In this document: piece by piece, positions 1 through 33,588 of the stretch
Position numbering within the stretch: position 1 is the first letter of the stretch
Layout: each line of letters begins with the position of its first letter
Assembly: GCA_013151015.1 (NCBI GenBank)
Contig: JAADJA010000029.1
Location: 1-33,588 of the forward strand
Origin: Chlorobiota bacterium
GTDB lineage: Bacteria; Bacteroidota; Bacteroidia; Bacteroidales; JAADJA01
DNA: 33,588 nucleotides
Direction of reading: 5' to 3'
Notes under the pieces: model-generated
What the model saw: only the letters and a program-made list of their open reading frames with translations
What the model was told of the DNA's origin: nothing
The model's database searches: none
Position numbers and translations under genes: made by a program

Positions 1-137
1 CCCCCAAACCCATTTCCCCGTTATGGACAGTCCCGGTCTGTTTTTCAGGTTTGTTTTTTTGCAATTTGCCTTTTCAACATTTGCAGCTAACAATGTTGTA
101 TATGCAATATTACATATATTTCTGCATTGGCCAAAGG

Positions 138-183
138 AAAAGTTACATTTATATTCCATATATGGATGTAAAGTGTAACTTTT
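138..183. repeat. Large inverted repeat / hairpin
   Basis: AAAAGTTACA at 138-147 is the exact reverse complement of TGTAACTTTT at 174-183. The pairing continues inward with TTTA against TAAA after one bulged base, and the centre contains the palindrome CCATATATGG. It has no T-run of the usual terminator type. It may be a binding site, a terminator of a gene left of the window, or a mobile-repeat remnant. Confidence 0.55.
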
Positions 184-395
184 GCCATTGCATAATATTT
201 TCAAGTAGCCGCACGCACGGTCCATATCTCGTTTTACCAACCCCTTTTTCAATATACGGCAAATATACCCTTATGGGCAATTTCGTATTTGGTAAGTATT
301 GATATTTTGAAAATGTATCCAACTACCCTTCTCAATTTGTGGATAACTTTTCTTAACCCTCAAATTGATTTCCTTCCTTCGCTTGATATAATCCT

Positions 396-403
396 TAATT
401 TTG
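396..403 (+). promoter_or_regulatory. Predicted Bacteroidetes -7 box for pcrA
   Basis: TAATTTTG matches TAnnTTTG and is followed by GC, as in several other promoters of this window. It lies 19 bases before the GTG start at 423. No clear TTTG -33 box is present at the expected spacing. Confidence 0.45.
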
Positions 404-422
404 CCCTTTTAAAAGGAAATCT

Positions 423-2729
423 GTGGCAGATATTTTACAACATTTGAACAAGGAACAGCGTGATGCCGTTGAGGCTTATGAAGGGCCGGTGATGGTGATT
501 GCGGGCGCTGGTTCCGGGAAAACGAGGGTTTTGACATACAGGGTGGCACACTTGCTGAACCAGGGGATTGATGCTTTCCGTATCCTTGCGCTTACCTTTA
601 CCAACAAGGCTGCCCGTGAAATGAAGGAGCGGATTCTAAAGCTCGTGGGCGACGGCAATGCACGGAATGTTTGGATGGGGACTTTCCACTCGGTATTTGC
701 AAGGGTGCTGCGCTCCGAAGGCCATCGTTTGGGCTTTCCTTCCAATTTCACGATTTATGATTCCGATGATTCCAAAAGGTTGATAAAGACAATTATCAAA
801 GAAAACAATCTGGATGATAAGGTATATATGCCCAATTTTGTGTTGGGAAGGATTTCGGCCGCAAAGACCAATCTGATAACCGCTGCCGAGTACAATGACA
901 GCTTTGAAATCAAACAACAGGATACGATGTCGGGGAAACCTTTGCTTGGGAAATTGTACCAGGTTTATGCAAACCGTTGCCGAAGGGCCTCTGCCATGGA
1001 TTTTGATGATCTGTTGTTGTTTACCTATATCCTGCTCAGGGATTATGATGATGTTTTGGTAAAATACCAACGGAAATTCCAATATGTACTTGTTGACGAG
1101 TACCAGGACACCAACCGTGTGCAGTATATGATCCTGAAAAAACTGGTGGCCAATGACGAAAACATCTGTGTGGTCGGTGACGATGCCCAGAGTATTTATG
1201 CGTTCCGGGGTGCCAATATCCAGAATATCCTGAACTTCAAAAATGATTATCCCGATGCCCGGGAGTTTAAATTGGAACAAAATTACCGTTCCACCAAAAC
1301 AATCGTAAAAGCGGCAAATTCAATTATCGTAAACAATAAAGACCAGATTTTTAAGGAAATCTGGACCCGGAACGATGAAGGCGATTTGGTTCAGGTGATG
1401 AAGGCCGGTACCGATATCGAAGAGGGGCGGATGGTTGCCAATGCCATTTTTGAACAAAAGATGAACGGGCAACTGCCCAATGACGCCTTTGCCATATTGT
1501 ACCGTACCAATGCCCAGTCCCGTTCCATCGAAGAAGCCCTTAGAAAGCTGAATATCCCGTATCGGATTTATGGTGGCCTCTCTTTTTATAACCGAAAGGA
1601 GATAAAGGATTTGTTGGCCTATTTTCGGTTAACCGTAAACAATAAGGACGAGGAAGCCCTGAAAAGGGTGATCAATTATCCCGCAAGGGGAATTGGGAAA
1701 ACTTCGCTTCAGAAGATTATCATCGCTGCCGATCAGCATAATCTCACAATGTGGGATGTCATTTGTGATGCTGGTAAATATGCGTTGCAAATCAACAGCG
1801 GGACGCTTACGCGGATTTCGGAATTCGTGACCATGATAAAAAGCTTTTCCGTCCAGTTGAAAACCCATAGTGCTTTTGACCTTGCAAAACTGATTACTTC
1901 TTCGAGCAATATCCGGAAAGATTTGTTCAACGATAAAAGCCCGGAAGGGATAAACCGCTATGAGAATGTGGAGGAATTGTTGAATGCCATCAAGGATTTT
2001 ACGGAGAATGAACGGGAGCCCGATCCGGGGAAGGATGATGGGGGAGAGGTTAGCGAAAATGCAAATTCCATCCGCACATTGGATGAGTTTATGCAGGACG
2101 TGGCTTTGCTCACCGATGCCGATTCGCAGGACAAAAACAGTGGCGACAAAGTGACCCTGATGACGATACATGCCGCCAAGGGCCTCGAATTTCCACATGT
2201 CTTTATTGTGGGTATCGAAGAAAACCTTTTTCCGTCCATACAGTCCTTGGGTTCGAGGCAAGACCTTGAGGAAGAGCGCCGCTTGTTTTATGTGGCCATT
2301 ACCCGTGCCGAAAAAAAACTGACCCTTTCTTATGCCGAGACCCGCTATCGCTGGGGGAATACAACCATCTGTGAGCCCAGCCGTTTTTTGGAAGAAATCG
2401 ATCCCAAGTATATTGACTTTCCACGTAAACCGGTTTTGAGAATCCATTCCGAAGCAAAAACAACATCGGCCCAAATGCCGGTTCCAATGGCTCACCGGAA
2501 ATTGAAAAAGATAAAGAAAGGGATTGTTCCTCCTGAAGGGAACGGAGGTTTTGAGAATGCAAATTCCGATAAAATCCAACCCGGCCAGCAAGTGGAGCAT
2601 TCCCGTTTCGGAAAGGGAAAAGTGTTGACCGTCGAAGGGGAGGGGGCAAGTAAAAAAGCGGCCATTTTCTTCAATGCCGTTGGGCAAAAACAATTGTTGC
2701 TGAAATATGCAAAGTTGAAGATCCTATGA
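423..2729 (+). CDS. pcrA: UvrD/PcrA-type ATP-dependent 3'-5' DNA helicase
   Basis: Superfamily 1A DNA helicase of 768 residues, expected to unwind DNA in repair and to clear protein or RNA from DNA. The Walker A motif AGAGSGKT is at residues 27-34, followed by VDEYQDTN (motif II), GDDAQSIYAFRGA (motif III), QNYRST (motif IV), TLMTIHAAKGLEF (motif V) and EEERRLFYVAITRA (motif VI). The C-terminus holds a PcrA-like Tudor domain (HSRFGKGKV followed by a beta-rich stretch), which in the family contacts RNA polymerase. The start is GTG at 423, preceded by AAAAGGAAAT, which can act as a ribosome site; no upstream in-frame ATG is available. Length is typical for the family. The symporter gene follows after 19 bases, so the two may be cotranscribed, though their functions are unrelated. 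The choice between the names PcrA and UvrD cannot be settled by sequence reading alone. Confidence 0.95.
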   Translation: MADILQHLNKEQRDAVEAYEGPVMVIAGAGSGKTRVLTYRVAHLLNQGIDAFRILALTFTNKAAREMKERILKLVGDGNARNVWMGTFHSVFARVLRSEGHRLGFPSNFTIYDSDDSKRLIKTIIKENNLDDKVYMPNFVLGRISAAKTNLITAAEYNDSFEIKQQDTMSGKPLLGKLYQVYANRCRRASAMDFDDLLLFTYILLRDYDDVLVKYQRKFQYVLVDEYQDTNRVQYMILKKLVANDENICVVGDDAQSIYAFRGANIQNILNFKNDYPDAREFKLEQNYRSTKTIVKAANSIIVNNKDQIFKEIWTRNDEGDLVQVMKAGTDIEEGRMVANAIFEQKMNGQLPNDAFAILYRTNAQSRSIEEALRKLNIPYRIYGGLSFYNRKEIKDLLAYFRLTVNNKDEEALKRVINYPARGIGKTSLQKIIIAADQHNLTMWDVICDAGKYALQINSGTLTRISEFVTMIKSFSVQLKTHSAFDLAKLITSSSNIRKDLFNDKSPEGINRYENVEELLNAIKDFTENEREPDPGKDDGGEVSENANSIRTLDEFMQDVALLTDADSQDKNSGDKVTLMTIHAAKGLEFPHVFIVGIEENLFPSIQSLGSRQDLEEERRLFYVAITRAEKKLTLSYAETRYRWGNTTICEPSRFLEEIDPKYIDFPRKPVLRIHSEAKTTSAQMPVPMAHRKLKKIKKGIVPPEGNGGFENANSDKIQPGQQVEHSRFGKGKVLTVEGEGASKKAAIFFNAVGQKQLLLKYAKLKIL

Positions 2730-2748
2730 ACCTAATAATTATTCAATT

Positions 2749-4446
2749 ATGGAGTTTGCCATACTGGATTATGTGATCTTTATCGCCTACGGAATTGTGA
2801 TCGTGAGTATTGGTTTATGGTTTTCCCGGACCAAGAAAGGCCACGAACGAAGTGCCGAAGATTATTTCCTTGCCGGTAAATCATTGCCCTGGTGGACCAT
2901 TGGTGCCTCTTTGATTGCAGCCAACATTTCAGCCGAACAATTTATTGGTATGTCCGGCTCTGGGTTTGCCATTGGGCTGGCCATTGCGACTTACGAATGG
3001 ATGGCCGCGGCAACATTGATTATCGTGGGGAAATATTTTTTGCCCATTTTCATCGAAAAGAAGTTGTTCACCATTCCCGAATTTCTTGAAAAGCGGTACA
3101 GTACAAACCTGAAATCCATTCTTGCAATTTTCTGGATAGCCCTGTTTGTTTTTGTCAACTTGACTTCCGTGCTTTATTTGGGCGCCAAGGCAATGGACAC
3201 TATTCTTGGGAAAGCGGATGGCTCCATGCTTGTTTATTCCATCATTGGCCTGGCAATGTTTGCTGCTGCATATTCATTGTGGGGCGGGCTTTCGGCTGTT
3301 GCTTGGACGGATTTGGTCCAGGTGGCATTGTTGATTATTGGCGGACTTGTAACAACTTTTATTGCCCTTGGCCACCTTTCTCCCGATGGAAATGTAATAG
3401 ATGGTTTCCTGGTTTTGTATGATTCGGTTCCCGAAAAGTTTTCCATGATCTTGAGCAAAGGGGAAATTATTACGCCCAACGGGAAAGATGCGTATTGGGA
3501 TTTGCCAAGCTTATCGGTATTGGTAGGGGGGATGTGGGTCGCCAATATTTATTATTGGGGCTTCAACCAATATATTATCCAGCGGACGCTTGCGGCAAAG
3601 AGCCTGAAAGAATCACAGAAAGGGATTGCCTTTGCTGCTTTCCTGAAATTGCTCATTCCATTGATTGTTGTGATTCCTGGTTTGGTGGCTTATGTTTTGA
3701 ATTCGGGACCGGACGGTATTTTGTCGTCTTCCACGGTTGACCCAACCTTTCTTACCCATTCGGGGGCGATTGATAACGACAGGGCCTATCCCTGGCTGAT
3801 CAGCACGTTTATCCCGGTTGGCCTGAAAGGTTTGGTTTTGGCGGCATTGGCTGCCGCAATTGTCTCATCACTGGCATCCATGCTTAATTCAACGGCAACT
3901 ATTTTCACAATGGATTTGTATAAACCTTTTATCAACCCGAATGCTACCAATCGCCAGACCGTAAAAGTTGGTAGGATTACTGCTGCCACTGCCCTTGTGA
4001 TTGCTGTTATGATTGCACCCCTGCTTGGAAGTTTGCCACAAGCCTTCCAGTTTATCCAGGAATACACAGGGATAGTCAGTCCGGGGATATTGGCTATTTT
4101 TATCCTTGGCCTTTTCTGGAAAAAAACCACCAACAATGCGGCTATTTGGGGCGCTGTGCTTTCAATTCCCATAGCCATGATTTTTAAGGTAGGATCAAAG
4201 GGATGGGCAGAAGGGACTGCCCTGGAATCCTTTTTCCCCAATCTTGCATGGATGAACCAGATGGGTTTGACATTTATTGTGGTTGCCCTGATTATCATGG
4301 TCATCAGTTATATTGAGGGCAAAGGACAGAATGATGAAAAAGGGATACCCCTGAGCAAAAGCCTTTTTGCCACCAGCCCATCGTTCAATATCAGTGCTTT
4401 TGTTATCATGATAATTTTGGTGGTACTGTACTCGGTTTTCTGGTAG
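2749..4446 (+). CDS. Sodium:solute symporter (SSS family, SglT-like)
   Basis: Inner-membrane sodium-coupled transporter of 565 residues with about 14 hydrophobic segments. The stretch SAEQFIGMSGSGFAIG near residues 63-78 is characteristic of the SSS family, close to the sodium/sugar cotransporter (vSGLT) branch, as are IPEFLEKRY, AYSLWGGLSAVAWTD and SSLASMLNSTATIFTMDLY. The substrate is probably a sugar or a related small solute, but the sequence does not tell which. It starts 19 bases after pcrA and no separate promoter is evident. It is followed by a 385-base gap with inverted repeats. No sugar-utilisation enzymes are adjacent that would help name the substrate. Confidence 0.9.
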   Translation: MEFAILDYVIFIAYGIVIVSIGLWFSRTKKGHERSAEDYFLAGKSLPWWTIGASLIAANISAEQFIGMSGSGFAIGLAIATYEWMAAATLIIVGKYFLPIFIEKKLFTIPEFLEKRYSTNLKSILAIFWIALFVFVNLTSVLYLGAKAMDTILGKADGSMLVYSIIGLAMFAAAYSLWGGLSAVAWTDLVQVALLIIGGLVTTFIALGHLSPDGNVIDGFLVLYDSVPEKFSMILSKGEIITPNGKDAYWDLPSLSVLVGGMWVANIYYWGFNQYIIQRTLAAKSLKESQKGIAFAAFLKLLIPLIVVIPGLVAYVLNSGPDGILSSSTVDPTFLTHSGAIDNDRAYPWLISTFIPVGLKGLVLAALAAAIVSSLASMLNSTATIFTMDLYKPFINPNATNRQTVKVGRITAATALVIAVMIAPLLGSLPQAFQFIQEYTGIVSPGILAIFILGLFWKKTTNNAAIWGAVLSIPIAMIFKVGSKGWAEGTALESFFPNLAWMNQMGLTFIVVALIIMVISYIEGKGQNDEKGIPLSKSLFATSPSFNISAFVIMIILVVLYSVFW

Positions 4447-4478
4447 TGCCATAGGTGTTCCGGGCAATTGAACCCGAA

Positions 4479-4518
4479 TTATGCAATTGAAAACATTCTT
4501 CTGTTTTCAATTGCATAA
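4479..4518. repeat. Perfect 17-bp inverted repeat (TTATGCAATTGAAAACA)
   Basis: TTATGCAATTGAAAACA at 4479-4495 is exactly complementary to TGTTTTCAATTGCATAA at 4502-4518 with a six-base loop TTCTTC. It lies 33 bases after the symporter stop. The stem is AT-rich and has no following T-run, so a simple intrinsic terminator is not the best fit; a transcript-stabilising hairpin or REP/MITE-like unit is possible. Confidence 0.75.
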
Positions 4519-4588
4519 CGACAAGGATTTTCATTCATTTTCGGGAAAACCAAAATGGTGAAACTCTAAGTCGGGATTACCCTTGCTA

Positions 4589-4626
4589 ATGCAATAGTTC
4601 AGCTCGTTACTCACTTCCTATTGCAT
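4589..4626. repeat. Second inverted repeat with ATGCAATAG arms
   Basis: ATGCAATAG at 4589-4597 pairs with CTATTGCAT at 4618-4626 across a 20-base spacer. The arms share the core ATGCAAT with the 17-bp hairpin about 70 bases upstream, so the two may belong to one repeat family. Confidence 0.5.
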
Positions 4627-4765
4627 AAGCCGGGTTGAACCATGCCTCTGGTTTTTGTTATTTTCCTAAAGGAAGGGGCTGTACATCATCAAAGCGTGAT
4701 TTTCCACAAGAAGTTTTTCTGATTCTGTCCCATCAATATATTTTGCAATTTGGAATTATTATTCA

Positions 4766-4796
4766 TTTGAATTTATCCATAATCCAATTACATTTG
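4766..4796 (+). promoter_or_regulatory. Bacteroidetes-type promoter for the YeeE/YedE gene
   Basis: TTTG at 4766-4769 and TACATTTG at 4789-4796 are separated by 19 bases, which fits the primary sigma factor consensus of Bacteroidetes (TTTG, about 19 bases, TAnnTTTG). The start codon follows 35 bases downstream. This is the best-spaced promoter in the window. Confidence 0.65.
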
Positions 4797-4831
4797 CGCA
4801 TTATAAAATCCTTGTTTTAAAACTAAATCTT

Positions 4832-5848
4832 ATGAACTCAACAATTGTTATTTTCGTTTTCGGTGCCCTGTTTGGCGGCATCTTGCAATATGCCCACCTT
4901 AACCGCTTCAATGTGATTTCGGGTCAGGCATTTTTAACCGACAATACGGTTGCAAAAACAATCTTGGTTGCCCTTGGGCTTGGGGCGATTATCCTGAACA
5001 TTGAAATCGGGGCGGGCTTGGCGGTTTATCATGTAAAACCCTTCATCCTGGGGGGGATTATTTTTGGGGGACTGGTTTTTGGGGCCGGTATGGCCATCCT
5101 TGGTTATTGCCCAGGAACCTTGGTGGTTTCGCTTGGAGAAGGTTCGCTCGATGCACTTGTCGGGATTATTGGCGGCTTGTTTGGCGGGTTGGTGTTTACG
5201 CTCCTGCTTCCTTCGATACATTCCATTTTAGGCCCGGACTTTGGAAAAATTTCATTGCACTCCTTAACTGGCGAACAACCCATTTTGTTCTTTATCCTGT
5301 TGTTCGTCATAGGTATCCTGTTTATCTATTTCGCATTTTTCATCAATAAGGCTGAAAAAGGGAAAAACATGAAATGGCTCTATGCAGGTATTGCATTTGC
5401 CGTCCTGAATGGGATTGTTTTCCTTACAGCTACAACAAACAGGCCCATTGGTGCTTCTACGTGCTTCCCTTATCTTGGTGATTTACTTACCGGTACGACC
5501 GAAAACAAATACTTCGATAAAATCCAAACTCCTGGTAATTGGGAGTTCATCTTTCTGTTTGGTGCATTTGCCATGGCCCTTGTAACTTCGATGATCAAAA
5601 AAGAATTCAAGTTTACCCTTATTTATTCCAATTGGAAAGAACGAAAAGGGGACTCAAATATCAAAAGGGTCGTCTGGGCATTTGTAGGTGGTTTTGTCCT
5701 GATCTTTGGGGCAAGGATGGCTGGTGGATGTACGAGCGGGCATATCATTTCCGGTGGGATGCAGCTTGCTGTCAGTAGTCTTGTTTTTGGGGCATTCGTG
5801 TTTATTGGGTTATTGATAACAGGCAAACTATTTTACAACAATAAGTAA
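4832..5848 (+). CDS. YeeE/YedE family thiosulfate/sulfur transporter
   Basis: Inner-membrane protein of 338 residues with about nine or ten hydrophobic segments and the internal duplication typical of YeeE/YedE proteins. Signature stretches are GYCPGT at residues 91-96 and GGCTSGHIISG near residues 297-307. Cysteines C93, C210 (GASTCFPYLG) and C299 are the visible candidates for the conserved cysteines that in characterised TsuA/YeeE proteins relay thiosulfate through the channel. The first-half position often occupied by another cysteine reads RFNVISGQ here. The likely role is uptake of thiosulfate or a related sulfur compound. The gene has its own promoter and no adjacent sulfurtransferase or TusA gene, which is a common partner elsewhere. 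Confidence 0.85.
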   Translation: MNSTIVIFVFGALFGGILQYAHLNRFNVISGQAFLTDNTVAKTILVALGLGAIILNIEIGAGLAVYHVKPFILGGIIFGGLVFGAGMAILGYCPGTLVVSLGEGSLDALVGIIGGLFGGLVFTLLLPSIHSILGPDFGKISLHSLTGEQPILFFILLFVIGILFIYFAFFINKAEKGKNMKWLYAGIAFAVLNGIVFLTATTNRPIGASTCFPYLGDLLTGTTENKYFDKIQTPGNWEFIFLFGAFAMALVTSMIKKEFKFTLIYSNWKERKGDSNIKRVVWAFVGGFVLIFGARMAGGCTSGHIISGGMQLAVSSLVFGAFVFIGLLITGKLFYNNK

Positions 5849-5986
5849 TATGTGGGTAATATAGCGAATTTGATAGAAAACAATAATGTTTGATTAATCA
5901 AAGGGAAATGCTTTTTACCCAATAATCCCGTACGTATTCTTATGCCGAAGCTTCAGCATAGGCACTACGGGAACAATAGAACCAAA

Positions 5987-6778
5987 ATGTGCTTCGATAT
6001 TAAGTTCGTGATCGCTTCCCAGTTAAAAAGGGAAAAACGGCTCCAAGATATGAACCCTGAAGCTTCAAATATTGAATTGGGGGAAAAACATGCGGGCATT
6101 AAAGACCTATACCATGCTTCTGCATTCACGCATCCACAAATCCTGATTTTTACCAATCGTGAACCTTATAAAGCAACTCCCTCAACATGGGGCTTAATCC
6201 CTAATTGGGTGAAGGACAATAATCAAGGGTTGCAACTTTGGAACAAAACACTGAATGCCCGTGGGGAAACCATTTTTGAAAAACCTTCTTTCCGGTTTGC
6301 GGCAAAGAACAAGCGCTGTTTGATTTACCTTGACGGATTTTATGAGCATCATCATTATAAGGGGAAAACCTATCCTTTTTTCATCTACAGGAAAGATAAA
6401 GAACCAATGCCGGTTGCAGGCTTATGGAGCGAATGGACAGATAAGGAAACCGGTGAACTCCTGAATACTTTTTCCATTGTGACCACGAATGGAAACGCTT
6501 TGATGGGCCGAATCCATAATAACCCAAAGCTGCTTGAACCAAGGATGCCGGTAATTATACCCGATGAACTAAGGGATGCGTGGTTAAGTCCTGTCCGTAA
6601 TGAAAAAGATTTGGCCGGTATCAAGCATTTGATAAAACCCTATCAAGATAATGTATTGACTGCCCATACCGTTCAGAAACTCCGGGGGAAGAATTCCCTG
6701 GGAAATATACCTGGAGTGTGCGATGAATTGATTTATGATGAATTGGCTTTCGATTTTATCGGTTTATCAAACCATTGA
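5987..6778 (+). CDS. yedK: HMCES/YedK family abasic-site DNA-protein crosslinking protein (SRAP domain)
   Basis: SOS response-associated peptidase (SRAP) family protein that shields abasic sites in single-stranded DNA by a thiazolidine crosslink through the N-terminal cysteine. The family requires cysteine directly after the initiator methionine, so I take the start at 5987 (MCFDIKFV) rather than the ORF-track start at 5942, which would bury it. Further family signatures are TPSTWGLIPNW, LNARGETIFEKPSFR, GFYEHHHYKGKTYPFFI, and HNNPKLLEPRMPVIIP holding the conserved His. The GFYEHHH and HNNP forms seem to be a Bacteroidetes-type variant of GFYEW and HDRMP. Length (263 residues) is normal. The 3' end overlaps the reconstructed end of the convergent kinase gene by 23 bases. 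No clear promoter or LexA box was seen. Confidence 0.88.
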   Translation: MCFDIKFVIASQLKREKRLQDMNPEASNIELGEKHAGIKDLYHASAFTHPQILIFTNREPYKATPSTWGLIPNWVKDNNQGLQLWNKTLNARGETIFEKPSFRFAAKNKRCLIYLDGFYEHHHYKGKTYPFFIYRKDKEPMPVAGLWSEWTDKETGELLNTFSIVTTNGNALMGRIHNNPKLLEPRMPVIIPDELRDAWLSPVRNEKDLAGIKHLIKPYQDNVLTAHTVQKLRGKNSLGNIPGVCDELIYDELAFDFIGLSNH

Positions 6779-6862
6779 TTTTCATTAGAACTGCCTCTTT
6801 GGTCAAGGGCTTGGTGATGAAATCGTCACATCCTGCGGCAAAGGCTTTTTCTTCATCCTCGA

Positions 6863-9325
6863 TCATTGCATAAGCTGTTTGGGCAAGGATAATGATTTCG
6901 TGCCTGATTTTTTTATTTCCTTTGTAGCCTGGCAACCATCCATTATTGGCATTTTTATGTCCATTAAAACCAAATCAATCCCCGGGTTTTCAAGACATTG
7001 GTTTACGGCCTCCAATCCGTTTTCAACATGTATAAGCACCGCCCCGGTATTCTTTAAAACCTCTCTCAACAATAAATAATTTGAATGTTCATCTTCTGCA
7101 ATTAAAATGGTTTTACCTTTTAAGTCAAGCTTTTGATTGGTTTCTTGTTTTAGGCCTAAACCAGCCATTACTTCAGGTTTGTAAGGGATTGAAAAATAAA
7201 ACGTCGAACCTGACCCGGGTTTTGAGGATACCCATATTTTTCCTCCCATCCGTTCCACAATGGCCTTTGAAATGGCTAGCCCCAATCCTGTACCTTCGTA
7301 TTGTTTTGTTGCCGTTATTTCAACTTGTCTGAACCTTTCGAATATTTTGGTTTGGTGTTCTTTGTCGATACCAATGCCAATGTCGCTAACGAAAAACTCA
7401 AGCATTCCTGATTTCAGCTCATATCCGAACTGGATTTCGCCATGATGGGTAAACTTTACCGCATTGTTTATCAGGTTGGTGAGTGCCTGGTTCAACTTAT
7501 TGCCATCGGCTGAAATCGTGCTCAATTCATCATTGAGCCCGGTATTCAAGATTAAGGCTATGTTTTTCGCCCCGGATGGAAACTTGAATGTTTCGTATAG
7601 CTTGCCCATGAGCAAGTTGACATTTGTTTTGCCAATCCGCAAATCAATTTGCCCCGCTTCGATCCTTGAAATGTCGATGATGTCGTTTATCAGGGAAAGC
7701 AACCTGAAGCCATTGTTCTTGATAATCCTGATAAATTCACTTTTCTTTTCATCCTCTATATCCGGCATGTCCAGCATTTCCGAAAAACCAATGATGCTGT
7801 TCATTGGCGTACGTATTTCGTGCGACATATTTGCCAGGAAAGCCGATTTCAGGCTATCGCTTTCTTCCGCGTTCAATTTGGCTTCGAGCAAGGCTTCTTC
7901 GGTTCTTTTTTGTGGCGTAATATCCATCTTCACGGCAATAAAGTTCGTGATCCTGTCCCTCTTGTCCCTTACCGGGGTAATGATGGTACGTTCGGTATAT
8001 TCCTCACCATTTTTTTTCTTGCATTTTAGTTCGCCTTCCCAACCTTTTCCCTGTGCAAGGGTATCAAGTACCTTGCTCTGTTCTTTTGTAAGCCCTTCTT
8101 TAAAGAACGCACAAATGGTTTTTCCTTTCACATCATCGAGCACGAAATCGGTGAGCTTGGTGAAGAACGGGTTGGCGTATTCTATTACCCTGTCTTTATC
8201 GGTAATTACAACGGCAACGAAAACCTGGTCGATGGCCTGGGAGAGTTTATGGATTTCCGCTTCTGATTTTTTTCGGTCTGTTATGTCCCGTATTGCAGAA
8301 ACCCGCCTTATTTCCCCTTTGTAATTGATGTTCTTCGATTCGATTTCAATAGGGACAATTACGCCATCCTTCCTGATAGCTTCTATCTCGTAAGGTTTCA
8401 CATAATCCATTGTTCTTTGTTCCGCAAGGAATTTGTGGTGTTTTTCGGAAACAACCATTGCGATTATGTTTTTTCCCAGAAGCTGCTCTTTTTCAAACCC
8501 CATCATTTTCAGGAAAGCCTGGTTCGCATCTACCAGTATTCCATCCTGATGGATTATGATCCCTTCAAATGTGAGGCTCGACAATTCCCTGAACCTTTTT
8601 TCACTTTTGGTAAGTTCCAGGTTCTTGTCTTTTAGATTGTTTTTCATCTTTACCAGGGCATTTCCCAGCAAATCTTCTTTTCCCATTGGTTCATAGGCCA
8701 AATCAAAATTCCCTTTTCCAAGATTTGAGGCAAAATCAGCATTTTTCGAAATAAAGCTGTTCAGCTTGTTTAGGGATGATTCCATTCCTCCAATTTCGTC
8801 GTACCTGTTTACGGCAATGGTTTCGGCAATATTCCCTTTCGCCAGTATCTTCAAGGATTTGTCCAACCTTAATATCCTCTCGATTGTTTGCGATATGGAT
8901 TTTGTGTTGATAAACATTACGATCAACAACAAAGCAAAGGCCGCGATAGAGATAAAAAAAACAATTTCCCGCAAATGCAAAATATAATCGGATATATCAA
9001 CCTCCAAAATCCCGATGCCTTCAATATTGCCCGAGAAATTATGGATCGGGATTATAGCATACTTGTAATTTCCACTTTGGAATACGGTCAGCTCATCTGT
9101 TTTCTTGTTTAATGCTTCTGTTGAAAGGTTTGACAAGCGAAAGCCGTTTGTTTTTTCCACAAAAATATAATCCCCTATTACCTTTTTGTTGGAAACTATA
9201 TTTGAAGAAGAATCTTCCAGGAATTCGGATGCAACGGCCAAAAGGTCTGTTTTCATAAATACCGAAAACTCCTCATCATAATTTGAGGTTACCTGCTCTA
9301 CAACCTGGTTTATGTCAAAAAACAC
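6863..9325 (-). CDS. Main open fragment of the hybrid histidine kinase
   Basis: This 820-residue ORF is the longest uninterrupted part of the broken kinase. Visible in order are the C-terminal part of the Cache sensor (1-115), a membrane helix (about 120-140), HAMP and a second HAMP-like linker (about 141-235), PAS (about 240-350), PAS/PAC (about 360-475), a HisKA domain with SHEIRTPMNS holding the phospho-accepting His near residue 502, an HATPase domain with NKLNQALTNLINNAVKF, SDIGIGID and YEGTGLGLAIS, and a receiver domain starting near 740 with the phosphorylation Asp in LVLMDIKMPIMDG. It ends prematurely at LPKQLMQ because of the T7 run at 6908-6914. If expressed alone it lacks the N-terminal membrane anchor and the receiver end. 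Confidence 0.75.
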   Translation of the reverse strand: MFFDINQVVEQVTSNYDEEFSVFMKTDLLAVASEFLEDSSSNIVSNKKVIGDYIFVEKTNGFRLSNLSTEALNKKTDELTVFQSGNYKYAIIPIHNFSGNIEGIGILEVDISDYILHLREIVFFISIAAFALLLIVMFINTKSISQTIERILRLDKSLKILAKGNIAETIAVNRYDEIGGMESSLNKLNSFISKNADFASNLGKGNFDLAYEPMGKEDLLGNALVKMKNNLKDKNLELTKSEKRFRELSSLTFEGIIIHQDGILVDANQAFLKMMGFEKEQLLGKNIIAMVVSEKHHKFLAEQRTMDYVKPYEIEAIRKDGVIVPIEIESKNINYKGEIRRVSAIRDITDRKKSEAEIHKLSQAIDQVFVAVVITDKDRVIEYANPFFTKLTDFVLDDVKGKTICAFFKEGLTKEQSKVLDTLAQGKGWEGELKCKKKNGEEYTERTIITPVRDKRDRITNFIAVKMDITPQKRTEEALLEAKLNAEESDSLKSAFLANMSHEIRTPMNSIIGFSEMLDMPDIEDEKKSEFIRIIKNNGFRLLSLINDIIDISRIEAGQIDLRIGKTNVNLLMGKLYETFKFPSGAKNIALILNTGLNDELSTISADGNKLNQALTNLINNAVKFTHHGEIQFGYELKSGMLEFFVSDIGIGIDKEHQTKIFERFRQVEITATKQYEGTGLGLAISKAIVERMGGKIWVSSKPGSGSTFYFSIPYKPEVMAGLGLKQETNQKLDLKGKTILIAEDEHSNYLLLREVLKNTGAVLIHVENGLEAVNQCLENPGIDLVLMDIKMPIMDGCQATKEIKKSGTKSLSLPKQLMQ

Positions 9326-9468
9326 CTCAACGGAACCGAGGAATTTATTGTCATCGGAAAAAATGGGGACAATCCCCCTTATGACAAAACCACCTCTGCC
9401 GGTCTCTATCCCTTTTACGGCTTTATGGGGTTCTGCTTACTTGTAGAACCGTTTTCCTGGCAGATATA

Positions 9469-9897
9469 TCATCGCCCCGTTTCCCTGACCAGCACCTGAT
9501 GAACGACCGTGCCGGGGGAAGGTGGTAATGGATACGGGCATCGATTCCCCGTATTGCTTTTTATGAGGGAATTCAACTTGCCGGTGTGGTGCTCGATGAG
9601 CTTAGATGCAGATTCCAGGTCATTTGATTCGTAGTATTCCTGGTATGCTTCCTGAACAAATTCAAATTGTGAACAAATGGTTGCCGCAAATAAAGCTTTT
9701 TCGCTGTAAGCATCGCAGGTTTGGTTGAAATCGTTTATTTTAGAGGATATCAGCTTATCCGTATCATGCCTAAAAGTATTCATTAACAAGTAGTAGCTGA
9801 TTGCAACAATAAGCACCATGTAAACAAAACCTGTGATAATGATGGGGAGTATCAGTTTGGGCTTAAGCTTTAACTTTGAAAAGATCGAATAAGACAT
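9469..9897 (-). CDS. N-terminal fragment of the broken histidine kinase
   Basis: A 142-residue ORF with one membrane helix (about residues 15-38) followed by a periplasmic helical segment that matches the beginning of a double-Cache sensor. The final 20-odd residues (after SLIKSNTGN) are out of frame and without meaning, because the true continuation DARIHYHLPPARS lies in another frame. It is the 5' part of the kinase gene at 6756-9897, not an independent protein. Confidence 0.7.
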   Translation of the reverse strand: MSYSIFSKLKLKPKLILPIIITGFVYMVLIVAISYYLLMNTFRHDTDKLISSKINDFNQTCDAYSEKALFAATICSQFEFVQEAYQEYYESNDLESASKLIEHHTGKLNSLIKSNTGNRCPYPLPPSPGTVVHQVLVRETGR

Positions 9898-9969
9898 ATT
9901 ACATTTTGCGATTCAGGGCTGTTTGAATTGAAAACAAAGAGTATGGAATATATTTTATTCAAAAAAAAA

Positions 9970-9977
9970 TATCTTTG
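9970..9977 (+). promoter_or_regulatory. Predicted -7 box for the beta-helix protein gene
   Basis: TATCTTTG matches TAnnTTTG and is followed by GCAG. It lies 64 bases before the start at 10042. A clear -33 TTTG is not present at the usual spacing; the upstream sequence is a run of A. Confidence 0.5.
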
Positions 9978-10041
9978 CAGCCAATACAAGATCGACCGAT
10001 CTTTCAATGAGTCTTTTTAAAACTTAAAATGAACGGAAATT

Positions 10042-11427
10042 ATGAAATACCTTTTTACATTATTTGCACTTATATCATTGTCAACTAACATTTTTGCACA
10101 AACAGAAGTGAGTGGTCAGCAATCCGGGACATGGATTGCCGATAGTTCCCCCTATTTGGTCGTGGGTGATATCATTGTTGCAACGGGCCAAACTTTAAAC
10201 ATTGAAGCAGGGGTTGAGGTTAACTTTCAGGGACATTATAAGCTTACCGTTAATGGTGACTTGCAAGCCATCGGTACTGAATCCGATAGTGTTTTCTTTA
10301 CCACGGATAACCAGGCAACGGGCTGGGGTGGAATCAGGTTCGAGAATTCCTCGCAAATAAACACTTTATCGTATTGTAGGATTGAATTTGGGAAAACATC
10401 GGGCGAATACCCTGATAACCATGGTGGGGGAATAGCGTTGATAGGTGCGGACGCAGTTGTGTCAAATTGTGTATTTGCCAACAATGAAGCAATTGCCGAT
10501 GACAGTGGAATGGGTGGTGCCGTATATGCTAATGGCACAGGGAGTCCTTCAGGGCCTTTGACATTCTTTACAGATTGTAAGTTCCTGGGAAACCATGCCT
10601 ATGGTGAAGGCGGGGCAATAAAATTCACCGGGGATATGAACACTGAGATAAAGTCATGCGAATTTATTGGAAATGATTGCAATTATGGCGGAGGGGCTAT
10701 TTCTTGCTACTCCGTATTCGATACAAAAATTATTTATTGCCTGTTTGCTGACAATTACACCATGTATTCAAACGGAGGTGCGGTAAATGCACTTGGCTTT
10801 GGCAATACTCTTTTCTTTGAGAATTGCACTATGTCTGGCAACTCGGCAGTTACGGGCGATGGAGGTGCCGTTGACCTTGCCTATGCCGATGTTGATTTCG
10901 TGAACTGTATTGTTTTTGATAATCCGGGGATGTACAGTGATGATATTTATCTGGATTTTGGTGGTTATGCCGAAATAAACTATTGCAACCTTACGATGCC
11001 CGATGGCGCAACCGGAAGCAATAACATAAACGAAAATCCGCAGTTTCTGGATGCAGGAAATTTTGATTTTCACCTTGACGGGAATTCCCCTTGTATTGAT
11101 GCCGGAACCGATATCGGATACGAATATTTTGGCGAAGCCCCTGATATGGGTTGCTATGAATATGGAATGACGACCGGTTCGATCGAATCTGGGGCAAATA
11201 TTTTTTCAGTTTACCCAAACCCGACAAGTGGGATTGTCTATTTCGAATTGGGAAACGATAAAATACAAAGGGTATCTATTTCTGACTTGACTGGAAAAAT
11301 TGTTGTTGAAGCAATTGTTCCCTATAAAAACCAGGGCATTGATTTATCAGGACTGGAAAAGGGAACCTATATAATTTTGTTTAAAAAGGAGAAGGGGTCA
11401 ATCTCGAAAAAAATAGTGAAAGAGTAA
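10042..11427 (+). CDS. Secreted right-handed beta-helix protein with T9SS type A sorting domain
   Basis: A 461-residue exported protein. The N-terminus MKYLFTLFALISLSTNIFAQ is a signal peptide ending near residue 20. The centre (about 60-330) has repeated short strands with GG turns, such as GGGIALIGADAVVSNCVFANNEA and GGAVDLAYADVDFVNCIVFDN, typical of parallel beta-helix proteins. It is followed by the stretch SPCIDAGTDIGYEYFGEAPDMGCYEYG, which is characteristic of the choice-of-anchor Q region. The last 80 residues start with VYPNPTSGIVYFELG and end with KGTYIILFKKEKGSISKKIVKE, a type A sorting signal for the type IX secretion system. It is thus likely surface-attached or secreted. No catalytic residues were recognised, so polysaccharide binding or cleavage remains a guess. 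Confidence 0.85.
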   Translation: MKYLFTLFALISLSTNIFAQTEVSGQQSGTWIADSSPYLVVGDIIVATGQTLNIEAGVEVNFQGHYKLTVNGDLQAIGTESDSVFFTTDNQATGWGGIRFENSSQINTLSYCRIEFGKTSGEYPDNHGGGIALIGADAVVSNCVFANNEAIADDSGMGGAVYANGTGSPSGPLTFFTDCKFLGNHAYGEGGAIKFTGDMNTEIKSCEFIGNDCNYGGGAISCYSVFDTKIIYCLFADNYTMYSNGGAVNALGFGNTLFFENCTMSGNSAVTGDGGAVDLAYADVDFVNCIVFDNPGMYSDDIYLDFGGYAEINYCNLTMPDGATGSNNINENPQFLDAGNFDFHLDGNSPCIDAGTDIGYEYFGEAPDMGCYEYGMTTGSIESGANIFSVYPNPTSGIVYFELGNDKIQRVSISDLTGKIVVEAIVPYKNQGIDLSGLEKGTYIILFKKEKGSISKKIVKE

Positions 11428-11472
11428 TTCTTTTTTTGAAAAATTTCCTTGCAGGTTAATTTAAAAAATGTG

Positions 11473-11480
11473 TACTTTTG
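11473..11480 (+). promoter_or_regulatory. Predicted -7 box for tRNA-His
   Basis: TACTTTTG followed by CAG matches TAnnTTTG and ends 14 bases before the tRNA. A partial -33 element (CTTG, with TTG at 11449-11451) is 21 bases upstream. Confidence 0.5.
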
Positions 11481-11494
11481 CAGCCGTTTTAAAT

Positions 11495-11549
<55 letters not shown>

Positions 11550-11569
<20 letters not shown>

Positions 11570-11672
11570 CAAAAAAGGTCATCGTCTCGGTGGCCTTTTT
11601 TAGTAAATGGCCGATTATGCAATATTATGTTTATGTCCTGCAATCCGAAAGTTCGGGGCTATATTACAAAGG
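11550..11672. repeat. Direct repeat copy A: tRNA-His 3' end, terminator and GIY-YIG gene start
   Basis: 123 bases matching 11999-12121 with one visible difference (ATGTCC against ATATCC). The repeat starts exactly at the first base of the tRNA T-loop (T54), runs through the acceptor 3' strand, the hairpin terminator and the first 18 or so codons of the GIY-YIG gene, and ends at the bases AAAGG. Copy spacing is 449 bases. Confidence 0.92.
11571..11601 (+). terminator. Intrinsic terminator after tRNA-His
   Basis: AAAAAAGGTCATCG and CGGTGGCCTTTTTT pair over 14 positions, with two G-U wobbles, around a TCT loop and end in a T6 run. The same structure recurs at 12020-12050 and, with small changes, at 12117-12144. 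A related hairpin follows coaE. Confidence 0.85.
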
Positions 11673-11919
11673 CCAGACGAACAATGTTTCCCTTAGGCTG
11701 GAGAAACACAACAAGGGCTATGTGAAATCCACAAAAGCCTACCGTCCATGGAAACCGGTGTTCTTTACGACAGTTGAAACCCGGTCCGAAGCGGTGAAAC
11801 TGGAACGCAAGCTCAAAAACCTGAAAAGCAGGACAAGGCTCGGGGAATGGATTGACAAGAACAAGGGAATAAACAAGTGTCCAAAAGCACGGGGGGCCGT
11901 GGGTCCCGAAAAACAATAA
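11617..11919 (+). CDS. GIY-YIG nuclease family protein, tRNA-linked
   Basis: Small single-domain GIY-YIG nuclease of 100 residues. The GIY part reads YYVYVLQS, the YIG part reads YYKGQT, the conserved Arg lies in VSLRLEKHN, and the catalytic Glu is in SEAVKLERKLK. I take the start at MQYYVYVL (11617), because the ORF-track starts at 11528/11530 run back through the tRNA and its terminator and are artefacts. The family (UvrC-like small GIY-YIG proteins) cuts DNA; the role here is unproven. The gene sits directly after tRNA-His inside a 449-base repeated unit whose ends carry the tRNA 3' end, which suggests a mobile or homing element that uses the nuclease. A second copy downstream is truncated after about 19 codons. 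Confidence 0.85.
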   Translation: MQYYVYVLQSESSGLYYKGQTNNVSLRLEKHNKGYVKSTKAYRPWKPVFFTTVETRSEAVKLERKLKNLKSRTRLGEWIDKNKGINKCPKARGAVGPEKQ

Positions 11920-11950
11920 TCCCCAGCGGGCTGGGATTATATGTTTTTCG
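11916..11950 (+). terminator. Hairpin terminator of the GIY-YIG gene
   Basis: ATAATCCCCAGC (11916-11927) pairs with GCTGGGATTAT (11930-11940) with one bulged C, and ATGTTTTT follows. The stem overlaps the stop codon of the nuclease gene. A 12-base palindrome CGAGGATCCTCG (11949-11960) comes directly after. Confidence 0.6.
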
Positions 11951-11956
11951 AGGATC

Positions 11957-11997
11957 CTCGAAATACCATCGAAATTGGAAATTTCGGGTATTTCGGG
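11957..11997. repeat. Compound hairpin just before the second tRNA 3'-end copy
   Basis: CGAAATACC (11959-11967) pairs with GGTATTTCG (11987-11995); inside, CGAAATT (11970-11976) pairs with AATTTCG (11980-11986) around a GGA loop. Only two bases (AT) separate the arms on the left, none on the right. The structure ends two to four bases before the repeat copy that starts at 11999, so it could mark the right boundary of the element. Confidence 0.65.
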
Positions 11998-11998
11998 A

Positions 11999-12121
11999 TT
12001 CAAATCCCATCATGCACCCAAAAAAGGTCATCGTCTCGGTGGCCTTTTTTAGTAAATGGCCGATTATGCAATATTATGTTTATATCCTGCAATCCGAAAG
12101 TTCGGGGCTATATTACAAAGG
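11999..12121. repeat. Direct repeat copy B: tRNA-His 3' end, terminator and truncated GIY-YIG start
   Basis: Matches copy A (11550-11672) at 122 of 123 positions. It carries the 20-base tRNA 3' end from the T-loop to C73, but no tRNA 5' part, so it is not a tRNA gene. After the shared bases AAAGG it continues into another version of the terminator rather than the nuclease gene. Confidence 0.92.
12020..12050 (+). terminator. Second copy of the tRNA-His terminator
   Basis: Identical to the hairpin at 11571-11601: AAAAAAGGTCATCG against CGGTGGCCTTTTTT. Part of direct repeat copy B. Confidence 0.75.
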
Positions 12122-12173
12122 TCATCGGCTCGATGGCCTTTTTTCGTTAAATAACCCCCTTGCACATAAATGA
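12066..12173 (+). pseudogene. Truncated second copy of the GIY-YIG gene
   Basis: From the ATG at 12066 the reading MQYYVYILQSESSGLYYKG repeats the first 19 residues of the intact nuclease gene upstream, with one changed residue (V to I). It then switches to HRLDGLFSLNNPLAHK, which is the translated third terminator and following noncoding sequence. The catalytic Arg and Glu are missing, so it is a remnant. The junction lies at the bases ACAAAGG, which also occur in the intact copy and resemble the A-rich start of the terminator. Confidence 0.85.
12117..12144 (+). terminator. Third terminator copy closing the tRNA-His repeat region
   Basis: AAAGGTCATCG (12117-12127) pairs with CGATGGCCTTT (12131-12141) around GCT, followed by more T. 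It differs from the two upstream copies in the loop and may be the original terminator of the tRNA gene before the element arrived. Confidence 0.75.
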
Positions 12174-12259
12174 ACCAAGGTAAAGGATATATTTTTGGAA
12201 TTTTGCGGGGCAATAATAATCTTTCCTTTGGGGTTATGTAAATTGTTTGATGCTTTTAT

Positions 12260-12267
12260 TACTTTTG
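12260..12267 (+). promoter_or_regulatory. Predicted -7 box for ftsK
   Basis: TACTTTTG followed by CAG fits TAnnTTTG, 40 bases before the TTG start of ftsK. No convincing -33 element was found. Confidence 0.5.
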
Positions 12268-12307
12268 CAGCACAACTTTTTAAATTGAAATTTGAACACA
12301 TAATACA

Positions 12308-14719
12308 TTGAAAAAGAAAAATAACCGTAATAAAAAATCAAATACCGGAACCAGGAAAAACGGGAATTCCAAATCAAAGAAACAAGCTTTTCTCTTTTTG
12401 AAAAATGAAAAATTCCAAAAGATTTTGGGATTGTTTCTAATATTATTCTCTTTCATTCTTGCCATTTCTTTGGTTTCCTGGATTTTTACCTGGTGGGTGG
12501 ACGATGCATCAAGAAGTGCCGGCGCACGCAATTGGATCGGGAATTTTGGCAGGGCCGTTTCCAGTTTCTTTGTCGATAATTTATTTGGCTTGAGTTCCAT
12601 CTTGTTTGCCTTTCTGTTTTTTATTTATGGTGTCAGGCTTTTGTTGAAGAAAAAAATCTTCCCTTTATGGAAGGCCACCCGCATTTCAATTCTTGCCATG
12701 GCCTGGGTTTCTGTTTCACTGGCCTATGTTTTTGGCGATGGTTCAGATGTTGCCGGGATATTTGGTTTGCAAACTTCTGCATGGCTTAAGCAATCCCTTG
12801 GACCCATTGGCGAAGGTTTGTTGTTGCTGTTTTTATTCTTGAGCTTTTTGATAATTTCCTATGACTTTTCAATCCATTTTCCTTCTTTCTCGTTTTTTGG
12901 GAAAAAGAAAATCAATCAGGATAAGAAAAAGGGAAATAATTCAAACCAGGGAGAAGACATATACAATACCGCCGAATATGCAGTTGAAGAAGAAGAGGAG
13001 GTTCCGGATGGGAACTACCTTGAAATGGAGAAAACAACCGAAGTGGATTTGACGGATACGGGCAATCTTGTGATCGAGGAACAAGTGAAAAAAGAAGTGC
13101 CTGAAGTTGCCGACCTGGAGCTTACCATCGAACAACCTGTTGAAGAAGAAAAAACGGAAGTTGAAGAAAACCCTGTTCGCAACCCAGACCACAAAACAAT
13201 CGACGAACCTTACGACCCTACACTCGATTTGCCGGATTATCAGCTTCCGACCATCGATTTATTGGAGAGTTACGGGACGGGTAAAATCTCTGTCCAAAAG
13301 GAGGAATTGGAAAGGAACAAAAACCGTATTGTGGAAACCCTTGGGAATTATTCCATAAAAATATCCAAGATCAAAGCGACAATCGGGCCAACCATTACCC
13401 TCTACGAGATAATCCCGGCGCCCGGTGTCCGAATCTCAAAAATAAAAAACCTTGAAGATGATATTGCCCTGAGCCTTTCAGCACTTGGGATCCGTATAAT
13501 AGCACCTATTCCGGGAAAGGGGACAATTGGTATCGAGGTTCCCAACGAATCACCTGATATAGTTTCGATGAAATCGGTACTGGCTTCGGATAAATTTCAG
13601 AATACAAAATATGAACTTCCTTTCGGGATTGGCAAAACCATTTCCAATGAAAGCTATGTTGCCGATCTTACCAAGATGCCGCACCTTTTAATGGCCGGGG
13701 CCACAGGCCAGGGGAAATCGGTGGGGCTGAACGCGGTGATTACCTCTTTGCTTTACCGGAAACACCCTGCAGAACTGAAGTTTGTTATGGTTGACCCAAA
13801 AAAAGTTGAGTTGACCCTTTATTCAAAAATCGAAAGGCATTTCCTGGCAAAACTGCCCGATTCGGAAGAAGCGATAATTACCGATACCCGTAAGGTAGTG
13901 CGTACGCTCAATTCCCTGAGCATCGAAATGGATAATCGTTACGAATTGTTGAAGGATGCACAGGTAAGGAATATCAAGGAATACAATGTGAAATTCAAAA
14001 GCAGGAAGCTGAGCCCCTTGCACGGGCATCGGTTTTTGCCTTACCTGGTTCTCGTCATTGATGAATTTGCCGACCTGATCATGACCGCGGGAAAGGAAAT
14101 CGAAGTCCCCATTACCCGTTTGGCACAATTGGCAAGGGCGGTTGGTATCCATCTGATTATTGCCACGCAACGCCCATCGGTGAATATCATTACGGGCTCC
14201 ATAAAGGCCAATTTTCCCGCTAGGATAGCTTTCCGGGTTATATCAAAAATCGATTCGCGTACAATTCTGGATTCGGGCGGTGCCGACCAGCTAATTGGCA
14301 GGGGGGACATGTTGCTTTCCACGGGCAGCGATTTGATAAGGCTGCAATGTGCCTTTGTAGATACGCCGGAAATTGACAGGATCACCGATTTCATTGGATC
14401 GCAACGGGCTTATCCCGACACCTTCCATTTACCTGAATATGCCGATGAAGAAAAGGAAGTAATTAGCGAATTTGACCCCAACGAAAGGGATGAACTCTTC
14501 GAAGATGCGGCCCTTATCATTGTGCAGACCCAACAGGGATCTACTTCCCTTTTGCAACGGAAATTGAAACTGGGCTATAACCGCGCCGGAAGGATTATAG
14601 ACCAACTTGAAGCTGCCGGCATCGTTGGGCCATTTGAAGGGAGCAAGGCGCGTGAAGTAAGGGTTGCCAATGAAATGGCTTTGGAACAGTTTTTGAAAGA
14701 CCTCAACAACCCACAATAG
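12308..14719 (+). CDS. ftsK: DNA translocase FtsK/SpoIIIE
   Basis: Membrane-anchored motor of 803 residues that pumps chromosomal DNA through the closing division septum. A basic N-terminus is followed by four hydrophobic helices (about residues 35-195), an acidic low-complexity linker (about 210-300), then the motor: the Walker A motif GATGQGKS near 464-471, LVLVIDEFADLIM (Walker B), LARAVGIHLIIATQRPSVNIITG, and GRGDMLLSTG. The C-terminal winged helix (gamma domain) LLQRKLKLGYNRAGRIIDQLEAAGIVGP would read orientation sequences. Length is typical for Bacteroidetes FtsK. The start is TTG at 12308, with no in-frame ATG upstream after the preceding stop. lolA follows after 25 bases, a common arrangement in this phylum, so the pair is probably one operon. 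Confidence 0.95.
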   Translation: MKKKNNRNKKSNTGTRKNGNSKSKKQAFLFLKNEKFQKILGLFLILFSFILAISLVSWIFTWWVDDASRSAGARNWIGNFGRAVSSFFVDNLFGLSSILFAFLFFIYGVRLLLKKKIFPLWKATRISILAMAWVSVSLAYVFGDGSDVAGIFGLQTSAWLKQSLGPIGEGLLLLFLFLSFLIISYDFSIHFPSFSFFGKKKINQDKKKGNNSNQGEDIYNTAEYAVEEEEEVPDGNYLEMEKTTEVDLTDTGNLVIEEQVKKEVPEVADLELTIEQPVEEEKTEVEENPVRNPDHKTIDEPYDPTLDLPDYQLPTIDLLESYGTGKISVQKEELERNKNRIVETLGNYSIKISKIKATIGPTITLYEIIPAPGVRISKIKNLEDDIALSLSALGIRIIAPIPGKGTIGIEVPNESPDIVSMKSVLASDKFQNTKYELPFGIGKTISNESYVADLTKMPHLLMAGATGQGKSVGLNAVITSLLYRKHPAELKFVMVDPKKVELTLYSKIERHFLAKLPDSEEAIITDTRKVVRTLNSLSIEMDNRYELLKDAQVRNIKEYNVKFKSRKLSPLHGHRFLPYLVLVIDEFADLIMTAGKEIEVPITRLAQLARAVGIHLIIATQRPSVNIITGSIKANFPARIAFRVISKIDSRTILDSGGADQLIGRGDMLLSTGSDLIRLQCAFVDTPEIDRITDFIGSQRAYPDTFHLPEYADEEKEVISEFDPNERDELFEDAALIIVQTQQGSTSLLQRKLKLGYNRAGRIIDQLEAAGIVGPFEGSKAREVRVANEMALEQFLKDLNNPQ

Positions 14720-14744
14720 TATTCTTCAGTTAAAAAATCATAGA

Positions 14745-15392
14745 ATGAAAAAAACAAGTTTGATTATCGCAATGGTAATGAGCATCCCGCTTTTTGCCCA
14801 GAACAATGAAAAAGGGGACAGGAAATCCAATGAAATAATGAAGGAGTTTACGGCTAAAACGGAATCCTATGCTAGTTTCATGACAGAGTTTACCTATAAA
14901 ATGGAAAACGAAGAAGCCGGGATTGATGAAAGCAAGGAAGGGGAATTAATGGTTGAAGGGGATAAGTATAATTTGAAAATTGCCGGACAAGAGGTGATCA
15001 GTGATGGCAAAACAATCTGGACCTACATTGAAGATGCCGATGAAGTCCAGATTAATTCCGCAGAGGAAGGTGAGGATGCCATTACGCCAAACAACCTGTT
15101 GACAGCTTATAACAAGGATTATAAATCCAAATTTGTAAAAGAGGATTTTGTGTATGGCACATCGGCCTACATTATTGATTTGACGCCAAATGAAGGCAAA
15201 ACCTTTTTTAAAGTGAGGTTAACGCTCGATAAGGACAAACTTGAGATTCTTGAAATTTCCATTTTCGACAAAAACGGCAGTACCTATTCTTATGTGATCG
15301 GTAAATTTGTTCCCAATGTGGAAATACCCGAAGGCCTGTTTACTTTTGATGCCAGTAAATATCCCGATGTGGATGTGGTTGATATGAGGTAG
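14745..15392 (+). CDS. lolA: LolA-like outer membrane lipoprotein carrier protein
   Basis: Periplasmic chaperone-like protein of 215 residues. MKKTSLIIAMVMSIPLFAQ is a signal peptide. The body alternates short beta strands, including GELMVEGDKYNLKIAGQEVISDGKTIWTYIEDADEVQI, which matches the LolA/outer membrane carrier family, in which a half-barrel binds the acyl chains of lipoproteins. It follows ftsK by 25 bases, the usual Bacteroidetes arrangement. Sequence similarity of this family is low, so the function is inferred from fold pattern and context. Confidence 0.82.
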   Translation: MKKTSLIIAMVMSIPLFAQNNEKGDRKSNEIMKEFTAKTESYASFMTEFTYKMENEEAGIDESKEGELMVEGDKYNLKIAGQEVISDGKTIWTYIEDADEVQINSAEEGEDAITPNNLLTAYNKDYKSKFVKEDFVYGTSAYIIDLTPNEGKTFFKVRLTLDKDKLEILEISIFDKNGSTYSYVIGKFVPNVEIPEGLFTFDASKYPDVDVVDMR

Positions 15393-15559
15393 TTACACGG
15401 TCATGTCTAATCCGTTGAAATGGCATTGTGATGGCATGAGACATCCCTTTGCAAATTGTGACACTCATAAAGTTTGGCCTTTATTCTTTTAAAAGATATT
15501 AACACGCACTTTCTTGATAACTTTCCATGTATCCCTTTAATGGCAAAGGTTTCTTTTGA

Positions 15560-15567
15560 TACTTTTG
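15560..15567 (+). promoter_or_regulatory. Predicted -7 box for parE
   Basis: TACTTTTG followed by CAG, 16 bases before the ATG of parE. A possible -33 element is TTTA at 15536-15539, 20 bases upstream. Confidence 0.5.
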
Positions 15568-15583
15568 CAGAAATTGAATAAAA

Positions 15584-17443
15584 ATGGTCCAGGATTATAC
15601 AGAAGACAATATACGTTCACTGGAATGGAAAGAACACATCCGGATGCGCCCAGGTATGTACATTGGCAAATTAGGTGATGGCGCCTCACAGGATGATGGG
15701 ATTTATGTGATGATCAAAGAGGTGATCGACAACTCCATTGATGAGTTTGCAATGGGCGGTGGAAGGGTCATTGAGATAAACATTGAGGAAAAAACGGTCA
15801 GTATCAGGGATTATGGGCGCGGGATACCCCTCGGTGGGGTGATTGATTGTGTATCAAAAATAAATACGGGCGCCAAATATGATTCCAAGGTTTTCAAAAA
15901 ATCCGTTGGCCTAAATGGTGTGGGCTCAAAGGCCGTAAATGCACTTTCGTCCTATTTTGTTACGCAATCGATCCGCAATGGCGAAACCAAGATCGTCAAG
16001 TTTTCAAAGGGAAATCTCATTGAGGACAGGAAGATTGAAAAAACTGATGGGAAAGATGGCACCATTGTCACTTTCATCCCTGATAGCGAAGTTTTTGGGA
16101 ATTACCATTTTATCAAAGAGTATGTAGAGAAATTACTTTGGAACTATGCTTTCCTGAATACCGGTTTGACGATAAAGTATAATGGGGAACGTATATTTGC
16201 AAAGAATGGGTTACGTGACCTTCTCGAAAGGAACGTGAATGGTAATGGCCCCACACTTTATCCAATCGTACATATTAAGGAAGACGACCTTGAATTTGCT
16301 TTTACGCATAGTACCAAACAATATGGCGAGGAGTATTATTCATTTGTGAACGGACAGCACACGACACAGGGCGGGACCCATCAATCGGCCTTCCGTGAAG
16401 CCATTGTGAAAACCATCCGCGAGTTTTATAAAAAAGATTTTGATACAAGTGATATCCGTCAATCTATTTTGGCTGCAATAAGCATAAAAGTAGGTGAACC
16501 GGTTTTCGAATCGCAGACGAAAACAAAGCTGGGCTCGCAGCACATGGACCCTGGAGGGCAAACCATTCGGAATTATGTGAACGATGTTGTGAAACGCCAC
16601 CTTGATAATTATTTGCACAAGAACCCCGAAACGGCAGATTCGCTTTATCAGAAAATATTGCAATCGCAAAAAGAGCGAAAAGATTTGGCCGGTATTAAAA
16701 AACTTGCAAGGGAGAGTGTGAAGAAAGCCAGTTTGCACAATAAAAAACTGCGCGATTGCAAAGTGCATTACAATACTAACCATGAAAGGCGCCTCGACAC
16801 AACCTTGTTTATTACCGAAGGCGATTCTGCCAGTGGCTCTATTACCAAATCCAGGGATGTTCAGGCCCAGGCCGTTTTTAGCCTGAAAGGCAAACCTTTG
16901 AACTGCTTCGGGTTGAGTAAAAAAATCGTTTATCAAAATGAGGAATTCAATCTTTTGCAGGCGGCTTTGAATATTGATGAAGACCTTGAAAACCTTCGGT
17001 ACAACAATATCGTTATCGCTACGGATGCCGATGTTGACGGGATGCACATCCGTTTGTTGTTGATGACCTTTTTCCTGCAATTTTATCCTGATCTGGTAAA
17101 AGCAGGGCATTTGTATATTCTGCAAACACCACTCTTCCGGGTTCGGAACAAGAAAAAAACCATCTATTGTTATTCAGAAGAGGAGAAACAGGCTGCCATT
17201 AAAAAACTTGTTGGGAAACCAGAAATAACACGTTTTAAAGGCCTGGGCGAAATTTCACCTGACGAATTCAAACATTTCATTGGCAGTTCCATCCGCCTTG
17301 ACCCTGTCCTCTTGCAACGCGAATCTTCCATTAAGGAAATGATGTCGTTCTATATGGGGAAAAACACGCCAGAAAGGCAAATCTTTATTATCGATAACCT
17401 GAGGGTAGAAATGGATAAGCTGGAAGAAGCCAAAGTGGCTTAA
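15584..17443 (+). CDS. parE: DNA topoisomerase IV subunit B (type IIA, GyrB/ParE family)
   Basis: ATP-binding subunit of a type IIA topoisomerase, 619 residues. The GHKL ATPase part has [41 protein letters not shown] and [15 protein letters not shown]. The transducer part contains [12 protein letters not shown]. The Toprim domain has [12 protein letters not shown] and [13 protein letters not shown], and the tail has [14 protein letters not shown]. The short length and lack of a long GyrB insert agree with the ParE type of Bacteroidetes. The partner parC gene is not directly downstream; the next gene is convergent. It has its own promoter. Confidence 0.92.
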
Positions 17444-17464
17444 TCATAATTTTCCTGGCTTACT

Positions 17465-17491
17465 CATCCAATGACTCTCAGTCATCGGATG
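17465..17491. terminator. Hairpin between convergent parE and nnrDE
   Basis: ATCCAATGACT and AGTCATCGGAT pair around CTC with a single mismatch. It sits 20 bases after the parE stop. A T-run is lacking, so termination strength is uncertain; it may serve both convergent genes. Confidence 0.4.
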
Positions 17492-17588
17492 AATATTAGT
17501 GCCAGCTTATCCCTTTGAAATCAATTTGTGCATCCTAACCAATACGATAATTCCATCTTGAAAATTATTTTACATTCGTAATATTGAA

Positions 17589-19103
17589 TTAATCCCTGTG
17601 CATTTTCCTAAATGCCTTCCCCAGATTATCAACAATGTCACCCGCAATCAAAGCTTCATATCCTCTTTTTTCAGCTGCGAAATCACCAGCCAGGCCATGA
17701 AGGAAAACGCCCAGGATAGAAGCTGTTTTTGAGGAATAGCCCTGAGCCATTAAACCCAATAAAATCCCGGTAAGCACATCGCCACTTCCACCTGTTGCCA
17801 TTCCCGGGTTTCCTGTGGAATTAAAATAACAACTCCCATCAGGGCAGGTGATGGCCGTATGCGCACCTTTAAGGATGACATAAGCCCGGTTTCTCACTGA
17901 AAAAACCCTTTGCATTTTATTGCGTTCAAAATCATTTTTGGATTTCCCGATCAATCTTTGGAATTCCCCGGGATGGGGAGTGAATATACTTCCGGGTGGG
18001 ATAAAAGGTATCCATGTTTTGTTTTCGCTCAGGATATTCAAAGCATCCGCATCAAAAATAAGCGGGATGGCTGCATTTTGAACAAGCGTTTTCAAGGCTT
18101 TTTGCGTTTCCTTACCGGTTCCAATTCCGGGGCCAATGGCAATGGCATTGTATTTTGCAAGCTTTGGTACTTCGCTAAAATGCTTTGGGTCAGGATCGAT
18201 GCTGACCATTGCTTCGGGGACGGCCGTTTGGACAATCGTATTCCCTTTTTCGGGAATATGGGCCGTAATCAACCCGGCCCCGGATTTCAGACCGGCCTTT
18301 GCGGCAAGGAGGGCCGCACCCATTTTCCCGTATCCGCCGGCAATCAACAACCCATGGCCAAAAGTCCCTTTATGGGCGAATTTTGACCTGGGTTTCAACA
18401 ATGGCCTGCAATCCCTTGCTCGGACAAAGAAGTTGTCAACCTGGACTTTTTCGATAAACCCTGGGTGAAGACCGATGGGAAGAACGACCCATTGTCCGAC
18501 CAAAATGTCGTTTTCGGGAAAAAGGAAACCCAGTTTCGGGAACTGGAAACTCAAGGTGTAATCGGCTTTGACAATTCCCCCTGCGTTTTCTTTGTTCGTG
18601 CTATCGCAGAAAAAGCCGGACGGGGCATCAATGGAAACCGTAATACCTCCATTGCCGTTTATGTGTTCAACAATATCTGCTATAAATCCCGTTATTGGCC
18701 GGGTAAGCCCAGAGCCAAAAATGGCATCGACAATTAATTCATCGTTTGAAATTTTGGGTAAAATATCCCCTTTCTCGATCTCAATTAGTTCAACTCCTTT
18801 AATTTTCCCAGCTCGCTCATAATTGATCCGGCAACTGTCCGACATCTTATCGGAATACTTCACGATAAAAACCGTCACCTGAAACCCTGAAACGGCCAAC
18901 ATCCTGCCAAGGGCAAAACCGTCACCGCCATTGTTCCCCAATCCACAAAATATTTTGACCGGTTTCCTGGAAGATGTTTTTGCAAGGATCCAATCATGCA
19001 ATTCCGTTGCGGCCCTTTCCATCAGGTCGATGTCCGAAATGGGTTCATGCTCTATGGTATAGGCATCTGCCTTCCTGATTTCTTCAATCGGTAGGATTTT
19101 CAT
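17589..19103 (-). CDS. nnrDE: Bifunctional NAD(P)H-hydrate repair enzyme (epimerase + ADP-dependent dehydratase)
   Basis: Fusion enzyme of 504 residues that repairs hydrated NADH/NADPH. The N-terminal epimerase (about 1-215) shows GLGNNGGDGFALGRML and VDAIFGSGLTRP. The C-terminal ribokinase-like dehydratase (about 225-500) shows KGTFGHGLLIAGGYGKMGAALLAAKAGLKSGAGLIT, GPGIGTG, LIFDADALNIL, TPHPGEFQRL, LKGAHTAI and STGNPGMATGGSGDVLTG. The order and length match the common bacterial fusion (YjeF type). It lies 67 bases after the RDD membrane protein gene on the same strand. A hairpin (19138-19163) lies in the gap. Confidence 0.94.
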   Translation of the reverse strand: MKILPIEEIRKADAYTIEHEPISDIDLMERAATELHDWILAKTSSRKPVKIFCGLGNNGGDGFALGRMLAVSGFQVTVFIVKYSDKMSDSCRINYERAGKIKGVELIEIEKGDILPKISNDELIVDAIFGSGLTRPITGFIADIVEHINGNGGITVSIDAPSGFFCDSTNKENAGGIVKADYTLSFQFPKLGFLFPENDILVGQWVVLPIGLHPGFIEKVQVDNFFVRARDCRPLLKPRSKFAHKGTFGHGLLIAGGYGKMGAALLAAKAGLKSGAGLITAHIPEKGNTIVQTAVPEAMVSIDPDPKHFSEVPKLAKYNAIAIGPGIGTGKETQKALKTLVQNAAIPLIFDADALNILSENKTWIPFIPPGSIFTPHPGEFQRLIGKSKNDFERNKMQRVFSVRNRAYVILKGAHTAITCPDGSCYFNSTGNPGMATGGSGDVLTGILLGLMAQGYSSKTASILGVFLHGLAGDFAAEKRGYEALIAGDIVDNLGKAFRKMHRD

Positions 19104-19137
19104 TGTTTCGGGATTTGTTAAGGTTTCAACCCTGACG

Positions 19138-19163
19138 TTTCCAGGTCGTACCGACGCTGGAAA
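19138..19163. repeat. Small inverted repeat in the RDD-nnrDE gap
   Basis: TTTCCAGGTCG and CGAC-G-CTGGAAA pair with one bulged G around a TAC loop. There is no T-run. It could be a processing or attenuation hairpin within the operon. Confidence 0.4.
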
Positions 19164-19170
19164 GTCCGGG

Positions 19171-19674
19171 CTATTCTTTAATCACAAGGCAACCGGCCAA
19201 CATATCGTGCAGTGCTTGTTTTTTTGCGGTAAAGCCTGCCATGATGTACCCGATCATAAATATCATTGCTGATAAGATTTTTCCAAAATACCTGCCTGTT
19301 GCCCGACCAAAGGAAACCCTTTCGCCGTTCATGTCGGTTACCCTGATGCTCAAGGCCATTTTGCCAAGTGTCCCCCGCAATTTAGAAGATTCCATCAATG
19401 CGAAATAAAGCCAGTTTATAAAAAACGAAACACCGAACATAGGTATCATGGCGGCCAGCATAAGTAAGGCCCCTTCTTCATCCATCATGCCCCCGTTTTG
19501 GCTTGCGTTAAAAAATGAAATGCCCAGTAACCCGAGGAACGGCATGATAACTATTTGTTGTGCAATACCAACAACAATCCAATCAATGATTGCAGCAAGG
19601 AAACGCCACCAGAAACCGGCATAGGTTACGGGTTGTTGATTTACTTCAGAAATGTTTGTGTCCTGATTTTCCAT
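19171..19674 (-). CDS. RDD family membrane protein
   Basis: Protein of 167 residues with three or four hydrophobic helices. YAGFWWRFLAAIIDWIVV near the N-terminus carries the Arg and Asp pattern that names the RDD family, and LRGTLGKMALSIRVTDMNGERVSFGRATGRYFGKILSAMIF is the typical second half. RDD proteins are inner-membrane proteins of mostly unknown role; some have been linked to ion transport. The gene is the first of a two-gene minus-strand group with nnrDE and is divergent from rlmD across 126 bases. Confidence 0.85.
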   Translation of the reverse strand: MENQDTNISEVNQQPVTYAGFWWRFLAAIIDWIVVGIAQQIVIMPFLGLLGISFFNASQNGGMMDEEGALLMLAAMIPMFGVSFFINWLYFALMESSKLRGTLGKMALSIRVTDMNGERVSFGRATGRYFGKILSAMIFMIGYIMAGFTAKKQALHDMLAGCLVIKE

Positions 19675-19776
19675 GATTTAAGTTTTTTGTTAATGATTTG
19701 TTTTAGGGTCGTAAATATACATTGATTTTTTTATATCCTGATTATTTACTGAAATTATCTGTGAACTTAAAATATT

Positions 19777-19784
19777 TACTTTTG
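19777..19784 (+). promoter_or_regulatory. Predicted -7 box for rlmD
   Basis: TACTTTTG followed by CA fits TAnnTTTG, 16 bases before the ATG at 19801. A -33 TTTG was not seen. Confidence 0.5.
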
Positions 19785-19800
19785 CATCAAATTAAAAAAC

Positions 19801-21225
19801 ATGGGTAGAAAGAAGCGCCTTTTGCCGTTGGTAAAGGAAATGGAATTTATTGATGCCGCCGCAGAAGGTAAGGCTGTTGGGAAATATAATGAAAAAGTGG
19901 TTTTCGTCCCTTATGTTGTTCCAGGAGATATTGCTGATGTGCAACTTATCAGGAAAAAGAAATCTTTTCTGGAGGGGAAAGCAACCCATATCCACAAGTA
20001 TTCGGAAAGAAGGACTGAGCCAAAGTGTGAGCATTTTGGTGTTTGCGGTGGTTGCAAGTGGCAGAACATGAAATATGCCGATCAGTTGTATTTCAAGGAA
20101 AAGCAAGTGGTGGAAGGTTTAAGGCGGATCGGGAAAATCGAAGTGCCCGAAATCCGACCCATCCTCGGTTCTGCAGAAGATTATTTTTATCGCAACAAAT
20201 TGGAATATACGTTCTCCAATATGCGTTGGTTGACCGAATTTTCAAAGGACATTGATTTTGCCGATAGGAACATGAACGGCCTGGGTTTCCATATCCCCAA
20301 AATGTGGGACCGGATCCTGGATATCGAGAATTGTTATCTGCAGGCCAGCCCTTCAAATGATATCCGGCTTGCCGTTAAGAAATATGCCGATGAAAACAAG
20401 CTGGAGTTCTATGATGTGAAAAAGTGGACCGGTTTTTTGCGCAACCTGATAATCCGAAATACCTCGATTGGGGAATGGATGGTGATTTTGGTCGTGAGGG
20501 AAGATGATAAGGAAAAGGTCAATGGGGTTTTAAACCATCTTGCTGATAAATTCCCCGAAATAACTTCCCTTATGTATGTCGTGAACCCCAAAACAAATGA
20601 TACTATTTACGATCTGGATGTTGAGTTGTTTAAGGGACAACCTTTTATAATGGAAGAAATGGAGGGCCTGAAATTCAAGATCGGCCCCAAATCTTTTTAT
20701 CAGACAAATTCAAAGCAAGCATACGAGCTCTATAAAACAGCAAGGGAGTTTGCCGATTTACAGGGCGATGAAATTGTTTACGATTTATACACCGGAACTG
20801 GGACCATTGCCAATTTTGTGGCATCAAAGGCCAAAAAGGTAGTTGGGATCGAATCGGTAGAAATGGCCATCGAGGACGCAAAGGAGAACTCCAGGATCAA
20901 TAATATTGATAATACGGTTTTTTTCGTGGGAGATATGTTGAAAATCCTGGACGACGAATTTATTGGTGAGCATGGAAATCCTGATGTAATCATAACCGAT
21001 CCCCCAAGGGCAGGCATGCACGGAAAAGTCGTAAGGCAGATTTTGAAAGCCGCTCCTAAAAAGATAGTATATGTGAGTTGTAACCCGGCCACGCAGGCAA
21101 GGGACGCTGCCATCTTATCCGAATCCTACAATGTTTTGAAAATCCAACCGGTGGACATGTTCCCGCATACCCAACATGTGGAAAACGTGATGCTGCTGGA
21201 AAGGAAACCTGTTGTGTTGAAGTAA
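19801..21225 (+). CDS. rlmD: 23S rRNA (uracil-5-)-methyltransferase, RlmD/RumA type
   Basis: SAM-dependent methyltransferase of 474 residues for C5 methylation of a uridine in 23S rRNA. An N-terminal TRAM RNA-binding domain (about 10-70) is followed by CEHFGVCGGCKWQ, the cysteines of the family's iron-sulfur cluster. The catalytic domain has FYQTNSKQAYELY, VYDLYTGTGTIANFVA (SAM binding), ITDPPRAGMHGKV, and YVSCNPATQARD with the nucleophilic Cys. The base general Glu is expected in HTQHVENVMLLER. Substrate position (U1939 or U747, or another) cannot be assigned from sequence alone, so RlmD against RlmCD remains open. Convergent to yjbQ. Confidence 0.9.
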   Translation: MGRKKRLLPLVKEMEFIDAAAEGKAVGKYNEKVVFVPYVVPGDIADVQLIRKKKSFLEGKATHIHKYSERRTEPKCEHFGVCGGCKWQNMKYADQLYFKEKQVVEGLRRIGKIEVPEIRPILGSAEDYFYRNKLEYTFSNMRWLTEFSKDIDFADRNMNGLGFHIPKMWDRILDIENCYLQASPSNDIRLAVKKYADENKLEFYDVKKWTGFLRNLIIRNTSIGEWMVILVVREDDKEKVNGVLNHLADKFPEITSLMYVVNPKTNDTIYDLDVELFKGQPFIMEEMEGLKFKIGPKSFYQTNSKQAYELYKTAREFADLQGDEIVYDLYTGTGTIANFVASKAKKVVGIESVEMAIEDAKENSRINNIDNTVFFVGDMLKILDDEFIGEHGNPDVIITDPPRAGMHGKVVRQILKAAPKKIVYVSCNPATQARDAAILSESYNVLKIQPVDMFPHTQHVENVMLLERKPVVLK

Positions 21226-21344
21226 GTCTGTGCGACAGGGACACGACAGCTTGCAATTGGGCAGTTTGTTAAAAGCCATATGATTCCATTCTTGAGTCTT
21301 TGAGGCATTTTCCCCTTGAAGCATTAAAGCATTGAATCTTTCTT

Positions 21345-21761
21345 TTACTCCCCAATGATTTTCACAAGAACCCGTTTTCTCCTTTTTCCATCAAATTCGC
21401 CATAGAATATTTGTTCCCAGGGACCAAAATCCAATTGACCTTTGGTGATGGCACAAACCACTTCCCTTCCCATAACCGTACGTTTAAGGTGGGCATCGGC
21501 ATTATCTTCAAAGCCATTGTGACGGTATTGCGAATAAGGTTTTTCCGGGGCCAGTTTTTCCAGCCATGTTTCATAGTCTTGGTGCAGGCCACTTTCATCG
21601 TCATTGATAAAAACACTGGCCGTAATGTGCATGGCATTTACCAGGCACAGGCCTTCCTGTACACCGCTTTCATGGATGCACACTTGCACGTCCGGGGTGA
21701 TGTTGATCAGTTGTCTTCTGCTGTGGGTTTGGAACCAGAGTTCCTTTCGGTATGATTTCAT
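21345..21761 (-). CDS. yjbQ: YjbQ/UPF0047 family protein
   Basis: Protein of 138 residues matching the YjbQ family along its whole length: [60 protein letters not shown] and [29 protein letters not shown]. Some members show weak thiamine phosphate synthase activity, but the physiological role is not known. The conserved His and Asp in [12 protein letters not shown] and NADAH are the family pattern for a putative metal site. Its ATG overlaps the aroK stop as ATGA, so the two are translationally coupled. Confidence 0.9.
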
Positions 21762-22276
21762 AAGTTTAATGTTTTAAGATTTTTTATTTTTTCGATTAAT
21801 GCACCTGGATTGAAATCTTCCCCCTTGATTGTTATCAATGCCTGTGAATAATAGGGGAGGCGTTTTTTTAAATGAACCTGGATATATCGTTTTAATTCAT
21901 CCGGTGATTTCCCTTCCACCAAAGGCCTTGGTCTTCTGGAAGCGCTAATGCGTTGGAACAACGACAAAATACCCATCTCAATGTAAACAGTTGTCCCGTT
22001 TTTGTTCATCAATTCCATATTGTCAAAAAAACAAGGTGTGCCCCCTCCCGTTGCAATAACCGTATCCGAAGAAAGGAAGGTGGACAAAAGGCTGTCATGT
22101 TCGATTTTCCGAAATGACTTCTCATCATATTTCCTGAAAATACCACTGACATCAATTTTGTATTTCCTTTCGATCATATCGTCAAGGTCGATAAACCCAT
22201 AACCAAGTTTTTTGGCCAATATTTTCCCAATCGTGGTTTTCCCACTTCCCATGTATCCAATTAAGTAGATTAACAT
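21758..22276 (-). CDS. aroK: Shikimate kinase
   Basis: Phosphorylates shikimate in aromatic amino acid synthesis. The protein of 172 residues has the P-loop [15 protein letters not shown] near its N-terminus, FIDLDDMIE (shikimate-binding Asp), [23 protein letters not shown] and [12 protein letters not shown] (lid and Arg). I start at MLIYLIG (22276) instead of the ORF-track start at 22342, because the family begins just before the P-loop and the extra 22 residues come from the repetitive sequence upstream. The stop overlaps the yjbQ start by four bases. An array of GTAATT boxes begins 10 bases upstream of the start. Confidence 0.93.
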
Positions 22277-22285
22277 ATTTATAAT

Positions 22286-22370
22286 GTAATTTACTTCGTG
22301 TAATTTGCACTGCGTGCGTAATTTACTACGGGTAATTTGCACTACGTGCGTAATTCGCTTTGCGTAATTG
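22286..22370. repeat. Tandem GTAATT array, 32-bp dimeric period
   Basis: Six GTAATT boxes start at 22286, 22300, 22318, 22332, 22350 and 22364. Spacing alternates 14, 18, 14, 18, 14, so the true unit is about 32 bases: GTAATTTACTTCGT plus GTAATTTGCACTGCGTGC, repeated with small changes and decaying in the third unit. It lies directly upstream of the aroK start. Confidence 0.85.
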
Positions 22371-22399
22371 ATTAATGCATGGTTTTATACGAAGTTCTT

Positions 22400-22469
22400 A
22401 ATTACAACCAATTACAACTTAATTACCATCAATTACAACCAATTACCTTCCCTAATTACCCATTATTAC
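22400..22469. repeat. Phased AATTAC array, about 10-bp period
   Basis: Six AATTAC boxes start at 22400, 22410, 22421, 22431, 22441 and 22454, followed by ATTATTAC. The spacing of 10, 11, 10, 10 and 13 bases is close to one DNA helical turn. AATTAC is the reverse complement of the GTAATT box of the neighbouring array, so the two arrays oppose each other across about 30 bases. Confidence 0.85.
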
Positions 22470-22518
22470 AATTTAACAAACTTAAATAAATCTTTTTAAA
22501 TAGACTTGATAATTTTTC

Positions 22519-22526
22519 TAATTTTG
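22519..22526 (+). promoter_or_regulatory. Predicted -7 box for the DUF1573 operon
   Basis: TAATTTTG followed by CAC fits TAnnTTTG, 20 bases before the ATG at 22547. This would drive DUF1573, yajC, ybbR and coaE. Confidence 0.5.
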
Positions 22527-22546
22527 CACTCTAAAAAAAAATAAAA

Positions 22547-22993
22547 ATGAGGTCGATTTTTTTTCTTTTAATAACTGCTGGAATCCTGACATCTTGTGGG
22601 AACAATCGTGAAGGCGGAATCTCTACAGATGTTGTGAACAACCCTGTTTCAGCTTCAGGTGATAACTCCCTTGATGAATTGCCGTTAATCAGTTTTGATA
22701 AAGATGTACACGATTTCGGGAAAATAATCCAGGGCGAAAAAGTCTCTTTTAATTTCCGGTTTACCAATACGGGGAAAAGCGATCTGGTGATTTCCCAGGT
22801 AAATTCGTCATGCGGGTGTACCGTGACCCGTTTCCCAAAAACAGCGATCAAGCCTGGGGAAAAAGAAAAAATAACGGTGACCTTCGACAGTGAAGGCAGA
22901 AAGGGAATCCAAAACAAAACAATTACCGTGGCGAGCAATTGCCAGCCGAACAAAACAATACTTAGAATAAAAGCAATGGTGGTTACACCCTAA
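22547..22993 (+). CDS. DUF1573 domain lipoprotein
   Basis: Exported lipoprotein of 148 residues. MRSIFFLLITAGILTSCGNN is a lipoprotein signal with lipobox LTSC. The body (about 45-148) is a DUF1573 immunoglobulin-like domain: FDKDVHDFGKIIQGEKVSFNFRFTNTGKSDLVISQVNSSCGCTV and KPGEKEKITVTFDSEGRKGIQNKTITVASN. The SSCGC cysteine motif is typical. The function of DUF1573 proteins is not known; the domain resembles Ig-like folds that bind surfaces. It heads the conserved DUF1573-yajC-ybbR-coaE group of Bacteroidetes. Confidence 0.88.
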   Translation: MRSIFFLLITAGILTSCGNNREGGISTDVVNNPVSASGDNSLDELPLISFDKDVHDFGKIIQGEKVSFNFRFTNTGKSDLVISQVNSSCGCTVTRFPKTAIKPGEKEKITVTFDSEGRKGIQNKTITVASNCQPNKTILRIKAMVVTP

Positions 22994-23009
22994 CATTAAA
23001 CTTAAAACG

Positions 23010-23342
23010 ATGAACATGAATTTTTTGAACATATTATTAATGACCTCTCCCGAAGGGTCTGAAGGCCAAGGTGGAATTATGAGTTTTCTTCCATTGATCC
23101 TTATTGTCCTTGTGTTTTATTTGTTTTTTATCCGACCACAGATGAAGAAAACCAAAGACCAGAAGAAATACCGCGAAGCCTTGAAAAAAGGGGACAAGAT
23201 TGTTACCATTGGTGGGATTTATGGAAAAATCATAGAAATTCAGGACGAAACAATTACCATAGAGGTAGAAGGGCAGAACAGGTTGAAAATTGCAAAATCA
23301 GCGGTGGCAATGGATGGTTCATCGCAGCTTGGGGCCAAATAG
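23010..23342 (+). CDS. yajC: Preprotein translocase accessory subunit YajC
   Basis: Small inner-membrane protein of 110 residues that accompanies SecDF in protein export. One membrane helix, FLPLILIVLVFYLFFIRPQMK (about 25-45), with the conserved FFIRPQ end, is followed by the cytoplasmic DQKKYREALKKGDKIVTIGGIYGKIIEIQDETITIEV domain. It lies 16 bases after the DUF1573 gene. secDF is not in the window. Confidence 0.93.
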   Translation: MNMNFLNILLMTSPEGSEGQGGIMSFLPLILIVLVFYLFFIRPQMKKTKDQKKYREALKKGDKIVTIGGIYGKIIEIQDETITIEVEGQNRLKIAKSAVAMDGSSQLGAK

Positions 23343-23433
23343 CCAGGAGCATCAATTTATGGATATAATATGTATTTGAAAATGGATGCACTATGGGGAT
23401 ATTGTGTAACACATTACGAAAACCCCCTTTATC

Positions 23434-24429
23434 TTGAAATCAGATCTTATAAAAAGAATAGGTAACCCAAAGGATGAAAAGTTGAGGAATCAGCTTTATG
23501 TTTTTTTGATTTGCCTTGCTATTTCCATTTTGATTTGGTTTCTGATCGTATTGTCGAAGAAGAACATGGAAACCATTGATTTCCCGATTCTTTATGGAAA
23601 AGCCCCTTCCAATCTTGTCCTTACCAATACCCCTGACAGCCTGTTGTCGTTTCGGCTTTCATCCAGTGGCTTTAAACTCATCACATTGGAGTACCTCACA
23701 TTAAAGAAACCTATTCGATTTGACCTCAGGTCGCTTGATATACATAAGGACGGTGGGAAATATGTGGCAAGTATCCCAACATCGGAAATGGCGAAAAAAT
23801 TAATAAGGGAGCATGGCCTTGCCCAGGAATTGGTATCCGTTTCCCCCCAGAACATTTATTTTGAGTTTTCGACGGTGACAAGCAAAAAAGTACCGGTAAT
23901 AGCAAATGTGGATCTTTCTTTTGAAAAACAATTCCAGTTAGCGGATTCGCTTGTACTTGACCCGGACAGTGTTTTTGTTATCGGTGCCAATGATGTAATA
24001 GATACAATTGGTTTTGTGAAGACCGAACTTTGCAAATTGTCAGGGATAAACCAATCAAAAACGATAAACATAAGCTTGACCAACCCTTGGAAAACCTTGG
24101 ATGTCGATCTTTCGGAAAACAAAACCAGTCTTAGCTTGATTGTTGAGCGGTTCACGGAATCAACCATTGAATTGCCCATAACGATTGGCCATTTTGAAGA
24201 TATGCAGGTTAAAACCTTTCCTGAAAAAATAAGCGTAACCTATCTTGTTGCGTTAAAAGATTTTAAGCGGATAAACGGCGATATGTTTATTTTGGGTTAT
24301 GACACCGCCGTTGACCTGAACCTGGCAAACAAGCTGCGCGTGAAAATCATCCGGCAACCTTCATTTATCAAAATCACCAGGATAAACCCAGAGGACGTTG
24401 AATTTTTAGTTTTAAAAAAAGATGGTTAA
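23434..24429 (+). CDS. YbbR-like domain protein
   Basis: Protein of 331 residues with one N-terminal membrane helix (LYVFLICLAISILIWFLIVLSKK, about 22-44) and an extracytoplasmic part with repeated beta strands of the YbbR type (for example FSTVTSKKVPVIANVDLSFEKQFQLADSLVLDPDSVFVIGANDVIDTIGFVKTE). The closest reading frame start is TTG at 23434; the in-frame ATGs at 23359 and 23386 run into stops. YbbR proteins in other phyla regulate diadenylate cyclase, but no cyclase gene is adjacent here. The 3' end overlaps coaE by eight bases. Confidence 0.82.
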   Translation: MKSDLIKRIGNPKDEKLRNQLYVFLICLAISILIWFLIVLSKKNMETIDFPILYGKAPSNLVLTNTPDSLLSFRLSSSGFKLITLEYLTLKKPIRFDLRSLDIHKDGGKYVASIPTSEMAKKLIREHGLAQELVSVSPQNIYFEFSTVTSKKVPVIANVDLSFEKQFQLADSLVLDPDSVFVIGANDVIDTIGFVKTELCKLSGINQSKTINISLTNPWKTLDVDLSENKTSLSLIVERFTESTIELPITIGHFEDMQVKTFPEKISVTYLVALKDFKRINGDMFILGYDTAVDLNLANKLRVKIIRQPSFIKITRINPEDVEFLVLKKDG

Positions 24430-25000
24430 AGTTGGATTGACAGGGAATATTGGTTCTGGCAAAAGCACCGTTGCACGGATATTTGAGGTGTTCGGTGCCC
24501 CTGTTTACCATTCCGATAAAAGGGCAAAGGGCTTTTTGTTGTTCCCTGAGGTAAAGAACAAACTCAAAAATGAATTTGGGGATATTGTTTTTGCCAAAGA
24601 TGAAATTGATCGAAAAAAACTGGCCAATTTGGTTTTTAATGATAAGCAGGCAATTGCTTTTTTGAACTCAGTGATCCATCCGCTGGTAAGGAAAGATTTT
24701 GAGGATTGGTGTTCCAGGCATTCCGAAGAACCCTATGTCGTTCAGGAAGCGGCCATTTTATTTGAAAGTGGATTTTATAGGTTTTTCGACAAAACCATTG
24801 TTGTAAGTTGCCCGGAAGAAATCGCCGTAAAGCGTGTGATGAAACGTGACAATGCCACAGAAAGCGAAGTAAAGGAGCGGATGAAGAACCAATGGGATCA
24901 GGAAAAAAAGAAAAAGCTGGCGGACTTTATTGTTTTCAACGATGGTGAACAATTGATCATTCCGCAGGTTCTGCAGATTCATAAAGGACTTCGGTCATAA
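24422..25000 (+). CDS. coaE: Dephospho-CoA kinase
   Basis: Final enzyme of coenzyme A synthesis, 192 residues. The P-loop GLTGNIGSGKST is at residues 5-16, followed by GAPVYHSDKRAK (substrate Asp) and the lid VMKRDNATESEVKERMKNQW. It overlaps the YbbR gene by eight bases, an arrangement common in Bacteroidetes, and is closed by a strong hairpin terminator one base after the stop. Confidence 0.94.
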   Translation: MVKVGLTGNIGSGKSTVARIFEVFGAPVYHSDKRAKGFLLFPEVKNKLKNEFGDIVFAKDEIDRKKLANLVFNDKQAIAFLNSVIHPLVRKDFEDWCSRHSEEPYVVQEAAILFESGFYRFFDKTIVVSCPEEIAVKRVMKRDNATESEVKERMKNQWDQEKKKKLADFIVFNDGEQLIIPQVLQIHKGLRS

Positions 25001-25038
25001 AAACAAAAAAGGCCATCGTTTGATGGCCTTTTTTGTTT
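25001..25038. terminator. Bidirectional intrinsic terminator between coaE and the Omp28-like gene
   Basis: AAACAAAAAAGGCCATC (25001-25017) pairs perfectly over 17 bases with GATGGCCTTTTTTGTTT (25022-25038) around GTTT. It has A/T runs on both sides, so it can end transcription from either strand. Its core GGCCATC/GATGGCC with flanking A6/T6 is the same design as the terminators after tRNA-His. Confidence 0.9.
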
Positions 25039-25053
25039 AAACGCAATAACGCC

Positions 25054-27072
25054 CTATCTGTATAAGTTGATTTTCTTGTTCACAACTGTTTTGTCCTCAA
25101 GTACGGTATGGATAAAATAAATACCGTTCCCAAGATTTGAAAGGTCGATGATATTTCCTGTGAAACCTTCATATGAAGCAACTTCATTTCCGATTGCACT
25201 ATAGACTTTTATATTTGTGTTGTCGGCACCTTTTAGGTAAAGCTTCCCGTTTGTTGGGTTTGGATAAACCTCGACAGCTTCAAATGTTTCGTTTCCGATT
25301 CCGGTCAGAACCGAAAGGTTGACATTGTAAGTATAATGTGTTGCCAAATCCTGGCCATAGGAATCAATTGTTGCGGTTCCCGGGAACCCGTTTGCCGGGA
25401 CAATTACCTTAATTCCATTGGCATCCATTAATTCAGCGGTAATAGCGGGCATTTCAACCGTGCCGGATGGTAAATCAACATCGTAATCCATCACATCGGG
25501 ATCGAAATTGGCAATTGCTTCCCCGTCAACGTAAATTGCAGAAAGTCTTCCTTCGGTGGCATATGCCATATCTTCCAGCGAATAACCGGATTGGAAGACG
25601 AATTTTGAGGAAGTGTTTTGCACAATGACCGCAACACCGAGATCGTCCCATTCTTCAACATTGGTCCCTGCGAGGTCAACGGTTTCGGTAATTGTATAAG
25701 GAACCCTGTCAACCAGGTCAACAGATGTTCCATTGGGCCCGGGCACCATTTTCATCATCACATGCTCAAAGGAGGTTTCCCCGTTTGTCCCTGTATTTTC
25801 TGTTGTCAGGTATTCGAAAACATCAATGGTTACTTTAAAGCCATTAAAGTTGGCATAGGGGAGTATTGTCGTCGTAATTGTCATTACGGTACCGTCCAAT
25901 GAATGTGAACACACAAGGCTCATAAGCCCGGGGGTCGCTGCGGCGGCATCCAAAACAGCCTGGGCCGAGGCAGTATTTGTGTTGCAGAATTCACCATCAC
26001 CAACCAACCATGGCACCCAGGTCACACCATAATAGTTCCTTCTTACCCCACCCTCTTCAGTATAGTAAGGGTCTCCACTTCCGGGCCAGTTCATTTGATA
26101 TTTTACCAGGGTCATTTCGTCTGCATGTGTATCGCACCAAGGAACAAAACTAACATGAAACGCTGCACAAGGTGCGCATGTTGAGCTTGTAAACTCTTCT
26201 AAAGCAGCTTTTTTGTCAACAGTATGGCTAACAACATTTACCTCTTTTGTCAATGAGTTGTTGTCTGGGTCGTCATCTTCTGTCCCATTCACCTGTGCAA
26301 TAGTGACCATCAAATCATAAGACCCGATTGGAAAGTCAAAAAGATCGGTACAGGTGAAATCGTAAGTGTCGCCAAAATCAAGGCTCAACCCATCGATAAA
26401 TGTCGAGTGAACCATTCCATCAACTTCCCAGTCAATATCAAGCGAGGTAATTTGATTGTTTCCAAAGTTCTTTGCAACACCGGTTACTTCGGCAGTACCA
26501 CTAACATATGTTGGTGTTGTGATGGAAATCAATACGCCATCGAGATCAAGAGGGTTGTACAAAATAATGTCATCAATATACCAATCATCGAGATTGTACA
26601 TATTTCCTGAAAAATAAATGCAAAACTGAAAATCGGCCTGTCCAACATCGGCATTGTCGATTTCAAATGAAAGTGTTTCAGGGCCAATGTCACCTGTTGG
26701 GTTCACGGTCCAAACATCTGTCCAGGTACCGCTTGCACCGGAAGTGGTGGCTACGCCCAAAGAATATCCACTTCCTGAATAATCATCAAGGAAATGTGAA
26801 AAAGTAAACGATACGGATGATAATCCGCTTAAATCAACTGCCGGGGAAATCAATCGGCTGGTTGCGTTTCCATTTGTGTAATGGAATTTAGCTTCGGGTG
26901 CAACCCCTCCGGCATTGGCCGAGCCCTCTACGGACCATTGTGCGGCCTGATCGTCAATTGACCATCCTGTTGGTGGCATTTGGTTACTGTTGAAATCTTC
27001 AGAAACATATGTCTGTCCGAATACGAAGGCAGACATACCTAATAAAAGCAATAATGTACTTAATTTTCTCAT
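25054..27072 (-). CDS. Omp28-like secreted protein with T9SS type A sorting domain
   Basis: Exported protein of 672 residues. MRKLSTLLLLLGMSAFVFGQ is a signal peptide. Residues about 20-175 form a MAM/choice-of-anchor J-like jelly roll (EDFNSNQMPPTGW, FSHFLDDYSGSGYSLGVA, WYIDDIILYNP). Next is an Ig-like region, then an Omp28/thioredoxin-like part with ALEEFTSSTCAPCAAFHVSFVPW containing the CxxC motif CAPC, as in other Omp28 proteins. The last 80 residues (VEVYPNPTNGKLYLKGADNTNIKVYS ... IYFIHTVLEDKTVVNKKINLYR) form the type IX sorting signal. The protein is likely surface-exposed. A disulfide or redox role is possible from CAPC, but unproven. Transcribed convergently with coaE. Confidence 0.85.
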   Translation of the reverse strand: MRKLSTLLLLLGMSAFVFGQTYVSEDFNSNQMPPTGWSIDDQAAQWSVEGSANAGGVAPEAKFHYTNGNATSRLISPAVDLSGLSSVSFTFSHFLDDYSGSGYSLGVATTSGASGTWTDVWTVNPTGDIGPETLSFEIDNADVGQADFQFCIYFSGNMYNLDDWYIDDIILYNPLDLDGVLISITTPTYVSGTAEVTGVAKNFGNNQITSLDIDWEVDGMVHSTFIDGLSLDFGDTYDFTCTDLFDFPIGSYDLMVTIAQVNGTEDDDPDNNSLTKEVNVVSHTVDKKAALEEFTSSTCAPCAAFHVSFVPWCDTHADEMTLVKYQMNWPGSGDPYYTEEGGVRRNYYGVTWVPWLVGDGEFCNTNTASAQAVLDAAAATPGLMSLVCSHSLDGTVMTITTTILPYANFNGFKVTIDVFEYLTTENTGTNGETSFEHVMMKMVPGPNGTSVDLVDRVPYTITETVDLAGTNVEEWDDLGVAVIVQNTSSKFVFQSGYSLEDMAYATEGRLSAIYVDGEAIANFDPDVMDYDVDLPSGTVEMPAITAELMDANGIKVIVPANGFPGTATIDSYGQDLATHYTYNVNLSVLTGIGNETFEAVEVYPNPTNGKLYLKGADNTNIKVYSAIGNEVASYEGFTGNIIDLSNLGNGIYFIHTVLEDKTVVNKKINLYR

Positions 27073-27666
27073 CTTTTAAAGTTTTAATTGATTAAACAAA
27101 TTGTTATTTGTATGGATTTCTGTATTAAGACGCAAAACAGATGGTTTTGGGTGTACGAAAATATGTGGTTTTACGGATTTATCGTAATTTGGAATTGGTC
27201 TTAATAGTGTGCTGTCCCTGACAATTATTTGTCTTTTCCTGTAACCGCTCCAAGGGATTTTGGCAATGGCCGCAGTACAAGATAATCCCGCTACTATGGA
27301 AGGCTTCTGGCAACTATTATGTAGTCATTTCGACCCAATGCGCAAGAACAGGCATAAGAGGGAGAAATCCCCCTACCACGAATGATTGCCAACAACCAAA
27401 AGGCAAAGCCAAAACAACAGTTGTCAGGGCACTCAAAGCAAACACCGGCTGCCATGACCGTAAGGGGATTCCTCACGCTCCGGCACGAGGCCTTCCCATT
27501 GGTTCCTGATGACGCCGATTCCTTTTTTTCCCTTGCTGTTTGGGATTTGTGAAACGGATTCCCAAAAATCCCACCACTCGTTCTCGTTTGCAACAAGAAT
27601 GTATCCATACAAGGCATTTGAAATGCCAAAACCATCCACGGTAACATTCAATATAATTCCTTAAAT
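27073..27666. other. Intergenic patchwork upstream of the RHS fragment
   Basis: No credible gene is visible. The minus-strand ORFs (27294-27685) overlap in different frames, have no recognised family, and seem to be by-products of sequence composition. The plus strand carries GTCATTTCGACCC with GGGAGAAATCCCCC about 35 bases later (27327-27375), which resembles the short inverted REP-like element often seen between Bacteroidetes genes. Translation of the plus strand gives RHS-like sequence ([14 protein letters not shown]) only from about 27622 onward, so the 5' part of the RHS gene is missing here. Confidence 0.55.
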
Positions 27667-28818
27667 TTGCCACAACAAATCGCAATCAATACAGATAACA
27701 ACTCAAATGCGATTAACTACCTTTACGATGCCATGGGAATAAAACTCAGGAAACATACAAAAATAAATGGCATTACTGAAACTGTAACCGATTACATCGG
27801 AAGTTTTGTATATGAGGATAATGTGTTAAGGTACATCCTCACTGCCGAAGGTCGCATAATGGCAAATGAAGATGGCTCTTTCGAATACCAGTATTTCCTA
27901 AAGGACCACCTTGGCAACACACGGGTGACCTTTGACCAAACAGGAACGGTAATACAGGAAGACAGCTACTACCCCTTTGGTATGGCCATGACAGGTTTGG
28001 CCTACCAGTCCGGTACTGATTACAAAAATAAATACCTGTACAACGGCAAGGAGTTGCAGGATGAGTTTGGGCTGGAGTGGTACGATTACGGGGCTAGGTT
28101 CTATGATGCTACTTTGGGAAGGTTCCATACTTTTGATCCATATGTGGATAAGTATTATTCTTGGTCGCCTTATAATTATACTGGGAATAATCCAATAAAA
28201 AGAATTGACATAAATGGAAAGGGTTGGGGAGAGGATTTACTTAAAATGGCTGCTTCATATGCTGTAACTAAAGCTAATCAAGCAATGCATAGTATTGTTA
28301 AATCTATTGGGGAAACAGGAAAAGAAATTGTTATGGATATTAAAGAGAATACAAAAGTTCAACTAAAGGCTGAAACAAAATCAACAACTGAAATTGGTGG
28401 TCAGGTGAAGTTAAAAGGAGAATTTGGTGCAGGTTTCTCTATTCAAACATCTGAATCCTCTTGGAGTATTTCATCAACATATAGTTTAAGTCAAAATAGC
28501 ATTGAGAATAATTTTGAAAGTGATAGCAATACTGATATAGTTATTAGTGGGCAATTCCAAGTTAAAGGAAATGGAGCTGAATTAAAATATATAAAAGGAG
28601 AAGATGGCATTAATAAAAGTGAAGGCACCATTACTACTGGATCTGGGGTGCCAGGTATTCAAACTGAGACATCTATTGAGACAAATAACAATAAAGTTAC
28701 AAAAATGACAACAGGAGTTGCTGGAGGAGGAAAAGTACCCACCCTGAAAGTCACTCCACAAGGTATACGACACATATCTTTTGATTTAAGTCTAAAGATT
28801 ATATATGAAAGGGAATAA
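27667..28818 (+). CDS. Orphan RHS-repeat C-terminal tip (5'-truncated) with variable C-terminus
   Basis: An RHS-family fragment. Residues about 1-185 match the end of the RHS core: [96 protein letters not shown]. The rest (about 186-383) is AT-rich, with strand-forming Ser/Thr/Gly-rich sequence, and I recognise no known toxin family. Normal RHS proteins are over 1000 residues and carry an N-terminal secretion part, all absent here. In-frame RHS-like sequence continues upstream of the TTG at 27667 to about 27622 without an ATG, so the start is uncertain and the gene is truncated. It overlaps the next gene by 14 bases, typical of effector-immunity pairs. Possibly a silent cassette that can recombine into an intact RHS gene. 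Confidence 0.75.
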
Positions 28819-29275
28819 AATTTATATCTTGGCAGCTTTATTTATAGTTTCATCTGGATTTCAGCTATATATAAATAGTTTTAAAATTGAAGAATCTATC
28901 ATTGGTGTTTTCATGTCACTTTTAGTGTCATTACTTTTAAGTTTTGTTGTAATACAGTTTGTCAAAAAGTATAAAACAGCTTCATTTATTAATTTATGGT
29001 TATACATCTACTTATTAATGCTTGCTGCCTCATTATTAAATTTTATTTGGCAACTGGTAACATTTCGCTTAACCCTGTCTGGCGGGATTTACAATCCGAT
29101 TGTCGATTGTTTTCCTCCCACAATTCCAACTACCGCAATACTAAAAGCCTTTTCATCAACAATTGGGTTCAATTCTTCAAAAAAACCCCAGCCCATCACG
29201 GTTTATAACTGTGATGGGATTAGAAAATTTTGCTTCTCAGCCAAGCTTGCCGTTAGTCAACTGGCGCAAGTCTGA
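28805..29275 (+). CDS. Small membrane protein after the RHS tip (possible immunity protein)
   Basis: A 156-residue ORF of unknown family, overlapping the RHS fragment by 14 bases. Three hydrophobic helices are predicted at about residues 5-25, 33-55 and 64-88, ending in FIWQLVTF. The tail after about residue 90 ([30 protein letters not shown] and on) differs in base composition and reads like translated noncoding repeat, so the original gene may be truncated and joined to other DNA near 29055. Position suggests a cognate immunity protein for the RHS tip; sequence alone does not prove it. Confidence 0.5.
29188..29218. repeat. Inverted repeat within the unstable tail region
   Basis: CCCATCAC and GTGATGGG flank GGTTTATAACT, whose GTT/AAC also pair. 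About 75 bases further, GCAAGG and CCTTGC form a second small hairpin (29288-29311). Such hairpins are frequent in decayed intergenic DNA next to RHS genes. Confidence 0.5.
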
Positions 29276-29409
29276 TATGGAGCATTGCAGGCAAGGGATT
29301 TATGCCTTGCTTGTAAATGAATGTAATTCCTTAAAATACATCCTCATGCCCGAATTGCAATAAAAACACCCTATCTTTACACCTTTTAAATTCAAAAGCA
29401 TTGGGAACA

Positions 29410-31692
29410 ATGAAAAAGACCTCTTATTTGATTCTTTTATTTATTAATATACTTCTATTCAGTTCATGCAATTTTCAAAAAAACCAAACAAAAGAACCGG
29501 CCACATTTGTCGGAAGGCAGACATGTATGGAATGCCATCCCGATGAGTTTTATTCATGGAAAGGTTCCGACCATGATATGGCCATGGATACCGCCATTGC
29601 AGAAACGGTTTTGGGCGATTTTGACAATGCTGAATTTGAGCGGGACGGTTTTGTGAACCGCATGTACAAAAAGGATGGGAAGTTCTATGTGCATACCCGT
29701 GGCCCGGGGGGAAAGCCCGGTGATTTCCAGATTGCATATACATTTGGTTACAGACCTTTGCAGCAATACCTTGTCCCTTTTGAGGATGGGAGGTTACAAT
29801 GTTTACAGATTACCTGGGACACAGATAAGAACCGCTGGTACCATCTTTCCGATTCGGTATATCATGGGGATGTTGTTAAACCCGACGATTGGCTTTATTG
29901 GACCAATAACGGACAAAACTGGAACGGCATGTGCGCCGAATGCCATTCAACGAACCTCAAAAAGAATTACGATCCCAACACCCATGTTTTCAATACCACC
30001 TGGTCAGAAATAGACGTAAGTTGCGAAGCTTGCCATGGCCCTGGTTCGGAGCATAATAAATGGGCCGCCCTTGGAGAAGGCAAACGACCGGAAATGGCCA
30101 ATTCGGGATTTGAAGTCCAGACCCGCAATCTTACATCGCAGCAGTTAGTAGGTCAATGTGCCTATTGTCATGCCCGGCGGAGTTCGTTCGGTGATTTTGT
30201 GCATCCCCGAAAAAACGAGTTTGATATTATTGGGCCACAAATGCCCGTAGAACCTTATTATCATGTGGACGGACAGATTTTGGAGGAGGATTATGTATAT
30301 GCTTCTTTCACACAAAGCAAAATGTACATGAACAATGTGCGGTGCACCGATTGCCATGATGTCCACAGTCTAAAGGTGAAATTTGGGGGAGATAACAGGC
30401 TTTGCCAACAATGCCATGTGAAAGCGGATTATGATACCCATGCCCATCATTTTCATAAATATGAAGGTGAAGATGGGAATCCCATTGTTCTGAGTAATGG
30501 AAAAGAAACAATAGAAGTGGGAGAGGGGGCGAAGTGCATTAATTGCCATATGCCCGGTGGATATTATATGGGCGTGGATTTCAGACGCGACCACAGTATG
30601 AGGATACCGCGACCGGATCTAAGCGTTTTGCTTGGTACGCCAAATGCCTGTAACAGTCAATGCCACAAAGATAAATCCCTGGAGTGGGCCGCAAGTTTCA
30701 CGAAGAAATGGTATGGAACGCTAAAACGACCACAGTTTGGCGAGGTCTTTTCAAAAGCGATCCTGGGTGATGCCTCTTCTGTTGATGAACTTACGGGAAT
30801 TACAGTTGATAAACTGAACCCGCCGATTGTGAGAGCGGCTGCCACAATTTACCTGGGCCATTTTCCAACCGAAGAGTCAAATGAGTTGGTCCGTGAATTA
30901 CTTGATGATCCCGATCCAATGGTCCGCAACGAAGCTGCAAAGTCATTTGTGGCAACGGATATGGACGACCTTGTAAAGAGCATTTCCCCTTTGCTCAGCG
31001 ATTCCACCCGCCTTGTCCGTTTGTCCGCAAGCCTGTTGTTGTCTGCCGTACCTTCCGTTCAACTTGATTCTTTAATGAAATCATTGCTCGATACCGGGAT
31101 CAAGGAGTATATTGAAGTGATGGAATACAGTGCCGATTTTGCAACAAGCAGGCATAACCTTGGAAATTTGTACTCGAATATCGGGGAAACGAAAAAAGCA
31201 GAAGATAACTTCAAAGAAGCCATCCGGATCGATAATTTATTTTACCCTGCGAAAATCAACCTTGCCATGTTGTACAACCGTGAGGGGAAAAACGACAAAG
31301 CTGAAATCCTTTTAAAAGACGTTGTGGAAAACCACCCCGAATTACCTGATACCTATTATTCTTTGGGATTGTTGATGGCCGAAAAGGGAGATTATCGGGA
31401 AGCGGCGGCCTATTTGCAAGCTGCTTCCGAACTCATGCCCGACAGGCCAAGGGTTTTTTATAACCTGGGGCTTGTTCATCAATATCTGAAAAACGGTCAA
31501 AAGGCCGGGAAAGCATTTGTAAAAGCTTATGAACTTGATCCCGAAAACCCCGATTACCTGATGGCGCTTATTGATTTCCATATGAAAAGCAATATGAACG
31601 AAAAAGCAGGGGAGTACGTGAAGGAATGGTTGAAGAAACACCCGGACGATAAATCTGCCCATGAATTGTTGGAAATGATAAAAACGAAATAA
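29410..31692 (+). CDS. Multiheme c-type cytochrome with TPR repeats (lipoprotein)
   Basis: Large exported lipoprotein of 760 residues. MKKTSYLILLFINILLFSSC carries a lipobox (FSSC), so I start at the ATG at 29410 instead of the TTG at 29401. The N-terminal half (about 35-420) has seven CxxCH haem motifs: CMECH, CAECH, CEACH, CAYCH, CTDCH, CQQCH and CINCH. An eighth, CNSQCH, has three residues between the cysteines instead of two. HEAT-like helices follow (about 470-570), then about four TPR repeats (about 575-745), for example HNLGNLYSNIGETKKAEDNFKEAIRID. Related TPR-cytochromes with octaheme-type N-termini occur in many environmental bacteria; the electron acceptor or substrate is not known. 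The Omp85-like gene starts seven bases later, so they form one operon. Confidence 0.9.
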   Translation: MKKTSYLILLFINILLFSSCNFQKNQTKEPATFVGRQTCMECHPDEFYSWKGSDHDMAMDTAIAETVLGDFDNAEFERDGFVNRMYKKDGKFYVHTRGPGGKPGDFQIAYTFGYRPLQQYLVPFEDGRLQCLQITWDTDKNRWYHLSDSVYHGDVVKPDDWLYWTNNGQNWNGMCAECHSTNLKKNYDPNTHVFNTTWSEIDVSCEACHGPGSEHNKWAALGEGKRPEMANSGFEVQTRNLTSQQLVGQCAYCHARRSSFGDFVHPRKNEFDIIGPQMPVEPYYHVDGQILEEDYVYASFTQSKMYMNNVRCTDCHDVHSLKVKFGGDNRLCQQCHVKADYDTHAHHFHKYEGEDGNPIVLSNGKETIEVGEGAKCINCHMPGGYYMGVDFRRDHSMRIPRPDLSVLLGTPNACNSQCHKDKSLEWAASFTKKWYGTLKRPQFGEVFSKAILGDASSVDELTGITVDKLNPPIVRAAATIYLGHFPTEESNELVRELLDDPDPMVRNEAAKSFVATDMDDLVKSISPLLSDSTRLVRLSASLLLSAVPSVQLDSLMKSLLDTGIKEYIEVMEYSADFATSRHNLGNLYSNIGETKKAEDNFKEAIRIDNLFYPAKINLAMLYNREGKNDKAEILLKDVVENHPELPDTYYSLGLLMAEKGDYREAAAYLQAASELMPDRPRVFYNLGLVHQYLKNGQKAGKAFVKAYELDPENPDYLMALIDFHMKSNMNEKAGEYVKEWLKKHPDDKSAHELLEMIKTK

Positions 31693-31699
31693 TAGATAA

Positions 31700-32836
31700 A
31701 TGGGGATGTTGGTCAAAAGGTTCTTTGTTGTTTTCGCTTTTTTGTTGATTTTGGCAAATGTAAATGCACAGGAGAGTGATGTTTCAGATACTTCCGGGGT
31801 CAATCTGTTTATTGAGAAGGTGATGAACGTCCTCACGATGGACAGGGAAAAGTATTCCGTTACATTTTTTCCAACAATTACTTATAGCGATGAGGCAGGT
31901 TTTGCCCTTGGTGCATTTGCGGCCATTATTTTAAATGAAGATGAGCCTGTTTCCAAATCAAGGTATTACAGGCCCACTACACTTGTCCCCTCTGTTTCTT
32001 ATTCCACAAAAAGCTTTCTTGAATTTGAAAGTGATTTTTTCAGGTTCACGAAAACCAATTGGTTCATCGGTTCAAAAATCAACATTTATAAAATGCCCTT
32101 GGTGTTTTTTGGGATAGGCAAACCTTCTGAGGGTTTTTCGGTTTATGATCAAAATACGTATTCGGTTTTTGGTTCGTTCCTGAAATCACTACATGAAAAC
32201 TATTTTATTGGACTTAAGTATGACATTGGTTACATCCTGAACAGGAATTTCGAGGGGAATTTGCTGAACAATTCCATCACCGGTTATAACGGAGGCTTCC
32301 ATGGAGGTGGCGGATTGGAAATAAGGGTCGATACACGGGACGATATTTTGTACCCCGGCCGGGGGATTTATTTCAGTGCAAGTGTCATGGAATATGGGTT
32401 TGATTTCAGTTTTGACATAACCGAATTTGACCTGCGGTTTTTCCACGATGTGATTTCAAAGAAGAATGTTTTGGCATTTCAGGCATTGTGGACAAGAAGT
32501 GGCGGCAATGCCCCATTTTATAAACTCCCCAAATTAGGTGGGCAAAACCTGCTCAGGAGCATCGATAATTCCAATAAGCATATCGACAAACAAAAATATT
32601 TGGTACAGGGGGAATACCGGAGAGGATTTGGTGGCAGGTTCGGGGCGGTTGCCTTTGCGGGCTTTGGTCAAAGTGCCCCGGAACTGGGTGCTTTTTACTT
32701 AGATGACCTGGTTTATATGTATGGATTGGGGTTTCGGTTCCGGTTGCTAAAGAATGATAAACTGAATTTCCGGTTTGATTACGGAATGGGGAATGGGCCT
32801 GCGGCAATTTTTATGACCATCAGGGAAGCGTTTTAA
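31700..32836 (+). CDS. Omp85/BamA-type outer membrane barrel without POTRA domains
   Basis: Outer membrane protein of 378 residues. The first 24 residues (RFFVVFAFLLILANVNAQ) are a signal peptide. The rest is amphipathic beta strands ending in phenylalanine (MTIREAF), as in outer membrane barrels. LEIRVDTRDDILYPGRGIYFSASV is the RxDTRDxxxxPxxG motif that marks the surface antigen D15/BamA C-terminal barrel family. POTRA repeats that BamA and TamA have are missing, so it is not the main BamA; short versions like this are common in Bacteroidetes and are of unknown role. It follows the cytochrome gene by seven bases; a shared outer-membrane role is possible. Confidence 0.85.
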   Translation: MGMLVKRFFVVFAFLLILANVNAQESDVSDTSGVNLFIEKVMNVLTMDREKYSVTFFPTITYSDEAGFALGAFAAIILNEDEPVSKSRYYRPTTLVPSVSYSTKSFLEFESDFFRFTKTNWFIGSKINIYKMPLVFFGIGKPSEGFSVYDQNTYSVFGSFLKSLHENYFIGLKYDIGYILNRNFEGNLLNNSITGYNGGFHGGGGLEIRVDTRDDILYPGRGIYFSASVMEYGFDFSFDITEFDLRFFHDVISKKNVLAFQALWTRSGGNAPFYKLPKLGGQNLLRSIDNSNKHIDKQKYLVQGEYRRGFGGRFGAVAFAGFGQSAPELGAFYLDDLVYMYGLGFRFRLLKNDKLNFRFDYGMGNGPAAIFMTIREAF

Positions 32837-32911
32837 ACTGCAAGAATGCTTTCTTGATTGTTGAACTTTCCTGTGAGCAATTTCTTACCCATTTTTCAAA
32901 GATAAATTCAA

Positions 32912-32919
32912 TACTTTTG
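32912..32919 (+). promoter_or_regulatory. Predicted -7 box for the PagL-like gene
   Basis: TACTTTTG fits TAnnTTTG and lies 47 bases before the preferred ATG at 32967. The following GAAG does not follow the GCA pattern of the other promoters. Confidence 0.4.
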
Positions 32920-32966
32920 AAGCCCTCAAGCTAAATAAGGATTTTGTCATGATAATCAATAATAAC

Positions 32967-33588
32967 ATGAAGTTCAACACGATTTTATTTCCCCTTGTTT
33001 TCTTCTTTTCGGCGCAGTTTGTTTTTGCCCAGGACTCGGAAACAGTTTCACCAAAACCCCAAAAGAAATATGCAAAATACATAGATGCCCGTTATGAATT
33101 TGGGGCGATGATGGGTACGGATACCGAATGGTCTGATCAAATCCTGAACAGCTCTTTTTACCAGGGGCTGGATTTTCGCCTGGGTTTCAGGAAAACCGAT
33201 CCGAATGATATTTACAGCAATGTTTACCGGAGGCCTTACTTTGGACTGGGTTTTTATAGTTCCACGTTTCACAATGCCGATGTGGGATATCCAAATGCCC
33301 TTTATTTTTTCCTGACGATCCCCATTAAATTCGAAGAGAATAAAAAATTCACCCTTTCCTATTCAGGTGCATATGGGATTTCGTACAACTTCAATGCCTT
33401 TGATTCGATCAACAACCCCACGAATGTATTCCTTGGTTCGGAAAGAAATATATATGTCCATCTTGAACTCGACATGAACTATAAATTCAACGAAAAGTGG
33501 GCAGCTTATGGGGCCGTTGGTTTTAAGCATTTCTCGAACGGTTCGTTCAAGCAGCCCAACTTTGGCATCAACCTTTTACCGGTAAACA
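32967..33588 (+). CDS. Acyloxyacyl hydrolase / PagL-like lipid A deacylase (partial, runs off the window)
   Basis: This gene is absent from the ORF track because it has no stop in the window. It begins with MKFNTILFPLVFFFSAQFVFAQ, a signal peptide; an alternative ATG lies six codons upstream at 32949. The remaining sequence alternates beta strands of an outer-membrane barrel and contains WAAYGAVGFKHFSNGSFKQPNFGINL, which matches the HxSNG catalytic His-Ser motif of PagL-type lipid A 3-O-deacylases. The family removes a fatty acid from lipid A in the outer membrane. About 207 residues are present; only the final strands are missing. It may be separate from the Omp85-like gene or cotranscribed with it (130 bases). 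Confidence 0.8.
   Translation, partial: MKFNTILFPLVFFFSAQFVFAQDSETVSPKPQKKYAKYIDARYEFGAMMGTDTEWSDQILNSSFYQGLDFRLGFRKTDPNDIYSNVYRRPYFGLGFYSSTFHNADVGYPNALYFFLTIPIKFEENKKFTLSYSGAYGISYNFNAFDSINNPTNVFLGSERNIYVHLELDMNYKFNEKWAAYGAVGFKHFSNGSFKQPNFGINLLPVN

Follow-up and report, generated by a model that had tools for sequence, protein, structure and literature searches.

The window, that is, the whole stretch of 33,588 nucleotides that was analyzed, contains an intact tRNA-His gene (anticodon gtg; 11496-11570) identified by ARAGORN and by the Rfam model RF00005 (66.2 bits). It is followed, in order and on the same forward strand, by an element-type terminator (11574-11607; family D2 of the repeat finder), an open reading frame (ORF) of 100 amino acids for a UPF0213/Slx1-like GIY-YIG nuclease (11617-11919), a piece of tRNA-His, a second terminator identical to the first (12023-12056), the first 19 codons of a second nuclease copy (12066-12122), and a third, diverged terminator that is 88% identical (12117-12150). 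This agrees with the first-pass annotation, which had described an intact nuclease gene, a second copy cut after 19 codons, three successive terminators, and a unit with the nuclease as its only gene. The third terminator is probably the original terminator of tRNA-His. The truncated nuclease copy is joined to it at the motif ACAAAGG, and the join looks like a microhomology deletion.

Repeat comparison also bore out the claimed duplication: a second copy of the 449-bp unit is present 3' of tRNA-His, and its 123-nt direct repeats (11550-11672 and 11999-12121) differ at a single position, 11635. According to the repeat finder, the direct repeats stretch to 129 nt at 98% identity, with a spacing of 449. 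A near-identical 123-nt repeat at this spacing is not due to chance. The repeats had been called att-like; the unit has no integrase, and what places the repeat edge at the T-loop is a 95-nt double hairpin (11904-11998) that interrupts the second tRNA copy at this point. A tyrosine-recombinase integrative element was ruled out, as the GIY-YIG ORF is the only one in the unit and there is no att core; a group I intron was also ruled out, as Rfam finds only the tRNA in 11000-12600 and this tRNA is uninterrupted.

The repeat had further been described as including the tRNA 3' end. The 3' end is indeed there, with tRNA-His resuming after the hairpin from the T-loop through to the end of the tRNA (11999-12019, by repeat comparison), but the hairpin and a remnant on its other side had been missed. 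The insert splits the second copy at the 5' edge of the T-loop, and directly 5' of it lie 12 tRNA-like nucleotides, GGGGGCCGTGGG (11892-11903), which differ by one mismatch from their counterpart GGGGGTCGTGGG in the variable/T-arm region of the intact gene (11538-11549). Hairpin 1 spans approximately 11904-11954 and hairpin 2 approximately 11955-11998, with the pattern TCCCGA...TTCGAGGA/TCCTCGAA...TTCGGGA. Folded as single-stranded DNA, the double hairpin has a z score of -7.8, and 0 of 200 shuffles folded as well. The last codons of the nuclease ORF cross the tRNA remnant into the hairpin, and the stop codon lies within it. A GTAG or CGTC tag is absent from the window insert.

The window protein belongs to the GIY-YIG superfamily (Pfam PF01541, 1.5e-15). 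The residues Y6, Y17, G19, R27, H31, and E63, covering the catalytic Tyr, Gly, Arg, His, and Glu, are kept in at least 97 of 99 tRNA-linked members. By sequence, the closest solved structures are UPF0213 (1zg2, 1.8e-16) and next SLX1 (~3e-8), a likeness at the domain level that makes plausible, rather than demonstrates, recognition of DNA shape. Unlike the structure-specific endonuclease SLX1, the 100-aa protein consists of a GIY-YIG domain alone, with no RING/PHD domain and no SLX4 partner, and its family is tRNA-linked and multi-copy; it also lacks an obvious domain for sequence-specific DNA binding, in which it departs from classical GIY-YIG homing enzymes.

Recurrence beside tRNA genes and other RNA genes

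The window protein has 11 matches in its own draft genome (237 contigs), where five contigs besides the window repeat the theme. Four of them, at tRNA-Asp (C221), tRNA-Arg(cct) (C1), tRNA-Pro (C73), and tRNA-Arg(acg) (C122), each carry a GIY-YIG gene, an intact tRNA, and a tRNA copy split by a palindrome, as judged by eye. At the fifth, tRNA-Glu (L002 on C163), a 5' copy is broken by a double hairpin of the same type, TCCCGAA...GAGGATCCTC...TTCGGGA, and there is no nuclease. The sequence TTCGAGGATCCTCGAA is confined in this genome to the tRNA-His copy of the window and this tRNA-Glu copy, with at most one mismatch allowed.

The first-pass annotation had suggested searching other genomes for the gene beside tRNA genes with duplicated ends, and this arrangement was found both in relatives and phylum-wide. 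In 41 relatives, a tRNA and tRNA pieces lie beside the nuclease at most loci examined. A profile search over 297 Bacteroidota genomes detected the family in 166 of them, with up to 17 copies per genome, after which 60 further regions were taken and linkage was counted over 90 high-scoring loci, a few of which overlap or represent the same site. Of these 90 loci, 83 have a tRNA or a fragment of one within 500 bp. This figure applies to the clade rather than to small GIY-YIG genes at large, since most of the sequences behind the profile were themselves tRNA-linked and the best matches were counted; palindromes were looked for one by one in only part of the fragments counted. The nuclease gene and the tRNA lie on the same strand in 92 of 92 cases, at a median distance of 49 bp. 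The expectation for a random gene is approximately 1%, an estimate from about 45 tRNAs in 4 Mb rather than a measurement, and in a comparison set of ftsK loci in relatives, ARAGORN found a tRNA at 0 of 19.

Two layouts are found. The 3'-restoring layout opens with the intact tRNA and its terminator, and the nuclease and then a broken copy with the tRNA 3' end follow (the window, Asp, Ala, Pro, Gly, and others). In the 5'-restoring layout, a broken copy with the promoter and the 5' part of the tRNA comes first, then the nuclease, and the intact tRNA last (Arg and some Ser, Ala, and Pro loci). The earlier proposal that the element restores the tRNA 3' end thus holds insofar as an intact tRNA is kept, and is too narrow in that some copies restore the 5' part with its promoter. 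Broken copies flank the nuclease on both sides at L016, L123, L131, and L156. Tandem arrays reach five nuclease copies, and truncated extra copies occur at 25 of 117 loci. As in mobile ORFs, an endonuclease ORF is accompanied by a duplicated piece of the host gene, and the host gene is intact.

A single paralogue, used to search beyond the Bacteroidota sample, yielded ten loci. Palindrome-bearing broken tRNA copies lie beside the nuclease in metagenome-assembled genomes named Elusimicrobia (Pro), Chlorobiota (Asn), Kaiserbacteria (Patescibacteria; Ala), Ignavibacteriae (Asp), Neomarinimicrobiota (Leu), and two Bacteroidota (Val), and the remaining three merely have a tRNA nearby; the names are those of the records, and some classifications put Chlorobiota and Ignavibacteria in Bacteroidota sensu lato. 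For a phage or plasmid origin, tblastn with the Arg-linked paralogue of the source genome gave no match in either collection.

Some members lie away from tRNAs. At L065, L067, and L096, the GIY-YIG gene occupies the loop of a long inverted repeat within the P3 region of an RNase P RNA gene, and strands of P1 and P2 flank the insert on both sides. At L008 (contig C209 of the source genome) and L032, the 3' end of tmRNA is followed directly by two to three GIY-YIG copies in tandem, with GC-rich palindromes between them. Separately, at L043, L077, L078, and L112, CCCCGT/ACGGGG inverted repeats or a duplicated gene start flank the GIY-YIG gene, which by eye apparently interrupts or abuts protein genes.

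Palindromes in the spare tRNA copies

A systematic pass over the spare copies found 78 distinct inserts in 51 loci. This and the following counts exceed the number of events, since inserts in related lineages or in tandem copies do not count as independent. In 44 of the 78, the ends are complementary over at least 5 nt, with 4.8 expected from shuffles, and the longest stem beats 95% of shuffles in 43 of the 78; each test alone is passed by slightly more than half of the inserts, and the others are unproven as palindromes by these measures. Clean insertions fall in the D, anticodon, variable, or T loops in 43 of 52 cases (about 23 expected), and in a stem or junction in 9 (29.1 expected). Many other inserts take the place of the anticodon arm or of the 5' half of an arm. 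Among fourteen inserts of 16 nt, the outer six pairs are all kept and five pairs show changes on both sides, a result favored by the choice of these inserts by hand as one class of length and form. The hairpin sequences vary from locus to locus except for short ends.

Hairpin-bearing tRNA copies without a nuclease occur at L002, L026, and L029. At L131 and L104, three loops of the spare tRNA-Ser copies (anticodon, variable, and T) each carry a hairpin. In the source genome, short palindromes of the TCCCGAAGCTTCGGGA type are also found off tRNAs, so this hairpin style is not exclusive to tRNA copies. Such interspersed palindromes were seen, among others, at L175, L179, and L181, and some of them look like terminators.

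Nuclease lineages and occupied or empty sites

A tree of 113 nuclease proteins was built from 82 columns, and many of its forks are weak. The tRNA isotype changes 32 times on this tree, compared with 69.6 after shuffling (0 of 200 shuffles as low). The host family changes 53 times (70.4 shuffled) and the host genome 91 times (91.0 shuffled). From the isotype and genome counts it follows that nuclease lineages are tied to tRNA isotype and that paralogues of one genome are not sisters. The Arg and Pro lineages range over several host families. The Gly clade comes entirely from one family, and vertical inheritance could account for part of the isotype signal. Ten members without a tRNA-linked label form one group (98% SH-aLRT).

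Empty sites, suggested earlier as a further check, were found at a syntenic tRNA-Gly locus. In one family, with the gene that precedes tRNA-Gly as the anchor of the comparison, nine genomes are occupied, with the nuclease after tRNA-Gly, and ten are empty, with a single tRNA and one terminator; two further genomes have no tRNA in the stretch compared. The same genera contain both states. Occupied and empty orthologous alleles, as known for homing elements and mobile ORFs, are therefore present at this locus; as they come from different species, they do not fix the exact ends of the insertion. When an empty site for the His copy was sought via its ftsK neighbors, the relatives had no tRNA-His at that place.

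Proposed mechanism and relation to known systems

We consider it reasonably probable that the family represents a minimal, tRNA-targeting, homing-type mobile element, whose mobility and cleavage we infer. The tRNA-His locus of the window would be such an element, tandemly duplicated and with its second nuclease copy truncated. The unit consists of one small Slx1/UPF0213-type GIY-YIG gene plus a partial extra copy of the target tRNA gene, with a terminator in the 3'-restoring form or a promoter in the 5'-restoring form. The nuclease would cleave a tRNA gene within an arm, and repair against the element-bearing copy would insert the unit. The carried piece would rebuild an intact tRNA, and the displaced piece would stay as a dispensable remnant that may since have acquired hairpins. 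The observed part of this homing-type reading consists of the recurrence at tRNAs, the same-strand layout, the kept intact tRNA, the palindromes at arm loops, the isotype lineages, the occupied and empty sites, and the conserved catalytic residues. Against it, hairpins in several loops of one remnant, as at L131 and L104, are unexplained by a single insertion scar, and it gives no account of why the resident intact tRNA escapes cutting.

Those hairpins could also be placed at the center. It is doubtful, although worth weighing, that the palindromes are the primary mobile entity and that a structure-specific GIY-YIG nuclease inserts hairpin DNA into the hairpin loops of structured-RNA genes, as a GIY-YIG counterpart of REP/RAYT or IS200/IS605 in which gene-bearing copies would be autonomous and gene-less hairpins their miniatures. 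The preference of clean inserts for tRNA loops (43 of 52 against about 23) and the replacement of an arm or its 5' half by a palindrome in others point this way, as do the complementary insert ends (44 of 78 against 4.8), the pairing kept with double changes in the 16-nt inserts, the nuclease-less hairpin copies at L002, L026, and L029, the GIY-YIG genes within the P3-region hairpin of the RNase P RNA gene, and the standing of structure-specific SLX1 nucleases as the next nearest solved structures after UPF0213. However, the hairpins are unalike between loci beyond their short ends, and dispensable spare copies may simply tolerate inserts. It is possible, and we offer this tentatively, that a minimal Slx1-like GIY-YIG nuclease spreads hairpins, some carrying its gene and others not, to loops in tRNA, tmRNA, and RNase P RNA genes, choosing its targets by nucleic-acid shape while the host RNA gene is rebuilt from the carried piece; this would constitute an undescribed class of bacterial mobile DNA.

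Alternatively, the tRNA-linked gene might be inherited vertically without any mobility, with tandem duplication enlarging the locus and leaving spare tRNA pieces as debris; this could account for the tandem arrays, the truncated extras at 25 of 117 loci, the isotype lineages, and the single-family Gly clade. We regard this reading as unlikely, given that sister species are split between presence and absence at one tRNA-Gly locus, that the Arg and Pro lineages cross host families, that same-genome paralogues are not sisters, and that palindromes sit at loops, where random debris would not place them. Where small nuclease genes lie close to tRNAs in variable loci, they can have a defensive role, and the nuclease might attack invading nucleic acid, with the broken tRNAs as decoys. 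Such a defense or toxin module linked to tRNA loci is very improbable: PADLOC hits are marginal at best (best E 0.0013) with the window protein unmatched, there is no partner gene, and the unit is minimal. An assembly artifact is barely credible even for the window, whose genome is a draft of 237 contigs, and is refuted for the family by the same architecture in G329, G275, G227, G225, and G068, which are assembled in one or few contigs.

The closest described systems are the mobile ORFs (mORFs) of fungal mitochondria and the double-hairpin elements (PMC3630166, PMC2800124). In mORFs, for example at Allomyces atp6 and Glomus atp6/atp9/cox2/nad3, a free-standing endonuclease ORF (GIY-YIG for atp9) supplies a replacement gene end, and the native end is displaced downstream (PMC3630166). 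The present family shares the endonuclease ORF and the replacement gene end. mORFs differ in being mitochondrial, in targeting protein genes, and in having no hairpin reported there in the displaced piece, whereas the present family is bacterial, lies mainly at tRNA genes, restores the 5' or 3' end, and has a smaller Slx1/UPF0213-type nuclease. Double-hairpin or repetitive hairpin-forming elements of mitochondria comprise one or two adjacent hairpins in RNA genes and spacers, are suggested to be mobile, and in Allomyces lack flanking duplications (PMC2800124 and studies to which it refers). Here, too, adjacent hairpins lie in the loops of RNA genes without target duplication; the difference is that these are bacterial, in spare tRNA copies tied to a GIY-YIG gene, whereas no linked nuclease gene is named for the mitochondrial elements in that source.

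REP/REPIN-RAYT and IS200/IS605 are alike in combining palindromes, often paired, with a single small nuclease gene, but theirs is a HUH (Y1) transposase and the window nuclease is GIY-YIG, so membership was rejected; the present family is also tRNA-centered. Like tRNA-integrating genomic islands, it shows a duplicated tRNA 3' end and a restored tRNA, whereas the window unit is 0.45 kb, without an integrase or att core, and some family copies restore the 5' end. No description of a bacterial tRNA-GIY-YIG or RNase P-GIY-YIG link was found in a search mostly confined to the open-licence literature, and an earlier account in subscription journals may exist. The recurrent tRNA-tethered arrangement in Bacteroidota and several other lineages is apparently undescribed.

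Small GIY-YIG genes, which are common in Bacteroidota and unexplained beyond their domain name, would in many cases gain a context as selfish units tied to tRNA isotypes. The phenomena of mitochondrial mobile ORFs and double hairpins would be carried over to bacterial chromosomes, and broken tRNA copies near tRNA genes would be accounted for. A testable model would also become available for the route by which palindromic elements reach loops in structured RNAs, the essential RNase P RNA among them.

Two minor observations concern individual tRNA loci. At L028 and L042 (G018, contig C3), two GIY-YIG genes are surrounded by an array of approximately eight tRNA-like copies, whose sequences are related to tRNA-Val and whose anticodon loops are odd. 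At L002 (C163), a CRISPR-like array with the repeat GTTGAATATCCTTTTGAAATTACATCAAACCACAAC starts directly after the tRNA-Glu terminator, from about position 1701.
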